Shown: in pieces, positions 1-64,000 of the stretch
Layout of the letters: each line of letters opens with the position of its first letter
How positions within the stretch are numbered: the first letter of the stretch is position 1
The notes under the pieces: model-generated
What the model saw: only the letters and a program-made list of their open reading frames with translations
Told to the model about the DNA's origin: nothing
Databases searched by the model: none
Program-made: the position numbers and the translations under genes
Origin: Planctomycetes bacterium syqfu
GTDB taxonomy: Bacteria; Planctomycetota; Phycisphaerae; Phycisphaerales; Phycisphaeraceae
DNA: 64,000 nt
Assembly (NCBI GenBank): GCA_020974905.1
Contig: CP087563.1
Coordinates: forward strand, 3,906,001 to 3,970,000
Reading direction: 5' to 3'

Positions 1-397
1 TGGCAGGGTCGAGCTTGATGATACGGTCGAGTTGACGGGCCGAGAGATTGCCTTCGGTGATCGCTTCGAGTTGTTCCTGATAAGCAGCACGGCGTTTCTT
101 GGTTTCCTCGGTCGCCAGCGCCATCTGGATCTCAAAACGGTTACCTGCCAGGCGTCGCCAGACCAGGTTACGCACGCCCTGGGGGTCGACACGTTTACGC
201 AGCGAACTGATGACCTGATCCACCGCGGTGCCGGCATCCATATCATCGGGGATATCGACCTGGTAAACGAGGATGGTACCGCCGGCAAGGTCCAAGCCCG
301 GCTTGAGCTTGCGCGATGGCGGGTAGAGCATCAGGGCAAAAAAAGCAATCACGGCAACAATCAGTGCCGGCTTCCAGATGGGGAATTTGTCTTCCAT
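1..397 (-). CDS. secD: Protein translocase subunit SecD, N-terminal part (truncated by window edge)
   Basis: SecD is the inner-membrane protein that, with SecF, uses the proton gradient to help preproteins leave the SecYEG channel. I read it on the minus strand from an ATG at 397-395. The first 132 residues are visible and the rest lies left of the window. A first membrane segment spans roughly residues 9-25 and is followed by the SecD signature LKPGLDLAGGT near residue 32, then the start of the periplasmic P1 domain. It lies downstream of yajC and tgt on the same strand, the common tgt-yajC-secD arrangement. A 98-base inverted repeat separates it from yajC. No clear ribosome binding site is seen. 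Identification is from motif and context. Confidence 0.9.
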   Translation of the reverse strand, partial: MEDKFPIWKPALIVAVIAFFALMLYPPSRKLKPGLDLAGGTILVYQVDIPDDMDAGTAVDQVISSLRKRVDPQGVRNLVWRRLAGNRFEIQMALATEETKKRRAAYQEQLEAITEGNLSARQLDRIIKLDPA

Positions 398-444
398 GGG
401 ATTGTGTCAACCAGAGATAGGAAAAATGTTCTGTCAGTTATATC

Positions 445-542
445 AGGGAGTAGTGATTAGGGAGTAGGGAAAGACAGATAATGCAAATCCAAACGCTTGC
501 GTGTCTTTTCCTATTCCCTATTCCCTAATCACTACTCCCTAT
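445..542. repeat. Heptad inverted-repeat element, copy A (yajC-secD spacer)
   Basis: Two arms built from TAGGGAN-type heptads (445-477 and 505-542) are inverted copies of each other around a loop of about 25 bases. The left arm ends in AAAGACA, which recurs in the other copies at 2273-2478, 18607-18713 and 59162-59271. It fills nearly all of the spacer between two co-oriented genes and could fold as a long hairpin in the transcript. Confidence 0.8.
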
Positions 543-545
543 CAT

Positions 546-959
546 TTACTCTTCGATTTTGTTTTGAATCGCAGAGCGTGCGAACTTCATTTTGGTGTTG
601 TTGTTTTCGTCGATCTTGATGACGACTTCGTTATCGCGGATTTCAACGACATTGCCGATGATCCCGCCGATGGTTTGCACCTTGTCGCCTTTACCCAAAG
701 CCGCAAGCAGTGCAGCGCGCTTCTTCTTTTCCTTGGATTGGCTGCGGAAGGTCATGAAGATCATCACGCCCATCAATGCCATGAGGATGAGCATGAAGCT
801 GCCACCCATTGGATTGGGTGCGGCCTGACCGGTGGGTCCGATGGGCTGGCCATCTGCGCCGGTCGTTGCCGTCTGATCACCCGTTGCGGCCGGTGCCGGT
901 GAAACGGCGGTGTCCGCCGGGGCCATGTTTTCCTGCGCCAGTGTCAAAGGCAAGTGCAT
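546..959 (-). CDS. yajC: Sec translocase accessory subunit YajC
   Basis: Small single-span membrane protein that associates with SecDF and the SecYEG translocon. The predicted product is 137 residues. It has an Ala/Pro/Thr-rich N-terminus, one membrane segment near residues 51-70 (MLILMALMGVMIFMTF), then the basic stretch SKEKKKR and the conserved YajC core with LGKGDKVQTIGG and the VVIKIDEN region. I chose the ATG at 959 because GAGGGAG lies 11 bases upstream. An in-frame start at 1049 would add 30 unconvincing residues. The N-terminus before the membrane span is longer than in most YajC proteins and starts with a signal-like stretch (MHLPLTLAQ). It sits between tgt and secD on the same strand. 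Confidence 0.9.
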   Translation of the reverse strand: MHLPLTLAQENMAPADTAVSPAPAATGDQTATTGADGQPIGPTGQAAPNPMGGSFMLILMALMGVMIFMTFRSQSKEKKKRAALLAALGKGDKVQTIGGIIGNVVEIRDNEVVIKIDENNNTKMKFARSAIQNKIEE

Positions 960-1064
960 CACAGTTGAAACTCCCTCAAGAATCGAGCGGCTTGACGACA
1001 CCTGCTCTCTCACCTCCAAGGTGATAGACCCACGTGCCCGGCCGACCATTCATCCTTATATGGT

Positions 1065-2258
1065 TCATACACACGCCACCGGCCAACGCTCGGTGACGAA
1101 AGACCAGTCATTGTCTCTGATCGCAGTGCGAATGTCCAATAGGAACCGCTGGAAATGACGCAGATTGTGCAACGTCACCAGGATCGGCCCGAGCATCTCC
1201 CCTGCCATGAACATATGTCGCAGGTAACTTCGACTGTATCCCCGGCTGCAACACGCACAGTCACACCCCTCGACAATCGGCCTGGGATCGTCTGCAAACT
1301 GGGCATTTCGCAACCGCATCTGACCCGTCGGCGTAAAGGCGTTGGCGTTCCGCGCATTTCGCGTCGGCAAGACACAGTCGAACATGTCCACCCCAGCCTG
1401 AACCGCAGTCAAAATGTCGCGTTCGTAGCCTACGCCCATCAAATACCGGGGTTTATCGGACGGCATCAGCGGTGCTGTGTACTCCACCACCCGCTTAAGC
1501 TGCTCAAAACCCTCACCCACGGCCACCCCGCCGATGGCATAACCGGGTAAATCATGGCTGCAGACTTCGTCCACACACCACTTGCGCTGCTCCAGGTCGA
1601 TCCCACCCTGAATGATGCCGAACAGAGACTGCTCGGACTTGCGGGCATGGGCTTTGACACAGCGTCCTAACCAGCGATTGGACCGCTCGCAGGCCAGTTT
1701 CAGTCGCTTGTGATATTTTTCCTGCTCAATGGCATGACGGGTCAAACCGCTCCCGGAAGTCGACTGCCCTTCCGACGCATCCCGCTGAGCTGCTGGCGGG
1801 CAGTCGTCAAAGGCCATCATGATGTCCGCGCCCAATTCATTCTGGACCTGCATCGAACGTTCCGGCGTCAACTCGATCCGCGCACCATTGAGATGACTTT
1901 TGAAGACCACGCCATCCTCGGTGATTTTGTTGGCATCCGATAAGCTGAAGACCTGGAACCCACCCGAGTCGGTGAGCATGGGTTTGCCCCACGTGGTCCA
2001 TTTTTGTAACCCGCCCATTTTGGCAACAAGCTCACTGCCGGGGCGAAGCATCAGGTGATAGGTGTTCCCCAGAATGATCTGCGCACCAAGTTCCCCCAGA
2101 TCATCGGGCATGATCCCTTTGACGGAACCCTGCGTCCCCACAGGCATAAAGGCGGGTGTGTCGAACGAACCATGAACGGTCGTGACGCGGCCAAGCCTTG
2201 CATGGGTGGTTGCATCCTTAACCAAACATTCATATTTCAAAGCAGGTGAATCGGACAT
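1065..2258 (-). CDS. tgt: Queuine/archaeosine-type tRNA-guanine transglycosylase (bacterial TGT)
   Basis: Replaces guanine 34 in GUN-anticodon tRNAs with the queuosine precursor preQ1. The product is 397 residues. Visible signatures are LTDSGGFQVFSL with an active-site aspartate, FGIIQGG, the GGVAVGE loop, FDCVLPTRNARN, and the zinc site CDCACC followed by a downstream histidine. An insert (roughly AAQRDASEGQSTSGSG) follows the FDDCPP segment and is longer than in E. coli Tgt. The ATG at 2258 is used. A reading frame open to 2315 would translate the neighbouring repeat and is rejected. No Shine-Dalgarno is present, but TATCAT lies six bases before the ATG, suggesting a leaderless mRNA. It is first in a tgt-yajC-secD run. 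Confidence 0.95.
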   Translation of the reverse strand: MSDSPALKYECLVKDATTHARLGRVTTVHGSFDTPAFMPVGTQGSVKGIMPDDLGELGAQIILGNTYHLMLRPGSELVAKMGGLQKWTTWGKPMLTDSGGFQVFSLSDANKITEDGVVFKSHLNGARIELTPERSMQVQNELGADIMMAFDDCPPAAQRDASEGQSTSGSGLTRHAIEQEKYHKRLKLACERSNRWLGRCVKAHARKSEQSLFGIIQGGIDLEQRKWCVDEVCSHDLPGYAIGGVAVGEGFEQLKRVVEYTAPLMPSDKPRYLMGVGYERDILTAVQAGVDMFDCVLPTRNARNANAFTPTGQMRLRNAQFADDPRPIVEGCDCACCSRGYSRSYLRHMFMAGEMLGPILVTLHNLRHFQRFLLDIRTAIRDNDWSFVTERWPVACV

Positions 2259-2264
2259 GGGGGA

Positions 2265-2270
2265 ATGATA
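2265..2270 (-). promoter_or_regulatory. -10-like box TATCAT six bases before tgt ATG
   Basis: Minus-strand TATCAT with a six-base gap to the ATG; transcription would begin at or next to the start codon. No -35 box is recognisable. The heptad repeat begins immediately upstream at 2273, where a -35 region would be. Same arrangement as at mtnP, purQ, recJ and others in this window. Confidence 0.55.
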
Positions 2271-2272
2271 CA

Positions 2273-2478
2273 GGAGGGAGTAGGCAATAGGGAGTAGGGA
2301 GTAGGGAAAAGGCAAAAATCATCACACTGAACTGAATACAACGATTTTGATTCGTCCTTGTCTGATCAGATTTGCACATTAAGTCAATCAAATCAACTTG
2401 TTGAATTCATGACGTCGCACGATTCCCAAAAGCCTGTTTTTATAGTGCTTTTTCTATTCCCTAATCACTACTCCCTGC
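2273..2478. repeat. Heptad inverted-repeat element, copy B
   Basis: Left arm 2273-2312 (GGGAGTAGG units followed by AAAAGGCAAAA) and right arm about 2448-2478 (CCCTAATCACTACTCCCT) are inverted relative to each other with about 135 bases between. Same family as 445-542, 18607-18713 and 59162-59271. Lies between tgt and the terminator of the next minus-strand gene. Confidence 0.75.
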
Positions 2479-2490
2479 TCGCAAGCGAGC

Positions 2491-2525
2491 GCAAAAAAGA
2501 ACCCACGTCGGGGGCACGACGTGGG
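2491..2525 (-). terminator. Rho-independent terminator of the secreted His/Arg-rich protein gene
   Basis: Nine-base-pair stem 2502-2510 with 2517-2525 (CCCACGTCG/CGACGTGGG), followed on the minus strand by a short T tract at 2498-2492. About 75 bases beyond the stop codon at 2602. Confidence 0.8.
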
Positions 2526-2601
2526 CGGTCAGGAGAATGGAAACGGTTGCTTGTTTGGGGAAGGTTTTGGGGGCAGTTGGTCAGACTGTCGTGCCTTCCG
2601 C

Positions 2602-3168
2602 TTAGTGATACCCAGTCTCGCAAGAGGTGGTTGCAGGAATCCAGATTTTTTTATAAAAACCTTCGCGGACCACAACTTTGACCAGATCACCACAGGCTGA
2701 ACGGCGATATTCGTACACCGGCTCAACCCAGATCGTCTTGTAATAACCCTGTTTGACGATCACAGTGGTGCGACGCGGATGGGTGTCGAACACTTCATTG
2801 ATCACGCTGCGACCGAAGTGGTAAAGCAGGGCATCGCCAACGTCCCAGCGATTGCGTTCCTTCTTGATGATGACCGTCTTGTTATTGCCATGGTGCTTAT
2901 TGGTATAACGATCATGGTGGTCGTTGCGATCATGTCTGGAATGGCTCCGACCACGGTCAAAGCGACTGTCGTTTCGGCCACGATCATGACGCTCGTGACG
3001 TGAGTCCCGGTCATGGCGGTCATTGTTGCCATGGCGGACCTGGGTAATTTCGACATTGCGGTCCGGGTTGGCGCCGCGGCTGATCCCGGCAGAAGCCGTG
3101 TTGACCGAACCGAATGCAAGACCAGCGATGAGCACAGCTGACAGTGAGAATAAATGTTTCTTACGCAT
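2602..3168 (-). CDS. Secreted His/Arg/Asp-rich protein of unknown function
   Basis: A 188-residue protein with a clear signal peptide (residues 1-27, ending NTASA). A central stretch, about residues 47-95, consists mostly of His, Arg, Asp and Asn (RHDRDSRHER-type). The C-terminal part holds two related segments, VIVKQGYYKTIWVEP and VVVREGFYKKIWIPA. A conventional Shine-Dalgarno AAGGAG precedes the ATG, and a strong terminator follows at 2491-2525, so it is probably a single-gene unit. The central tract could bind metal or polyanions, but that is inference from composition only. I do not recognise a named family. Confidence 0.75.
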   Translation of the reverse strand: MRKKHLFSLSAVLIAGLAFGSVNTASAGISRGANPDRNVEITQVRHGNNDRHDRDSRHERHDRGRNDSRFDRGRSHSRHDRNDHHDRYTNKHHGNNKTVIIKKERNRWDVGDALLYHFGRSVINEVFDTHPRRTTVIVKQGYYKTIWVEPVYEYRRSACGDLVKVVVREGFYKKIWIPATTSCETGYH

Positions 3169-3423
3169 GGTGAACTCCTTCTAACCCGCGAGCAGCAGGT
3201 TCATTTTTGTGTTGGGTGTGAAGTGTTATTCAGTTTTCAAGCGTCGTGTCGCGACAGTTGACGTCTCACCCCTATGCCGATTTGTGCAGGGTTTGGGAGC
3301 GCACACCAACCGCCGATCACCGCCAAGGACTTGATAAAACCGCAATTAAGTTTTTTTTCACACCCCATACGCCCCCCCGGAAGTTCCCCAGAAATTCATT
3401 CAAACACTCTCCAACGCGTGCAA

Positions 3424-3507
3424 AACCCGTGACTCTCCTGAGTCACGGGTTGCCTTTCACAAAATCGCGATATCAACCCGTGCCCCGGGAGGGACACGGC
3501 TTTTTTG
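3424..3507 (+). ncRNA. Possible small RNA 3' end: hairpin plus orphan rightward terminator
   Basis: The 540-base gap between the divergent genes at 3168 and 3711 holds two hairpins on the plus strand. The first is a perfect 11-bp stem at 3424-3451 (AACCCGTGACT). The second is a GC-rich hairpin at 3478-3499 followed by six T at 3501-3506, a standard terminator shape. No convincing coding region lies upstream on this strand. An open frame at 3246-3551 has no ribosome binding site and would run through both hairpins. A short transcript ending near 3507 would explain the terminator. Its start is unknown. Confidence 0.35.
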
Positions 3508-3710
3508 CTCTGATCTGCATGTTCCAGAGGGGGGATGACAGCATTTTTTGAAAACTTTTTTCAAAAATTCAAACTATTTATTTAATTAAACTTACATCAC
3601 AAAACAGGCTTAAAAACCACGCTCTGCTGATCAAAAGATGCAACAAAACCCCGTAGCGCGCGTTTAATAAGTAGAGACCTGTGCACTTTTGATGCCCCAT
3701 GGAGAATCTC

Positions 3711-3860
3711 ATGAAACTTTCCAAACTCGCTGCACTTCTGAGTCTGACCGCGGACCTGCTCATGCCCTTGGTGTTCACCTCGACCACCAAGGCTGAATCA
3801 GGCTGTCATCGTGGCGGAACCACCACCCCCAGCACCGAAAACCCACCGTCGACCCGTTGA
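3711..3860 (+). CDS. Very small secreted protein (49 residues), unknown
   Basis: GGAG at 3701-3704, six bases before the ATG, is a good ribosome binding site. The product is 49 residues. It has a basic N-terminus (MKLSKLAALL), a hydrophobic stretch and a plausible cleavage site after TTKA, leaving a mature peptide of about 21 residues rich in Thr, Pro and Ser with a single cysteine. It is 75 bases upstream of the next gene on the same strand and may be co-transcribed with it. I see no family. It could be a secreted peptide, a lipoprotein-like remnant, or the leftover N-terminus of a larger secreted protein. Confidence 0.5.
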   Translation: MKLSKLAALLSLTADLLMPLVFTSTTKAESGCHRGGTTTPSTENPPSTR

Positions 3861-3935
3861 TCTTCTGATTCCAAGGCAGATCAAACCAACGGACGTTTTC
3901 GCTGGCAAGGATGAACCAACAAGGTGGAACCAGCC

Positions 3936-5300
3936 ATGACTCATGAACATGAACAAAATAAGCCGGACTTCTTCGAGCGGATGCTCGACGGCGTGGACAT
4001 GCAGCAAATCGCTGACCGCCGCCCCCGGAAGTCTGAGAACAAACCCCGTCGGATCATGCGCCGGGTGGATGACTCGGTCAAAGATGTCCGGGCCAATGTC
4101 AAGGATGCCGCCCAGGCGGTTGCCACGTGGGTTGCCAGCGTTGTCAATCATGACACCGAGCAGACCCAGCTCAACGAGATTCTGGATCATTGCCTGCGCC
4201 CAGGTCCGCAATTGGATCAAATCAATTACACTGCACTTGCTCAGGAAATTAACCAGTCCATGCACACCGACCTCTCGCCGCGTCGGGTGCAGACCGCGAT
4301 CCAACATCTGCGAGCCAAACGGCAGCCTGCAACCATGACCGACTCTCGACCCAAACTCCAGGACCAACTCAACGCCCTGCACAAAGATTTGCAGACCAAT
4401 CACCAACTGCTCGTTTCCGAAACCGGCGACGATCAGGCCAATCTCCACCGACGCATCGGCACGGAGATCCTTGCCATCGTCCGCGTCGCTGCCGGCCGAC
4501 TCATTGAAAACGACTTTGGTGAAGGCATCGCCCAGGATATTGATATTGATGATGTCGAATCACGCTTCCTGGATTTCGTCAAGGATGCAGTGACCGAACA
4601 TCAAGGCAACACCCTCACGCGAGACCTGCATAAGTTGCTGGTCGATCTGTGTGACTATGACGGCTCAGCGACATGCGACATGCGCCTCGTCGTTAACGGC
4701 AGTCGCGTGGTCTGTGATCTGCTTGATCCGGACTCACTTCCCGGCGTGGTGGCCCAGCTTAACGTGCTCGTGGCGGGACGACACATTCTGGATAGTGAAC
4801 TCTACGTGACGGAACTGAACCGACTTTCCGAAGCAGCTTACGTGTTGAAAAATGACGATGCGACCCAGACCTATCTGAACTGGGTCAAACGTCAGAGTAC
4901 CGAGCAGCGTGTTCCTTCGCCGGTGCGTGTGAGCAGCTACTGTCTGAACAACCTTGCAACGCATGTTTATGACCGCATCTTCACTGGCGAGTTGATTGAA
5001 CCTGCCAACTGGATGCCCAAGGCTGACGACGCGCTGAACAAGACCCGTCAGCGTGACAGCGGTTTTGATTTGATCCCGGTGACGGAGTTAGTGGGCTTGG
5101 TGGCGCATGCCCACCTCCGTCATTCGCCGAACATTGTGCGTGAACATTTACAGCAACTTGGTGAAAGTAAGACCATTGACCTGCTCATCAAGCTCATCCG
5201 TTTTGACAACTGTCAACAACTGGTCACCGAAGCACGTGAACACGCGTTGGCAGTCTACCCACAGATCAACCAACAGATCACCCCTGCATTGGATGATTGA
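3936..5300 (+). CDS. Hypothetical protein, 454 residues, soluble helical
   Basis: No family recognised. I start at the ATG at 3936 because AAGGTGG at 3921-3927 is well placed. A GTG at 3924 is in frame but lies inside that site. The N-terminal 80 residues are charged (KPDFFERMLDG, ADRRPRKSENKPRR). They are followed by a segment with LNEILDHCLRPG and LSPRRVQTAIQHLRAKR, which reads like a small helix-turn-helix-like region, then a long mainly helical domain. There is no signal peptide or membrane span, so it is probably cytoplasmic. A strong terminator at 5329-5360 closes the unit. The upstream 49-residue gene may share its transcript. Confidence 0.75.
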   Translation: MTHEHEQNKPDFFERMLDGVDMQQIADRRPRKSENKPRRIMRRVDDSVKDVRANVKDAAQAVATWVASVVNHDTEQTQLNEILDHCLRPGPQLDQINYTALAQEINQSMHTDLSPRRVQTAIQHLRAKRQPATMTDSRPKLQDQLNALHKDLQTNHQLLVSETGDDQANLHRRIGTEILAIVRVAAGRLIENDFGEGIAQDIDIDDVESRFLDFVKDAVTEHQGNTLTRDLHKLLVDLCDYDGSATCDMRLVVNGSRVVCDLLDPDSLPGVVAQLNVLVAGRHILDSELYVTELNRLSEAAYVLKNDDATQTYLNWVKRQSTEQRVPSPVRVSSYCLNNLATHVYDRIFTGELIEPANWMPKADDALNKTRQRDSGFDLIPVTELVGLVAHAHLRHSPNIVREHLQQLGESKTIDLLIKLIRFDNCQQLVTEAREHALAVYPQINQQITPALDD

Positions 5301-5328
5301 TTAACGATCATCCAGCCCCACCTCACAA

Positions 5329-5360
5329 GGCTGCATCTTCCACTGGATGCAGCCTTTTTT
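5329..5360 (+). terminator. Rho-independent terminator
   Basis: Nine-base-pair perfect stem 5329-5337 with 5346-5354 (GGCTGCATC/GATGCAGCC) followed by six T. Lies about 30 bases after the stop of the 454-residue hypothetical gene. Confidence 0.9.
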
Positions 5361-5372
5361 GTGTTGTTCTCA

Positions 5373-5422
5373 TCCCGGTCAATATGACCGGGCTATATAG
5401 CCGAGTCATCTTGGCTCGGTTG
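5373..5422. repeat. Double-hairpin intergenic repeat, copy 1
   Basis: Two adjacent hairpins: CCCGGTCA/TGACCGGG at about 5373-5391 and CCGAG/CTCGG at about 5401-5419, joined by CTATATAG. A second copy with the same two hairpins, slightly changed joint and flanks, occurs at 12317-12370. It lies in the 300-base gap before the PEP-CTERM gene. The rest of that gap (5423-5604) shows nothing clear. Confidence 0.7.
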
Positions 5423-5604
5423 GTTTGTGGTTCAACCCACACACTGCTTCAAGCACCCTCTCATCGCGCCAACCCCTACAACCATCACACTGTCTGATAA
5501 CAGTGATGAAAATCTCTGCCCCAAATTCGCTTTATCGCAAACACATGATCCTCTTGTGCAACGCGAAAAGAGAAATGTCGTACCTCATGCACAAGGATAA
5601 GATC

Positions 5605-6633
5605 ATGAAACGCGCACTTGGGAAATTTGCAGCCGTCTTGGGTTTGGGTTTAACGCTGGGCTTTGGTGCTCAGGCAACTCAGGCAGCTGATATCAATCCG
5701 TTTAATTTCAACGTCTACTCACTGAGTGACATCGGCACATCAGGCTCCGGCTACGGTTCGGACTTTCAAGGTGTCGCTGGTGCAGCAGGCAACGCCTACT
5801 TCACCAACTTCTCACTCAACGATCTGAATCAAGCCCAGGTCGTCCCCGGTTATTCATTGACCGTTGGTGGTGATGCGATCATCTCCGGCCAAATCAATAA
5901 CGGTGGCATCGAAGCGGGTAGCAATGTTGCCATCAACAACACCGGCGTCTTTGGTGATGTCTATGCAGGTGGCAACCTCAGCGGTATCGGCGGCACAGTC
6001 AACGGCAATGCCACACTCGGTGGAACCGACAACACCACCAATGCTGTCACCGTCACCGGCACGATCACGCAGAACACCAGCTATGCTGCTTCACTGAATT
6101 TCAATTCCATCAACGACTACCTGACCACGTTCTCCACCAGCATCAACAACACTGCGGACACCACCGGCTACACCAACAACTACGGTGAACTGATCATCAA
6201 CGCAGCTTCAGGCGACAACTACGTCACCATCGATGCTGCTGAACTCAACAGTGCCTGGGGTGTGACCATCAACGGTGCAGCAGACAGCGTGGTCTACATC
6301 AATGTCGATGGGATTAACGTCAGTCTGGATTCAACCACATGGACCTACAACGGTCTGACTTCAGGTGATGTGCTGCTGAACTACGGTGAGGCGACCGACT
6401 TGTCACTGTCCGGCGGCAACATCGTTAACATTCTGGCTGCCTTTGCCGACGTGGACTTCAGCTATGGACATGTTGACGGCAACCTCATTGCTGGCAATCT
6501 CACCGGTGCTGGGCAGGTCAACCTTGGTGGCTTTGAACATGGTGTGGTCCCCGAACCGTCATCGGCTCTGGCATTACTCGCTGGTTCAACCGCCATGCTT
6601 ATCCGTCGCAAGCGTCGCGCCCGCATCGCCTGA
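5605..6633 (+). CDS. PEP-CTERM-anchored secreted protein, choice-of-anchor A type
   Basis: A 342-residue exported protein. The ATG at 5605 is chosen because AAGGA lies seven bases upstream and a signal peptide follows directly (MKRALGKF ... ATQAAD). The body, rich in Gly/Asn/Thr, has the choice-of-anchor-A pattern: FNVYSLSDIG, a DFQGVAGAAGNAYF segment and a series of GG-repeat blades (VGGDAIISG, AGGNLSG). The C-terminus is a canonical PEP-CTERM sorting signal: VPEPSS, a hydrophobic span and RRKRR. Such proteins are processed by exosortase at the cell envelope, and no exosortase is in this window. The last 48 bases overlap the 3' end of the opposite-strand kinase gene. Confidence 0.9.
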   Translation: MKRALGKFAAVLGLGLTLGFGAQATQAADINPFNFNVYSLSDIGTSGSGYGSDFQGVAGAAGNAYFTNFSLNDLNQAQVVPGYSLTVGGDAIISGQINNGGIEAGSNVAINNTGVFGDVYAGGNLSGIGGTVNGNATLGGTDNTTNAVTVTGTITQNTSYAASLNFNSINDYLTTFSTSINNTADTTGYTNNYGELIINAASGDNYVTIDAAELNSAWGVTINGAADSVVYINVDGINVSLDSTTWTYNGLTSGDVLLNYGEATDLSLSGGNIVNILAAFADVDFSYGHVDGNLIAGNLTGAGQVNLGGFEHGVVPEPSSALALLAGSTAMLIRRKRRARIA

Positions 6634-8727
6634 GTCAGATGAAGTTTCATATGATTCGGCGTCTTCTTCTTCCGTGACCAACGGCAGATACAGGATAAAC
6701 GTCGCACCTTGACCGACCTGTGATTCCACCTGGATACGCCCATGATGCATCTCGACGATGCAGTTATGGACCAAAGTCAATCCCTGTCCTGCACAACGGT
6801 CATCAAGGTTGGTGGTGAAGAACGGATCGAAAATGCGTTGATGATTCTCTTTCGGAATGCCAACGCCCGTATCTGTAATTCGCAGTTCAACCTCACCGTC
6901 ATGTACCTTCGTGCTGATGGTGATCAATCCTTCATGAAGCGTATCGTGTTTCTGCTTGGCAGCAATGGATTGGGCTGCATTGATGACCAGATTCAGCAAG
7001 GCCTGATTGATCTCACTTGAATGAACCATCAGTAATGGCAGCTTCTCATCCAGATCCAGTTTGATCCGTGCCTGATATTTCCATTTGTTTCGCGTAATGT
7101 TCAGAACATTGTCAATTGACTTGTTGAGATTCACAGCCAATTTTTCGCCATGACCTGTTGTTGCAAACTGCTGCATGGATGTGACAATACCCGAAACACG
7201 GTGAATCCCTTCAATCGTCTGATCGATGGCGTGTGGTACTTCGTCCCAAAGAAACTCAGCATCAAGTTCCTGAATCGCGGTATCAATCGCCTGCACATAA
7301 GGCATCATGTCGCGCTGAAGGCGTGCCTGTGAAAGTAGCTGATCATAGAAGGATTGCAATTTGCTCAAAGACGCATAAGCGGTCTTGAGAAATTGACTGT
7401 TGTCCGTGACATACTGGCTGGGTGTGTTGATTTCCTTGGCAATACCTGCGGCCAGTTGCCCGATCGATTCGAGACGATGCGATTGAAGCAGCGTCTGGTA
7501 AAGCCGTTGGCTTTCCTCCTTGTCACGTGTATGCTGCTGGACAAGTTCCTTGAGTTGATCATGTGTCTGAGACTGTTGGATAAGCTGTTGACGGATACTG
7601 CGTTGAATAAGCATGCCAACGACAAAGAATAGAATCCAACACGAACTGAGCACAATGGATGTCTGCAGGAAAATGCGCTGTCCAACGGACTGAAAATCAT
7701 CCCAGACTCCACTGGCTGAAACGCGCGTCTGCAAAGCGATGTCGGTTTGAATCCGCAACAATGTTGCAAAACACTGCTCAATGCTCGTATGAATCTGGTG
7801 GCGTTGCTCGGTTAAATCAACCTGTTTTCGTGACAAGTCAAAAAAACTGTCGGGGATGATATCAAAGGATTGCAGTCCCGTTCGGTTGTGAAAAGTCTGA
7901 CCGAACAGCAGATTCTCAAAGGCATGGATCTGCTGATCTAAATGACCATCGTTATCCATCGCACGCAGGTAAGGGTCACCGTGAATGCGACTGATGACCG
8001 ATGAGATACGGTTGTCTTTGAGGTCGGCAATTTCAGCCAGATCACGTGATCGAAACAGTCGATCCAGGTACGTGTTGAGCTCTTCAAATTCCAGATATAA
8101 ACCCGGCTGAGAAATCACATCGCGCATGTGATCAACAATGAACACCGAATTGTCAATGGACTTATCCGAATCATCAAGAAAATCGCGGATCATCAAGGCA
8201 TGACGTAAACGATGTTGCCCCATATGCATGCTGACCTTCTCATGCATTTGATGCAACAGATGTTGGAGTTGTTCGTAGTTTTTGTTTCTCTGAAGATGGT
8301 TGTCACGGATCTTGATATGGTTATCAATGAGGCATTGGCGCATATCCAGAATATCTGTGATGTTCGTATCAAGCGATTTCTGATAACCGTTGATGTCTTC
8401 TGCCTGCGTATCCACAAGCTTCACTGCAAGCTCCACCAATGGCCCTGCCCACGTGGTTGAGGTATCGGGCACCTGCTCCAATGACATATGCGAGAGATTC
8501 TGAAAATCACGCTGTGCTTCAGACATGGTGAGATTAAAGCTGGTGAAAATCTGGTTGTAGTGATCCTGATAGGCTTGCAGTTGATTCTGAGCCTGCTTCA
8601 TTTTGTAGAGATACCAGACAAAGGCAATCAACGTGATCAAGCCGATGACAAACCCCAGAAAGACAAGTTTTTTGACCAGTCTTGTGGTACGCAGTCCCGG
8701 TGATTGTTGTGCCAGCAGATTATTCAC
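6586..8727 (-). CDS. Membrane histidine kinase homologue with lysine at the phosphoacceptor position
   Basis: A 713-residue sensor-kinase-like protein. Start is GTG at 8727 with AAGGAGGG just upstream. Membrane span 1 is about residues 19-41 and span 2 about 350-376, with a roughly 300-residue helical extracytoplasmic region between them. A coiled coil leads to an H-box-like segment, GQLAAGIAKEINTP. In the related kinases this reads GIAHEINTP; here residue 431 is Lys (AAG at 7437-7435), so the usual phosphorylated histidine is missing. The ATPase domain looks intact: NQALLNLVINAAQS (N box), DTGVGIP (G1), IFDPFFTT (F box) and GQGLTL (G2). It overlaps the upstream binding-protein gene by eight bases, so the two are translationally coupled. 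No response regulator is adjacent. It could be a pseudokinase or partner of another kinase (inference). Confidence 0.85.
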   Translation of the reverse strand: MNNLLAQQSPGLRTTRLVKKLVFLGFVIGLITLIAFVWYLYKMKQAQNQLQAYQDHYNQIFTSFNLTMSEAQRDFQNLSHMSLEQVPDTSTTWAGPLVELAVKLVDTQAEDINGYQKSLDTNITDILDMRQCLIDNHIKIRDNHLQRNKNYEQLQHLLHQMHEKVSMHMGQHRLRHALMIRDFLDDSDKSIDNSVFIVDHMRDVISQPGLYLEFEELNTYLDRLFRSRDLAEIADLKDNRISSVISRIHGDPYLRAMDNDGHLDQQIHAFENLLFGQTFHNRTGLQSFDIIPDSFFDLSRKQVDLTEQRHQIHTSIEQCFATLLRIQTDIALQTRVSASGVWDDFQSVGQRIFLQTSIVLSSCWILFFVVGMLIQRSIRQQLIQQSQTHDQLKELVQQHTRDKEESQRLYQTLLQSHRLESIGQLAAGIAKEINTPSQYVTDNSQFLKTAYASLSKLQSFYDQLLSQARLQRDMMPYVQAIDTAIQELDAEFLWDEVPHAIDQTIEGIHRVSGIVTSMQQFATTGHGEKLAVNLNKSIDNVLNITRNKWKYQARIKLDLDEKLPLLMVHSSEINQALLNLVINAAQSIAAKQKHDTLHEGLITISTKVHDGEVELRITDTGVGIPKENHQRIFDPFFTTNLDDRCAGQGLTLVHNCIVEMHHGRIQVESQVGQGATFILYLPLVTEEEDAESYETSSDSGDAGATLATDKHGG

Positions 8728-9955
8728 GTGTCCCTCCTTGATCAGAAGGTGAACACATCTCTACAAGCTGCTTCCAATCAAACGGCGTGGCTTGGCCGTC
8801 GCGGATAATCGTCGGCCAGACTTTGTCGGACGCCTGGTGACGTGACGCGTTGAGTGTCAGTGGATGCCCAAGACCAATATCAACCGTCCCCAGGTTGGCA
8901 AGCCCGTCAATAATTTTCTGGCGTGTCAGTTGCCCTGGTACACGGTCCATGGCCTGCTGAAAAAGCATGGTGGCAATGTAGCCTTCAAGCGACCCGAAGT
9001 TCAGTTCTGCGTCCGGAGCATGACTTGCCATCGCCTGACGATAGTTTTTGACCAGTGGCAAATCGGACTGAGGATGCGGGACCACCTGCGTGACAATGAC
9101 GTCTTCGCTTTCAGATCCCAGTGCATTGATCAGTGACTGTGTGCCGACGAAGGAGACATTTAAAAACAGGGCTTTAATCCCATGTTCACGGGCCAGTGCA
9201 ATAAACTTGGCACAAGGTGCATAAGCACCAACCATAATCACCGCACGTGGTGGTTCATCTGCCAGGATCATTTGGGCAACAGCATTCTCGACATTCATGC
9301 TGTTACGTTCATACCGCGTATGAAGGATGGGCATACCATCTTTCAAACCATGACGCCGCATCGCATCCATCGCGCCGCCGTAACCGGCCTGACCGTATGC
9401 ATCACGTTGGGTGAAAAAGGCAATCTGACTGAGTTTGAGCTTGCCAAACGTAATCAATCCATCGACCATCGCTGCCGTTTCCTGAGCATAACTGGCACGG
9501 TAGTTGAACACCTGGGCTGTGGGTGGGTTGCGTCGCAAAACACCGGCACCGGTAAAGGCCCCGTAAAAGCATACATTTTCCGATGTGATGATCGGTAAAG
9601 ACACCACGGATGTCGGCGTTCCGACATTGCCAATGATCGCCTGGACTTTTTCAGGTCCGATGAGTTGCCGGGTGTTGGGGATCGTCCGCAACGGTTCATA
9701 ACCGTCATCAAAGACAATCAAGGTGTACTGATGTGCACTGGTCGGGGCATGCGATTTTAATGCCACCTCGACCCCGAGCTTCATATTGTTCCCCAGGTCC
9801 ACAGCAGGTCCGGATAACGCGGTAGACATCCCCAAACGTACAGGTGTACCCTGTGATTGAGATGTTTGCGCATAAACAAACTCAGCTGATAGTCCTATCA
9901 AACATAGTCCTAAAAGCATCAGTGGACCACGAAATAGATGATCAAATAATTTCAT
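8720..9955 (-). CDS. Periplasmic ligand-binding protein, Leu/Ile/Val-binding (LivK) type
   Basis: A 411-residue exported protein of the type I periplasmic binding fold (Peripla_BP_6). It has a signal peptide ending near AEFVYA, then VRLGMSTALSGPAVDLG, which is the ligand-loop start typical of branched-chain amino acid/amide binding proteins. Further on are QAIIGNVGTPTS and VIMVGAYAPCAKFI. No ABC permease or ATPase gene is nearby. Instead the stop codon overlaps the start of a membrane kinase homologue. This suggests it works as the ligand-sensing partner of that kinase rather than in uptake (inference from coupling). The ligand is unknown. The 373 bases upstream, to 10328, show no gene. Confidence 0.88.
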   Translation of the reverse strand: MKLFDHLFRGPLMLLGLCLIGLSAEFVYAQTSQSQGTPVRLGMSTALSGPAVDLGNNMKLGVEVALKSHAPTSAHQYTLIVFDDGYEPLRTIPNTRQLIGPEKVQAIIGNVGTPTSVVSLPIITSENVCFYGAFTGAGVLRRNPPTAQVFNYRASYAQETAAMVDGLITFGKLKLSQIAFFTQRDAYGQAGYGGAMDAMRRHGLKDGMPILHTRYERNSMNVENAVAQMILADEPPRAVIMVGAYAPCAKFIALAREHGIKALFLNVSFVGTQSLINALGSESEDVIVTQVVPHPQSDLPLVKNYRQAMASHAPDAELNFGSLEGYIATMLFQQAMDRVPGQLTRQKIIDGLANLGTVDIGLGHPLTLNASRHQASDKVWPTIIRDGQATPFDWKQLVEMCSPSDQGGTRE

Positions 9956-10328
9956 CCAATCCGAACCTTGTCAAAATCCCGCCCCCAAAACACTGTGCGA
10001 TATCACACATGGTCGACTATTTCATGTACCGTCTTGATTGAATTCATTGAACTGCGATTTCTATTTTGTATATGAATCCGTCTGGGCGGCCATACTGCCG
10101 TTATCACGGACGTTAACCACTAACCAATCAGCAAAATCGAAGGTTATACTCATCAGGCAATGTGCCGACAGAGAATAAGGTTTTGAAGTGGTGGCACAGG
10201 AAGTTCACAAACTCGCCCGGTAGATCGGCAAAGAATCGAGCAGAGCAGCTTGGGTATTATGAATCCAACAATGCCCAGAAGTCGGACATGCGTTTGCCGC
10301 ATGCGGCACAAGCCATTGGCAAGCAAAC
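9956..10328. other. Gene-free interval, nothing recognised
   Basis: Between the binding-protein start and the isomerase stop. The only structure noticed is a short palindrome GCCGCATGCGGC near 10296-10307. An open frame on the plus strand from 10250 lacks a ribosome binding site and runs antisense into the isomerase gene, so it was not called. Confidence 0.6.
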
Positions 10329-11141
10329 TCACACGGTTTGAAGTGTGTTTTTCAGATGATTGCCCAGGCCGTTGTTTAATTCCATCTGCATCATACCCAA
10401 TGGGAAAAACAGTTCGAGCATGGCAGCGCCATCAAACATCGCCATCAAGGGTCCCAAATGATCCCAGTCAATCGAACCATGACCGGGCAGCAGATGCGAA
10501 TCGAAGCAACGGTTGTTGTCGGAGATGTGCATGTAGTCGATCATGTCTTTGCATAGCGTAAAATGCTCAACCACATCACAGGTCATGTGTGCATGCCCGG
10601 TATCAAAACACATTTTCAGATTCGGGCTGTTGATCTCACGGAGCATGGCTGCCAACGCTGCGGGATCGGAACCTGCATAAAACGTGTGCGGGATATTTTC
10701 CATGAGAAATGTGACGCCAAGTTCTTCACCCATCTGCGCCAACGCTGCCATGGACTTGAGCAGTGGCGTTAAGCGCTTGGCTACCTCTTTGGGATCCGCC
10801 GGTTTGCCATCGGCTGTCGGCGCGCCGGGATGAACGACGATTTTCGGGCCACCCAGTTCCAACGCCAATTCGGCTTCGCAGCGATAGGCATCGACGGATG
10901 CTTTGCGGAAGGATTCGTCCAGTGATGATGGATCGTAGTTCTTGCCAAAGACGCCGTGAATCGAGTCGTACTTGAGTCCCAGATCGTCAGCGACCTGCTT
11001 GACGTAGGACAAGTTCGGCGGGTTGGCTTCGTTGCGATAGTACTGCAGCGCGACGCAGCCCAGTTCTTTGTACACAGCTAAAAGTTTGGGCGGGTCGAAA
11101 TCTGCAAAACCAAATGACGCGATCGTTGCAAGGTAGGCCAT
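10329..11141 (-). CDS. Sugar phosphate isomerase/epimerase-like TIM-barrel protein
   Basis: A 270-residue protein of the xylose-isomerase-like TIM-barrel superfamily (AP endonuclease 2 fold). Visible signatures are IVVHPGAP (beta-strand end with a metal-binding His), FLMENIPHT (metal-ligand Glu), KMCFDTGHAH (Asp/His metal ligands), MHISDN and LLPGHGSIDW. Together these give the usual divalent-metal site of isomerases and epimerases in the group. Substrate cannot be told from sequence. No signal peptide, so cytoplasmic. It lies 82 bases downstream of the MTA phosphorylase gene on the same strand but has its own TACAAT box ten bases before the ATG. Confidence 0.85.
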   Translation of the reverse strand: MAYLATIASFGFADFDPPKLLAVYKELGCVALQYYRNEANPPNLSYVKQVADDLGLKYDSIHGVFGKNYDPSSLDESFRKASVDAYRCEAELALELGGPKIVVHPGAPTADGKPADPKEVAKRLTPLLKSMAALAQMGEELGVTFLMENIPHTFYAGSDPAALAAMLREINSPNLKMCFDTGHAHMTCDVVEHFTLCKDMIDYMHISDNNRCFDSHLLPGHGSIDWDHLGPLMAMFDGAAMLELFFPLGMMQMELNNGLGNHLKNTLQTV

Positions 11142-11151
11142 GGTGCTGCGT

Positions 11152-11157
11152 ATTGTA
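11152..11157 (-). promoter_or_regulatory. -10-like box TACAAT ten bases before the isomerase ATG
   Basis: Minus-strand TACAAT followed by a ten-base gap to the ATG at 11141. No Shine-Dalgarno is present. Weaker example of the leaderless-promoter pattern because the gap is longest here. Confidence 0.4.
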
Positions 11158-11223
11158 CCTGTTTGACGGCCGACCTGCTCATCAAATCACGCGTAGGCCA
11201 GCCCGTTTGCATAGTGGTTTGGT

Positions 11224-12111
11224 TTACTGGAAATACTTGCCCCAAAGGACACCCAGGCGTTCGATTTCCTGCTTGTCGATATTGTCCTTGTTGGACCAGA
11301 TGCCAAGCTTCAGCGCTTCGTGTGCTGGGCTTGGGGTGGTGAGGAGCAATTCGACATCGCTCAGCGCTGCTTTGATCAGTTCAATGCCTGCAGCGCTGGC
11401 CTTTTTGAGATTGCCGATGATCTCGGTGAGCAGGTCCATCTGGTCGACATTCGTATCATGTTCACGCCAGCAGTCGTAGTCCGTAGGCAAGCCGATCAAG
11501 GCATAGGCCAGTTCCGCTTCACGCGCGAGTTTGGCTTCGGGCATACAGGTCATGCCGATGAGGTCACCGCCCCAGGCACGATGCATATGCGACTCGGCCT
11601 TGGTGGAAAAAGCAGGGCCTTCCATGACGACATAGGTGCCCTTATCATGGACGTTGTAGTCCGCGAGCCTGGTCTTGGCGGTGTTGAGTAACCACTGACG
11701 CATGACCGGGCAGAACGGCTGAGCCAACTCAACATGAACCGCTGCACAATCGTAAAACGTGTTGGGACGTTTGCATGTTTTATCAATCACCTGATCGACA
11801 ATCACCAGGTCACCGGGCGCGATATTCTCACGCAGCGAACCCGTCGCACCGCTGGCAACGATGTGCGTCACCCCCAGCGCCTTGAGTGCATAGATGTTTG
11901 CACGATACGGAACCTGACTTGGATTGTAGGTATGACCGATACCATGACGCTGAAGAATGCAGATGTCCACGCCTTGCCATTGTGTTTGAACAATGGGCGA
12001 TGAGGGTTTGCCAAATGGGGTATCCGGGAAGACAGTCTCGCCCTGTTCTGCCCCGAGTGCGTCGCCCAGTCCTGATCCGCCGATCACGCCGATTTTGATG
12101 TGCTGTGTCAT
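11224..12111 (-). CDS. mtnP: S-methyl-5'-thioadenosine phosphorylase
   Basis: Cleaves methylthioadenosine with phosphate to adenine and methylthioribose-1-phosphate, feeding methionine and purine salvage. The 295-residue protein has the phosphate-binding GVIGGSGL and RHGIGH motifs, the purine-site segment VVMEGPAFSTKAES and MTCMPEAKLAREAEL. It also has TDYDCWREH, the signature separating MTA phosphorylases from other purine nucleoside phosphorylases. The length is usual for the family. There is no Shine-Dalgarno, but TATCAT lies seven bases before the ATG. The SAM-hydrolysing enzyme at 24508-25290 is a functional relative in SAM metabolism, not a neighbour. Confidence 0.95.
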   Translation of the reverse strand: MTQHIKIGVIGGSGLGDALGAEQGETVFPDTPFGKPSSPIVQTQWQGVDICILQRHGIGHTYNPSQVPYRANIYALKALGVTHIVASGATGSLRENIAPGDLVIVDQVIDKTCKRPNTFYDCAAVHVELAQPFCPVMRQWLLNTAKTRLADYNVHDKGTYVVMEGPAFSTKAESHMHRAWGGDLIGMTCMPEAKLAREAELAYALIGLPTDYDCWREHDTNVDQMDLLTEIIGNLKKASAAGIELIKAALSDVELLLTTPSPAHEALKLGIWSNKDNIDKQEIERLGVLWGKYFQ

Positions 12112-12118
12112 GGTGAGA

Positions 12119-12124
12119 ATGATA
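12119..12124 (-). promoter_or_regulatory. -10-like box TATCAT seven bases before mtnP ATG
   Basis: Minus-strand TATCAT, seven-base gap, then ATG at 12111; expected transcription start coincides with the start codon. No Shine-Dalgarno and no evident -35 box. Confidence 0.55.
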
Positions 12125-12232
12125 CGAAAGATTGACGAACCTTGCGCGCAATTGCAATAGGCACAACGACAATTAAACAGTGAATCACAATAGAGCAGTA
12201 CCAGTCATTAATCTCCATACCGTCTTCGATTT

Positions 12233-12261
12233 CGTCACTCCCGCGCGCCCGGAAGAGGGGG
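12233..12261. repeat. Partial REP-like repeat
   Basis: CGTCACTCCCGCGCGCCCGG and the following bases match the left end of the 91-base element at 30198-30288, then the similarity is lost. Probably a truncated copy. Confidence 0.5.
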
Positions 12262-12316
12262 ATACATTCGTGAACTGCTCAAGTGGTTCATTGCAACTTA
12301 TTTGTTGCGTTTGAGA

Positions 12317-12370
12317 CCCGGCCAAGATGACCGGGCTATGTACAAATAGCTGAGCCATCTTGGCTCGGTT
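12317..12370. repeat. Double-hairpin intergenic repeat, copy 2
   Basis: CCCGGCCAAGATGACCGGG hairpin followed by a TGAGCC/GGCTCG hairpin, matching the element at 5373-5422. The joint here is longer (GTACAAATAGC in place of ATATAGC). Lies downstream of the 468-residue secreted protein gene. Confidence 0.7.
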
Positions 12371-12487
12371 GCCTTGGAATGATTCCCTTCAAAACAGCTG
12401 CAATAAACCACTAGGTGACGCGAGTCTTTGAACTGAGTTGAATCCCGCATTGACACAACGCGGCTCGCCTGATGCGAAGAAAAAAGT

Positions 12488-13894
12488 TCACTCTGCGACG
12501 CGGACGGCCAGTGAATATTGGATGCCATGCCAACCGTTTTCAACGCGATAGAGAATGCGGTTGCGACCGGCTTTGAAGGCAACTTTGCGATAGCCTTCGT
12601 TAGGACTCCAGTTTTTGAGCTGATCACCACTGATCCAGACCGGCAAACCGTTAACCCAGATATTGGCTTTATCATCTGAGCCAACCGCAATCCAAAGGTC
12701 CATATCCTTATCGAAGTACAACTCGGTATAGGCGTACCAGATGCCGTACTCTTCAGCGTCAATGGGTGTGACCTGGAGTTTGCGAGCCTGCTGAAATTGC
12801 CAACGAATCTTTCGACCATCTTTGCCCACGTAGACTGCATCCAGATCGACCACGGATTCAGGCGGGAATTTACGGTTCAGATTCACACGCGATGGATTGG
12901 GGAACGGGCCGATGTTGTACCAGGTGTCCACGAACAGCCACTCGGTTGGATCACCGGTTGAAGTGACCATGCGCCCGAGTGTGCCGTTCTCTGGATGCTT
13001 GCGGTGTTGCGTGACGGACTGGAGTTTCTTGCGGTCCGCATCACTGATGTTCTTGGCCTGCGTTTTGAGTTCTTCGCGTTGTTGGCTGTTGAGTGTCGGT
13101 GGCGAGGTTTGCGGATTGATCTGCTGATGGGCCATGACCTGTCGCATGGCTTGGGAGACATCCTTGTGACGATGCTCATCAACTTTGGCTAACTCGACCA
13201 GATCCTTGAAACTTTGATCCTTGGCGTTTTGTTCTTCCTGCTGTTCCTGGGATGCCTGCTGATCACTGGATTGCTGCTGCTGAGCCTCAGCTTGATCTTG
13301 AGCCTGTTTTTTCTGGGCTTTTTGTTGTTGAGCTTGCTGCTCGGGTGTCTTTTGAGGATCGAACTGTTCCTGCTGAACGATGTCTTCGAGTTTGATTTCC
13401 TGCTGATTTTCCAGATGCTGTTCGATGACGACCTTGGCCTGCTCGATCTCCTTGAGCAGTTTTTCGGTCAACTCGATCATCATTTCGACCTGCTGCTGCA
13501 CCTTGGCGATTTCGTCTTTATGGGGTTGGATTTGCTCGGGCAACTGCACGGGTTTTCGCAGCAGTTTAAAGTCGATCGGATCAAGAATCGGCATGACATC
13601 ATTGATATTGCCATACGCTTCGCGGAACGGGATATTCAGCGTCACCGACAACTCCAGCGCCTTGATACGTCGGTAATCATCACAGGTCTTGCGCATCGTT
13701 GCCACGGCTGATCGATGCAGCGCAATGATGCGTCCGCCCTGCGTGCCGTCGGCCATGGTCTGGCTGATGGTATCGGGGGTTTGCTCTGTGGAGGTCTGGT
13801 CTGCAGGAGTTTGGATTCGCGGTTGCGCGATCACCAGCGTGCCCCATGACAGGTATAGACTCAACATAAGGATTATGTGGGCCAATGACTTCAT
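12488..13894 (-). CDS. Secreted coiled-coil protein with C-terminal beta-sandwich-like domain, fourth gene of ExbB/ExbD operon
   Basis: A 468-residue exported protein with signal peptide ending near LVIAQ. Residues about 110-280 are strongly helical and dominated by Gln, Glu, Lys and Ala (QQAQQQKAQKKQAQDQAEAQ-like), a long coiled coil. The last 140 residues change character (WLFVDTWYNIGPFPNPSR, DLWIAVGSDDKANIWVNG, GRNRILYRVENGWHG). They resemble the carbohydrate-binding or PA14-like sandwich domains of planctomycete secreted proteins, where an asp-rich DDKANIWVNG loop is typical. Its start overlaps the stop of the upstream coiled-coil membrane protein by four bases (ATGA). It is therefore the last gene of a four-gene unit with exbB and exbD. 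Its job in that system is unknown; an envelope or cell-wall anchoring role is inference. Confidence 0.8.
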   Translation of the reverse strand: MKSLAHIILMLSLYLSWGTLVIAQPRIQTPADQTSTEQTPDTISQTMADGTQGGRIIALHRSAVATMRKTCDDYRRIKALELSVTLNIPFREAYGNINDVMPILDPIDFKLLRKPVQLPEQIQPHKDEIAKVQQQVEMMIELTEKLLKEIEQAKVVIEQHLENQQEIKLEDIVQQEQFDPQKTPEQQAQQQKAQKKQAQDQAEAQQQQSSDQQASQEQQEEQNAKDQSFKDLVELAKVDEHRHKDVSQAMRQVMAHQQINPQTSPPTLNSQQREELKTQAKNISDADRKKLQSVTQHRKHPENGTLGRMVTSTGDPTEWLFVDTWYNIGPFPNPSRVNLNRKFPPESVVDLDAVYVGKDGRKIRWQFQQARKLQVTPIDAEEYGIWYAYTELYFDKDMDLWIAVGSDDKANIWVNGLPVWISGDQLKNWSPNEGYRKVAFKAGRNRILYRVENGWHGIQYSLAVRVAE

Positions 13895-14979
13895 GATGCA
13901 GGCACCTCACTGTCTTGCTTGGCCTGCTCGACGGATGCATACACATCATCGACAACCTGCTTCTGCAAGGTCATCGCCTGCTGCAATCGATCCATTGCGG
14001 TGTTTAACATCTCCTTCAAACGTGCATCCATGTTCAACTGGTTGTAGGCATTCTGACGTGAGGTCAGTGTCCCGTTGATCGAATCATATTTACGCTTAAC
14101 ATCACGAGCTTTACGCGAAAGAGAACTGACGGTTTTTCGAGCCTGCTGATATTGATCGTGGAGTTTCTTGTAGGTTTCCTGTGTTTGCCTGATCAAGTCA
14201 TTATCACGCGGTCGAGCCTCCTGAGCTTCCTTACGTTTCTCACCAGCCTCTTTGCGTTGCGCTTCGAGTTTCTCATACGCCTGTTTAGCTAGATCATAGG
14301 CTTGCTGCGCCTGCTTTGTGATTGGTTCCTGCGCCTTGAGTTCCTGGGTGTACTTGGCGACTTCCTGCTTAAGCCAACGTTCCCGGCCCAGGAGTCCGCC
14401 GATATCGCGCAGCGGTTTTTCGACTTCAAACATGACGGTTTCAGCCTGCGTGTGTCGATCGGCGATGGCTTGATCGGTGGTCAACAACAACACGCCACGG
14501 CGGACTTCATCCAAGGCGGAGATCATGCCGGGGACTTTTTCCTGACCTGCTTGGGCAGCCGCTTCGAATTGATGATTTTGACTCACCTGCTTGAGGACAT
14601 CCATCAACGCCTGCTGATCGGAGAGTAAGGCGGTTGCATATTTCTCAAAGCGCATCATGGCGGTGGCTTTCTGGCTTTGCTCGAAGGGTTGGAAGTGTGC
14701 ATTGAGCGTATAGAAGTTGGTGGCCATGCGGTCCTGGTTCTGCTTAAGCAGTTGGACACGATCCTCGAGTTCCTCTGCGACACTTTTTTGCATCTGCTCG
14801 ATGACTTTTTCCAGTTCTTTGCCCCGGATCAGTGCTTCGCGTTTGGGTTTGCCACGCTCAAGAACAATATCACGCACCGGTCCGTACCAGATCAACCAAC
14901 CCAGCAGGCCGACATGCAAAATCATCGACAGCACCCAGAAAGGTGATCGCGAGAGTCGGGATGTACGTGCGTTATTCAT
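13891..14979 (-). CDS. TolA/TonB-like membrane-anchored coiled-coil protein
   Basis: A 362-residue protein starting MNNARTSRLSR at 14979; an ATG at 15003 would add eight residues, and neither has a clear Shine-Dalgarno. One N-terminal membrane span (about 14-35, FWVLSMILHVGLLGWLIW) has the SxxxH-like pattern of TonB and TolA anchors. The rest is almost wholly helical and charged: about residues 40-130, then a 180-320 coiled coil with AYDLAKQAYEKLEAQ repeats, like TolA domain II. No TonB C-terminal domain or Pro-rich linker is seen. It sits directly after exbD and exbB and overlaps the next gene by four bases, so it probably takes the place TonB or TolA would hold. Confidence 0.75.
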   Translation of the reverse strand: MNNARTSRLSRSPFWVLSMILHVGLLGWLIWYGPVRDIVLERGKPKREALIRGKELEKVIEQMQKSVAEELEDRVQLLKQNQDRMATNFYTLNAHFQPFEQSQKATAMMRFEKYATALLSDQQALMDVLKQVSQNHQFEAAAQAGQEKVPGMISALDEVRRGVLLLTTDQAIADRHTQAETVMFEVEKPLRDIGGLLGRERWLKQEVAKYTQELKAQEPITKQAQQAYDLAKQAYEKLEAQRKEAGEKRKEAQEARPRDNDLIRQTQETYKKLHDQYQQARKTVSSLSRKARDVKRKYDSINGTLTSRQNAYNQLNMDARLKEMLNTAMDRLQQAMTLQKQVVDDVYASVEQAKQDSEVPAS

Positions 14980-15057
14980 GGGCATCCAAGGCATCAGTGT
15001 CACGTGGTGACGCAGTTATGGGTGATAAACAAAATGACATTCAACACAGTGAAGGTT

Positions 15058-15471
15058 CTATTTGCTATCACGTTTGGAATTAATCGAGATATTGGTAAGC
15101 CGCTCAAAACGCGTCATGTCCAGAATCATCATCACGCGCTCAAACGCCACGCCACGGTCGGCATCCAATCGGATCTTGCGCTGCGGATCCTCAGCAGCAA
15201 TCCGGCGGAACTCGGCCTGGAGTAAGGCAACGGTGATGGGCGCACCATCGAGATAAAAATTGCCGTTGACGTCGATGCTGACAATGCTCATCTCCGGCGG
15301 TTGTTGGACTTCCATTGAAGCTGCAATTTCAGGCAATTCCAAAGGCAATTCCTTATCGATCTTGCGCAGCGTGCTTGCGACCAGAAAGAAAATCAGCAGC
15401 AGGAACACGCAGTCGATCAGCGGCGCCATCTGCACTTCCAGTGAATCGTCATCGCGTAAATCAACCTGCAT
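15058..15471 (-). CDS. exbD: ExbD/TolR-family proton-channel subunit
   Basis: A 137-residue protein with a short cytoplasmic N-terminus and a single membrane span, about residues 16-35 (MAPLIDCVFLLLIFFLV). It carries the conserved membrane aspartate (Asp20) needed for proton use in ExbD and TolR, followed by a small periplasmic domain ending IRLDADRGVAFERVM and LTNISI. It overlaps the exbB-like gene by 11 bases, indicating translational coupling. The pair forms the proton-driven motor of Ton/Tol-type systems. Which system it serves here is not settled, because the third gene is not a recognisable TonB. Confidence 0.92.
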   Translation of the reverse strand: MQVDLRDDDSLEVQMAPLIDCVFLLLIFFLVASTLRKIDKELPLELPEIAASMEVQQPPEMSIVSIDVNGNFYLDGAPITVALLQAEFRRIAAEDPQRKIRLDADRGVAFERVMMILDMTRFERLTNISINSKRDSK

Positions 15472-16288
15472 CGCTGGCCTCCTTGTTCTTGACGTCAGAG
15501 GTTTGCTTTTCGTCTTCCAATGTCATGAACCAGGTGGTCAAGACTTCGTTGACATCTTCTTCAAGCAGCAACGTCAGCGCGACGGTACGTCCCTTGATGT
15601 AGTGATAAAACGCCAGCGCGGGGACGGCAATGATCAAACCCGCAGCGGTGGTGACCAGCGCTTTGGAGATACTGCCCGCCAGGACAGAGGCATCGCCCAT
15701 CGAGCCGACAACGGAGACGACTTCAAAGCTTTCGATCATGCCGATGACGGTACCCAGCAACCCCAGCAGCGGTGCGAGTGTTGCAGCGATGGCAATGGGG
15801 TAAGCACGTTGGAGATGCTGACGCATGTCGCGGCCTGCGATGTCGCCTGCCAGGGCAGAGAGTTCCAACGCCGGGCAGTGACGATGTCGGACAAAGGCTT
15901 TGAGAATGCTGCCGAGTGTGCTTTGATGTTTGTCACAGAGTTTGTCGAGGTCCGCGTACTGCTTGTTTTTCCAGAGTTTCATGGCTTCTGATCGCAAGCC
16001 GATGGGACAGACCACCGAACGTCTGAGTCGTGCAAGACGTTCGAGGAAGCAACTGAGTGCTGCCAGCGAGCAGAGCCCCAGGAAGAACATGGTGTTGCCA
16101 CCGGATCGAATGCGATCTGCAAAACTCACCGAACCGACGACTTCGGTTTCCGGTTCTTCTGAGGTTGTTTCATGGGTGGTGACGTTTGAAGTTGGCGGGA
16201 TCGTTTCGGGCGCGTCTTGTGCGAACGCGGTGTGCGTCAGCGTCATGAGGAGGATGGCAAGGGCGCAGAAAACCGGTCGAATGTGCAT
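15461..16288 (-). CDS. exbB: MotA/TolQ/ExbB-family proton-channel subunit
   Basis: A 275-residue inner-membrane protein. The N-terminus is a signal peptide (about residues 1-23, ending HTAFA) followed by an acidic Thr/Glu linker. Three membrane spans follow: about 66-85, 146-170 (LAPLLGLLGTVIGMIESF, the family hallmark) and 185-210 (ALVTTAAGLIIAVPAL). The N-terminal signal and periplasmic linker are a known variant among ExbB proteins. It is the first gene of the four-gene operon 16288-12488. TATCAT lies about 30 bases upstream of the ATG on the minus strand and could be the -10 box. Confidence 0.93.
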   Translation of the reverse strand: MHIRPVFCALAILLMTLTHTAFAQDAPETIPPTSNVTTHETTSEEPETEVVGSVSFADRIRSGGNTMFFLGLCSLAALSCFLERLARLRRSVVCPIGLRSEAMKLWKNKQYADLDKLCDKHQSTLGSILKAFVRHRHCPALELSALAGDIAGRDMRQHLQRAYPIAIAATLAPLLGLLGTVIGMIESFEVVSVVGSMGDASVLAGSISKALVTTAAGLIIAVPALAFYHYIKGRTVALTLLLEEDVNEVLTTWFMTLEDEKQTSDVKNKEASDAG

Positions 16289-16362
16289 AACGTAGATTCC
16301 TGAAAAACCATGGACTGGAGCAATGATAGGCTCCGTCGTCTTGTACGGGAACCCCTGAACAC

Positions 16363-16387
16363 AAAAAAAGACTGAAATAATCAGTCC
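16363..16387 (-). terminator. Rho-independent terminator of the glycosyltransferase-like gene
   Basis: GGACTGA/TCAGTC(T) stem between 16387 and 16370, followed on the minus strand by a run of T (plus-strand A at 16363-16369). About 40 bases after the stop at 16426. Confidence 0.8.
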
Positions 16388-16425
16388 TTTTCCACATCGT
16401 TACATCAATCGACCTGAACTAAAAT

Positions 16426-18033
16426 TTAGTTAACAGTATTACCAGTGCCTGATTCACGTTGAATCTGATCAAGCATGATGCGTGGCTTATCCCATTGCGG
16501 AGCCAGCGCGATGGCTTTCTTGAGATGCGCCATGACCCGTGGCGTTGCACCTTCTTGCTGGTAATGCAAAACTGCCAGACGTAAATGTGTGTTTGGATCA
16601 TTGGATTGATGCACAGCCAGCCATTGCAGTTGTTCGATCGCCTGATCCAACAGGTTGAGTTTGATCAATGCTTCAACCAGTTGTTGCCGTAAGACCGGAT
16701 CATTGGGAACATGCTCAATCGTCGCATGCAGATGGATGGCAGCCAACTTGTATTGTTCCCGCTGCAGATACGCGACCCCGAGTTGATGATGAGCCATGGG
16801 GTTGTAACCGGTCGCATCCAGTGTGTGCGAAAAGAGCGAGATGTCGTTACGCCAAAATGAAACCTGCCTGAAACTCAATAGCAGTAACACCACCACCAAC
16901 ACGGTACGCGTGATGTTGTGTTTCATCAACTTCGGCAAACGTACGGATTCAGCAAGCCACCACACGACCGCGACGAGCAAGCCGATCATGGGCAAATACG
17001 TGAAGCGGTCGGCATGACTTTGTTGGCCGGTCTGAAAAATGCCGGAGATCGGCAGGAGCATGCCAAGAAACCAAAGCCACCCGACGATCAGGTAAGGCTG
17101 TTTTTTTGCTCGGTAGACTGCCCATGCTGTGATCGAAAGTAACACGGCCGTTGAGGCAATCACCTGCCACAGCGGATGCTTGTCCAACAGGTAAGGTAAT
17201 GCCAAACCGATGGGACACACCGACATCAACAGGTATTGGCCATACGCCCATAGCATGTTCTGAATGCGATAGGTCCAAGGCAGCGTTGCCATCCCCACCG
17301 TCTCACCGACACCGACCTTCAGCCAAAGCGTTAACCCCGCATAGGAAATCGCAATCACCAACCATGGGAGTTTCTCCAAAACTGCGGTCTTGCCCAATCG
17401 CTTACCCGGCCAGAGATCAAGCAACATCATGACACAGGGTAATGTCACGGCCATGGGTTTACTGAGCAACGCCAGGATCAGCATGACGGTGACGCCCAGA
17501 TAATCCTGCCAACGTTTGCGCTGGAGATAACAGGCATAAAACCACAGGCTCAGCAGCGAAAACAGGCCACAGAGCACGTCCTTGCGTTCAGCAACCCATG
17601 CAACGGATTCCACGCGCAGAGGATGAATCGCCCAGATCAATGCGATCCACCAACTGCGTTGACGCATCCCGGTCAGGCGTGTGATCACCGCCCAGACCAG
17701 GAGCGTATTGAGCAGGTGCAGCAAGCTGTTAATTGCGTGAAACGCACCGGGGTGATAGCCGAACAGTGAAACATCGACAAGGTGACTCAGCCAGGTGATC
17801 GGGTGATAAAAACCAAAATGCTGCGTGGTCCAGGCCCAGGCGAACGTCTGTGTGTTCAGACCCTGCTGCACCATCTGGTTCTGCGAAACATACACCGGAT
17901 CATCAAGGCCGATGGTGTCGAAGGTGACCGTCTGCAGATACAACCCCAACGTCAAAGCTGCGAGTAACCACACGCGAAAATCGCGATACCAGGTTCGCGT
18001 CAAAGCAGTCGTGGGCGATGTATCAATCGACAT
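16426..18033 (-). CDS. Polytopic membrane glycosyltransferase-like protein with C-terminal TPR repeats
   Basis: A 535-residue protein. About ten hydrophobic spans fill residues 20-405, with the pattern of protein-O-mannosyltransferase/TMTC-like (GT-C fold) proteins. The first loop carries DTIGLDDPVYV with the acidic residues used as catalytic or metal ligands in such enzymes, and WAIHPLRVESVAWVAERKD is a family hallmark. The last 120 residues form tetratricopeptide repeats (MAHHQLGVAYLQREQYKLAAIHL and similar). It probably transfers sugar from a lipid carrier on the outer face of the inner membrane; the target is unknown. ATG at 18033 is used; an open frame from 18117 adds nothing recognisable. 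TATCTT lies six bases before the ATG. A terminator follows. Confidence 0.8.
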   Translation of the reverse strand: MSIDTSPTTALTRTWYRDFRVWLLAALTLGLYLQTVTFDTIGLDDPVYVSQNQMVQQGLNTQTFAWAWTTQHFGFYHPITWLSHLVDVSLFGYHPGAFHAINSLLHLLNTLLVWAVITRLTGMRQRSWWIALIWAIHPLRVESVAWVAERKDVLCGLFSLLSLWFYACYLQRKRWQDYLGVTVMLILALLSKPMAVTLPCVMMLLDLWPGKRLGKTAVLEKLPWLVIAISYAGLTLWLKVGVGETVGMATLPWTYRIQNMLWAYGQYLLMSVCPIGLALPYLLDKHPLWQVIASTAVLLSITAWAVYRAKKQPYLIVGWLWFLGMLLPISGIFQTGQQSHADRFTYLPMIGLLVAVVWWLAESVRLPKLMKHNITRTVLVVVLLLLSFRQVSFWRNDISLFSHTLDATGYNPMAHHQLGVAYLQREQYKLAAIHLHATIEHVPNDPVLRQQLVEALIKLNLLDQAIEQLQWLAVHQSNDPNTHLRLAVLHYQQEGATPRVMAHLKKAIALAPQWDKPRIMLDQIQRESGTGNTVN

Positions 18034-18039
18034 GGGTAC

Positions 18040-18045
18040 AAGATA
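18040..18045 (-). promoter_or_regulatory. -10-like box TATCTT six bases before the glycosyltransferase ATG
   Basis: Minus-strand TATCTT with a six-base gap to the ATG at 18033. A GGAG further upstream (12 bases from the ATG) could instead act as a distant ribosome binding site, so this example is weaker. Confidence 0.35.
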
Positions 18046-18117
18046 CTCCAAGCGCCGGGGCATGGGTAGTGGGTGTGAAGGTTGACTCGTACACGGGCGA
18101 GTGTACGTGCATGGCAT

Positions 18118-18395
18118 GAAACGTCGAAGCGTCTTGAACGACTTGATGCTGGAGGTGTGTTACCACGCACAACGTCCAGGGGGTTAAAACCCCCGGGCTT
18201 TAGTTCCAGTTAGTTGATGAGTTGGCAGAGTGAGGTAGACATGATGTTGAATGTGGATTTCACGGTACAGATCAAATCGTGTGAGATTCAATACCGATAA
18301 ATTGAAAAGATCGATGCGGTATGGAAACCGTTTAAATAAAAAACGGGACACGATGTTGACCGTGTCCCGTTTATCGATTCGATTTTCAATCGGCG
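18118..18395. other. Intergenic interval with small hairpin repeat and terminator
   Basis: Contains GGGGGTTAAAACCCCC followed by GGGCTTTAG at about 18179-18203. This short hairpin sequence is of a kind seen scattered in planctomycete-like DNA. The interval ends with a terminator at 18337-18372. No gene is supported here. Confidence 0.5.
18337..18372 (-). terminator. Rho-independent terminator of the 65-residue hypothetical gene
   Basis: Perfect 12-bp stem 18341-18352 with 18361-18372 (AAACGGGACACG/CGTGTCCCGTTT), followed on the minus strand by a T-rich tract. About 25 bases beyond the stop at 18396. Confidence 0.9.
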
Positions 18396-18593
18396 TTAAC
18401 CGCCCATTTCTTCTTTGTATTCATCAAACTCGCCATTGGCTTCGGCTTCATCCAAATACTTCTGGAAGTCGGCCATCTTGTAACTGACGAAGTTAAAAAC
18501 GTGACGCAGTGTCAGACTTTCGATGTCCGTCGGATCATCAAGGGTGTCCTGGCGAAGGCGGTTGAGTTCAGCAAGAAACGGTTCGATTTTCAT
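18396..18593 (-). CDS. Small acidic hypothetical protein, 65 residues
   Basis: Cytoplasmic, helical and acidic (MKIEPFLAELNRLRQDTL ... EYKEEMGG), no membrane span. CAGG about eight bases before the ATG is a modest ribosome binding site. It follows sucC on the same strand, separated by heptad-repeat copy C, and has its own strong terminator, which supports it being a real gene. Function unknown. Confidence 0.65.
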   Translation of the reverse strand: MKIEPFLAELNRLRQDTLDDPTDIESLTLRHVFNFVSYKMADFQKYLDEAEANGEFDEYKEEMGG

Positions 18594-18606
18594 GGCAGTA
18601 CCTGAA

Positions 18607-18713
18607 AGGGACTAGCGACTAGGGACTTGGGATTAGGGAAAGACAAAAAAACCAGAAGCAGTTGAAAACAATCTCAACCCCTAGTCCCTAGTCGCTGGTC
18701 CCTAGTCCCTTCA
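18607..18713. repeat. Heptad inverted-repeat element, copy C
   Basis: Left arm 18607-18645 (GGGACTAGCGACTAGGGACT type units ending AAAGACAAAAAA) and right arm 18674-18713 (CCCTAGTCCCTAGTCGCTGG type) are inverted copies around a short loop. It fills the spacer between sucC (stop at 18718) and the small gene (start at 18593). Sequence drift from copies A and B (GATTAG to GACTAG) occurs in both arms together, which keeps the pairing. Confidence 0.8.
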
Positions 18714-18717
18714 CCTA

Positions 18718-19917
18718 TCACGCTGCAACGGCAGCAGCAATCTTCTTGGCTGCGTCGGTCAGGTCGGTCCCCACCACCATGGTGGGCACGTCGGACTTGG
18801 CAGCATCGATAATTTCACGGGCTGGTTCGACATTCGTACCTTCAAGTCGCACAACCAATGGCACCTTGAAGCCGACTTCCTTGGCAGCATTAACAATGGC
18901 GCGGGCGACTTTGTCACACTGCATAATGCCACCGAAAATGTTCACCAAAACGCCCTTGACGTTGGGGTCATCGAGAATGATGCGAAATGCCTCGGTGATG
19001 GCTTCTTCGGTCGCACTGCCACCCACGTCCAGGAAGTTGGCGGGTTCCTGGCCGTGAAGTTTGACGATGTCCATGGTTGCCATGGCAAGGCCTGCACCGT
19101 TGACCAGACAACCGATCGTGCCATCGAGTTTGATGTAGGACAAGCCGAATTCCTGTGCACGCAGTTCAGACGGATCGTCTTCGGTTTCGTCATGCATGAC
19201 AGCAATGTCTTTATGACGGAACAATGCGTTGTCATCAAAATTGATCTTGGCATCAATCGCAAGAACCTGGCCATCGGGATGTTCTTCCGAAGCTGGTGTG
19301 ACGATCAGCGGGTTGATCTCAGCCAGTGATGCATCCATGTCAATGAAGAGTTTGGCGATCTTGATCATGATCGTGGCAGCCTGGCGGACCTGCTTGCCAA
19401 CGAAGCCGAGTTTGTAAGCAATCTTGGTTGCCTGATAGGGTTGAAGCCCCATGGCAGGGTCAATCGGTTCACGCAGGATGGCACTGGGATTGTCTGCTGC
19501 GACCTGTTCGATTTCCACGCCACCTTCGGAAGATGCGATAAGCACCGGTGCGTTGGAAGCGCGGTCGACTGCCATGCCCACGTAGTATTCTTTTTCAATG
19601 TCCACGCCGGATGCGACCAGGAGTTTATTGACGGGGACACCTGCTGGACCGGTCTGATGGGTGACCAGTGGTTTGGACATGATCGTGGTGGCCACTTCCA
19701 AGGCTTCGTCAGCGGTCTTGACGAGTTTAACGCCACCGGCTTTGCCACGACCACCTGCATGCACCTGCGCCTTGACGACAGCGAGTGTCGCACCTTGGCC
19801 AGCCAATTTTTCAAAGGCTTCCTTGGCTTGTTCGGGGGTGTCAACGGTGATGGCAGGGGGAACGGGAATGCCGAATTTCACGAGCAGGTCACGAGCCTGG
19901 TATTCATGGATCTTCAC
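18718..19917 (-). CDS. sucC: Succinate-CoA ligase (ADP-forming) subunit beta
   Basis: Beta subunit of succinyl-CoA synthetase, which makes ATP from succinyl-CoA in the TCA cycle. The 399-residue protein has the ATP-grasp segments [18 protein letters not shown] near residue 48, INPLIVT, a [20 protein letters not shown] segment and [15 protein letters not shown]. Length is normal. Start is GTG at 19917 with AGGAAGGA ten bases upstream. The alpha subunit gene (sucD) is not next to it in this window: the downstream gene is a small hypothetical, and the upstream 450 bases are AT-rich and gene-free. Confidence 0.95.
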
Positions 19918-20365
19918 GGTCGCTGGTCCTTCCTGGGGGTTGTCAGCAAATGGGTTTCAATGAGGTACCCGTCAGATTATCCGAGAATGACTGCTACGCC
20001 AAATCTGATGAGTGGGGAAATTCTGCTGCCCATGGTAATTGGCATCTATCTTTCAAATCAACAGTTAAATGCCTCTGTTGATTGAGAATTCTGCAAAGGC
20101 AACCATGCGATACCACTTGGATACTTTGATGTGCAAGCCCAGAGTTGATCCGAAGGTGTTACGACCATCAACTTTTGATTCCAAAGAGCATTTAATTTCA
20201 ATTAATTTAACACTATAAGATTAATTAAAACAATTATTTATTACACATTAAGCATTATTTTGTTGCATATTATTGCAATTTAATATTTGCCATCCTATCA
20301 TTCTCTGCGGGAAGGGATTGATTGTCATCTCCCGTCGCGCATCGACATTCAACGGGTTGAAAAAC
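19918..20365. other. AT-rich gene-free interval
   Basis: Divergent spacer between sucC and the secreted protein at 20366. The stretch 20170-20290 is strikingly AT-rich (many TTAATT and ATTAATT steps) and likely carries promoters for one or both genes. No specific operator, hairpin or open frame is convincing. Confidence 0.5.
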
Positions 20366-21025
20366 ATGAAACATCCTCGGTTCATATTTAAGGCACTGGC
20401 CATCGCCAGCTTACTGATTGCTTGTCAAAGCAGTTTCGCCAAACCCCAGATCAACGATGCTGGCACCATTGAACTATCCGCCCATGCTCAAAGTACACAG
20501 GGACAGGTTTGGACGATCAATGCCAACGAAAGTCAATCCAAGGAACCGGCCAACGTCTACAATCGCATGATCGTCGGAGTGGCAAACGCCAAGACACTGG
20601 CGGTGCTCAACAACACCAAAGCAGGCGTTGCTGGCATCGTGCTCCACTATCACAGTGACACCCCCATCAAAGCTTTCACATGGCAGACACGTCAGATTTT
20701 CGTTCAAGCTGGTGTCAACAATCAGGACACGTTTTTCGTCGGCTGGACCACCGAGCCGGTCAGTGCTCATGGCAAAGGCCCGATCAATCCCGCGCAATTC
20801 AAACGGGTCGAACCACTGACACTCACCGGCAAGATCAACAAGACGTTGGAGTATCCAAGGTTTTCCGTCAAAGACATCGACAGCAAAGACGTCTACATTT
20901 TCATTGGCCGCAATGACATCAATACCAAGGGCGATACGAGTAACATTTACTTCAACATCACCTCGTCCTTTGCAGCAAGTGATCGCAGAAACAGTTATTT
21001 TCGAATCGATGAAGTTGGTCAGTGA
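20366..21025 (+). CDS. Secreted protein of unknown function beside a pseudopilin
   Basis: A 219-residue exported protein. The N-terminus [20 protein letters not shown] reads as a signal peptide. Either Cys20 is a lipoprotein cysteine or cleavage falls at SFA-KPQ. The body has alternating beta-type segments ([48 protein letters not shown]), suggesting a beta-sandwich. I do not recognise a family. ATG at 20366 gives the best signal peptide; a longer frame from 20273 adds 31 residues without one. It ends 65 bases before the pseudopilin start and probably belongs to the same unit as that gene and the following glycosidase. Confidence 0.7.
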
Positions 21026-21090
21026 CCGATTCAGATGTGTTACCCAAGCCCCTTATCGTGTTCATCAAGACATCGAACGTGGAGCAAAGT

Positions 21091-21879
21091 ATGAAACCAC
21101 AACGCACGTACGCCTTTACGCTCATTGAATTGCTGGTGGTAATCTCCATCATTGCCATGCTCATTGCGATCCTGCTCCCGGCTTTGGGTAAAGCTCGGGA
21201 AAGTGCGCGGGTTCTGCAATGCAGCATCAACCTTCGCAGTATTGGAACCGCCAATCTGCTTTATGCCCAGGATCACGCGGAGTATCTGGTTCCCACCAAT
21301 TCTGTGAGCCAGGGCCAGTACACGCAGGATAAATCATGGCGCGCCAACTTTGGCGGATTGCTGCTCATCGAAGAGGGATACATGGCATCAGAGCAAGTGC
21401 TTTACAGCCCATGTGACAAAACAACCACCTACGGGCAGTACACTGCTGGCTGGAATCTGTTTTATGGCAGCCAGGGATACCCCGGCAACGGCGCCTCCTC
21501 CATTCGCACGTCCTACATTTTCCGAGAACCGGCTTGGAGCAGCTCGCATGCAAGTAATTGGCAAATGCTCATGCCCTCCTGGTCCACCTTCTACTCACCG
21601 TTCCGATTGGAAGATGCCAGTCTGCAGCCCAACTTTTCAATGGCAGCGGATCGTTTCATGGGCAACTACGCATGGTCGTTCCACAACCCCCAGGGACGCA
21701 CCCACGCACAACCCAACACCGCAGGAATCAACGGCGAAGGCTGGCACGTTGTCCACACCGATGGCCATGTAAAATTCCAGCAGAATGAACCGGGCGTCTA
21801 CACCATCGGCAACACCTACGGCGCAGCATCCGTCTGGAACAATCGCTATCTCAACTGGCTTTACTGGGATAAAAACTAA
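21091..21879 (+). CDS. Type II pseudopilin-like protein (prepilin N-terminal methylation, DUF1559-like)
   Basis: A 262-residue protein with the class III/type II prepilin leader: [20 protein letters not shown], with the FTLIELL cleavage/methylation motif and Glu5, then a long hydrophobic helix to about residue 36. GGAG six bases before the ATG at 21091 sets the start. The C-terminus [14 protein letters not shown] is a variant of the H-X9-DG region of this PVC-bacteria family. It would be processed by prepilin peptidase and inserted in a type II-secretion-like pseudopilus or stay in the inner membrane. It lies 65 bases upstream of a secreted glycosidase, and two similar proteins occur at 29376 and 32896. 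Confidence 0.9.
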
Positions 21880-21944
21880 TCCGACAAACCGCACAGACAT
21901 TCCCTTAACTCAACTTTTCACAGTCTCCATAAAGGAAACGCGAA

Positions 21945-23393
21945 ATGCAGTATCGCTCCATCCTGATCTTCACCTTGACCCTCTGCCTGATGATCATCCA
22001 GCCCAGCATGGCGCAGCAACAAATCCCTCCAAGCCAGCGTTTTGGTGTGTGTACGCATATCGCGCGTTGGGAACGTACATTGAAAATCGACTATCTACAG
22101 ACACTGCGCAATGCAGGACTCGGCTCATTTCGCGATGGCCAGGAATGGGATCACGTCGAAAAAAGCAAAGGCAACTACGTCTACAATTCTGTCACTCAAC
22201 GCATTTTCAAACCCGATCCCAAACTCGGACTTGAGCCGTTACACGTCCTGGCTTACCAGTCTCCCCCGGGCATGTACGAAAACGAACTGGACCCCGAGGC
22301 TTTTGCCAACTATGCCATCAACACCATTGGGACATTCAAAGATTCATGCAAGTATTTTGAAGTCTGGAACGAGCCGGGTAATTTTTTCTTTCACAAGCAA
22401 TACGGCGGAACCTGGAACGGCAAGGAAAAAGACAACACCGATTCACCATGGGTCAAGAAGTTCGCTGAGTTTATCACCATCGTAGCCAGCCGCATCAAGG
22501 ACAAACATCCCGACGTCTTCCTGATCACCGGTGATAATCCCGCAGTGAACATTCGCATGCTCCAACATTACCCGATGATGTTTGAGCACATCGATGGCAT
22601 TGTCGTTCACCCCTATCCCTACAGTCTCCCGCCCGAAGTCACGCCCTGGGGTGGCAAGAACAACAAACGCGATGGCGTGGTGGTCGCCGACGAAACGTCA
22701 AGCTTCAAATCACTCATCCAAACCCTGCGCCAGAACATGGACAACATCGGTCGCAAGGACATGCAGATCTGGATCACCGAAGTCGGCTACACCACCGCAC
22801 AGATCAAAAAGAAGCAACTCTGGCTCGGATTCACCCCCTACGCCCAAGCCTGCTACAACACACGTCTGGGCATCCAGGCAGTCTCCTATGGCGTCGAGCG
22901 AACCTACTACTATGACATGCTCGACGATGGGACCAACAAACACCACCAGGAAAATAACTTTGGCCTGATCTACCGCAACGGCCAACCCAAACCCGCATGG
23001 CTTGCCATCACGCGAATGTGCAAATTGATGTACGGTGATACCCGTCCGACTGACATGAACATCGACGTGAACTCTCCCAGCACCCGCAATTACTATGCAG
23101 GTGTCCAATGGGATGAGGCCAAAATCCAATACATCAACCAACCCCAGGCACACAGCTTTATCCGTCCCGATGGCAAGCGCGTTGTCTTCATCTGGAAACC
23201 GGGCAGAATCTATGCAGACGCCCAGCCGGATGTCGCAAACATCACCATCACTGACTGCCCCTGGAAATTAGTCGAAGCCGGCCAACTCGTCAGCGGCCAG
23301 AAAATCAAACTCAATACCAAAGTCGACAACAGCACACTCACCATCACCGATGCCCCCTACACCGAAGATCCGTTGTACCTGGTTTTCGAATGA
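21945..23393 (+). CDS. Secreted glycoside hydrolase, clan GH-A type (GH39/GH5-like)
   Basis: A 482-residue exported enzyme with signal peptide residues 1-23 (ending SMAQ) and AAAGGAAAC as ribosome binding site. The TIM-barrel signatures of retaining clan-A glycosidases are present. The acid/base glutamate lies in YFEVWNEPG (Glu143), the nucleophile glutamate in IWITEVGYT (Glu279), and VVHPYPYSL falls between them. About 100 residues of beta-type sequence follow the barrel. The family resembles GH39-like xylosidases or arabinosidases, but substrate cannot be fixed from sequence. Upstream neighbours are a pseudopilin and an unknown secreted protein; downstream is a LacI-type regulator, a likely controller. 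Confidence 0.85.
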   Translation: MQYRSILIFTLTLCLMIIQPSMAQQQIPPSQRFGVCTHIARWERTLKIDYLQTLRNAGLGSFRDGQEWDHVEKSKGNYVYNSVTQRIFKPDPKLGLEPLHVLAYQSPPGMYENELDPEAFANYAINTIGTFKDSCKYFEVWNEPGNFFFHKQYGGTWNGKEKDNTDSPWVKKFAEFITIVASRIKDKHPDVFLITGDNPAVNIRMLQHYPMMFEHIDGIVVHPYPYSLPPEVTPWGGKNNKRDGVVVADETSSFKSLIQTLRQNMDNIGRKDMQIWITEVGYTTAQIKKKQLWLGFTPYAQACYNTRLGIQAVSYGVERTYYYDMLDDGTNKHHQENNFGLIYRNGQPKPAWLAITRMCKLMYGDTRPTDMNIDVNSPSTRNYYAGVQWDEAKIQYINQPQAHSFIRPDGKRVVFIWKPGRIYADAQPDVANITITDCPWKLVEAGQLVSGQKIKLNTKVDNSTLTITDAPYTEDPLYLVFE

Positions 23394-23426
23394 ACGTATC
23401 AACCCATCATCGACCTGAAACATGGC

Positions 23427-23432
23427 TATAAT
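23427..23432 (+). promoter_or_regulatory. -10 box TATAAT six bases before the lacI-type gene ATG
   Basis: Perfect TATAAT preceded by TGGC (extended -10-like), six-base gap, then ATG at 23439. No Shine-Dalgarno fits. Predicts a leaderless transcript for the regulator. Confidence 0.6.
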
Positions 23433-23438
23433 TTCCCC

Positions 23439-24515
23439 ATGGCAGTGACCATTCAGAACATTGCAGACGAATTGAACATCTCCGTCTCGACGGTCTCTCG
23501 ATCACTTCGCAATGACCGTGTGATCAACCCGCAGACGCGAGCGCGGATTCAGGCTGCTGCCATGGACATGGGGTATCAGGGACGCATCCGTCGCAAGCAG
23601 CAACGTGTTTCAAGCAAGCAGCTCAAATTCGTTGCGGTCTTTGCCACCGAGAGTTTGCAACTGCTGCGAAACGACAGCAATTTCCTGCGGTACATGGAAG
23701 GTCTTGAAGCCGAAGCCGATGCCATGCACGCCAAGGTGATTTATGAAGCACTGCCATACGATGCCAGGGAACACCTGAAAAAGAAAGATTTGCCCAAGAG
23801 CATTCGTACAGGCAAACCCAATGCCATCATTTGTGTTGGCCATCTGCATCAGTCCAATGCGCAATTGCTCAGTGAATTTGCACCGATCATCTCGCTGACA
23901 TGGGATTATGATCCGACGCCATGCGATGTGGTGCTTGCAGATGAGAGTCGGTCATTCGGTTTGCTCGTGGACCAACTCGTCGGCCTTGGACATCGCAACA
24001 TCCGATGGGTCGGTGAGTATGATCCGCAACAGCTCAGACGCCCCTACCGTGTTGCAGGCTTTATTGCTGGCTGTCTGAAAAACAATCTCAAAGTCGACGA
24101 CCAACTGGTCAAAGCATCGACTTTGCTTTACAAGGGAAATGACCTGCCTTACATGGTGGATCACACCAAAGGCATCACGCAACCCCACCTGCTTAAACAA
24201 TGGATCATCGACGAGGGTGTCACCGCACTGGTCTGCCAATCGGATCGTGTCGCCCACAATGTCCAGTTGAATCTCAAGCCACTTGGCATCGATGTCCCGC
24301 AACAGGTCAGCGTCACCGGTTTTGACGATCAACCGACACCTCAAGGCTTAAAACGCCTGACCACCTTCGACCCCCTGATCATGGAACAGGCACGCACAGC
24401 TATGCGTATCGCCCAACAACGTATTGAGCGCCCCACCGCTTTCCCACAGCGCATCCTGCATCTGACACGGCTGATTGAAGGTGACACCACCGCCCCGCCG
24501 CGTGATCTCAGTTGA
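23439..24515 (+). CDS. LacI-family transcriptional regulator
   Basis: A 358-residue regulator. Residues 2-25 form the LacI-type helix-turn-helix (VTIQNIADELNISVSTVSRSL) followed by the hinge-helix region VINPQTRARIQAAAMDMGY. The effector domain is of the periplasmic-binding-protein type (ALVCQSDRVAHNVQ; a SVTGFDDQPTPQ segment close to the usual GFDD motif). It binds operator DNA and responds to a sugar or sugar derivative. Immediately downstream of a secreted glycosidase on the same strand, so carbohydrate control is likely (inference). No operator was identified with confidence. Its last eight bases overlap the convergent SAM hydrolase gene. Confidence 0.93.
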   Translation: MAVTIQNIADELNISVSTVSRSLRNDRVINPQTRARIQAAAMDMGYQGRIRRKQQRVSSKQLKFVAVFATESLQLLRNDSNFLRYMEGLEAEADAMHAKVIYEALPYDAREHLKKKDLPKSIRTGKPNAIICVGHLHQSNAQLLSEFAPIISLTWDYDPTPCDVVLADESRSFGLLVDQLVGLGHRNIRWVGEYDPQQLRRPYRVAGFIAGCLKNNLKVDDQLVKASTLLYKGNDLPYMVDHTKGITQPHLLKQWIIDEGVTALVCQSDRVAHNVQLNLKPLGIDVPQQVSVTGFDDQPTPQGLKRLTTFDPLIMEQARTAMRIAQQRIERPTAFPQRILHLTRLIEGDTTAPPRDLS

Positions 24516-25290
24516 TCTCCAACGGCGTTAACCGCACCACGTCCCCAGCTGCCCGATTCAACACACCGGCAGCGGAGCCTTTTCGGATCGCAATTTCAAG
24601 CATGCCAGTCGAACCGATGTACGACACAGGCGTGCCTTCCCTGACGTCCGCATAGGTGTTGTTGATCGGGATCGGGCGATCCATGCCATCGCAGAACACC
24701 ATGTACGTCTTATCCAACTGTGCTTGAGGGATATTGGTGATGAGGTTGCCAAAGTGATCAACGAGCAGTATCTCGCCAGTGATGTGATCGGGCGCAACCG
24801 CGGGATCGGGCAACTTGAAAAGTTCCAATGACTCAGCCGGTGATCCGAGTTTGTCGATGAGAACTCCTGATGCCAGATGCCCTGCTGCGGTGGAGAAAAT
24901 GTCCCTGCCATGGAACGTGTTACTCACGTTGGTGCGATGATACGCAACATTATCCAGCGAGACGGCTTTGACAAAGCTCTGCTTCTCCAGCGCAAGACTC
25001 ACCAGGCCGTTGTCGGGCAAAATGTAAAACGCGCGATCGGTCCGCACGCAGATTGCCCGACGATCCGTCCCCACACCCGGGTCCACGACAGCCACGTGAA
25101 TCGTGCCATCGGGAAACGCGTCGATGGCGGTCTGCAAAATCAGCGAGCCTGCCATCACCGACTGCGCGGGCACCTTATGCGTGATGTCCACCAGCGTGGC
25201 GGTCGGACACAGCGAAAGGATCACCCCTTTCATCTGCGCGACATAACTATCTGATAAACCAAAGTCCGTTGTGAGGGTAATAATGGGCAT
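24508..25290 (-). CDS. SAM hydroxide adenosyltransferase (SAM hydrolase, DUF62 family)
   Basis: Hydrolyses S-adenosylmethionine to adenosine and methionine; related to fluorinases and chlorinases. The 260-residue protein begins ITLTTDFGLSDSYVAQMKG, the family hallmark with the Asp that binds the ribose. It has HVAVVDPGVGTDRRAI, FHGRDIFSTAAGHLA and a C-terminal beta domain with LVDHFGNLITNI. It lacks the insertion loop typical of fluorinases as far as I can judge. TACAAT lies six bases before the ATG and there is no Shine-Dalgarno. Convergent with the LacI-type gene. Confidence 0.9.
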   Translation of the reverse strand: MPIITLTTDFGLSDSYVAQMKGVILSLCPTATLVDITHKVPAQSVMAGSLILQTAIDAFPDGTIHVAVVDPGVGTDRRAICVRTDRAFYILPDNGLVSLALEKQSFVKAVSLDNVAYHRTNVSNTFHGRDIFSTAAGHLASGVLIDKLGSPAESLELFKLPDPAVAPDHITGEILLVDHFGNLITNIPQAQLDKTYMVFCDGMDRPIPINNTYADVREGTPVSYIGSTGMLEIAIRKGSAAGVLNRAAGDVVRLTPLEIN

Positions 25291-25296
25291 GAGGTT

Positions 25297-25302
25297 ATTG
25301 TA
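25297..25302 (-). promoter_or_regulatory. -10-like box TACAAT six bases before the SAM hydrolase ATG
   Basis: Minus-strand TACAAT with a six-base gap to ATG at 25290. Same geometry as the boxes before tgt, recJ and the lacI-type gene. Confidence 0.5.
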
Positions 25303-25341
25303 ATTGAGTTATCAACTTTTTTGCACTATTGGCAGATTATG

Positions 25342-25540
25342 TTTTTAACGCGAAGGCGCGAAGATCACGAAGGTCGCGAAGTTTGCAAAGACATTTTTAA
25401 CCACCAAGGTCACAATGGGCAAAAAGAATAAAGCGTCAGTTTGATAATCTCTGATTATTCTCTTGGTTCGCAAAGCAATTAAAACGATTCCCGTCTTATC
25501 TTCGTGTCCTTTGTGATTTTCGCGCCTTCGCGTTAAAAAT
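25342..25540. repeat. CGCGAAG-type inverted repeat
   Basis: Left arm about 25342-25381 (TTTTTAACGCGAAGGCGCGA followed by further GAAG-ending units) and right arm about 25499-25540 (units reading back to TTCGCGTTAAAAA) are inverted copies, with about 115 bases between that include another TTTTTAACCACCAAGG segment. It fills the gap between the SAM hydrolase promoter and rpoN's stop codon. This is a second tandem-unit repeat class distinct from the TAGGGAN elements. Confidence 0.75.
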
Positions 25541-25567
25541 CAAAACGCACGTTATTCTCAACACCGC

Positions 25568-27097
25568 TCAATATTCCTTGCGCTGTCTTGCAGGCAGAAT
25601 GTTAAGTTGCTTGCGGTATTTGGCGACGGTTCGACGGGCGATTTCGATGCCTTTTTCCTTGAGCTTTTCGACCAGTTCATCATCGTTAAGCGGCTTGGAT
25701 TTATCCTCCTCGTCAATGATCTCCTGAAGCTTGGCCTGGATGGCGGTCCAGCTCATCGCATCACCGTCTTCGGTTTCGGTTCCACCGGAGAAGAACATGC
25801 GCAACGGGAAAATGCCACGCGGGGTCTGCAGGTGTTTTTCGTTGACGGCGCGGCTGACGGTGGCAACGTGAATGCCAAGCTGATCTGCCACCAATGTCAT
25901 CGGCAAGGGTTTGAGTGCCTGCGGCCCGACGTCAAAGAAATCACGCTGCGCTTCAATAACCACGTTGATCACGCGCATCAGTGTGTTGTTACGCTGCTCG
26001 ATGGCTTCGATGAGCCAACGCGCGCTGCGGAGATTATTGCCAACGAACTCGCGGGTTTTCTTTTCCGCCGATTTGTCTGACGCCATCTTTTCGTATTCGC
26101 GGCTGATCGCAAGGGACGGCACGCGACCATGCGTGAGCATTGCGTAGTACCGATCATGCTGTTCGTCATACTCGATCACCGCGTCAGGCTGAATCACCTG
26201 CGATGTCGAATCAACCAACATGCGACCGGGATGAATGTGATACTGCTTGAGACTGCTGATGGCCGACTTCACATCTTCAATCTCAACATCCAATGCCTTG
26301 GCAATTTTGGGCAGGCGATTGGCTTCGATGTCCTTGAGGTGGTTACTCACCAGATCGTACTGGAGCATGAGCGTCTGCTCTTCGTCGGTGCCGGGGTGAA
26401 TGACCTGTGATTGGATTTGAAGCAGCAAACACTCACGGACATCACGCGCCCCCAGGCCGACGGGTTCGAGTGTTTCCTGAAGTCGCTGCAAGGCATCATC
26501 AATGAGTTCGACGGAGACATCGCGCGGCGCCTGGGAAGCGATGTCTTCCATGGGGGTGCGGATGTAGCCATCATCGTCAATGAAGCCGATGAGATACTCA
26601 CCAGCCAGTCGGATGCCGGGAGGGGTTTCGACCATCCGCCATTGATCGAGCAGTTGGTCTGCCAATGACTGGGCACGGGCGGCCGTGTTGGCCATGGCAT
26701 CCATCTTCCCATCGCGTTCGCCGGTGTTGGCACGGGGTGGGGTGTAGGAGCTTGTTTCGTAGGTGTTGGATTCCCAGGAGTCGCCGTACTCTTCGGAGAT
26801 GTTGTTCAGACGTTCAAAATCATCCGAGCTTGACTCGTGCGATTTGTCGTCACTGACGACCATTTCGCGTTCGCCCTCTTTGGCTTCGCGACGTTCCTCC
26901 TTGACCTGCTCCATGGCACCGGCCATGTCCTCGGGCTGCTCCTTGAGTTCGAGGGTGGGGTTGGAGGCAAGCTCCTGTTCAATCCGTTCCTCCAGCGCAA
27001 GTGCTGCCATCTGGAGGATTTCCATTGATTGTATCATTCGCGGGGCCAGCTTCATCTGCTGACTCATCCGCATATGTTGTCCAGTGTCAATACGCAT
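25568..27097 (-). CDS. rpoN: RNA polymerase sigma-54 factor
   Basis: Sigma factor recognising -24/-12 promoters and needing an enhancer-binding ATPase. With the ATG at 27097 it has 509 residues. It has the Gln/Met/Leu-rich activator region I (MKLAPRMIQSMEILQMAALALEERI), an acidic region II, the core-binding domain, a helix-turn-helix (LGIHVATVSRAVNEKHLQTPRGIFPLRMFF) and the invariant RpoN box ARRTVAKYR near residues 487-495. The frame is open to 27190 and several ATGs are possible (27109, 27128, 27190). None has a Shine-Dalgarno, so the exact start is uncertain. No activator gene is adjacent. Confidence 0.95.
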   Translation of the reverse strand: MRIDTGQHMRMSQQMKLAPRMIQSMEILQMAALALEERIEQELASNPTLELKEQPEDMAGAMEQVKEERREAKEGEREMVVSDDKSHESSSDDFERLNNISEEYGDSWESNTYETSSYTPPRANTGERDGKMDAMANTAARAQSLADQLLDQWRMVETPPGIRLAGEYLIGFIDDDGYIRTPMEDIASQAPRDVSVELIDDALQRLQETLEPVGLGARDVRECLLLQIQSQVIHPGTDEEQTLMLQYDLVSNHLKDIEANRLPKIAKALDVEIEDVKSAISSLKQYHIHPGRMLVDSTSQVIQPDAVIEYDEQHDRYYAMLTHGRVPSLAISREYEKMASDKSAEKKTREFVGNNLRSARWLIEAIEQRNNTLMRVINVVIEAQRDFFDVGPQALKPLPMTLVADQLGIHVATVSRAVNEKHLQTPRGIFPLRMFFSGGTETEDGDAMSWTAIQAKLQEIIDEEDKSKPLNDDELVEKLKEKGIEIARRTVAKYRKQLNILPARQRKEY

Positions 27098-27161
27098 ACT
27101 GTGTGACATTAGACCATGAATCATGATCATTTCAAAGCCAATAGTGCTAAACTTACAACTT

Positions 27162-27178
27162 TGGCATGTAAATTGCGT
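27162..27178 (+). promoter_or_regulatory. Sigma-54-type -24/-12 promoter match, pointing right
   Basis: TTGGCATGTAAATTGCG fits the sigma-54 consensus TGGCAYRNNNNTTGC at every fixed position. It lies just upstream of rpoN but faces the other way, towards 27190, where no plus-strand gene is recognised and the minus-strand GH51 gene ends at 27270. It may be a chance match, or drive a short antisense or regulatory RNA. Confidence 0.3.
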
Positions 27179-27269
27179 AGAAAAGATCAAATGAGGGGAT
27201 AAACCGATTTGTATTAAATGGATGGCATGTCATTGGATCAAGTTTTCCAGTTGAACTCCGGACGATCAA

Positions 27270-29354
27270 TCAGCGATGTAAAACCAGATCGATGGCCGTC
27301 ATGGACGCAACGGGAAGCTCGACGGTGAGTCGGCGCGAATGTTCAATGGCCAGGGGCTGATCCTGCACACTGAGCCTGGCCGGACCCGTGTCATCGGGCG
27401 CTTTGCCGGTCACCTGCCAATATCGGGCGGACTGCATCACCGGCTGGGCCAGGTCCAATGGAACAGACAAGGTTTGATCCAGGGACTTGTTAAACAAGAT
27501 CACATGCAGCATCCGACGATCCGCTGACAGGCTGGCTGTAGCTGTGAGAACCGGGGCTGCGGGCAGGGTCTGCTGCGTGAGCTGTTCAAGTTGGATCTTT
27601 CGTACACGCAACTTGCCGGTGACTGAACCTTTTGCTGCTTCCAATCGGAGGACGACCTGAACCCCGCGGGTTTGCGGCAGACTCTTGAGCATACAGGTAT
27701 AGGGCTGCCAATCTTGATGCGATTGGGCGCCGTTTGCTTCAACCGCCAGTTTGGAACGCTGCCAGCCACGATCGTCCGCAAGGCCCATGCCGAGTTTGAC
27801 CGCACCGGTTTGCTGACCCTCAAAACAGGCTTCAAAAGACAGCTTGTAATCGACAGGATAGTCGTCGTGCATGCTCACTTGGGCGATGATCGGATAAAGG
27901 TTTTGTTTTAAGTCTTGTAATTGAATTTCCAATGGACCGTCGGACGTGGGTGTAATGCGATAGGCGTTGGCAACGGCCTTGGGCTGGACCATGGGAGTGA
28001 TCTGCGTCAGATGCACCGACCTGGGTTCAACGAGTTGATGACCACGCATGGGTCGAAAACCGTAATAGCCTTCGTAAGGCTGCGTCGGGCCAAAGACCTG
28101 AGTAGTCAGCAGGGTCGAACCGGTGTGTTGACCCCAGAGTTTGTACATCAGATAAGCCGCATGCAGTTGCTGATCCGGGCGGGTTTGGATCATGCCCCAA
28201 TAGCCGTTGACCAGTTGCCAGTAGTTGGCCAGGACGATGTTCTTCTCCGGCTGGAACATGAGGCCCTGAAAGTCTGCATTCATCAAAGCTGCCACGTAAC
28301 TGTATCGCCATGCCTTGCCTTGAACCTGGTGGGCGGAGATGTTGTACTCGGTCATTGCCAAAGGCAGATCACGGCCAAGCTGCTCGCGGATTAATTGATG
28401 GTATTCGTCGATCAAGCGGTTATAGGCATGTCCGGCAACCATGCAGCTACGCATGAGCATTTGCGGATCGAATGTGTTACCCGGCGCGGGCTTTTCCGAG
28501 GGTGCGTAAAAATGGGTGATGGCAAAATCGGCCTGGTCGCCGGCCAACTTCAAAACCTGACGATTCCAATGTGCATGCACATCAATCCCCGGTGAGAGGA
28601 CCAACCCCAATTGCACGCTCGAATCCACCGCACGCATCGCTGAGGCATACGCGCGAAAATAGGCAGCATAGTCCTGCGCGGTGAACTGCTTAAACGGCTT
28701 GACCTGGTGATTGCCATGCTCCGACTCATTGCCCAATTCAAACCAGCGGACCGCGTAAGGTTGAGCTTGCCCGTTGGCTGCCCGGCGCATCGCCCATGGA
28801 TATCGGGGCAAAGCAGGCATGTTCAGATATTCCACCAGGTCCGCTGCATCCTGTGCCGTCCCCGCGTAATCGCTGACCGTGATGACCGGCTGAGCGTTCC
28901 AGGCTTGACACAACGCAAGAAACTCATCGAGTCCAAACCGCCAGTCGGCAGGCCGCTCATCCAACGGGCCGATGGTTTGCTTCCAATCAAAATGATGAAC
29001 CAAACAGCCGCCCGGATAGCGCAGGCTGCCGATATTCAAGGGTTCGACAAGTTTGAGTACCTGGGCGTCGGGCTTGTTGCGTTGTTGATCCCAAACCCCA
29101 TCACCGGTGGCAATGACCGTCCTTTGCAGTCCCGAATTAAAAATGCCCGTCCCATCTGCCGCAGCGATGTTATGCCCAAAGAGCAGCGGATTGATGTTAC
29201 CCGAAGCCTGCTTCAGATCAATCCGTACCCCAAGCGACGGTGGGGTCTGCGGCCGCGATGTTTGGGCAGACTGCTTACAACAACCGGCCGACAGCGTGCA
29301 GACAAATAGCGTGATCACCAGCAAGGTGAGTTTATTTTTCAATTGGATATCCAT
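27270..29354 (-). CDS. Lipoprotein glycoside hydrolase, GH51-like alpha-L-arabinofuranosidase family
   Basis: A 694-residue exported lipoprotein. The signal peptide ends with LSAGC, Cys25 being the lipidated residue. The barrel begins IDLKQASGNINPLLFGHNI and carries LNIGSLRYPGGC, the acid/base glutamate in WFELGNES (Glu210) and the nucleophile glutamate in AMTEYN (Glu336), matching GH51. A C-terminal beta region of about 250 residues contains a segment resembling a carbohydrate-binding module (about 490-600). ATG at 29354 is used; a GTG at 29369 is also open, and neither has a clear ribosome binding site. It follows a pseudopilin gene with about 20 bases between, so the two are probably one transcript. 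Confidence 0.85.
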   Translation of the reverse strand: MDIQLKNKLTLLVITLFVCTLSAGCCKQSAQTSRPQTPPSLGVRIDLKQASGNINPLLFGHNIAAADGTGIFNSGLQRTVIATGDGVWDQQRNKPDAQVLKLVEPLNIGSLRYPGGCLVHHFDWKQTIGPLDERPADWRFGLDEFLALCQAWNAQPVITVSDYAGTAQDAADLVEYLNMPALPRYPWAMRRAANGQAQPYAVRWFELGNESEHGNHQVKPFKQFTAQDYAAYFRAYASAMRAVDSSVQLGLVLSPGIDVHAHWNRQVLKLAGDQADFAITHFYAPSEKPAPGNTFDPQMLMRSCMVAGHAYNRLIDEYHQLIREQLGRDLPLAMTEYNISAHQVQGKAWRYSYVAALMNADFQGLMFQPEKNIVLANYWQLVNGYWGMIQTRPDQQLHAAYLMYKLWGQHTGSTLLTTQVFGPTQPYEGYYGFRPMRGHQLVEPRSVHLTQITPMVQPKAVANAYRITPTSDGPLEIQLQDLKQNLYPIIAQVSMHDDYPVDYKLSFEACFEGQQTGAVKLGMGLADDRGWQRSKLAVEANGAQSHQDWQPYTCMLKSLPQTRGVQVVLRLEAAKGSVTGKLRVRKIQLEQLTQQTLPAAPVLTATASLSADRRMLHVILFNKSLDQTLSVPLDLAQPVMQSARYWQVTGKAPDDTGPARLSVQDQPLAIEHSRRLTVELPVASMTAIDLVLHR

Positions 29355-29375
29355 TTTCAAAAAGGTCACGTCGAA

Positions 29376-30101
29376 CTACTTGAACGTTTCCCAGTACCGG
29401 GTGATCGACTCAGATGTGGCGAGGTTCTGATCCAGATACTCCCGCTGAACGTCATCGGCATGGCCGTCGAAAAACAGCACGTTGGCTGCCCCACCATGTC
29501 GGTATGCCGTCATCATGCTGGTGGTCATGATCGAATCCGAAACGTAAAAATTGCTGCGACTTGAGCGAATCCACCAGTCCATTGCGTCGGCCATCGCAAG
29601 CTTATAGCTGGGCTTGAGAATCCGGTCGATGCGGTAGACGATCTGCGTGGTGGTATCGAGTAATTGCTCACTGGAAAAGGATTGAACAACACCCCCATAG
29701 CTGTACTGCCATTTGTATCGGTCGGCATACATCCCTGAACCGGGATGCGCTTTGGCATAATCGGCCATCGGGCAGATCCGGTTCATGGGTACATTGCCAT
29801 AGCCGATGGTCAGATTGCCCAATCCCATCGCATCATGAAGCATGGAGTTGGCCATCCAATCGGTCTTCACATCGCCGGGCGCTTTTAATCGCACCGGCAA
29901 AATGAACCCCTTGCTCTGCGTGGCATAAACACCGTTGGCCACACCAAATTGCCGAATAAGATTCATGCACATCAGGTTCTGGGCGGACTTACGCGCCTGT
30001 CCCAAAGCTGGCAACAGAATCGCAATCAGCAAAGAGATGATCGAGATCACCACCAATAACTCAATGAGGGTGAAGGCTTGTTGGGGAGACTTTTTATTCA
30101 T
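29376..30101 (-). CDS. Type II pseudopilin-like protein with H-X9-DG motif
   Basis: A 241-residue prepilin-like protein. [20 protein letters not shown] at the N-terminus gives the prepilin cleavage site and hydrophobic helix, and AAGGA before the ATG at 30101 supports the start. Near the C-terminus, RHGGAANVLFFDGHAD is an exact H-X9-DG motif of the PVC pseudopilin family. Probably co-transcribed with the GH51-like lipoprotein downstream and possibly with the SGNH hydrolase upstream, from which it is separated by a REP-like hairpin. Role in secretion or envelope display is inferred from the family. Confidence 0.9.
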   Translation of the reverse strand: MNKKSPQQAFTLIELLVVISIISLLIAILLPALGQARKSAQNLMCMNLIRQFGVANGVYATQSKGFILPVRLKAPGDVKTDWMANSMLHDAMGLGNLTIGYGNVPMNRICPMADYAKAHPGSGMYADRYKWQYSYGGVVQSFSSEQLLDTTTQIVYRIDRILKPSYKLAMADAMDWWIRSSRSNFYVSDSIMTTSMMTAYRHGGAANVLFFDGHADDVQREYLDQNLATSESITRYWETFK

Positions 30102-30197
30102 GGTCCATATCCTTGATGATTGATCCATTATCGTGTGCAAAATACTTTGCTGTCTTTCAGAACCGATACGATCCAATGCGCACTGAGATTCCTATTT

Positions 30198-30288
30198 CGT
30201 CATTCCCGCGCCCCGGAAGTCGGGAATCCAGTGGCATTCTGTTGACGCCTGCAAGTTCCACTGGACTCCCGCCTGCGCGGGAGTGACG
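30198..30288. repeat. REP-like 91-base hairpin element, copy 1
   Basis: Outer arms CGTCATTCCCGCG and CGCGGGAGTGACG and inner arms GGAATCCAGTGG and CCACTGGACTCC are inverted, giving one long imperfect hairpin. Full-length relatives lie at 48859-48949 and 52476-52560, and a truncated one at 12233-12261. The sequence class (CATTCCCGCG...GGGAATCCAG) is widespread among bacteria. No transposase is nearby. Confidence 0.85.
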
Positions 30289-30362
30289 GAAGATTGCGTT
30301 TGCATGTGTAGAGCGACCAACTCGATTAGCGCCTATTCAATCACAACAAAATACGCTCCAAA

Positions 30363-31676
30363 CTATTTCGACGCTTCATACATCCGAATCAACTCATCGG
30401 CATACGCCTGCATGCCTGCGTCATTGGGATGCCACTTCACGCCGTTGCTTGTCCCCCAACCACTGTTGGCTGGATTGAGTGCATGTTTCTCCATGCTGGC
30501 GTAGGGAATGTTTAATTCCTTGCAGACACCTGCCATGGTTTGATCGGTGGTTAAAGTCCAATCGGTGTAGGCGCTGCGTTTGCCTTTGCCATAGGGGTTC
30601 CAGACACCCACGCAGAGAATCGTGGGCTTGGCGTCCCACTGCTGCATGGTGCTCAAGAGCGCGCGATAGTTGGTCTGCAAAGCATCGATGCCGTTGTGTT
30701 GTTTTTCGTGTTCACCGAGTTGCACCACCACGATCTCAGGCTGGAGTGCTTCGTAAGGTTTGAGGGTTGCATAGCGCGTTGCAGCAGCACCAGCTCCGCC
30801 TTTACTGTGAAAGTGTAGTGAGACTTTCTTATCCGGGTTTTGCTTTTGGACGTGGGCTGCAAAGAGATGCGCAAAGTCCCTGGACGCTTCGGTGGCTGCC
30901 ATGCCTGCCAGGTGATCCCAACCGAGTTTCTTGATGGTCGCTGCACTAAAGCCATGTCGCGTGATGCTGTCACCGATGTAAAAAATCACCAGTGCGTTGG
31001 GATCGGCTGGGCGCTTGATGGATGGATCGTGGACATCGAGTTGGCTCTTGAGATGTTCATCGTCATGGGCCTTGGTGTTGTTGATTTTGATTTCACCGTC
31101 AAGGGTGATGCTGTGAATAGAGACATGCGCCTGGAAGGCCTGGAACTCGAGCGCCTTGATACCATCGGTGGGAATCTCCAACGTGTAAGCTTTGCCATCA
31201 TTGGCTTGGGCGATGAGTTGCTTGCCATCGATGACAACGTGAAACGTGACGCGCTCTTTGGCATCATCGGGCAACCTGACGAACGTCATCGGTTTGAGTT
31301 TGTCGCCCGGCTTGCGGATGTAGTACCGCAGTTGTTGTCCCTGGTTAAAGACCTGCACACGCGTGCCGTCTTGCAGGGTCATCGCCAATCCCCAGAAGCC
31401 GCCCTTGGGATGAATGCTGTGCAGGGTCACGTCGGCTGAAACCTTGAGTTGGTCGCCTGGTGCGATCTGAAATTTGAACGTGTCATTGGTGTTGTGATCA
31501 AGATTGTTCAGTGCCTTGTTCGCCACCAGCCACCGATCCGGGCGCGCGAGTTTGATGGCAGCGGGGACCGTGCTGTCATCAAAATTGATCGCATGCTGGG
31601 AGTCCTCCTGAGCCTGCGCCCAATTACTGAGCGCGAACACAAGAATAAGACAGCTGTAAGCCAAAAAATGACGCAT
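30363..31676 (-). CDS. Secreted SGNH/GDSL-family hydrolase with N-terminal beta-sandwich-like region
   Basis: A 437-residue exported protein with signal peptide ending NWAQAQ. Residues about 25-215 are beta-type (FKFQIAPGDQLKVSADVTL, VTFHVVIDGKQL) and resemble a laminin-G/concanavalin-like domain. The hydrolase domain begins IFYIGDSITRHG with the nucleophile Ser237 (block I), followed by a Gly-containing block II, and ends with WHPNDAG, where His416 is the catalytic histidine. Such enzymes often remove acetyl groups from polysaccharides, which fits the arabinofuranosidase-like neighbour. GGTGG lies just before the ATG at 31676; a GTG at 31685 is in frame. Substrate unknown. Confidence 0.82.
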   Translation of the reverse strand: MRHFLAYSCLILVFALSNWAQAQEDSQHAINFDDSTVPAAIKLARPDRWLVANKALNNLDHNTNDTFKFQIAPGDQLKVSADVTLHSIHPKGGFWGLAMTLQDGTRVQVFNQGQQLRYYIRKPGDKLKPMTFVRLPDDAKERVTFHVVIDGKQLIAQANDGKAYTLEIPTDGIKALEFQAFQAHVSIHSITLDGEIKINNTKAHDDEHLKSQLDVHDPSIKRPADPNALVIFYIGDSITRHGFSAATIKKLGWDHLAGMAATEASRDFAHLFAAHVQKQNPDKKVSLHFHSKGGAGAAATRYATLKPYEALQPEIVVVQLGEHEKQHNGIDALQTNYRALLSTMQQWDAKPTILCVGVWNPYGKGKRSAYTDWTLTTDQTMAGVCKELNIPYASMEKHALNPANSGWGTSNGVKWHPNDAGMQAYADELIRMYEASK

Positions 31677-31873
31677 ATCCACCAACCTTTACCCAAAAAT
31701 TGTACAAACGGACCAGTGTACTGCTGTATGATATTCTTGTTAGCCCAAGAGTCAAGCAAAATTGTTGGATTGCGGTGCAAGCTCATGAAGTTTGTGTCCG
31801 TCAAGGTGATCCAGCCAGATAAAAACGATCCCGTCGATGACACAAAGGCAGAGATGCTGTTTCGGGTTTCTGC

Positions 31874-31879
31874 TATCAT
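31874..31879 (+). promoter_or_regulatory. -10-like box TATCAT (TGCTATCAT) nine bases before purQ ATG
   Basis: TGCTATCATG sequence, nine-base gap, then ATG at 31889. The identical TGCTATCATG stands before recJ. No Shine-Dalgarno is present. The 200 bases upstream hold no other recognisable signal. Confidence 0.5.
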
Positions 31880-31888
31880 GTACGCGCT

Positions 31889-32668
31889 ATGGACAAGCCC
31901 AGATGTTTAATCGTTCGGACCGCAGGCACCAACTGCGATATGGAATTGGCCCACGCTTTTGAGTTGGCGGGTGCCAGCACGCAGAAGCTGCATATCAATG
32001 AACTCATTGCCAACCCGGCCGTGATCGAGCAGTTTCAGCTCATTGGTTTCCCGGGCGGTTTCAGTTATGGCGATGACATTGCTGCTGGCCGGATCTTTGC
32101 CAACCGGCTGCGTCATAAGCTCATGGACCAGTTGCTTGCTGCTGCTGACCGGGGTGTCCCGATGATCGGTATCTGCAATGGTTTCCAGGTGATGACCAAG
32201 CTGGGTTTGCTCCCCGATCCGCATGCAGGCAAACAGACCGCAACCCTGGCGGACAACAACTCGGGGCGCTTCACCTGCAAGTGGACGAAGATGACCGTGC
32301 CGAGCAACACCTGCTGTGTATGGACCAAAGGCTTGACTGAGCTGGAGTTACCCGTCGCCCATGCCGAAGGTCGCTTCGTCCCGGAGTCCGATGAAGCGTT
32401 GGCTCGTTGGAATGACAAGGGGCAAATCGCCATCAAGTATGCAGCGGATGACAACCCCAACGGCTCAACCGCGGACATCGCGGGTGTGTGTGACGAATCA
32501 GGTTTGATCCTGGGTCTGATGCCACATCCCGAACGCTGGGTGCACATCACCAATCACCCCCAGTGGCAACGCAAGTCCGACGACTTCAAGTCGCAGACCC
32601 CCGCAGGTTTGAAGATGTTCCAGAACGTGGTCGAACACGTCACATCCTCTTCTCCTGCCACAGTTTAA
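31889..32668 (+). CDS. purQ: Phosphoribosylformylglycinamidine synthase, glutaminase subunit
   Basis: Class I glutamine amidotransferase subunit of the purine-biosynthesis enzyme FGAM synthase. It supplies ammonia to PurL. The 259-residue protein has GFPGGFSYGDD (oxyanion region), the nucleophile cysteine in IGICNGFQ and the catalytic His-Glu pair in LMPHPER. The central region differs from PurQ of Bacillus in length, and the C-terminus is longer than the common 220-230 residues. No purL or purS is adjacent; the neighbours are unrelated. A TATCAT box stands nine bases before the ATG and no ribosome binding site is seen. Confidence 0.92.
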   Translation: MDKPRCLIVRTAGTNCDMELAHAFELAGASTQKLHINELIANPAVIEQFQLIGFPGGFSYGDDIAAGRIFANRLRHKLMDQLLAAADRGVPMIGICNGFQVMTKLGLLPDPHAGKQTATLADNNSGRFTCKWTKMTVPSNTCCVWTKGLTELELPVAHAEGRFVPESDEALARWNDKGQIAIKYAADDNPNGSTADIAGVCDESGLILGLMPHPERWVHITNHPQWQRKSDDFKSQTPAGLKMFQNVVEHVTSSSPATV

Positions 32669-32895
32669 AACCTATTTCCAAACATCATCGTCGCCGCTGT
32701 ATCTGAGTCAAGATCAGGTTTGCTGTCATTGCGCCTCAACAGGTGCAGATCGTCACCTGTCTGGATATCCAGGTATTAATTGACATTTTTCACGCACTTG
32801 TTATTGACCTTGCTGATCAGATGGATAGAATTCCACAAACAAAGTATACATTTATTGTATATTTTCAATCGCTGCTTTCATGCAAGGAGAATCCG

Positions 32896-33603
32896 ATGCG
32901 TCGTCATGCTTTCACTCTCATTGAGCTATTGGTCGTGATCTCCATCATTTCGCTGCTGATCGCCATTTTGCTTCCTGCTTTATCCAGTGCCCGACGGGCT
33001 GCGCGCAACACCCAGTGTCTGAGTAATCAGCGTCAGACCGGCATTCTCTTTGCCACCTACATGACCGACAGTCGCGCTGTCTTCCCCTGGCATCGTGATG
33101 TCAATGACACCAACGAATGGTTCTGGTACGAAACCATCTCACGTCAATCCGATGCCACATCGTTGCCGATGTACTGTCCAGAAGATCAGTTGACTTCGGG
33201 ATCGGTTCGAGCCACACCGGGCGGGAACATCAGCTATGGCTATAACTACATCCTCGCAGGCGAGTTCGGCACACATTGGAGTTGGTTTAGCGCAGCCTCC
33301 CAAGCGCAATTTGGTCTGCCCAATCCAACGCGCATGGAAGATCTCAAAAAGCCAACGCAAACCGTCATCACTGCCGACAGCGGCATCAACAACAACGGTA
33401 TTGGCTGGTTTGTCATAAGGCCATGGCATGACCTGGGTAACGGCTATGCACAAGCTCGACATCAGGGCGGGACCTGCAACATCCTCTGGGCCGACTTCCA
33501 TGCCAGTTCAGCCAAGTCCGTCAATGACACATCAGCCGGCTTGTATGACAACACGGTCCTGGGCAATCCATGGACTGCCAACTGCCTGTGGGATATTCAG
33601 TGA
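32896..33603 (+). CDS. Type II pseudopilin-like protein, third copy
   Basis: A 235-residue prepilin-like protein: [20 protein letters not shown] gives the leader and hydrophobic helix, and AAGGAGA precedes the ATG at 32896. The C-terminal region RHQGGTCNILWADFHAS is close to the H-X9-DG motif but has Phe for Gly and one extra residue. No glycosidase adjoins this copy: upstream is purQ, downstream a DsrE-like lipoprotein. The start is not taken at 32743 because the added residues have no prepilin features. Confidence 0.88.
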   Translation: MRRHAFTLIELLVVISIISLLIAILLPALSSARRAARNTQCLSNQRQTGILFATYMTDSRAVFPWHRDVNDTNEWFWYETISRQSDATSLPMYCPEDQLTSGSVRATPGGNISYGYNYILAGEFGTHWSWFSAASQAQFGLPNPTRMEDLKKPTQTVITADSGINNNGIGWFVIRPWHDLGNGYAQARHQGGTCNILWADFHASSAKSVNDTSAGLYDNTVLGNPWTANCLWDIQ

Positions 33604-33813
33604 TCTGCATAATCATTCAATCGAAACTTGCCTAAAAATCACAGCAAAACCGGTTAAACGACCAGCCCTCGCTGCAGGTCGTTTTTTCATCCCCATCACC
33701 TACCTCTGCGGCATGATGTCGCAATGGAAATAAAACGGCAGACATCACCAGTTTCTCACATGTACCCTCATGACGTGACAACTGTCACACAAACACCATA
33801 TGGAGTGAGAAAC

Positions 33814-34359
33814 ATGACAACTCGCCTTTATCTTGCACTTTTTGCCTGTCTCGGAGCGCTGCTCACCGGTTGTGCCAGCACGTCCCTATCCACCACCAAC
33901 CCCAACGCCATCACCGACAATGCCACCGATGGTCGCCCCGTCATTCTCACCCAGACCCAGGGTCCGATTCGCGTGGTCTACCAGATCAGCAAAGACGAAT
34001 GGAAAAACGGCGTTGGCAAGGGACTGCTGTACCTGAGTAAACTCCATGATCAATACGTGGCTGAAGGTGTCAGTCCCGATCGCCTGCAAATCCACGCGGT
34101 CTTCCACGGCACGGCGGCGGAGCATCTACTCACCAACGCTGCCTACGACAAATACAAGAAAACCACCGGCGGTAACCCCAACGCCAAGTTGCTCGATGAA
34201 CTCCAGGCCAAGGGCGTGCAGGTCGAACTGTGCAACACGCGCCGCCTCTCCAACGGTTGGGCCAAGTCGGAGATTCATCCCACGGTGACACTGGTCAACG
34301 GCGCCTTTCAGCGCGTGATTGACCTGCAATTACTCGGCTATGCGTATGTCAGGTTCTAA
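33814..34359 (+). CDS. DsrE/DsrF-like lipoprotein
   Basis: A 181-residue exported protein. The signal peptide ends LLTGCAS, Cys20 being the likely lipidated residue. GGAGTGAG before the ATG at 33814 sets the start. After about 30 residues of linker comes a DsrE-type domain: RVVYQISKDEWKNGVGKGLLYLSKL, IHAVFHGTAAEHLL and a conserved cysteine in VELCNTR, followed by VTLVNGAFQRVIDLQLLGYAYVRF. DsrE-family proteins carry sulfur as persulfide or serve in small-molecule redox reactions. This envelope-anchored form has no known partner here. It lies about 200 bases upstream of ftsK on the same strand. Confidence 0.8.
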   Translation: MTTRLYLALFACLGALLTGCASTSLSTTNPNAITDNATDGRPVILTQTQGPIRVVYQISKDEWKNGVGKGLLYLSKLHDQYVAEGVSPDRLQIHAVFHGTAAEHLLTNAAYDKYKKTTGGNPNAKLLDELQAKGVQVELCNTRRLSNGWAKSEIHPTVTLVNGAFQRVIDLQLLGYAYVRF

Positions 34360-34567
34360 GCGATCAACGTCGTCCGATAAAATCAACTCGGACACATCAA
34401 TGATCATTGATCACTGTTTTTAACCCCATAACTTTTCCCGCCAAAATCGTCATTTTGCCGATATTTACAGTTCAGATGCGTGATTGGTGCGCTCTGTGAA
34501 GTTCACGGTCCAACGGCTGCCAGTGCAACAGGACTCGCAGTCGGGGGGTAAATGACAACCAGGTGTT

Positions 34568-37252
34568 ATGGCAAAAAAACAAACCAAAAAAACCAAGTCC
34601 AAAACTGACAACTCATCGCAAAGCCGCGTCAAGCATTTGTGCTGGATCATCGGCATGCTGGTCTGGGTGTTGCTCTTAGCCTCCATGCTCAGTCACCACC
34701 CCGGAGATTGGCCGGCACATCACGTCTCGCCGCACAACGCCCATTACGAAAACTGGGTTGGCAAGTTCGGTGCCGTCGTCAGTGCCAAGATCTATCTCAT
34801 GTTCGGCTCGGGCATCTGGATGCTCATGGCAGGCATGCTTGCTGTGCTCATCTCCACGGCAATGGGGCGCAAGATCACCCAGCCGATCATCCGCTTGATT
34901 GGTTTGGTCATCCTTGCCGTCTCCACCAGCGCGATCCTCGGACTCTTTGTCCCCGGTAGCCTGGGCACGTTCTTTATCAATCTCATCCACAAGGTGCCAG
35001 CAACGAACATGGAAAATCCTGAGGGTGCGGGCGGCTTGCTGGCCATCTTCATCAACTCGGAATTGACCAGTCGGTTTTCGACGTTCGGTACGAGTGTGAT
35101 TCTCGTGGCCGCCTTTGCCGTCGGTGCGTTACTTGCAGCGGACCACGTCGTCATGGCGTCGTCGCGCGGCGTGGCCAATCTCGTGAACGCCATCACCGGC
35201 ATCAACATCCCCCGCCCTGTTCTCGTCGGACGCTTCCCCAAGCTCTGGGGGCGCAGCGCTGCGGTCGAAGACAAGCCCAAAGCCAAGTCCACAGCAACAT
35301 CCAGCCGCAAGAGCAAAGCCAAAGTTGATGATCACATCGACGAAGATGCTGGTGGTTACGGTGGCACGGAGTCTTTCGATCCTGAAGAAAATCTCTTCGA
35401 GGAACCCGATGCCGAGATCGCCGAAGACGAACCGGTTGAATCTGAAGACGACGAGTACGAATACGAGTACGTCGAAGAAGAAGTCGAAGAGGAAGAGGCT
35501 GAATCGGACGACGATGCCGAGATTGAAGCCGAAGCCGAAGAAGAAGACGGCCCGCTTGACGCGGATGCTTTGCGTGAGAAATTCAAGAATCTGCCGATCA
35601 ACTTCGCCAAGACCAAGGCCGGCAAGAAAGCCGAACCACCCCGCGAAGTCGACTACTCCGGCTATCAGTTCCCCGACATGGAAACGCTGGTCGAACCGGA
35701 AACCAACTTCTCGGAAATTCTCGAAGGCTGGGTCCGCGAACAGGCTGTGGAACTCGAATCCACTTTGCAGACCTACAAGATCGATGGCGAAGTCGTCGGC
35801 ATCGACTCAGGTCCTGCCATCACGCTTTACGAAATCCGTCTGGCGCCCGGCACCAAGGTCGCTTCGGTCAATGCCATCTCCAGCGACATTGCTCGTGCGA
35901 TGAAGGCTCAGAACATTCGCGTCGTTGCCAACATCCCCGGCAAGGACACGATCGGCATTGAAGTGCCCAACTCACAAAAGGAAAAGGTCCGACTCAAGGA
36001 GTTGATGACCGTCGACAGTGAAGCGGTCGCCAAGATGCGCCTGCCGATGTTCCTGGGTAAGGATGCATCGGGCAATCCGTTGGTAGGCGATCTTGCGTCC
36101 ATGCCACATATGTTGATTGCAGGTACCACCGGTTCAGGTAAATCGGTGTGTATGAACTCGATCATTATGTCGTTCCTTTACACCAAACGCCCGGATGAAC
36201 TCAAGCTCGTTTTGGTTGACCCCAAGATGGTTGAAATGAGTCAGTTCAAGGACATCCCGCACTTGATGTGCCCGGTGGTGACCGACATGAACAAGGCCGC
36301 TGCCATCCTCGAATGGGCGGTGACCAAGATGGACGAGCGTTATGCCTTGCTTGCTGAAGCAGGCGTGCGTGACATCGTCAGCTACAACGAACTGGGTTGG
36401 GAAGAGATCAAGGAACGCATGCAACCCAGCACGCAGGAAGAGGAAGTCCGCATTCCCAAGAAGCTGCCTTACATGGTCTTCATCATCGACGAATTGGCGG
36501 ACATGATGATGACCAACAAGGAAGTGGAAACCTTCATCGTGCGTATTGCTCAGAAGGCGCGTGCGGTGGGCATGCACCTGATCCTTGCTACGCAGCGCCC
36601 GCAGGCCAACGTGGTGACGGGCTTGATCAAATCCAACATGCCCTGCCGTGTTGCGTTTAAGGTTGCCTCGGGTATGGACTCGCGCATCGTGCTTGACCAG
36701 AAGGGCGCGGAACTATTGCTGGGGCAAGGTGACATGATGTATCTCTCACCACGTACCAGCAAGATCACGCGCGCTCAAGGCACACTCGTGGACGACAAGG
36801 AAATCCGAGACTCTGTTAAATTCCTCAAGAACGTCTCCACGCAGAACTTTGAAACGCAGCTTGTCCAGATCAAGCAACCCGGACTCGGTGCTGAGAGTGA
36901 TGGCAATCGTGACGAACTCTTTGAAGATGCCGTCCGCGTGGTGCTCGAATCACAGCGTGGCAGTGTGTCCTTGCTCCAGCGTCGCCTGACCATTGGTTAC
37001 TCGCGTGCATCACGACTCATCGAAGAAATCGCAGATGCAGGCATCATCGGTGAATACAAGGGCTCACAGGCACGTGAAGTGAACATGACCCTTGAAGAGT
37101 ACGAAGCTCTCAAGGCTCAGGCCGAACAAGGCGACCTGCTCGAAGGTGGTATTGACGAACGTCCTGCTGACACCACCGAGCCGGATGAAGCTTTTGAAGC
37201 CGATGATGATGACGGTGTGCCCGACGAGATGGACGGCGAATACCGCAACTAG
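34568..37252 (+). CDS. ftsK: DNA translocase FtsK/SpoIIIE
   Basis: Septum-associated ATPase that pumps DNA during chromosome segregation. The 894-residue protein has four membrane spans in the first 200 residues. A strongly acidic linker (about 255-330, Glu/Asp runs) stands in place of the Pro/Gln-rich linker of E. coli. The motor has the FtsK alpha and beta domains, with Walker A GTTGSGKS at about 519-526 and Walker B VFIIDELADMM at about 637-648, and RPQANVVTGLIKSN. The gamma winged-helix domain (SLLQRRLTIGYSRASRLIEE) binds KOPS-like sites. The acidic C-terminal tail after the gamma domain (about 75 residues) is longer than usual. A near-perfect palindromic hairpin follows at 37285-37312. 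Confidence 0.96.
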   Translation: MAKKQTKKTKSKTDNSSQSRVKHLCWIIGMLVWVLLLASMLSHHPGDWPAHHVSPHNAHYENWVGKFGAVVSAKIYLMFGSGIWMLMAGMLAVLISTAMGRKITQPIIRLIGLVILAVSTSAILGLFVPGSLGTFFINLIHKVPATNMENPEGAGGLLAIFINSELTSRFSTFGTSVILVAAFAVGALLAADHVVMASSRGVANLVNAITGINIPRPVLVGRFPKLWGRSAAVEDKPKAKSTATSSRKSKAKVDDHIDEDAGGYGGTESFDPEENLFEEPDAEIAEDEPVESEDDEYEYEYVEEEVEEEEAESDDDAEIEAEAEEEDGPLDADALREKFKNLPINFAKTKAGKKAEPPREVDYSGYQFPDMETLVEPETNFSEILEGWVREQAVELESTLQTYKIDGEVVGIDSGPAITLYEIRLAPGTKVASVNAISSDIARAMKAQNIRVVANIPGKDTIGIEVPNSQKEKVRLKELMTVDSEAVAKMRLPMFLGKDASGNPLVGDLASMPHMLIAGTTGSGKSVCMNSIIMSFLYTKRPDELKLVLVDPKMVEMSQFKDIPHLMCPVVTDMNKAAAILEWAVTKMDERYALLAEAGVRDIVSYNELGWEEIKERMQPSTQEEEVRIPKKLPYMVFIIDELADMMMTNKEVETFIVRIAQKARAVGMHLILATQRPQANVVTGLIKSNMPCRVAFKVASGMDSRIVLDQKGAELLLGQGDMMYLSPRTSKITRAQGTLVDDKEIRDSVKFLKNVSTQNFETQLVQIKQPGLGAESDGNRDELFEDAVRVVLESQRGSVSLLQRRLTIGYSRASRLIEEIADAGIIGEYKGSQAREVNMTLEEYEALKAQAEQGDLLEGGIDERPADTTEPDEAFEADDDDGVPDEMDGEYRN

Positions 37253-37284
37253 AACTCAACTCTCTACAACAAAACCAACCCCCC

Positions 37285-37312
37285 GCAAGCCTGTTCAATT
37301 GAACGGGCTTGC
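37285..37312 (+). terminator. Palindromic hairpin downstream of ftsK, possible terminator
   Basis: GCAAGCC and GTTCAA pair with TTGAAC and GGGCTTGC over 14 positions with one mismatch. No T tract follows directly, so termination is likely but not certain. Confidence 0.5.
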
Positions 37313-37472
37313 TGTGTTATCGGGCAAAAAAAGATAACGAAACTCTATATTTCCCACATTATCAATCAGGACAAGACATCAGGTTTATCTGTCCCAATCC
37401 CATATCCGATATCCACAAAACCACGCGTGATGCGCTCAAGGGGATCGGTCCATACGTGCAAGGATAGCGAAC

Positions 37473-39479
37473 ATGAATCTCAAACAACTCACTGGGTTCC
37501 GGGGATCTGCATGGACTTGCGTAACATTGATTCTCAGCCTGATTGTGACGACGCATGCCCAACACCAGGAAACTCAGCCAAACAATGCATTCATGAACCT
37601 GAGCATTGAGGAACTCGGCCAATTGGATGTCACTGCCGTCACGGGTGTCACCGAGACCTGGTTCCAATCACCGGCTGCGGTGTATGTGATCACTCAGGAC
37701 GACATTCAGCGCACCGGACATCAAAGCATTGCGGATCTGCTGCGCATGGTGCCCGGTGTGAATGTCGCACAGATCTCATCCAACAATTGGACCGTCGGCA
37801 CACGCGGACTTCAAGGCAACTTCACCGATAGCATGCTCATGCTTGTGGATGGACGCAGTGTCTATGACCCGCTGCAGTTTGTCATCCGCTGGGACACACA
37901 GGATATGATTCTCGATGACATTCAGAATATCGAAGTCATCCGTGGTCCGGGTACGACGCTCTGGGGCTCCAATGCCATCAACGGTGTAGTGAGTCTGACA
38001 ACCAAACCGGCCAGTCAAACGCAAGGTTGGCTGTTTGATACGGTCATCGGCAATCATGAACAACCGACCATCAGTCTGCGTTATGGTGACAAAATTGAGG
38101 ACAATATGCACTTTCGCATCTGGAGCAAGTATGCCAATCGTGATGCATTCAAGCATGCTGATGGCAATGATGCTCCAGATGACTGGGACATGTTTCGCAC
38201 TGGTTTTCGTTTTGATGTCGACGCGCCGGATCAATTGCATTGGTCAATGCAGGGAAGCTTTTTTCACACCGATCAACTCGGTGGTGATTCAAACCTTCCA
38301 GATCCCTCAACGTTCTTTGCTTCAAGCAACGTGATCACCGACGGTCGCATCAACAGCGGATATCTTCAGGCAACCATCACACAGCAGCGGGATGACGAAA
38401 ACAAATGGTCCATTATGGCAGCCTACGATCGAACCACCCGCACGACGCATGACGGTTTTGAATCCCTGCGGGATATCATCGATCTGGACTACCGCCAGCG
38501 TTACGCACTGGATGATGATCACCTGCTGATCTGGGGCGCATCCTGGCAGTACACCTCGGATCACACCGAAAAATCACCTGCTGTGACATTCACCCCACAG
38601 GACAAATGCACCAACCTGTTTACGGCATTTATCCAAAGTTCCATGCAGTTTTTTGATGACAAACTCGCGCTGGTTATCGGTTCGGAATTTGAACACAACA
38701 ACTACACAGGCTTCGAGTATCATCCCAGTGCCCGAATCAGCTGGACTCCGGATATCAATAATAATCTCTGGGCGTCAGTCTCTCGGGCAGTGCGCACCCC
38801 AGGTCGTGTCAATACCTCATCCCAAATCACGCCATTCTATGTCGACACCGGCATCCTCGGGGGCGGTCCCCCTTCGGGCATTCTCATCCCATTAACCATC
38901 GGCAACGGGCAGGATCTCGAACCCGAAGTTCTCCTCGCCTACGAAATGGGTTACCGGGTCCACCTGGGCCAACAGCTGCTTGTTGACTGGACCGCATATA
39001 TCAACAACTACGACAACCTGATCACCAGTTCCCAAACAGACTTCGGCCAACTCAACAACAACCTGCAAGGTCAGATTTACGGGACTGAGATTTCCATCGT
39101 CTATAATCCTGCACCTTCATGGCGACTTGAAGCAGGCTATGGCTATTGCCGTTCGTTCCTCCAAGGCGATCGGGAAGTGGAATATGAAACCAGCTATCCC
39201 GCCAATCAATTTCATCTGCGTTCCTATCTGGATATCGGATCAGATCTTGAGATCAACACCGCGTTGTACTACGTGGACAATGCCAACGCACAACAGGCAG
39301 ACAGCTATCTCAGACTGGATACCGGTCTGACCTGGCAGGTCAAAAGTAATCTCAGTATCAGCCTGTGGGCTCAGAATCTGCTGGATAATCAGCACGCTGA
39401 ATTCTTTGACGTGGAACGCAGTGCCGAAGCTTCTGAGGTTCCCCGCTCAATCTATGCAAGGATCAACATGACGTTTTAA
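37473..39479 (+). CDS. TonB-dependent outer-membrane receptor, copy 1
   Basis: A 668-residue beta-barrel receptor with signal peptide ending VTTHAQ and AAGGA before the ATG. A conserved entry segment NLSIEELGQLDVTAVTGV leads into the plug domain (PAAVYVITQDDIQRTGH, VPGVNVAQ, RGLQGN, LMLVDGRSVYDP, IEVIRGPGTTLWGSNAINGV). A 22-strand-type barrel follows, ending in RSIYARINMTF with the terminal Phe used for outer-membrane assembly. It lacks STN and carboxypeptidase-like N-terminal domains, so it is not a FecA- or SusC-type receptor. Substrate is unknown: iron complexes, vitamins or other small ligands are possible. It is first of three tandem receptor+YfiR pairs, with only three bases between it and the next gene. 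Confidence 0.9.
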   Translation: MNLKQLTGFRGSAWTCVTLILSLIVTTHAQHQETQPNNAFMNLSIEELGQLDVTAVTGVTETWFQSPAAVYVITQDDIQRTGHQSIADLLRMVPGVNVAQISSNNWTVGTRGLQGNFTDSMLMLVDGRSVYDPLQFVIRWDTQDMILDDIQNIEVIRGPGTTLWGSNAINGVVSLTTKPASQTQGWLFDTVIGNHEQPTISLRYGDKIEDNMHFRIWSKYANRDAFKHADGNDAPDDWDMFRTGFRFDVDAPDQLHWSMQGSFFHTDQLGGDSNLPDPSTFFASSNVITDGRINSGYLQATITQQRDDENKWSIMAAYDRTTRTTHDGFESLRDIIDLDYRQRYALDDDHLLIWGASWQYTSDHTEKSPAVTFTPQDKCTNLFTAFIQSSMQFFDDKLALVIGSEFEHNNYTGFEYHPSARISWTPDINNNLWASVSRAVRTPGRVNTSSQITPFYVDTGILGGGPPSGILIPLTIGNGQDLEPEVLLAYEMGYRVHLGQQLLVDWTAYINNYDNLITSSQTDFGQLNNNLQGQIYGTEISIVYNPAPSWRLEAGYGYCRSFLQGDREVEYETSYPANQFHLRSYLDIGSDLEINTALYYVDNANAQQADSYLRLDTGLTWQVKSNLSISLWAQNLLDNQHAEFFDVERSAEASEVPRSIYARINMTF

Positions 39480-39482
39480 AAC

Positions 39483-40109
39483 ATGAATGAACAAATCATC
39501 ACAACACGCGTAATCAAAGGAGCGATCAGCGTCATGCTGATGGTTGTGATGTTATGGTTAATCTTGGCCCAGCAAGTTCAGGCACAAGACAATCAAAGCA
39601 AACAAATCGATCAGATCAAGGTGGCATACATGGCCAACTTCATCCGATTCACGCAATGGGACAAAGACGCCAACGTAAAAGATAACCAGGCACAACCATG
39701 GATTATCACCATCGTCGGAGACTCGGCTTTTGTTAAAGATGTCAGCGTTGCATTCCCCAACGGCAAGTTCCTGGATCGACCGATTGTGCTTGTTGACCTG
39801 CCTGCCCTGCGAGATGAAGACAACCCCATTGATGAACAGACGCAAAAGAAACTGCTTGCCAGTCACGTGATTTACCTGCGAAACAGTAATCTGCGGGATC
39901 ACAGAGACATTCTTTCCTTAAGTTCATCGCCTGATTTTCTCTACCTGTCCGACATGCCTGGGATGGCCAAAGCCGGGGGGATGATTGAATTGTGTACGCT
40001 CAAAACACGTGTCACGTTCAAAGTCAATGCCAAGGCCATCCGCAACGCCAAAATTCGTGTCAGTTCCAAAGTGCTGCGACTGGGAATTCCCGTCACATCC
40101 AATCCATGA
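39483..40109 (+). CDS. YfiR-family (DUF4154) periplasmic protein, copy 1
   Basis: A 208-residue exported protein, signal peptide to about residue 35 (ending QVQAQ). Family marks are IKVAYMANFIRFTQW near the mature N-terminus, ITIVGD, HVIYLRNS, and the C-terminal block GGMIELCTLKTRVTFKVN ending KIRVSSKVLRLGIP. In Pseudomonas, YfiR is the periplasmic inhibitor of the CHASE8-containing diguanylate cyclase YfiN. It begins three bases after the receptor stop codon. The mature protein has one cysteine only, so the two disulfides of Pseudomonas YfiR cannot form. Confidence 0.88.
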   Translation: MNEQIITTRVIKGAISVMLMVVMLWLILAQQVQAQDNQSKQIDQIKVAYMANFIRFTQWDKDANVKDNQAQPWIITIVGDSAFVKDVSVAFPNGKFLDRPIVLVDLPALRDEDNPIDEQTQKKLLASHVIYLRNSNLRDHRDILSLSSSPDFLYLSDMPGMAKAGGMIELCTLKTRVTFKVNAKAIRNAKIRVSSKVLRLGIPVTSNP

Positions 40110-40212
40110 CAAACAGTCCTTGCGGAAACCGGTCGGATCAAGTCCACCTTGGTTATCCATCTGGATCCTATAAAAAACACAGTTGGTTTTGATCAACAAA
40201 CATCAAAGAATA

Positions 40213-40232
40213 CCCGATGATTCGAGTATAGC
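40213..40232 (+). promoter_or_regulatory. Conserved dyad and TATAGC box upstream of receptor copy 2
   Basis: CCCGATGATTCGAGTATAGC matches the sequence at 43010-43028 (CCCGATAAATCGGGTATAG), in the same place before the next receptor gene, 28 bases upstream of the start. It may combine an operator dyad with a -10-like TATAG box. No counterpart this close to receptor copy 1 was seen. Confidence 0.4.
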
Positions 40233-40259
40233 TTCTCAACCATCAAAACAGGCAGCATT

Positions 40260-42269
40260 ATGACATCACCCTCCCAATGCCCACACAAACCGAGCACAGT
40301 CAATTGGCTGCGTATTGCCTTGATGCTCTGCCTGGGTCTGCTTCTGCCGCAGTTACTAACTGCACAAGAGCAACACGAGAATGCCTTCCTGAATTTGAGT
40401 ATTGAAGAACTGGGGCAACTGGATGTCACCTCAGCAACGGGCGTTGAAGAACAGTGGTTCAGAGCCCCCGCAGCCATCTATGTGATCACCCCAGAAGACA
40501 TTCAACGTACCGGCCATCAAACGTTACCCGAATTGCTTCGGCTGGTCCCGGGATTGGATGTCGCGCATGCCACATCCAACCAATGGTCCATCGGCGCACG
40601 TGGGATCAAAGGCAATTATGGTGACAGCCTGTTGATGCTTATTGATGGTCGGTCACTTTATGATCCATTGCTTGGATATATCAGATGGAACACGCAGGAT
40701 CTGGTTCTCAATGACATCAAGAATATTGAAGTGATCCGCGGCCCCGGTGCCACGCTATGGGGTTCCAAAGCTGTCAACGGCGTAATCAATGTGACAACCA
40801 AATCCGCACGTGACACGCAGGGCTGGTATCTATCGGGAATCGGTGGCAACAAGCAACGGGCCAACATCTCTGCGCGATATGGTGGCCAAATTGATGACAA
40901 TACTTATTTCAAAATCTGGACCAAGTATGCCAATCACGGCCCGTCGAAAAAGATCAATGGTCAAGATCATTACGATGACTGGGACTACTACAGTTCAGGA
41001 TTCCGCATTGACACCGAAGCGCCGGATAACCTAACGTGGGCTTTGCATGGCGGTTTTGGTTTTTCTGATCAACTCGGTGGGATGTCAACTGAACCGGCAC
41101 CCAATACGCACTTCGGTGTCAATTCAATCATCGGGGATAACCAATCGTTAAACTATTTCCTTCATGCCACTCTCAAAAAGCAGGTCAGTGATCAGAACAA
41201 ATGGAATGCCTCAGCGTCCTACCAGCACAGTACCGAAAAAATTCGAACCGATCTGAAATTATTACGAGACACCTTTGATCTGGACTATCGTCATCGTTAT
41301 GCAACCAGCGATACACAGTTGTTTGTCTGGGGTGCTTCGGCACGCATGAGTACGGATCACACCTATCAATCAACCTACGCAGAATATATTCCTGACGAGG
41401 AATTGACGTATAACTTCAGCAGTTTTCTGCAAAGCTCCACGACGTTTTTTGATGATCATGTGTCCGTGATTCTGGGTTCGAAGTTTGAGTATAACAATTA
41501 CAGTGGCTTTGAAATCCAGCCGAGTATTCGTGCCACCTGGACACCGGATAGCAATAACACGATCTGGGGTGCGGTCTCCCGAGCTGTCCGAACCCCCAGC
41601 CGCAGTAGCGTTGATGCCAGAAGCACAGCCTTTTTCGTCGACCCGAGTTTACTGTTGGGCGGCCCTCCATCCGGTTTCTACCTGCCTGCGGTCATTGCGG
41701 CCAATGGCGATGTTGAATCTGAAAAACTCGTTTCCTATGAATTGGGTTATCGCTCACGTTTACCGGGTAATCTGACGTTGGATCTGGCAACTTACTTTAA
41801 TCACTACACCGACCTGGTGAGTATCAGCAATACGTTTGACATCAATAACAACCTGGCTGGTGAAGTCTTCGGTGGCGAAATCAATCTGGTCTGGACGCCT
41901 GCTCCCACCTTGCGTGTCGAAGCCGGATACAGTTACGCCAAAACAAGCATGCATGGCGATCTCTCAGACGAAGTCCAGGCGAGTTACCCAGAGAATCATT
42001 TCCATCTGCGAAGCTACCTGGACATCAACCAGGATCTGGAGTGCAACGCAGCGTTGTACTACACCGGTGAAAACCGTACCTTCAGTGCCGATCCATATCT
42101 ACGTCTGGATATCGGAATGACTTGGCGCCTGAATGCCAATACGTCACTGAGTCTCTGGGGGCAGAACCTGCTGGACAACCAGCATCCAGAACTCATCGAT
42201 GTGTTCCAAATGCCCGAACCTACTGAAGTGCCCCGCAGCCTGTACCTTCAATTGAACATGACTTTCTAA
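40260..42269 (+). CDS. TonB-dependent outer-membrane receptor, copy 2
   Basis: A 669-residue receptor clearly related to copies 1 and 3 through its whole length. It has a signal peptide ending LLTAQ, the entry segment NLSIEELGQLDVTSATGVEEQ, and plug motifs YVITPEDIQRTGH, ARGIKGNYGDSLLMLIDGRS and EVIRGPGATLWGSKAVNGVI. It has the same barrel layout and a C-terminus RSLYLQLNMTF. It starts 150 bases after the first YfiR gene and ends two bases before the second. Differences from copy 1 are spread along the barrel, consistent with an old duplication followed by divergence in the extracellular loops. Confidence 0.9.
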   Translation: MTSPSQCPHKPSTVNWLRIALMLCLGLLLPQLLTAQEQHENAFLNLSIEELGQLDVTSATGVEEQWFRAPAAIYVITPEDIQRTGHQTLPELLRLVPGLDVAHATSNQWSIGARGIKGNYGDSLLMLIDGRSLYDPLLGYIRWNTQDLVLNDIKNIEVIRGPGATLWGSKAVNGVINVTTKSARDTQGWYLSGIGGNKQRANISARYGGQIDDNTYFKIWTKYANHGPSKKINGQDHYDDWDYYSSGFRIDTEAPDNLTWALHGGFGFSDQLGGMSTEPAPNTHFGVNSIIGDNQSLNYFLHATLKKQVSDQNKWNASASYQHSTEKIRTDLKLLRDTFDLDYRHRYATSDTQLFVWGASARMSTDHTYQSTYAEYIPDEELTYNFSSFLQSSTTFFDDHVSVILGSKFEYNNYSGFEIQPSIRATWTPDSNNTIWGAVSRAVRTPSRSSVDARSTAFFVDPSLLLGGPPSGFYLPAVIAANGDVESEKLVSYELGYRSRLPGNLTLDLATYFNHYTDLVSISNTFDINNNLAGEVFGGEINLVWTPAPTLRVEAGYSYAKTSMHGDLSDEVQASYPENHFHLRSYLDINQDLECNAALYYTGENRTFSADPYLRLDIGMTWRLNANTSLSLWGQNLLDNQHPELIDVFQMPEPTEVPRSLYLQLNMTF

Positions 42270-42271
42270 AG

Positions 42272-42919
42272 ATGCAAAAAAACAAGTACACAATCTGGTG
42301 CTTGATGCGATCATGCCGACCGGGCATGATGCTATTTTGCATGTTGCTGGCGATGGGTCATTTCGTTCCCAAAGTTTGGGCAGAAGAAAAACCGGAGCAT
42401 AAATACGATGAAATTAAAGTTGCGTATATGGTGAATTTCATTCGACTATCTGTTTGGCCGGATTTGAATCAGGATCATCCAGACAAGCCGATGAACATCA
42501 CCATCATCAGTTCGCCGGACTTTTTTCAGATCGTCAAAAGTGCCTTTCCCAAAGGAGAAATTCAGGACCGCAAGGTTCAACTCACACACTGGACCGCGCT
42601 TGAAATGGATGGCAAGAATATCAGCGATCAGCAACTGAAAATCATCAAGCAAAGTCATCTGATCTATCTGAGTCAAGGCCGTTTGTTTGATCTGCAAACT
42701 CTCAAAAAAACCAACCCCACCCCACCCTACCTGCTCATTGGTGACATGCCCAAATTTGCTCAACACGGCGGGATGATTGGCTTACACAAACGCCAATCCG
42801 GGATTGCGTTCACAGTGAATATCAAAGCCATCCGGCAAGCAGACTTATTTATCAGTTCCAAGGTTCTGCGTCTGGGCACACCTGTCAAGGAAATCACATC
42901 ACCTTCAGCAAACCATTGA
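42272..42919 (+). CDS. YfiR-family (DUF4154) periplasmic protein, copy 2
   Basis: A 215-residue exported protein. It has a long N-terminal signal region with three cysteines (IWCLMRSC, LFCML) and cleavage probably after KVWAE. The family core follows: IKVAYMVNFIRLSVWPD, ITIISSPDFF, HLIYLSQG, PPYLLIGDMPKFAQHGGMIGL and AIRQADLFISSKVLRLGTP. The mature part has no cysteine. It starts two bases after the receptor copy 2 stop, so it is translationally linked to it. Related to copies 1 and 3, nearer to copy 3 in the PxYLL-GDMP-FA-GGMIGL block. Confidence 0.88.
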   Translation: MQKNKYTIWCLMRSCRPGMMLFCMLLAMGHFVPKVWAEEKPEHKYDEIKVAYMVNFIRLSVWPDLNQDHPDKPMNITIISSPDFFQIVKSAFPKGEIQDRKVQLTHWTALEMDGKNISDQQLKIIKQSHLIYLSQGRLFDLQTLKKTNPTPPYLLIGDMPKFAQHGGMIGLHKRQSGIAFTVNIKAIRQADLFISSKVLRLGTPVKEITSPSANH

Positions 42920-43009
42920 TATACCGAATCAAAGGTCCGATAGCTCCAACTTTCCTTCGATCTTTCTATCTGATGTTCCCGCATGGATATAAACATGCTG
43001 ATCAATATC

Positions 43010-43028
43010 CCCGATAAATCGGGTATAG
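43010..43028 (+). promoter_or_regulatory. Conserved dyad and TATAG box upstream of receptor copy 3
   Basis: CCCGATAAATCGGG is a perfect inverted repeat (CCCGAT-AA-ATCGGG) running into TATAGAT. It is the clearest of the two copies; the other is at 40213-40232. Confidence 0.45.
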
Positions 43029-43061
43029 ATTTGCATACTGAATCTGCGGTATTTGATAAAA

Positions 43062-45074
43062 ATGATCAATATCACACAAAAAGCACGCTCAATCCAACAG
43101 CTTTCACGATGGTTCGTGGCATTGCTGCTATTGATTACACTCCCCCATCTGGCGACGGCACAAACACCAGAAGCCCATGAAAATATCTATCTGAACTTGA
43201 GTCTTGAAGAACTGGGTCAACTGGATGTCACGTCGGTTACTGGTGTCGAAGAACAGTGGTTCAAAGCACCTGCTGCCATCTACGTGATCACACCTGAAGA
43301 TATCCAGCGAACCGGCCATCGTACACTGGCGGAGTTGTTACGCATTGTCCCGGGTATCAATGTCGCATCGTCTTCGTCCAATACATGGTCGATTGGCGCA
43401 CGCGGTATCCGAGGTAGTTATGGCGACAGTCTGCTGATGCAAATCGACGGCCGTTCGGTTGACGATCCACTGGCAGCCTTCGTGCATTGGGACACCGTGG
43501 ATCTGATCCTCGAAGACATTGGCAATATCGAAGTGATCCGTGGACCGGGCGCAACGCTTTGGGGAGCGGATGCAGTGAGTGGTGTGATCAATATCACAAC
43601 CAAACCTGCCAAGGATACACAAGGCTGGCTGGTCAACACTGTCACAGGGACGTATGAACATGCAGGACTCTCGCTGCGTTATGGCGACAAACTCGACGAC
43701 AATGCCTATTTCAGAATCTGGGGCAAAGGCAGCTTCAAGGATGCCTACGAACGGGCGGACGGCTCGAATGCACACGATGACTGGAGCATGTTCTCCGGCG
43801 GGTTCCGCATTGATAACCAGGCTCCAGATGGCTTGGGCTGGTCCTTGCATGGTGGTGTGACGCACAGTAATCAACTCAGTGGTACATCCAACACCCCCGA
43901 CCCACTACACGCCAATAAATATCTTGAAATGATCAACGACGGCCGTGTTCACAACTTCTTCCTTCAGGCCAATATCGACAAGCAAGTCACAGAAAATAAT
44001 AAATGGTCCCTGCTGGCATCCTATGACCACACCAGTCGTTCATCAATTAACAACGTCCAGTTCGACCAGAACAAGTTCAACCTGGATTACCGCCACCGCT
44101 GGGCGATCACCCCTGAACAATTGTTTGTCTGGGGCGCTCAGTGGACCATGGTCAGTGATCATATCGAAAGCCAACAATACGTCTACTACTCGCACGAAGA
44201 AGAAACACTGCATACTTTCAGTGCCTTTCTCCAAAGCTCGACCAAACTCTTTGATGACACATTAGCTCTGGTGTTTGGCACGAAAATCGAACACAACGAT
44301 CTTTCAGGATTTCAGATTCACCCCAGTGCTCGCCTGACCTGGACACCTGATCAGAACAACACGCTCTGGGGCGCCATCTCACGTGCTCCAAGAACACTGG
44401 GGCGAGGCACGACCGATTTGAACCTGGTTGCTGTCTACGTCGATCTGGGTGATTTTGGCGGTCCCCCTGGTGTACTCTACCCCTTGCCTGCAAGTGGCAG
44501 TCGTGATCTGGAACCCGAAGAACTCATCGCCTATGAAATGGGTTACCGATCACACCTGACCAAAGACATCACACTTGACACCTGCATTTACGTCAACGAT
44601 TACACCAACCTGCTCAATATTGATCTGGATACCTTCAATCTGATCAATGGTTACGAAGGGCAGATCATCGGAGGAGAAGTCAACCTGATCTGGCAACCGG
44701 CCCATACCTTCAGACTCGAAGCAGGCTACAGTCATGCACACACCAATCTCAATGGTGAAGTCTTTGAAACCTTTGATCTGAATGAAGCCTATCCTGATAA
44801 CCAGTTCCACCTGCGAACCTATCTGGACATCGGACGCGATATGGAACTTAACGCAGCGTTGTACTACGTCGACAGCGTCCCAAGCTATGTCGCTCAAAGC
44901 TACATCCGTCTGGACATGGGCTTGACATGGCGTCTGAATGACCATGTGCAAATCGGTCTCTGGGGTCAGAATCTGCTTGACCCACAACACAATGAAATGA
45001 CCGATAGAGATATTAACCAGTACACCGGCCAAGTCCCGCGCAGTTTCTATTTCCAAGTGAATATGACATTTTAA
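43062..45074 (+). CDS. TonB-dependent outer-membrane receptor, copy 3
   Basis: A 670-residue receptor with signal peptide ending HLATAQ. Entry segment NLSLEELGQLDVTSVTGVEEQ; plug motifs YVITPEDIQRTGH, ARGIRGSYGDSLLMQIDGRS and EVIRGPGATLWGADAVSGVI; C-terminus RSFYFQVNMTF. The ATG at 43062 gives a normal signal peptide; a TTG at 43053 is also in frame. No strong ribosome binding site is seen before either. Followed after six bases by the third YfiR-like gene. Copies 2 and 3 share more of the plug with each other (VEEQWF-APAAIYVITPEDIQRTGH) than with copy 1. Confidence 0.9.
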   Translation: MINITQKARSIQQLSRWFVALLLLITLPHLATAQTPEAHENIYLNLSLEELGQLDVTSVTGVEEQWFKAPAAIYVITPEDIQRTGHRTLAELLRIVPGINVASSSSNTWSIGARGIRGSYGDSLLMQIDGRSVDDPLAAFVHWDTVDLILEDIGNIEVIRGPGATLWGADAVSGVINITTKPAKDTQGWLVNTVTGTYEHAGLSLRYGDKLDDNAYFRIWGKGSFKDAYERADGSNAHDDWSMFSGGFRIDNQAPDGLGWSLHGGVTHSNQLSGTSNTPDPLHANKYLEMINDGRVHNFFLQANIDKQVTENNKWSLLASYDHTSRSSINNVQFDQNKFNLDYRHRWAITPEQLFVWGAQWTMVSDHIESQQYVYYSHEEETLHTFSAFLQSSTKLFDDTLALVFGTKIEHNDLSGFQIHPSARLTWTPDQNNTLWGAISRAPRTLGRGTTDLNLVAVYVDLGDFGGPPGVLYPLPASGSRDLEPEELIAYEMGYRSHLTKDITLDTCIYVNDYTNLLNIDLDTFNLINGYEGQIIGGEVNLIWQPAHTFRLEAGYSHAHTNLNGEVFETFDLNEAYPDNQFHLRTYLDIGRDMELNAALYYVDSVPSYVAQSYIRLDMGLTWRLNDHVQIGLWGQNLLDPQHNEMTDRDINQYTGQVPRSFYFQVNMTF

Positions 45075-45080
45075 ACCACA

Positions 45081-45710
45081 ATGACAATGGGTAAAGGCAT
45101 AACTCGACTGACCATGAACACCTGTTGCCGGGTGTGGTTGTGGTTATGCGTGCTGGGATTGGTATTCACATGGTGTCAGCCGATTTTTGCCCACGCTGAA
45201 AATGAGGAAAAGGTCGACAAAATCAAGGTAGCCTACCTGGTCAACTTCATGCGCCTTACCACATGGAAAGCGTTTGAAGACAACGCCAAGACACCCCCCT
45301 TTACAATCACTGTTATCGCGGGGCAAGACTTTGTGCAATTGATGCAAAAAGCCTTTAAGGACGGAAAATTCAACGATCGCAAGGTGGTGATTCATCATCT
45401 GCCTCGCAAGGCACTTCAGAACAACACAATCAGCCAGACCGATCAGCAAATCCTTTCAAGCAGTCACCTGATTTACATGCGCGATGCCGGACTGGTCGAA
45501 TTGCAGACATTTCAAAGAAGCAACATCACCCCCGATTACTTACTTGTCGGTGATATGCCCCAATTCGCCGAATATGGTGGCATGATTGGTCTGCGTCAGG
45601 ATCAATCCGGAATTACTTTTACCATCAATCTCAAAGAGATCCGGCGATCGAATATACACGTGAGTTCCAAACTATTACGACTTGGTGTGAAAGTCCGCAG
45701 CAAGGATTAA
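45081..45710 (+). CDS. YfiR-family (DUF4154) periplasmic protein, copy 3
   Basis: A 209-residue exported protein. Signal peptide to about residue 40 (ending IFAHAE); the core has IKVAYLVNFMRLTTWK, ITVIAGQDFV, HLIYMRDAG, PDYLLVGDMPQFAEYGGMIGL and NIHVSSKLLRLGV. Cysteines occur only in the signal region. An ATG at 45087 is an alternative start. It is seven bases upstream of the hybrid kinase, the closest of the three to it, and probably the ancestral partner of the kinase (inference). Confidence 0.88.
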   Translation: MTMGKGITRLTMNTCCRVWLWLCVLGLVFTWCQPIFAHAENEEKVDKIKVAYLVNFMRLTTWKAFEDNAKTPPFTITVIAGQDFVQLMQKAFKDGKFNDRKVVIHHLPRKALQNNTISQTDQQILSSSHLIYMRDAGLVELQTFQRSNITPDYLLVGDMPQFAEYGGMIGLRQDQSGITFTINLKEIRRSNIHVSSKLLRLGVKVRSKD

Positions 45711-45717
45711 CCCAGAC

Positions 45718-47691
45718 ATGCCTCATCGGAAATATCGACAATTCGGCAGCCGCCTGGTCATTTTGACAATGACGGTCTGTAGCATTGCCGTGATTCTGGC
45801 ATGTGTGAGTTTTATCACGTTCCAGTTGTCGCAGCTTCGCCCCAAGGCTTTGGAAACCGCCAACTCCATTGCAGAGATGACTGCGATTCACAGTTATGCT
45901 GCCGTCGCCTTTGAAGACAAGCAGGCTTTAAACGAAACCCTCGAATCACTCAAAGCCATTCCCGAAATTCAATGGGTTCATGTAAGTAACGCACAGGGTG
46001 TTGCACTGAGCGAATACGTCAGTGAGAAAAACGATCAAAAACGCAATCACTCTCAGCATCAGGCACCCAAGTTCGACGAAATCAAGGTTCGAATGCCTAT
46101 CAAACATGGGAACCAGACCATTGGCATCCTTGAGTTGCACTATAACCTGAGGCCTGCCTTATCCAATCTGGCGTTTGAATTTCTGATTCTGCTGATCATC
46201 GGTTCGCTTGCAGTGGGCATCTCCGTCTTCATTGCCATCCGCAAACACCGGGATCTGATCCGCCCCATCCATGCGTTGACACAGGCTGCCGATAAAGTCA
46301 GCAAAACCGGCAACTATGCTGTCCGTGTCACGCAACAAGCTGAAAAAGACGAGGTGGGCATGCTCATCAATGTCTTTAACGGCATGCTCGATAAAATTCA
46401 GAACGTCCATGACGAATTGGACAGTCGTGTCAAAGAACGTACCGAACAACTCAACGAAGCCTTGGAACAAGCCATGGCTGCCAATCAGGCCAAGAGTCAA
46501 TTCCTGGCCAACATGAGCCACGAAATCCGAACCCCCATGACCGCCATCCTGGGCTTTAGCGATATCCTGCAGGAACCGGACCTGTCTCGTGACGATCAAT
46601 TCAAATATCTGCAGACCATCGAACGCAACGGTAAACATCTGCTGGCCATCATCAATGATATTCTCGACATCTCCAAAATCGAAGCTCAGCAGATGCAGGT
46701 GGAAAACATCCCAACCAACCTGCTGGAGATTCTGCATGATGTCCAGTCGTTGATGCAGGTCAAAGCGACCGAAAAATCGCTGAAGCTCAATTTCAATATC
46801 CAGGCCCCCTTCCCGCAAACCATTCACACCGATCCCATCCGCGTACGCCAGGTGTTGGTCAACCTGATCTCAAATGCCATCAAGTTCACCGAGAAGGGGC
46901 ACATCACGGTGACGGCCCAATTAACCGTGCCGACCAATCTCAAAAAATCGCTCATCAGTTTCGATGTCCGGGACACTGGTATCGGCATGTCCCCACGTCA
47001 GGTCGATCACATCTTCAAACCCTTCACACAGGCAGATGAAACCACCACGCGACGTTTTGGTGGCACGGGACTGGGCCTGACGATCTCACAGAAACTGGCC
47101 AACATTCTCGGCGGTGATCTGACGGTCAGCTCTGAAGAAGGCTATGGCAGTTGCTTCACCTTCACCATTGCCAGCGATCAGATCAGTACCAAGGACATGA
47201 TTACATCTTCTGGGTCCATGGGGAAAATTCTCCTGAACGCCGAAGCCCCATCAGAACAACCCCATCCCAAAGCGATGGCATCAAACAGGCAACTCCAAGG
47301 TATTCGTGTCCTCTTGGCAGAAGACGGAATCGACAATCAGAAACTCATCGGTTTACTGTTAAAACGTGAGGGAGTTGAATTGACCATCGTCGACAACGGG
47401 CAACTGGCAGTCCAGGCCATTCACGAATCGAAGTATTCATTTGATCTTGTGTTGATGGATATGCAGATGCCGGTAATGGATGGTTACGCTGCCACACGTC
47501 AGTTGCGACGTGAAGACTACAACCGCCCGATTGTCGCATTGACCGCCAATGCAATGAATAAAGACCGCGACGCCTGTCTCAAGGCCGGTTGCGATGACTT
47601 CATGACCAAACCGGTTAACAAGTCTGCGTTGATCAAACTCGTTGCCCAGTATGCCGGACGCGAGTTGACCAAAGAGGATCAGGCTGCCTGA
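45718..47691 (+). CDS. Hybrid sensor histidine kinase with CHASE8 periplasmic domain
   Basis: A 657-residue inner-membrane kinase. Span 1 is about residues 12-36. The periplasmic domain has the CHASE8 pattern (IHSYAAVAFEDKQALNETL, then AIPEIQWVHVSNAQG). Span 2 is about 150-172, then HAMP. HisKA carries the phosphoacceptor His268 in MSHEIRTP. The ATPase has NLISNAIKFTE, RDTGIGM, FKPFTQAD and GTGLGL. A C-terminal receiver has Asp581 in LMDMQMPVMDGY and MTKPV. CHASE8 is the domain that YfiR controls in the diguanylate cyclase YfiN. Here it sits on a kinase directly downstream of three YfiR-like genes. There is no output domain, so a phosphotransfer protein and regulator elsewhere are expected. 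Confidence 0.92.
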   Translation: MPHRKYRQFGSRLVILTMTVCSIAVILACVSFITFQLSQLRPKALETANSIAEMTAIHSYAAVAFEDKQALNETLESLKAIPEIQWVHVSNAQGVALSEYVSEKNDQKRNHSQHQAPKFDEIKVRMPIKHGNQTIGILELHYNLRPALSNLAFEFLILLIIGSLAVGISVFIAIRKHRDLIRPIHALTQAADKVSKTGNYAVRVTQQAEKDEVGMLINVFNGMLDKIQNVHDELDSRVKERTEQLNEALEQAMAANQAKSQFLANMSHEIRTPMTAILGFSDILQEPDLSRDDQFKYLQTIERNGKHLLAIINDILDISKIEAQQMQVENIPTNLLEILHDVQSLMQVKATEKSLKLNFNIQAPFPQTIHTDPIRVRQVLVNLISNAIKFTEKGHITVTAQLTVPTNLKKSLISFDVRDTGIGMSPRQVDHIFKPFTQADETTTRRFGGTGLGLTISQKLANILGGDLTVSSEEGYGSCFTFTIASDQISTKDMITSSGSMGKILLNAEAPSEQPHPKAMASNRQLQGIRVLLAEDGIDNQKLIGLLLKREGVELTIVDNGQLAVQAIHESKYSFDLVLMDMQMPVMDGYAATRQLRREDYNRPIVALTANAMNKDRDACLKAGCDDFMTKPVNKSALIKLVAQYAGRELTKEDQAA

Positions 47692-47708
47692 CGATTAATC
47701 CCAATGGA

Positions 47709-48665
47709 TTAATTACGGTACTTCACGTGGCACGCATGACACGCATTTCGGATCATTTTGAACTGCGCATCTAGTAATGCCGGTTGCGCTTTACCTTCTA
47801 CAATCATTGCTTCAAGCTTCGAAGCATGTGCAGCGGACTCGAGCATCCAATCCGTGAGTTCCCGGGGCTCTGCCTTGACATCCGCGTCATCCTGTAAATG
47901 ACGTAACAAGTCTGCCAACCGTCCTGCTTCAGTTGCAGGGATCAGGTCGGGGTGATCTGCGGGTGTCTGCCAACCGGCTTTCTGGATGTCCTTGAGATGT
48001 TCGGTCGCATCGTCGATGGCCACCATCGCATCGACAATGCCCTTGGTCTGCCAGGTCTGCGGGAAAGCGTTGGACGCTTGGTTGAGTTTGGCATCGTTGG
48101 CGATCTTCGCGTGACTGACATCACTGTAGAGCCCCTTGTACTTGGGGGATGTCCCCGAGACTTTCATGCGACTGACGGCATCTTCAGATGTCATGCGTCC
48201 AAGCGTTGCGCAAGCTGCGCCGGTGGCTGCAGCGGAGCGATGTTTGCCATGATGACAGTGAATGTAAATCGGCCCGTCCAAGTCACGCACCGCCCGCGCT
48301 AACTCCAACTGGCGATCCGTCGGCACACCGTCGTAACCAATCGGTAAATGCACATATCGCAAACCGAACTTACTCGCAGCAGCAAGATCCGGCTTGGCAC
48401 CATCGACGGAGATCACGGTTTTAACACCCATCGCCTTAAGTGATGCAAAGCCATCTTCACCTTCTGGCACCGCGCCGGAGAACGTGTCAGGAGTGTAGGC
48501 CACCACGTTATGAAGTCCGGGTAAATCACTGGGTTTGTCATCTTCCACCGAAGGTGTCGTGATGGGTTGAACGTGTGCAGCAGGTTCGACGGACTGTGAC
48601 TGACACGCGACAAGCACCATGCCTGCAAACAACATCACGAGTAATCCAACACCATATTTGGACAT
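47709..48665 (-). CDS. Lipoprotein with Cys-x5-Arg phosphatase domain joined to a cytochrome c'-like helical domain
   Basis: A 318-residue exported lipoprotein (LVLVAC, lipid Cys21; AGAGGA before the ATG at 48665). Residues about 55-180 form a tyrosine/dual-specificity phosphatase fold. VKTVISVDGA precedes a loop IHCHHGKHRSAA in which Cys137 and Arg143 make the Cys-x5-Arg active site. Residues 200-318 are helical and end NACHACHVKYRN, with a single haem-binding CxxCH (Cys309, Cys312, His313) next to the C-terminus, the arrangement of cytochrome c' and c556 four-helix proteins. The fusion suggests a haem-dependent switch or electron carrier beside a phosphatase (inference). It is convergent with the hybrid kinase, with 17 bases between stops. 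Confidence 0.82.
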   Translation of the reverse strand: MSKYGVGLLVMLFAGMVLVACQSQSVEPAAHVQPITTPSVEDDKPSDLPGLHNVVAYTPDTFSGAVPEGEDGFASLKAMGVKTVISVDGAKPDLAAASKFGLRYVHLPIGYDGVPTDRQLELARAVRDLDGPIYIHCHHGKHRSAAATGAACATLGRMTSEDAVSRMKVSGTSPKYKGLYSDVSHAKIANDAKLNQASNAFPQTWQTKGIVDAMVAIDDATEHLKDIQKAGWQTPADHPDLIPATEAGRLADLLRHLQDDADVKAEPRELTDWMLESAAHASKLEAMIVEGKAQPALLDAQFKMIRNACHACHVKYRN

Positions 48666-48788
48666 TTGTTTTCCTCTGGATAACAAACCATGCGAGACAT
48701 TGCAGCTTACATGAATCTCACATGCATGCCTACTCATAGATTGTCCTGTTTTTGCATGCTTTTGTGTCGTATCTTGCGAAGACGAGAA

Positions 48789-49003
48789 GGCACCAGCGTT
48801 GCGTCAATACGTGATCTGGCAAGTTCAATATCATTTGTTTGCATGCGATCTTTCATTTCGTCATTCCCGCCCCCCGGAAGTTGGGAATCCAGTGACATAC
48901 AGTTGACGCTTGCAGGTTCCACTGGACTCCCGCCTGCGCGGGAGTGACGAGAACGAGATTGCTCGTACGACAAGTCACCTGCGCTGTATCGCAACACGGC
49001 TTT
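48789..49003. repeat. GTTGCGTCGCAAC-type repeat apparently split by a REP-containing segment
   Basis: GGCACCAGCGTTGCGTC at 48789-48805 and TCGCAACACGGCTTTA at 48989-49004 together recreate the continuous sequence found at 52370-52398. About 180 bases that contain a REP-like hairpin lie between the two halves. Confidence 0.5.
48859..48949. repeat. REP-like 91-base hairpin element, copy 2
   Basis: Same length and nested inverted arms as 30198-30288 (CGTCATTCCCGC...GGGAGTGACG; GGAATCCAGTG...CACTGGACTCC). Located between ilvB and the phosphatase-cytochrome lipoprotein gene. Confidence 0.85.
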
Positions 49004-49043
49004 ATGAATACCGACGGAGCATCACACTTAAAATTTCAGACAC

Positions 49044-49075
49044 AAAAAAAGCCGCAGCTCATTGCGAACTGCGGC
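49044..49075 (-). terminator. Rho-independent terminator of ilvB
   Basis: Seven-base-pair stem 49051-49057 with 49069-49075 (GCCGCAG/CTGCGGC), followed on the minus strand by seven T. About 55 bases beyond the ilvB stop. Confidence 0.88.
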
Positions 49076-49130
49076 TCTTATCCTTTTGCATGTTTATGAG
49101 CATGCAAGCTTTTTCTGATGGGTTTAAGGC

Positions 49131-50954
49131 TTAGTCGAAATCACCGAGGACCATGTCCTTGACGCTCTTGCCAGCGGGCATCATCGGATACACGTGCTCG
49201 TGTTTTTCAACCAGGCAGTCGAGAACAGCAGGTCCGTCGTGTTCGAGAAATTCCTTCATCACGCGCGGCAGGTCTGCCTTCTTGGTGCAGCGGAAGCCCT
49301 TGCAGTGCATGGCTTCGACGAGTTGCACGAAATCGGGGTTGTGCATTTCGGTGTGCGAGTAACGCTCTTCGTAGAAGAGGTCCTGCCACTGTTTGACCAT
49401 CCCCTGGAAATCGTTGTTGAGGATGATGGTCTTGGCGGGGATTTTGTACTGAGCGGCGGTGGTCATTTCCATGGCAGTCATGGAGAAGCTGCCGTCACCG
49501 TCGATGTTGATCACCGGCAATGGTTTGCGGCCTTCCTTTTCAGCTTTAACCATTTCACCGAGCATGGCACCGACGGAAGCGGGCACACCGTAACCCATGG
49601 TGCCCGCACCACCGGAGGTGATCCAGCGGGAGGGATGCTTGTAGTCATAGAACTGAGCAGCCCACATCTGATGCTGACCCACACCCGTGGAGATGATCGC
49701 TTCACCTTGGGTCTGCTTGTTGAGTTCTTCGATCACAGCCTGGGGCTTTAAGTGGAACTCGCGTTCGTCATCCTTGTAACGGAACGGGTGAGCCTGCTTC
49801 CATTCCTGGATCTGCGCATGCCACTTGGGATGCTTCTGTTCCTTGAGCATCGGCAAGAGCAATTCAAGATTCTTCCGGGCATCGCCTTCGACACCGATGG
49901 TGGCGTTGACGGACTTATTGATGTTTTCCGGGGCGATGTCAAAGTGAATGATCCCGCCACGCCCAAGCAGTTCAGCTTCACGAGCCGAGGCTGCAAACTT
50001 CTTGAGGTCTCCGGTCACACGGTCATCAAAACGCGCACCGATGGAGACGATCACGTCTGCCTGATCCATCGCCCAGTTGGAGTAGGCGCTGCCGTGCATC
50101 CCAACCATGTGCAATGCGTTTTCTTCGGTTTCGTCATAGGCCCCCAAGCCCAGCAACGTGGTGGTCACGGGAATGTCGGACTTCTTGGCACACTCGCGCA
50201 TGATTTCAGTCCCGCCCGAGAGCACGCAACCTTGACCGACGTAGAACAACGGCTTCTTGGCATTGTTGATCATTTCCGCAGCACGTTCGATTTCGCTGCT
50301 GGTCCCCAGTTCGCGGACGTGGTAACCGGGCAGATCAATTTCGGTGTCGATGGCTTCCTTGATCAGTGACGCGGTGATGTCCTTGGGCAGGTCGATGAGC
50401 ACTGGGCCAGGGCGACCGGTCGTTGCAATGTGGAAGGCTTCGTTAATGCGACGGGGAATTTCCCGCACGTCTTTGACGAGCACGTTCCACTTGGTGCAAG
50501 ACCGAGTGATGCCGGTGACGTCGGCTTCCTGGAAAGCGTCGGAGCCGATAGCGCCGGTGGCGACCTGACCGGAGAACACGATCATGGGCGTGCCGTCCAT
50601 CAGTGCATCCTGCAGCGGCGTGACGGTGTTGGTGGCACCGGGGCCTGAGGTCACAAGCACGATACCTGGCTTGCCGGTACGGCGGGCGTAACCTTCTGCC
50701 ATGTGACCTGCACCCTGTTCATGACGGGCCAGGACGAACTTGAAGTGCGGTGAGTTGTAGATGGCATCAAAGACCGGGAGAATCGCACCGCCGGGATAAC
50801 CGAAGATGCATTCGACACCGTGACGGCGCATCATTTCGTGGAAAGCCTGGGCGCCGGTCATGCCGATAAATTCATCGGTCTTGGGGCCGTGGGTGGGACG
50901 TTCGAAGTCTTTGGCGTTGAGACTTTTACGTTGTGAAGTTGCCTTGGGATTCAT
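49131..50954 (-). CDS. ilvB: Acetolactate synthase large subunit
   Basis: Thiamine-diphosphate enzyme making acetolactate or acetohydroxybutyrate, the first step of branched-chain amino acid synthesis. The 607-residue protein has the N-terminal GYPGGAILPVFDAIY with the catalytic Glu region, LVTSGPGATNTVTPLQDALMDG, the FAD-binding middle domain (IGARFDDRVTGD) and the ThDP-binding motif from GDGSF to NNDFQGM. It carries about 25 extra N-terminal residues. No small-subunit gene (ilvH) adjoins it in this window. The roughly 500 bases upstream show no leader peptide rich in Ile, Leu or Val. A stem pairing GGGCAAAGCC with GGTTTGCCC at about 51063-51101 is possible. Confidence 0.95.
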   Translation of the reverse strand: MNPKATSQRKSLNAKDFERPTHGPKTDEFIGMTGAQAFHEMMRRHGVECIFGYPGGAILPVFDAIYNSPHFKFVLARHEQGAGHMAEGYARRTGKPGIVLVTSGPGATNTVTPLQDALMDGTPMIVFSGQVATGAIGSDAFQEADVTGITRSCTKWNVLVKDVREIPRRINEAFHIATTGRPGPVLIDLPKDITASLIKEAIDTEIDLPGYHVRELGTSSEIERAAEMINNAKKPLFYVGQGCVLSGGTEIMRECAKKSDIPVTTTLLGLGAYDETEENALHMVGMHGSAYSNWAMDQADVIVSIGARFDDRVTGDLKKFAASAREAELLGRGGIIHFDIAPENINKSVNATIGVEGDARKNLELLLPMLKEQKHPKWHAQIQEWKQAHPFRYKDDEREFHLKPQAVIEELNKQTQGEAIISTGVGQHQMWAAQFYDYKHPSRWITSGGAGTMGYGVPASVGAMLGEMVKAEKEGRKPLPVINIDGDGSFSMTAMEMTTAAQYKIPAKTIILNNDFQGMVKQWQDLFYEERYSHTEMHNPDFVQLVEAMHCKGFRCTKKADLPRVMKEFLEHDGPAVLDCLVEKHEHVYPMMPAGKSVKDMVLGDFD

Positions 50955-51453
50955 ATTTGTGATCCTTGCTTGTCGGCCTCATTGCATAACGCGGGCCTGC
51001 TTGGGTCGTGGTTGTTATCTGAGCTTGGTTGAATGCTTACGTGCTGAACAATAGTGGGTGTAATGGGGCAAACCTGTGTCAGGATTGCATTTGGCTTTGC
51101 CCGGTGTCGAAGGGCGCGGGTCGACCGCTCAGCTAACAACGACAGCCACCGCGCTGACGACCAGCGGCAGTGTGACGACGTTCAAAACCAGATTGTTAGC
51201 CTTGTTGCACATAGTCAGGATAGTATAAACCAATACCTATTCGTCCGTCAATGAGAATTTGGTGAGTAAACCAAGGGGCGCAACGCCAGGCAATGTCACC
51301 GTCGAAAAGAGCCGCGCACCAACGACACGGTCAGTCAATCGGGTAAGAGACCGCTTACTTCGTACGCGGCTCTTGGTTTGATCCACAAATAAAAAACGGC
51401 AAGTCATACCAGTGACCTGCCGTTGGGTGCATGTTGGATTGTGCGATGGCGAC
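50955..51453. other. Interval between ilvB and ppa: terminator and a long-range hairpin
   Basis: Besides the ppa terminator at 51391-51424, the sequence AAGAGCCGCG at 51307-51316 pairs perfectly with CGCGGCTCTT at 51364-51373 across a 47-base loop that contains a small GTAAG/CTTAC stem. Its minus-strand 3' side ends in TTTT, so it may be a second terminator or a structured RNA. No open frame is convincing. Confidence 0.45.
51391..51424 (-). terminator. Rho-independent terminator of ppa
   Basis: AACGGCAGGTCA pairs with TGACTTGCCGTT around a six-base loop, then a T tract on the minus strand (plus-strand A run at 51391-51396). About 30 bases beyond the stop at 51454. Confidence 0.88.
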
Positions 51454-52137
51454 TTATTTTTTCTTCGTCGCCTTCTTGCGGGAAGCCTTCTTGGTGGTGG
51501 CTTTGCGGGTCACTTTGGTGGTGTTTGCTGCAGCGGCTTTGCGACGGGTCGAAGCCTTGCGAACGGTCTTCCTGGTCTTGGTGTCGAGTGTGCCGTTGTA
51601 ACGGTCGATGGCTTTCTGGATTTCCGTGTGTGCCTTATCGACGTTGTCCCAACCCTGGGCGACGACTTCAGAGCCTTCGCCTTCGAGGTCTTTGTACGTG
51701 CTGAAAAAGTGTTCGACTTCACGCAGGTAATGTGGCGGGACGCGCCAGAGATCGTGATGCTCTGCAAAGATCGGATCGGTGTTGGGCACGCAGAGAATCT
51801 TGTAGTCGTTCTCGCCCTTGTCGGTCATCTTGAACAAGCCCAGTGGACGCGCGCGAATCAGACAGCCGGAGAAGGTCGGTTCGTTGACCATGACCAATGC
51901 GTCAAGCGGGTCACCGTCTTCTGCCAACGTCTGCGGGATAAAACCGTAATCACCGGGATAGTGAGCCGAGGAATACAGGTAACGGTCCAAACGGATGAGG
52001 CCCAATTCCTTATCGACTTCAAACTTGCTGCGACGGCCCTTGGGGATTTCCACGATCACGTTGATTACTTCAGGCACTTTCGGGCCCGGGGGAACCAGCA
52101 TGAAACGGTTGAACATCGGTGAATTTTGACCTGCCAT
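51454..52137 (-). CDS. ppa: Inorganic pyrophosphatase with histone-H1-like basic tail
   Basis: Hydrolyses pyrophosphate to phosphate, pulling biosynthetic reactions forward. Residues 1-184 are a family I soluble pyrophosphatase: VIVEIPKGRRSKFEVDK, the YPGDYGFIP segment and the metal-binding signature DGDPLD with Asp74, Asp76 and Asp79. Residues 185-227 are an added tail, almost only Lys, Arg, Ala, Thr and Ser, with 19 basic residues in 43 and TTKKAS/KKATKKK repeats like histone H1 or bacterial HU/Hc1 tails. The tail could bind nucleic acid or polyphosphate (inference). AAGGAAGG lies ten bases before the ATG. A strong terminator follows. Confidence 0.93.
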   Translation of the reverse strand: MAGQNSPMFNRFMLVPPGPKVPEVINVIVEIPKGRRSKFEVDKELGLIRLDRYLYSSAHYPGDYGFIPQTLAEDGDPLDALVMVNEPTFSGCLIRARPLGLFKMTDKGENDYKILCVPNTDPIFAEHHDLWRVPPHYLREVEHFFSTYKDLEGEGSEVVAQGWDNVDKAHTEIQKAIDRYNGTLDTKTRKTVRKASTRRKAAAANTTKVTRKATTKKASRKKATKKK

Positions 52138-52323
52138 TCTTCGAATACCTTCCTTAATTTTCTTCCTACTTTTATTTCTACTAACAGGAATGATAACGGC
52201 AATTTAAACGCTTGTCTTGAAAGATATTGTTGAGAATCCGATAAAGTAAGTATTCATATCAAGCGAGTTAAATATCCTGAGATTTAATAACAAAGTTCTT
52301 TCATATCCAATCACATCATCAAT

Positions 52324-52398
52324 GAGCTACGTTGTGACGCAACGCTGGTTAATGGGTCAGCTGATACAAGGCACCAGCGTTGCGTCGCAACGCGGCTA
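52324..52398. repeat. Inverted repeat GAGCTACGTTG...AACCAGCGTTGCG type
   Basis: Arm 52324-52350 (GCTACGTTGTGACGCAACGC) is inverted at 52370-52398 (ACCAGCGTTGCGTCGCAACG), around a 20-base loop. The right arm matches the split element at 48789-49003. Confidence 0.7.
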
Positions 52399-52475
52399 TG
52401 ACAAAGACGTATCCATCTCACTAACAAATGTCTTCGAGCGTTTCCAACACTGAATCTCCATGCTATCTCTTATTT

Positions 52476-52560
52476 CGTCATTCCCGCGCAGGCGGGAATC
52501 CAGTGGCATTCTGTAGACACTTGCTAGTTCCACTGGACTCCCGCCTTCGCAGGAGTGACA
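52476..52560. repeat. REP-like hairpin element, copy 3
   Basis: Relative of 30198-30288 with the left arm varied (CGTCATTCCCGCGCAGGCGGG) and the same inner arms GGAATCCAGTGG/CCACTGGACTCC. Slightly shorter than copies 1 and 2. Sits beside the inverted repeat at 52324-52398. Confidence 0.8.
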
Positions 52561-52603
52561 GAAAGTGGAGATAAATGATTTGAAATGCGCTTGTCGTGCA
52601 ATG

Positions 52604-52634
52604 ACAAAAAAACCTGTGGCTAAAGTGACACAGG
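52604..52634 (-). terminator. Rho-independent terminator of the TM2-domain gene
   Basis: Six-base-pair stem 52613-52618 with 52629-52634 (CCTGTG/CACAGG) followed on the minus strand by seven T. About 40 bases beyond the stop. Confidence 0.75.
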
Positions 52635-52675
52635 CTTTTGTGTTTTGTCGTTGATGGGTGGTTACCAATTGGAAA

Positions 52676-52930
52676 TCAGAACCAACCCTTTTTGCCGTTG
52701 ACGTAGGTTGCCACGAATTCTTCGTCGGACTTGGTGAGGTAGATGATGCCTTCGATCAGACCGATGATGCCCATGATCCAAGCCAGTAGGCCAAGTGAAA
52801 GGATGGACACCAGAAGCATGATCACGCCTTCCTTGGTGTATCCCAATGCGAACTTATGAATGCCGAAGCATCCGAGCAAAATACCGAGAATACCAGCTAA
52901 AATTTTCTTGCTTGCGTCACCTTCTGCCAT
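52676..52930 (-). CDS. TM2-domain membrane protein
   Basis: An 84-residue protein with two membrane helices (about 10-24 and 35-60) in the TM2 pattern: KKILAGILGILLGCFGIHKFALGYTKEGVIMLL, then LLAWIMGIIGLIEGIIYLT. The FGIHKFALG and GLIEGI turns are typical. TM2 proteins are widespread, small inner-membrane proteins of poorly known function. AAAAGGGG lies about ten bases before the ATG. It stands alone with its own terminator, 78 bases downstream of nuoC on the same strand. Confidence 0.9.
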   Translation of the reverse strand: MAEGDASKKILAGILGILLGCFGIHKFALGYTKEGVIMLLVSILSLGLLAWIMGIIGLIEGIIYLTKSDEEFVATYVNGKKGWF

Positions 52931-53008
52931 GGTTGTAACCCCTTTTCAAAATGTAGTGCAGAAATATTGCCAAACCGTGCAGTTGTGCAATCGTGTTAAC
53001 TTCAAACG

Positions 53009-53635
53009 TTAGATATCGTCGCGACCAACGACTTTGTAGGTTTCACGTTCACCGCGGCCAGTCACCGGGTAATCCTTACGCAGCGGGTGAGCCGGGAAAT
53101 CTTCCCAGGTCAGAATGCGACGCAGGTCAGGGTGACCGTCAAAGCGAATGCCCAGCATGTCGAAGACTTCGCGTTCGGGCCACTCGGCACCGGGCCACAC
53201 ACCGGTGACGGTGGGCAGGTGCAAGGACGGGTCGTCTTCAATGCCACTGGTATCCAGTGTCGGATTGAGCATGACCTTGAGGAACAGACGCAGGTCTTTC
53301 TGACGGCTGACGATGTTGTAATGTACGGCAAAGCGCCCCATCGCTTCGACGGCCTTGGCCGGATACTTCAGGTAATCAATGCCTGCGACATCCGAAAGGA
53401 ACTTGTACTGGCAACGTTCGTCATCCCGCAGAAACGTGGCGACTTCGACCAGGTTTTCCTTGGGTAAAATCACCGTCGTCTGTCCACGGAACTCGGTAGC
53501 CAGGAACTTGACATTGGGGAACTGCTTCTTGAGCAGCGGCAACGTCGGGTGATCCAGATTCGGCCCGGTCTTGGGTTGTTCAGCAGCTTCGGGGGTGGTG
53601 CTTCCGGGGCTTCCGGGGGCGGGGGTGTCAGTCAT
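53009..53635 (-). CDS. nuoC: NADH-quinone oxidoreductase subunit C
   Basis: A 30-kDa-type subunit of respiratory complex I, on the hydrophilic arm. The 208-residue protein has a Pro/Thr/Glu-rich N-terminal extension (residues 1-30), LKKQFPNVKF, YKFLSDVAGIDYL and the family signature PEREVFDMLGIRFDGHPDLRRILTWEDF ending PLRKDYP. The ATG at 53635 overlaps the preceding gene's stop codon (GATGACTGA), so translation is coupled. AGGA before it helps. None of the other nuo genes is adjacent, which is unusual, as nuoC usually lies with nuoB and nuoD. Confidence 0.93.
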   Translation of the reverse strand: MTDTPAPGSPGSTTPEAAEQPKTGPNLDHPTLPLLKKQFPNVKFLATEFRGQTTVILPKENLVEVATFLRDDERCQYKFLSDVAGIDYLKYPAKAVEAMGRFAVHYNIVSRQKDLRLFLKVMLNPTLDTSGIEDDPSLHLPTVTGVWPGAEWPEREVFDMLGIRFDGHPDLRRILTWEDFPAHPLRKDYPVTGRGERETYKVVGRDDI

Positions 53636-54260
53636 CGGTCTTATCTTCCTGTTCAATCCAGGTGATCATTTCGCAGATCAGCTGTTGCCAGCGATCTAGT
53701 ACACCCGGCCATTCGTAGGTTAAAACGTCCGCCAACCCCAGCGTGTCTCGTGCCTGAAGCAGGTCGCGCAACTCGGTGAGATGGTTGACATGTTGCTGGA
53801 TGATATCGTTGATTGGCTCGCCGTCCAGTTTGCGTTCATTCAGGTCGATGCCAGTGAGCTTGGTCGACTGGGCGACGACCGCCTGGACCTGCTGCCAGAT
53901 GTTCACGGACTTGGCGATCTGTTCGGTGGCACCGTTGACGTTGTCCTGTTGAAGCAGATCCGCCGCTTCGGAGGTGAACTTGCGTGCTTCATCCAAAGCC
54001 AACGTGCACTGATTGAGCGTATCGATGGCTAACTCACTGGGGCGCGAAGACACCAAATGAACATCGACCCCCTCGGGCACCGACTCATCCTGACGGGCTT
54101 CCAATTCCTTGGCGGGGACCACCTGCCCATCAATGGCAACTTCAACGACAATCCGCCGTTGGTTGATCGCCTTTTCGTTGGCTGCGGTGATCACTTCCTT
54201 GATGGATGTCGCATCAAGGGTCAGTTCCTGTTCGTCCAGATAAATGGCCATGTGGCTCAT
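53628..54260 (-). CDS. Hypothetical protein coupled to nuoC
   Basis: A 210-residue soluble protein. It begins MSHMAIYLDEQELTLDATSIKE; a start at 54251 (MAIYL) is equally possible and no ribosome binding site decides. The first 75 residues form a beta-rich small domain (IYLDEQEL, RRIVVEVAIDGQVVP). The remainder is long helices (LALDEARKFTSEAADLLQ, IWQQVQAVVAQSTKL, VLDRWQQLICEMITWIEQ) that may form a helical bundle. It overlaps nuoC by eight bases, so the two are made together, but a link to complex I is unproven. I recognise no named family. Confidence 0.75.
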   Translation of the reverse strand: MSHMAIYLDEQELTLDATSIKEVITAANEKAINQRRIVVEVAIDGQVVPAKELEARQDESVPEGVDVHLVSSRPSELAIDTLNQCTLALDEARKFTSEAADLLQQDNVNGATEQIAKSVNIWQQVQAVVAQSTKLTGIDLNERKLDGEPINDIIQQHVNHLTELRDLLQARDTLGLADVLTYEWPGVLDRWQQLICEMITWIEQEDKTDD

Positions 54261-54455
54261 GATAGCTGTTTTGGGCAATAAGTACCACTTTTTAAACACC
54301 GCCATGACCAGTTGGTTAGGTTGCCAACCCGGGCCTGGCAGTCAGTTGATCCGCCGTCAGACAGCCAACCATTTGACAGTTCACCCATCTGCCCTCATAA
54401 CAGGGATCAAACTCACTGACAGCCTGCCAACACGCTTTGCCCCAAGGAAGACCCC

Positions 54456-55424
54456 ATGAGCACCATCGTCTGTCTCGACGGATTCACCGCCAACCCCGGC
54501 GACCTGAGTTGGGAAAAATTCGCCAGCCTCGGCACGTTTACCACGCATGACCGCACGCCGCGCCCGGATGTCGTTTCGCGAAGTATCGATGCCGACGCCC
54601 TGCTGACCAACAAAACCGTGATCTCCGCGGACATGCTCGCCCAACTGCCCAAGCTCAAATACATCGGCGTGCTGGCGACCGGGTACAACGTCGTGGACAT
54701 CGACAATGCCAAAGCCCGTGACATCATCGTCACCAATGTCCCTGCTTACTCGACACACTCCGTCGCTCAACTGGCAACCGGGCTGATGCTCGAATTGGCA
54801 AGCCGGGTCGGGGCGCATGACCGGGCTGTCCACGACGGACAATGGGTCAACTGTGATGACTTTTGTTTCACCGTTGCCCCCCTAACTGAACTGCATGGCA
54901 AGACGCTCGGACTCATCGGCTTTGGCCAGATCGGCCTGGCCTTCGCTCGCATCAGTATCGCCATGGGCATGAATGTCATCGCATACAACCGTTCGCAACT
55001 CACCGCGGATCGCACTGACAACCTGCCGGTCAAACAGGTGACGCTCGATGAAGTCTTCGCTGAGTCTGACGTGCTGAGTCTGCATTGCCCATTGACCGAT
55101 GACACAAAGCACGTCGTCAACGCCCAACGTCTTGCAACCATGAAGTCCACCGCTTTCGTACTCAACACCGGCCGTGGGCCACTCGTCGATGCCCAGGCAT
55201 TGGCGGACGCCCTGGCCAACGGCGTGATTGCTGGCGCTGGTCTGGATGTACTCGACACCGAGCCCCCTGCGAAAGACGATCCCCTGCTCACTGCGCCCAA
55301 CTGCGTGATCACACCCCACATCGCATGGGACACCCGCGAAGCCCGCACCCGCCTCATCGACATCGCCTACCAGAATCTCAAAGGCTTTCTTGATGGCAAA
55401 CCGCAGAACGTAGTCAATGGGTAA
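54456..55424 (+). CDS. D-2-hydroxyacid dehydrogenase (glycerate dehydrogenase-like)
   Basis: NAD-dependent reduction or oxidation of a 2-hydroxy acid. The 322-residue protein has the Rossmann motif GLIGFGQIGLAFAR at about 148-161 and the three catalytic positions: Arg in NTGRGPLVD, Glu in LDVLDTEPP and His in VITPHIAWDT. The N-terminal substrate domain ends LATGYNVVDID. It is closest in pattern to hydroxypyruvate reductases/glycerate dehydrogenases, but the substrate is not fixed by sequence. AAGGAAG precedes the ATG at 54456. The neighbours are unrelated and divergent or convergent. Confidence 0.9.
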   Translation: MSTIVCLDGFTANPGDLSWEKFASLGTFTTHDRTPRPDVVSRSIDADALLTNKTVISADMLAQLPKLKYIGVLATGYNVVDIDNAKARDIIVTNVPAYSTHSVAQLATGLMLELASRVGAHDRAVHDGQWVNCDDFCFTVAPLTELHGKTLGLIGFGQIGLAFARISIAMGMNVIAYNRSQLTADRTDNLPVKQVTLDEVFAESDVLSLHCPLTDDTKHVVNAQRLATMKSTAFVLNTGRGPLVDAQALADALANGVIAGAGLDVLDTEPPAKDDPLLTAPNCVITPHIAWDTREARTRLIDIAYQNLKGFLDGKPQNVVNG

Positions 55425-55818
55425 TTGAGCTTGCAGACGACCTGATTCAAGCTTCACACCCACTTCGCTCAAGTCGTATAAAACGCAAAGCTTTCAAGAC
55501 ACTTTTACCACGGAGATTTCCAGGAGAAAATCTGCATCGCGCTTTGAAAATATTTATCCATCATTCACGCCACCGGACTTTATACACGTCATGTCACAAG
55601 TGTTTGTATGACTTGCTATTGTTGCTGTTTTAGGGGTTGAACTGGCTCGACACAGATCACGAGAAATTAAGCACCGGATGTCAACCCGGTACCCCTTGTA
55701 TCAACGGATGCACAACGGGCACCGGATTAACATTCGGCGCTCAACTTTGAAGAACTCATGCATAAAGTCCCACCGCGAGGGTGACGGAAGGTGTGGATGG
55801 ATCTTAAACTTCCGCGGG
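55425..55818. other. Gene-free convergent interval with an unexplained structured block
   Basis: At 55632-55690 the sequence GGGGTTGAACTGGCTCGACA resembles the 5' end of tmRNA. GGGTTGA at 55633-55639 pairs with TCAACCC at 55681-55687. No matching T-arm or CCA-type end was found downstream, and the SpoIID gene begins 190 bases later on the other strand. Nothing else is recognised. Confidence 0.3.
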
Positions 55819-57243
55819 TCAATACGCCCGTTGAATCCGAGCGGTCGGGTAGTAAGTCTGCAGGATCTGTTCGGGTTGTAGTCCAGCTTGTGCCATGCCC
55901 TGGGCACCGAATTGGCACATGCCCACGCCATGTCCGTAGCCACGTCCGTTGGCAAACTGCACATTGTTGCCTGACACACTCACATCAATAAAGCTTGAAT
56001 ACAGGCGTTGCGATGCGGGGAGTTTGGCGAGTGTTTTCGTGCCGCCGGTCGCATAGTTGCAGGCAAAGCGGAATTCTTCAGGGCCGAGGTTAAACCGTCG
56101 GTTGCGGTGGTCGGTGATCGTGAAGACCGCGGGGCGAAAGCCCTTGTTGCGTTGGGTGATCTGGATGGAAGTGATCGTCCCCAGCGCGCCGATGCTGCGT
56201 TCGGTGCTTTTACCCCATGCCGCGATACGGGCTGAGAGCATGGCTCGATCACGCGTGAACGGACCCCAGCGGAACTTTTTGCTTTGTGCACACCATGCTG
56301 TACGCAGGCCACCACGTAGCGGGAGAATGTCTTCACCGTTGGGGAAGGCGATGGATGCATCCTGTGCTGCGCCGCCACATGTGCTTGAGTAGTACCCCGG
56401 AACAATGCGCCCGTCATAAACAAGCACCATGCCCCGCGTCTGAGCCACTGCTTGCCTGGGTTTGTAGCGTGTGTTCGAACCGACATAGGCTTGCGAGGCG
56501 GTGCCTGCTTCCATGTCGTAATGCCGCTTCTCATTGGCATAGTGTTGGACAATCGCATACGACCTGGCAGCAATGGCCTGGGCGGTGAACGTCGCCGGAT
56601 GCCACGAGCTATAGAGTTCCTTTTCCAACACCCCCGGCAGATACATCTCCAAACCAACATGGTTGACTGCATCCACGGATGTCGGCGTCGGGTCCCACTT
56701 GGTGGGGACACTGTGATGGATCATGATCGTGCCGGGGTACGTCGTGCCGTTGACAGCAATGTGACCGCTGGCGGTGGTGATCTGCAGGGCATCGAGTCCC
56801 CACGCGATGGCCTGCCCCTGTGCGGGTCGGATCGCATAGCCTGCGCCATGTTTGGAGATCGTCACCGGGGCAGCAAATTGTTGTGGTGTCGCACGGTTGG
56901 CTTGCGATGGGCCCGGACCGATGGTGATCATGCCATGCGCATTGATCAGGACGCGGTCAGCACGTCTTGCCACTCGGACGCGTACGATCGGTTCAGCATC
57001 AAGGTTGGCCAAAGGTAACTTCGGTCTTGCCGGGATTGCGACATGACTGCCGTGCATCGTGTTGGGCAGATGCTGTTGCTGACAACCGCAGAACGTTACC
57101 AGCAATGTGACAATGAGTACCAGGCAAGAACCCACCAACAGGTTCACCGCCCGACGCGATCGGCGCGAGGGAACCGTCCAGCGAACCTTGATCGAAGATT
57201 CCTGCTCTGCGGACTTCAAATGCATCGGTGGGCGAAGGACCAT
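55819..57243 (-). CDS. SpoIID/LytB-domain envelope protein
   Basis: A 474-residue protein of the SpoIID/LytB family, which in spore formers includes a lytic transglycosylase acting on denuded peptidoglycan. After a basic N-terminus there is one membrane span (about residues 33-55, LLVGSCLVLIVTLLVTF) and CGC, possibly a lipoprotein site. The catalytic domain has GLEMYLPGVLEKELYSSWHP, ATFTAQAIAARSYAI, YYSSTCGGAAQDA and the closing motif GYGHGVGMCQFGAQGMA. ATG at 57243 is chosen (GGAG ten bases before). A frame open to 57363 would run through the palindromic repeat. A TATACT box about 40 bases upstream could be the -10. Divergent from recJ. Confidence 0.9.
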   Translation of the reverse strand: MVLRPPMHLKSAEQESSIKVRWTVPSRRSRRAVNLLVGSCLVLIVTLLVTFCGCQQQHLPNTMHGSHVAIPARPKLPLANLDAEPIVRVRVARRADRVLINAHGMITIGPGPSQANRATPQQFAAPVTISKHGAGYAIRPAQGQAIAWGLDALQITTASGHIAVNGTTYPGTIMIHHSVPTKWDPTPTSVDAVNHVGLEMYLPGVLEKELYSSWHPATFTAQAIAARSYAIVQHYANEKRHYDMEAGTASQAYVGSNTRYKPRQAVAQTRGMVLVYDGRIVPGYYSSTCGGAAQDASIAFPNGEDILPLRGGLRTAWCAQSKKFRWGPFTRDRAMLSARIAAWGKSTERSIGALGTITSIQITQRNKGFRPAVFTITDHRNRRFNLGPEEFRFACNYATGGTKTLAKLPASQRLYSSFIDVSVSGNNVQFANGRGYGHGVGMCQFGAQGMAQAGLQPEQILQTYYPTARIQRAY

Positions 57244-57298
57244 CCCTGGTGCGCTCCATGAGGTTTGCCGGACAGAGAAGCAGTATAACAGGATTTGA

Positions 57299-57392
57299 TG
57301 CTTGACCGCTTGCGGTTTGGCCGTGTTTTTCGTGAAAACATGGACGGTCTTGGTTTTTGTCAAGCATTGTCGCGCTAAACCGCAAGCGGTTT
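57299..57392. repeat. Nested inverted repeat between SpoIID gene and recJ
   Basis: TGCTTGAC at 57299-57306 is inverted as GTCAAGCA at 57359-57366. ACCGCTTGCGGTTT at 57305-57318 recurs inverted as AAACCGCAAGCGGTTT at 57377-57392, which is itself palindromic. The right end runs into the recJ promoter region (TTGAAT at 57391). Confidence 0.65.
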
Positions 57393-57415
57393 GAATCGTG
57401 GACCATGATTCGTGC

Positions 57416-57421
57416 TATCAT
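57416..57421 (+). promoter_or_regulatory. -10-like box TATCAT six bases before recJ ATG
   Basis: TGCTATCATG, six-base gap, then ATG at 57428. TTGAAT 19 bases further upstream is a possible -35 box and overlaps the palindromic repeat. No Shine-Dalgarno is present. Confidence 0.55.
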
Positions 57422-57427
57422 GCTCGC

Positions 57428-59170
57428 ATGTTCGAAGCAGGGATGCTCAAGCGTTGGCGATTTCGGGAAAACGGGCAGGTGACGGATTTGTCCGACCTGA
57501 ACCTTTCACCACTGATGGTCCATTTGCTGGGCAATCGGGGGGTGCTTGATTCGCAGACCGCGCGGGACTTTCTCAATCCCAAGATGACCCAACTTCACGA
57601 CCCGGGGTTACTGCCTGATATCGACAAGGCCGCCAGTCGGATGTCGCGTGCGGTGCGCGAAGGCCAGCCCATCGTCATCTACGGTGACTACGACGTCGAC
57701 GGCATCACCGCCAGCAGCATCCTTTGGCATACGCTCCGCCTTGCTGGCGCCCATGTCCGCACCTATGTCCCGCATCGCATCGAGGAAGGCTACGGCATTA
57801 ACTGTGATGCCATCACCGCCATGTGTGAAGCCGATCCGCTGATCATCAGCGTCGACTGTGGCATCACCGCAGTCGAACCGGCAGCCATCGCCAAAGCCAA
57901 AGGCGTGGACCTGATCATTACCGATCATCACGAAATGGACCCCGACCCCCGGAAGCTGCCCGATGCTTACGCGCTGGTTCACCCGAGATTGCCGGATAGT
58001 GAGTATCCCTTCGGTGAACTCTGCGGTGCAGGTGTTGCCTTCAAGCTCGCCTGGCAATTCGCTCGTGTACATAACGGTTCGGATCGCTTGCCCAAAGCCT
58101 ATCGCGATTTAATGATTCAACAGATGTCGTTAGCGGCATTGGGGACCGTAGCGGATATCGTTCCGTTGGTCGATGAGAATCGCGTGATCACCACGTTCGG
58201 ACTTGGTCAAATCAAACACACTGACTTTATGGGCTTAAATGCGTTGATTGATGCCGCGCGTTTGCGGGATGAAAAAATCGATGCGTATCACGTGGGCTTT
58301 GTGCTCGGGCCGCGACTTAACGCCTGTGGTCGTATGGGCCACGCCAAAGACGCGGTGCACCTGCTCACCGAAGCCACCGAAGACGAAGCGATGGACATTG
58401 CGGAATTTCTCACGCAGGAAAATGACAAGCGTCGCGCCACCGAGAAAAAAATCGTCGACAAGGCTGCCCAGCAGGTCATCGACCGTGGCTATGATCAGTC
58501 GGACTGTCGCGCGATTGTGGTTGCAGATCACGATTGGCATCCGGGTGTCGTCGGCATTGTCGCCTCACGCATCGTCGAACAGTTTGCCCGTCCTGCCATC
58601 GTCATGAACATCGACGGTGATGAAGCGCACGGTTCAGCACGCAGTGTCGAAGGTGTGAGTATTCACGATGCGCTCAAACACTGCGAAGATTTATTGGTGA
58701 GTTTCGGCGGACATGCCATGGCAGCAGGACTCCGCGTGAAACTCGAAAACCTTGATGCCTTCCGCGATCGTCTGGTTGCCTACGTCAATGAGCATCTCTC
58801 GGCAGATGACCTGTGCAGTATCGTTAACATCGACACCGAATGCACGCTGGCGGACATCGCGTTACACGAAGTGCAACAGATCGAACGCATGGCACCATTC
58901 GGCCCGCACAATCCCAAGCCCGTGCTCTGCGTCCGTGGTGTACAACTCCAGCGTCCTCCCATGATCATGGGCCAAACCGGTAAACACATGCGCCTGAATC
59001 TGAGGCAGGGCGAACAGTATCTCAATGCTGTTGCTTTTAACATGGCAGACCTTGCTCCCAAGCTCGCGCCGGGGATGAAACTTGATATCGCCTTTGAACC
59101 CAAAACCAACACATGGCAAGGCAAAACCAGTGTCGACATGATGGTCAAGGATCTGAAAATCAGTGATTAG
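57428..59170 (+). CDS. recJ: Single-stranded-DNA-specific exonuclease RecJ
   Basis: 5'-3' exonuclease of recombination and mismatch repair. With the ATG at 57428 (MFEAGMLKRWRF) it has 580 residues. It has the DHH-family motifs YGDYDVDGI near residue 87, VDCGITA, TDHHEMD near 164, GAGVAFKLAW and NACGRMGHAKDAV. The DHHA1 domain has GSARSVEGVSIHDAL and SFGGHAMAAG, followed by the OB-type C-terminal domain (ERMAPFGPHNPKPVL). The stop codon TAG, together with the Asp codon before it, lies within the left end of heptad-repeat copy D, so the element may have set the end of the protein. A leaderless-type -10 box precedes it. Confidence 0.95.
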   Translation: MFEAGMLKRWRFRENGQVTDLSDLNLSPLMVHLLGNRGVLDSQTARDFLNPKMTQLHDPGLLPDIDKAASRMSRAVREGQPIVIYGDYDVDGITASSILWHTLRLAGAHVRTYVPHRIEEGYGINCDAITAMCEADPLIISVDCGITAVEPAAIAKAKGVDLIITDHHEMDPDPRKLPDAYALVHPRLPDSEYPFGELCGAGVAFKLAWQFARVHNGSDRLPKAYRDLMIQQMSLAALGTVADIVPLVDENRVITTFGLGQIKHTDFMGLNALIDAARLRDEKIDAYHVGFVLGPRLNACGRMGHAKDAVHLLTEATEDEAMDIAEFLTQENDKRRATEKKIVDKAAQQVIDRGYDQSDCRAIVVADHDWHPGVVGIVASRIVEQFARPAIVMNIDGDEAHGSARSVEGVSIHDALKHCEDLLVSFGGHAMAAGLRVKLENLDAFRDRLVAYVNEHLSADDLCSIVNIDTECTLADIALHEVQQIERMAPFGPHNPKPVLCVRGVQLQRPPMIMGQTGKHMRLNLRQGEQYLNAVAFNMADLAPKLAPGMKLDIAFEPKTNTWQGKTSVDMMVKDLKISD

Positions 59171-59271
59171 TGATTAGGAATTAGGGATTAGATCAAGGCA
59201 AAAGACACAGCAAGGATCACAGACTTATCAAAGTACAACCCTAATCCCAAATCCCCGATCACTAATCTCTC
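59162..59271. repeat. Heptad inverted-repeat element, copy D (overlaps recJ stop)
   Basis: Left arm 59162-59209 (AGTGATTAGTGATTAGGAAT units, then CAAGGCAAAAGACA) and right arm about 59235-59271 (CCCTAATCCCAAATCCCCGA units) are inverted. Same family and same AAAGACA border as 445-542, 2273-2478 and 18607-18713. It begins inside the last codons of recJ and ends just before the ribosome binding site of the next gene. Confidence 0.8.
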
Positions 59272-59284
59272 ATTTGGAGAAATC

Positions 59285-60478
59285 ATGGCACAAATCTCCG
59301 ACGTCCAACAACTCTACGAACAGCAACCCTATCCCGTCCCGCCAACGGATATGTCGGAGTTTGTGGCTGGGAAGATGTTTCCTGCTGGATCACCTGCGGA
59401 CTTTTTCCATCTGTATTGGCCTGATAAACCCTTCACCGACAAGCTGGAGATTCTCATCGCAGGTTGTGGCACAGCGCAGGCGACCGAGTTTGCAATCTCC
59501 AATCCCAATGCAACGATCACCGCGGTGGACCTGAGCAGTCGATCACTGGATCACACGCGGATGCTGCTGGACAAATACCAATGCAAGAATGTGTCACTGC
59601 ATCAAATGTCGTTGGAACATGTCACGCAGTTCGACAAGAATTTTGACCTGATCATCAGTACCGGCGTGTTGCATCACATGCCCGACCCCGCCGTTGGACT
59701 TAAGGCATTGCGCGATTGTCTGAAACCTGACGGGCGACTTTTTGCCATGGTTTATGGGGAATATGGGCGCACGGGGGTTTACATGTTTCAGGAATATTGT
59801 CGGCTATTGGGCGTGACATGGCAGCCAGGTGATTGTGAGCAGTTACGCCAGGTTCTCAAACATACGCCAGCGGATCACCCGATTGTCCCGCTCGCCAAGC
59901 GGACGCATGATTTGCTTTCCGATGCGGGGATGGCAGACTTGTTGCTTCACCCGCAGGACCGCGCGTACACCGTGCCGCAATTGTTGGATTGGTTAACCGA
60001 ATGTGACATGTGTCTGGAACGCTGGTGGATGCAGGCACCGTACCTGCCGCAGTGTTGTGCGTTGGCGCAGACACCGCATGCTGCCAAACTCGCTGCGTTG
60101 TCGATGGACAAGCAATATGCAGCCGTGGAACTTTTCAGGGGTAATCTGCATATGCATACGTTCATCGCTTCAGCATCCGATTCGCCACAGACACAGATTG
60201 ACTGGGCATCGGATCAATGGCGTGAGTTACTGCCGCTGCGGACACGGGGCGTGACAGTGCGGACGGACAACCTGCCTCAAGGTGCATTGGCTGCGTTATC
60301 ACAGAGTGGTCATCTGTTCCCGGTCCCAGCAGTGTTGCTTTCGCAGCAGACTGTGCCGATGTATCAGGGCATTGATCAGCAGTTGGCGTTGGGTGCGTTG
60401 GCCAAGAAACACCCGCAGACGAAGGACTTTTTCAAGATGCTCTGGGACTTTGACCAGGTGTTTTTCAGAAAGGCATAA
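59285..60478 (+). CDS. Class I SAM-dependent methyltransferase
   Basis: A 397-residue cytoplasmic protein. Motif I for SAM binding is EILIAGCGTAQATEFA near residue 56, motif II ITAVDLSSRSLDH holds the acidic ribose ligand, and ISTGVLHHMPDPAVGLKAL and LKPDGRLFAMVYGEYG match the later strands of the fold. The first 40 residues (YEQQPYPVPPTD) and the last 170 residues lie outside the methyltransferase core and are of unknown function. Substrate unknown. GGAG lies five bases before the ATG. Only three bases separate its stop from the next gene, so they form one unit. Confidence 0.85.
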   Translation: MAQISDVQQLYEQQPYPVPPTDMSEFVAGKMFPAGSPADFFHLYWPDKPFTDKLEILIAGCGTAQATEFAISNPNATITAVDLSSRSLDHTRMLLDKYQCKNVSLHQMSLEHVTQFDKNFDLIISTGVLHHMPDPAVGLKALRDCLKPDGRLFAMVYGEYGRTGVYMFQEYCRLLGVTWQPGDCEQLRQVLKHTPADHPIVPLAKRTHDLLSDAGMADLLLHPQDRAYTVPQLLDWLTECDMCLERWWMQAPYLPQCCALAQTPHAAKLAALSMDKQYAAVELFRGNLHMHTFIASASDSPQTQIDWASDQWRELLPLRTRGVTVRTDNLPQGALAALSQSGHLFPVPAVLLSQQTVPMYQGIDQQLALGALAKKHPQTKDFFKMLWDFDQVFFRKA

Positions 60479-60481
60479 ACC

Positions 60482-62236
60482 ATGCGGTTACGCTTTTGCA
60501 TGTTGGCAATCCTGCTGTTGGTCAGCACCATCGCCCAGGGTCAAACCCAATTGACATCGGGGAAGATGTCCGCCCAATTTACGCCGGAAGCGGGATTGAC
60601 GGAGTTGAAGTTCGACGGGCACACTGTGATGATCGGTTCGTCTGCGCACTTTGCCGGTTCGCAGTTCACGCTCATGCGCAATGTCCCCACGCGCGATTGG
60701 AACTGGCCTGCCAACCGCACCACGCCTCATTACGCCGTCAAGAACGGTAAGCTCATCAACAAGATCGGTCACTGGAAAGACCGCACCACGCATGTTCTGC
60801 AATCTCAAAACAATCGCTACACCGTCGAACACCGTTTTGCCATGGGCATCAACGTCACCTTCGATCATGTGCTTGACGCAAACGATCTGACGATGACGAT
60901 TACCATCGACAATCAAACACCCGATCCATATCAGCTTGATGATTGGCTGTTGTATCTGGTCAAGCCCCAAGGTGCTGCCAAACTCACACATCGGATGGGT
61001 AACTATTATCCGGCAGGGGACAATTACAGCCCGGTGTCGACCATCAGTGATCGCAACTGGGGGATGGGAATCAGTTACATCAAGCATGACCTGCGACCGA
61101 TGATGCTCCGATTGAATGCTCGACCGCAATATCGCGATTACCAGTTTGATTGCTGGCTTAAGGATTCGCCGATTCCGGCTGGTTCGCGTAGCAGCTACAC
61201 GATCGTGATCCGGCTGGCTCAGACACCCGGAGACTGGAAGAATCTGCTTGGACCTTACCGCCAATGGTTTAGCCAATACTACGGGCCCGCGCAATATCAC
61301 ACGGACTTTCGCTTGAAGGTGGGAGTCTTTGCCTGCTACCTGGAAGGGGTGACGCCGACGAACCCACGCGGTTATTTCCACCAGTTGCATCGTACAGGTT
61401 GGCTGCCTTACCTGCGCAAACAAGTTGGACATTTAAGCAAGTACAACACAGGTGAAGTGATCATCTGGGGTGCGACCGGGATCAGCTCACGTGGTGTGAA
61501 CTATCGGCCGGACTTTGATGTCATGCCACCGATTCTTGAACAAGGTCTGGATCAACTTGCACCGTTTTTCCAATCACTGGGTAACAAGCGGTTTGGTTTC
61601 TTTGCGCGTCCCAACACCATTGCTTATCAGGAAACGTGGACCCAAGACGCGGACGTGAGTTTCAATCCGCATGACCCCAAGCATGTACGCATGGCAGACA
61701 AGCGCTATGAACGTTTGGCAGACAAAGGTGCGACCGCGTTTTACATGGACACCTATGGTGCGGACTGGGGAGCGTATCCCGGTGCTGCCAAAGGCTCAGC
61801 GTTTTATCTCAAACATCTGCGGGACAAACTCGGGCCCGATGCCTTGCTGGTTTCGGAGTTTGGTTTTGATGTGTTTAGCGTCTATGCGATGGTGTGGCCT
61901 AATGCATCAGATGACCTGGGGCAAAAGCCCATCGGTGCCTATGCCCAATGGTTGGTGCCCGGCAGCGTTGAGTTCTGCAGGGCGTATCATGTCGATGGGG
62001 TCAAGCGTGCCTGGCAGATGGGTGCCGTCCCAATGATCAACGACTTTTCCGTCAACACCGCGTTAATGCAGATGCAAAACCAGTACGTCAATCCTGACGG
62101 CAGCAGCAAAGTCCGCAGTGACTGTCAGTCACCCAATGTGCAGGCCGTTACATCACCATTGAGTTTGCCCCAACAAAAAACGGGACCTGTCGATCAGACG
62201 ACAAGTCCCGTGGACAGTTTGTTTCGCAAGGATTGA
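60482..62236 (+). CDS. Secreted glycosidase-like protein of unrecognised family
   Basis: A 584-residue exported protein with signal peptide ending IAQGQ. Residues about 25-265 are beta-rich (ELKFDGHTVMIGSSAHF, RFAMGINVTFDHVL, TMTITIDNQTPDPYQ), like the N-terminal sandwich domain of many glycosidases. Residues 285-560 read as a TIM barrel with EVIIWGATG, FYMDTYGADWG and LLVSEFGFDVF, where the Asp and Glu could be catalytic. The last 25 residues are encoded by the terminator of the convergent gene and look unconstrained. It follows a methyltransferase gene after three bases. Substrate and family are not identified; the call rests on fold-like patterns. Confidence 0.65.
   Translation: MRLRFCMLAILLLVSTIAQGQTQLTSGKMSAQFTPEAGLTELKFDGHTVMIGSSAHFAGSQFTLMRNVPTRDWNWPANRTTPHYAVKNGKLINKIGHWKDRTTHVLQSQNNRYTVEHRFAMGINVTFDHVLDANDLTMTITIDNQTPDPYQLDDWLLYLVKPQGAAKLTHRMGNYYPAGDNYSPVSTISDRNWGMGISYIKHDLRPMMLRLNARPQYRDYQFDCWLKDSPIPAGSRSSYTIVIRLAQTPGDWKNLLGPYRQWFSQYYGPAQYHTDFRLKVGVFACYLEGVTPTNPRGYFHQLHRTGWLPYLRKQVGHLSKYNTGEVIIWGATGISSRGVNYRPDFDVMPPILEQGLDQLAPFFQSLGNKRFGFFARPNTIAYQETWTQDADVSFNPHDPKHVRMADKRYERLADKGATAFYMDTYGADWGAYPGAAKGSAFYLKHLRDKLGPDALLVSEFGFDVFSVYAMVWPNASDDLGQKPIGAYAQWLVPGSVEFCRAYHVDGVKRAWQMGAVPMINDFSVNTALMQMQNQYVNPDGSSKVRSDCQSPNVQAVTSPLSLPQQKTGPVDQTTSPVDSLFRKD
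62174..62210 (-). terminator. Terminator of the chemoreceptor gene, inside the opposite coding end
   Basis: Stem 62181-62192 with 62199-62210 (CGGGACCTGTCG/CGACAAGTCCCG, one mismatch) followed on the minus strand by six T at 62180-62175. It lies entirely within the last codons of the plus-strand secreted-protein gene. Confidence 0.85.
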
Positions 62237-63979
62237 TCAGACGGTCATCTTGGATGAGTCGATCTTGAATTGCTTGACCAGATTTTGGAGTTGTTCAGCC
62301 TTGCCGGAAAGCTGACCGGATGCCTGGGCGGCCTGCGAAGCACCTTCACTGGATTGGCGGGTGAAGGAACTGATGTGTTCGATGTTGTTGGCGACCTGCG
62401 TGCTGGCAGTGGATTGCTGTTCGGCCGCAGCGGCGATGGATTGAATCATCTCCGCTGCCTTCTTGGATGACTCAACAATCTTCTTGAGACTTTCACCAGC
62501 TTCTGAGGCTCGTTCCACACCATTGGCCACCTGGTCCGTCCCGCGTCCCATGCGTTCGACGGCGAGTTTGGTTTCGTCCTGAATGGCAGTGATGGATTTA
62601 GCGACTTCGTCGGTTGCTTTGGTGGTGCGGTCTGCAAGCTTACGGACTTCATCAGCAACAACCGCAAACCCGCGACCATGTTCACCAGCACGAGCTGCTT
62701 CGATGGCAGCATTGAGTGCCAACAGGTTGGTCTGGTCCGCAATATCGTTAATCACTTCGATGATCTGACCGATCTGCTCCCCGCGTTTACCGAGTTCTTC
62801 AACAGAGGTTGCTGTGTCGGAGACGGTCTGCTTGATGGACTGCATCTGATCGACAGTTTCAAAGACGATCTTGCCCCCATCTTCAGCCGACGCGGCACCC
62901 TCCTCGGCATGCTTGGAGACATCGGTGCTCTTGCGTGCCACTTCGACGATAGATGCATTCATTTCTTCGATCGCACTTGAGATCTGATGCACCTGGTTAG
63001 ACTGCTGTGATAAGCCGTTTGCCATCTCGTCGGAGACCGCTGCAATTTCCGTTGCAGCAGAGGCCACTTCGTTGGCTGAGTTTGCGACTTGCGCGATGGT
63101 GTCGTGAATCTTTTGTGCAAAAGTGTTAAAGCCTCGTGCGAGTTTGCCCAGTTCGTCATTGGATTTGATTTCAATGCGTTGGGTCAGATCGCCTTCGCCT
63201 TCAGCGATATCGGTCATCATGTCGGAGATCTGACGGATCGGGCCAATGATGGATTTACGGATGAGATACAGCACGAACGGCACGACGATCAGGAGACTGT
63301 AGCAACAGACAATGATCGCAGAGAAAGACATGCTCTTGAAAACGGACTGATCAATGCGCGTCTGTGCGTTTGCCATTTGTTCTTTGACATCGTCAATGTA
63401 AACACCGCAGCCGATGTACCAGGGTTTGCCCTGAATGGGCGCGACATAGGAAAGCTTGGGTGTGTGTTCGTCGGTGCCGGGCTTTTTGTTGTAGTACTCG
63501 ACAAAACCGCCGCCTTGCTTGGCCACCTTGGTGAAGTCATGGCGATAGAGTTTGCCTTTGCTATCAGGCTTGTCCCAGAAGTTCACGCCATTTTGCTCAG
63601 GGCGAATGGGATGAGCAATACACTCACCATCATAACCGTAGAGGAAGAAGTAGCCTGTGGGTTTCTGCTCCACTTCGGTGATGTGGAATTTGGCATTGAC
63701 CAGGGTTTTGCGAATAACTTTGAGTAACTCCGCTTCGTCTTGAATCTCGGAAGCAAGCAGAGAAAACTGATTGCTTTGTGATTCGACCAGGGCGCGGAGC
63801 TTGGTACGATGACCTGAGAGCATATTGTTTTGTACTGCATCCAGGCCGATGTCTTTGGCTTGCTTGGTGGTGTAAAGTCCCGTACCGATGGTCAAAAGGC
63901 TCAGACCCGCCAGGATGACGACCAGAAACCAGATTTTACGTGCAACTGATTTGTGTTTGTTCTTGGTGTTGCTTTTCAT
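62237..63979 (-). CDS. Methyl-accepting chemotaxis protein with single Cache sensor domain
   Basis: A 580-residue transmembrane receptor. Span 1 is about residues 15-36. The periplasmic region (37-212) has a single-Cache-2 pattern ([40 protein letters not shown]). Span 2 is about 218-242. HAMP covers about 243-295 ([29 protein letters not shown]). The signalling domain has the conserved hairpin tip [45 protein letters not shown] in slightly varied form. It would control the CheA kinase; no che genes are in the window. Small organic acids are common ligands of such sensors, but the ligand here is unknown. AAAGG upstream is a possible ribosome binding site. The stop codons of this gene and its convergent neighbour are directly adjacent. 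Confidence 0.94.
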
Positions 63980-64000
63980 TTCTCAATGGCCTTTCGCAGG

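Follow-up and report, generated by a model that had tools for sequence, protein, structure and literature searches.

The 64,000-nucleotide stretch of planctomycete DNA analysed here (the window) contains a gene at 47709–48665 whose product raises an unusual question: what would a cysteine-based phosphatase fold and a haem c domain do on one chain, anchored as a lipoprotein in the envelope? An initial annotation had assigned to this interval a lipoprotein signal, a Cys137-x5-Arg143 loop and a single C-terminal CxxCH. The position is right, with the minus strand as coding strand, and all three elements are found in the translation, as the lipobox LVAC with Cys21, the loop HCHHGKHRS, and the motif CHACH (Cys309, Cys312, and His313).

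Reading frame and export signal

The minus strand of 47709–48665 is an uninterrupted frame of 318 residues, with the stop codon at 47709–47711, and the plus-strand frame of the same interval is broken by several stops; all features of the gene given below are on the minus strand. A longer open reading frame of 342 residues exists at the same gene, but the shorter start is preferred because a Shine-Dalgarno-like AGAGGAA (48671–48677) lies just 5' of its ATG. Residues 1–21 (48603–48665) form a signal peptide in which Cys21 is predicted to be lipidated; in the corresponding alignment column, 30 of 74 rows have Cys, and the others are gapped there through trimming. To judge by dN/dS relative to an 89%-identical congener (0.067 for the phosphatase part and 0.097 for the cytochrome part), both halves are under purifying selection.

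The phosphatase-fold domain

The first domain (approximately residues 48–196; 48078–48524) adopts a PTP/dual-specificity phosphatase (DSP) fold in the AlphaFold2 model of the whole protein, which was calculated with 73 relatives (mean pLDDT 92.8, pTM 0.83), and in which this mixed α/β domain is followed by helices at residues 209–229, 243–259, 268–290, and 295–316. In structural alignments of the predicted model, VHZ (Z 16.1, rmsd 2.7, 141 aligned residues) and TpbA (Z 15.2, rmsd 3.2, 155 aligned) superimpose well on this domain; the DUF442 protein 3gxh is also close (Z 14.7), and the atypical DSPs PFA-DSP1 and SIW14 are among the matches. The assignment agrees with sequence searches. In Pfam, the window protein by itself matches the PTP-fold family Tc-R-P above the cut-off (1.6e-6), and a profile of 20 relatives finds TpbA in the PDB at 2.6e-7, as does Foldseek with the domain model (9e-6). 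TpbA, the periplasmic dual-specificity phosphatase of Pseudomonas aeruginosa (PDB codes 4r0s and 2m3v), thus shares with the window protein an exported PTP/DSP fold and the Cys-x5-Arg loop, but lacks a haem domain.

Residue invariance was read from a merged set of 106 full-length sequences, whose members from the phylum sample were picked for having both the P-loop and CxxCH. In the P-loop (residues 136–144; 48234–48260), Cys137, the predicted nucleophile, and Arg143, predicted to bind phosphate, are invariant, as expected for the Cys-based PTP/DSP superfamily, and so are His136, Gly140, and His142. Elsewhere before the cytochrome domain, the invariant positions are Gly64, Pro67, Val87, Asp88, His106, Pro108, Tyr111, Tyr176, and Gly178, with Asp88 as the sole invariant acidic residue of the phosphatase-fold domain.

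The cytochrome domain and predicted haem site

The second domain (approximately residues 205–318; 47712–48053) is a class II cytochrome c domain of the c'/c556/cb562 type, to judge by the combination of a four-helix bundle and one C-terminal CxxCH. AlphaFold2 predicts the bundle in the whole protein and also for the domain alone (pLDDT 92.6, pTM 0.85), in line with the four-helix bundle that the initial annotation expected in residues 200–318. In VIA-align, the top matches are cytochromes, led by Kusta0087 of Kuenenia (Z 12.7, rmsd 2.7, 105 aligned) and followed by c' and cb562 structures (Z about 11.5–12), but helical bundles reach Z values of about 13 through their common arrangement alone, and a range of 11.5–12.7 is not decisive. 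The sequence profile therefore carries the weight for the cytochrome identity: the profile of 20 relatives finds cytochrome c' in the PDB at 4.4e-5 and cytochrome b562 at 8e-4 across the whole bundle, and the corresponding values in a further profile comparison are 4e-5 and 0.003. Foldseek gave no match with E < 0.001 for the bundle alone. In Pfam, the window protein alone has a sub-threshold cytochrome c' match at residues 272–317 (Cytochrom_C_2, 18.8 versus a cut-off of 26.5 bits), a cut-off that is passed by several orthologues, including L018 (29.5) and L040 (26.9).

Only four residues are invariant across the entire cytochrome domain (n = 106), namely Met214 (48024–48026) and the three residues Cys309, Cys312, and His313 of the putative haem c attachment motif at residues 309–313 (47727–47741), which is followed by Arg317 in 105 of the 106 sequences. 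Together, the four would make up a complete haem c site. In the structural alignments, Met214 is level with residue 7 of b562, the distal haem ligand of that protein, and with residue 32 of Kusta0087, the Cys that is replaced in the C32M entry 6r6n, if helix 1 is left ungapped. The HMM alignment to b562 is three residues off this structural register at Met214. Given this offset and the assumption of an ungapped helix, we infer that Met214 is probably an axial ligand. Class II cytochromes c have an axial His, which in c556 is joined by a Met. The genome of the host contains cytochrome c assembly genes.

Cytochromes c' and c556, the engineered cb562 and Kusta0087 have in common with this domain the four-helix bundle and the single C-terminal CxxCH followed by an aromatic-Arg pattern. 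The known class II cytochromes are small stand-alone proteins, whereas the present domain is nearly always joined to a PTP-fold domain and differs further in its invariant helix 1 methionine.

Conservation and distribution of the fusion

The fusion of phosphatase-like and cytochrome c'/c556-type domains that the initial annotation proposed is supported by domain searches and AlphaFold2 alike, and the search for orthologues with both domains returned full-length members that all contain both motifs. P-loop and CxxCH occur together in 20 of 20 relatives; in 80 of 80 top matches of a genome scan that was seeded with the phosphatase motifs and not with CxxCH, and of which the best 80 loci were kept, a choice that favours full-length relatives; and in 35 of 35 full-length members drawn from some thirty groups of family level in the phylum, a figure that rests on a prior phylum search in which every full-length match had both motifs. 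Pairing that is maintained to this extent indicates that the co-occurrence is not due to chance. No loss of CxxCH is seen across Planctomycetota in the merged set (106 of 106), the phylum-sample part of which was selected for both motifs. The spacing between the P-loop and CxxCH is 160–187 residues across the family.

Matches were obtained in 37 of 101 near-relative genomes and in 203 of 392 genomes across Planctomycetota, the stronger ones being mostly full-length. The fusion is carried by roughly one third or more of the planctomycete genomes sampled. Three metagenome-assembled genomes titled as other phyla also contain full-length copies and are assumed to be mislabelled. Very long relatives (500–1000 residues) were considered as extra-domain architectures, but contain no further Pfam domains and probably reflect frame extension. 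Among plasmid records, full-length matches are confined to two, both planctomycete, which are annotated as ‘hypothetical protein’ and ‘dual specificity protein phosphatase’; since these are the only names given in the public records examined, the haem half appears to have been overlooked. One of the homologues, on a plasmid of Planctomyces sp. SH-PL62 (L158), has a DUF3365 gene and a gene cluster for cytochrome c oxidase and SCO in its vicinity, as a single case.

Coupling of the two domains

When the cytochrome domain alone was searched in 149 genomes, 48 of 49 strong matches coincided with a phosphatase match, and the remaining one is located at a contig end. At weaker scores (E 1e-6 to 1e-3), the matches are to small cytochromes that are encoded separately. 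In this clade, fusion of the cytochrome domain to the phosphatase is therefore near-obligate. In three genomes (G101, G227, and G238), the best match has a similar phosphatase loop without CxxCH, and a separate class II cytochrome c gene with an export-like N-terminus follows directly downstream on the same strand; the phosphatase frame in G238, with its unusual N-terminus, is possibly mis-assembled. The unfused pairs are found in L146 (phosphatase at 4991–5566, then cytochrome at 5650–6081), in L160 (2419–2967, then 1976–2419, minus strand), and in L147 (4982–5929, then 4273–4920, minus strand). For other phosphatase-only relatives, with HCxHGxDR-type loops, no cytochrome neighbour was found. 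In L139 (6864–8594), the fusion gene is followed after 27 bases by another class II cytochrome-like gene, which stands alone and has a CGGCH motif.

In one genus, a glutathione peroxidase (GPx) domain is added at the N-terminus of the same chain. Chains composed of GPx, PTP-fold, and class II cytochrome c domains are present in L006, L008, L009, and L011, and also in L041, L058, and L083, where the GPx assignment is by Pfam (GSHPx) for L006 and L011 and by motif and alignment for the other five. These fusions point to thiol/peroxide redox biology. The obligate fusion, the adjacent unfused pairs, and the GPx fusions all speak for functional coupling between the domains, with the fused-or-adjacent pattern as the strongest evidence that they act together.

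General-acid position and possible reaction chemistry

Canonical phosphotyrosine chemistry normally requires a general acid in the WPD loop. In the profile alignment, Asp105 of TpbA, the general acid of that enzyme, is level with Asp112 of the window protein (48330–48332). This Asp is not conserved in the fusion family: it is present in 46 of 106 members, and the column has undergone 19 changes on a tree built leaving that column out. Canonical phosphotyrosine chemistry is therefore doubtful for the family. The invariance of Cys and Arg argues that the thiolate is nevertheless in use, and this bears on the idea that the PTP domain is a dead or very slow module that binds phosphorylated partners, which would make the protein in effect a targeted cytochrome. 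Such a role would be compatible with the labile acid position and with the lack of evident partner genes in the neighbourhoods examined, but the invariant Cys nucleophile, Arg, P-loop Gly and His, and Asp88 (n = 106) are unlike typical pseudophosphatases, and we consider it improbable.

PTP enzymes that act without a WPD-loop acid are on record, among them the plant and fungal atypical DSPs PFA-DSP1 and SIW14 (PMC9038691). By analogy, the window protein could be an acid-independent phosphatase for pyrophosphate-like or polyphosphorylated small molecules, with the haem either sensing the redox state or forming a module for docking and electron transfer. The structural matches to PFA-DSP1 and SIW14 and the invariant basic P-loop residues are in keeping with this possibility. 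Nevertheless, these enzymes are not exported haem proteins, they are not the top match, nothing points to substrates of this type in the envelope of planctomycetes, and in the window protein the acid position is occupied by Asp, so that this explanation is unlikely, and somewhat more so than the one considered next.

The Cys of the PTP fold might instead perform thiol/persulfide (sulfurtransferase-like) or other thiol redox chemistry, with the haem as electron acceptor or donor in a two-centre redox enzyme. A general acid would be dispensable for such chemistry, which fits the labile position, and the TIGR01244/Blh (DUF442) sulfurtransferases, which have a PTP-like fold in common with the fusion, are used together with redox partners. 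The structural closeness of 3gxh, the GPx fusions, and the one homologue near cytochrome oxidase genes are further points in its favour. The matches to the DUF442/Blh family are weak, however: membership was rejected at 18.1 bits for TIGR01244 and 20.7 bits for NF040641, far below the NCBIfam cut-offs of 85.85 and 625, respectively. Moreover, the sulfurtransferases have no haem domain, the phosphatase TpbA is the best profile and Foldseek match, and no sulfur-oxidation genes occur among the neighbourhoods examined. We regard thiol or persulfide chemistry as rather unlikely, though it and the acid-independent phosphatase are the two chief alternatives to the explanation that follows.

The explanation that we prefer, with a probability of about 0.45, is a redox-coupled Cys enzyme of the envelope that is most likely a phosphatase. 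The exported lipoprotein would have two working parts, of which the N-terminal PTP/DSP-fold domain, by means of the Cys137/Arg143 loop, most likely dephosphorylates a substrate in the periplasm or envelope. In the C-terminal class II cytochrome c domain, one haem c would be attached covalently via Cys309 and Cys312, its axial ligands being His313 and probably Met214. Electron exchange between the haem and the periplasmic redox pool would couple the redox state to the enzyme, either through a conformational effect or by control of how far the catalytic thiolate is oxidised. The architecture of lipoprotein, phosphatase-like fold, and class II cytochrome domain is well supported; haem attachment, Met ligation, catalysis, and the direction of control are what we infer from it, and with them the haem-gated or redox-linked phosphatase suggested in the initial annotation. 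In broader terms, there is an even chance that this phylum-wide family places PTP-fold Cys chemistry on the envelope directly under the control of, or in concert with, a covalent haem c, be it as a phosphatase for proteins or small molecules that is gated by haem c, or as a new Cys/haem two-centre redox enzyme.

The redox sensitivity of PTP-family cysteines is well known. Both folds are known as well, but in a literature search of open-licence PMC papers we found no published account of a PTP-fold/haem c fusion, and as far as we found, the fixed pairing as a phylum-wide lipoprotein family is undescribed there. The pairing suggests an undescribed route linking the redox state of the envelope to a cysteine-based enzyme. 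If the haem gates the enzyme, it would provide a direct handle on redox sensing at the unusual planctomycete envelope.

Genomic neighbourhood

In the window, the fusion gene and a CHASE8-HAMP-histidine kinase-receiver gene are convergent, and the latter is preceded by three consecutive pairs of TonB-receptor and YfiR-like (DUF4154) genes (37473–47691 for the whole cassette). In its periplasmic parts, the cassette corresponds to a YfiNR-like system, with a hybrid kinase in place of the GGDEF output. TpbA acts on TpbB/YfiN, which makes a link between the fusion protein and this cassette attractive, and a TpbA-like regulator of the CHASE8 kinase/YfiR system would also agree with TpbA being the closest solved structure by sequence and with the presence of the cassette next to the gene in two congeners (G001 and G003). 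In the congener G002, however, the fusion gene is located directly between ftsK and ilvB, and the cassette is missing at that place; outside the genus, no YfiR/CHASE8 neighbour was found save for a weak kinase match in L065. Unlike in TpbA/YfiBNR-type systems, the association is thus limited to some members of one genus. The cassette is therefore judged incidental and the functional tie rejected; that the protein is a regulator of this kind seems very improbable.

Among the homologues, no conserved neighbour gene was found that would name the substrate or the electron partner, and the recurrent neighbour clusters consist mostly of antisense frames that overlap the fusion gene, or of generic genes, for instance those for ABC transporters. 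Upstream of the gene, at 48850–48965, the window contains a dispersed repeat of about 95–100 bp, of which the genome has at least 40 copies with 83–93% identity.
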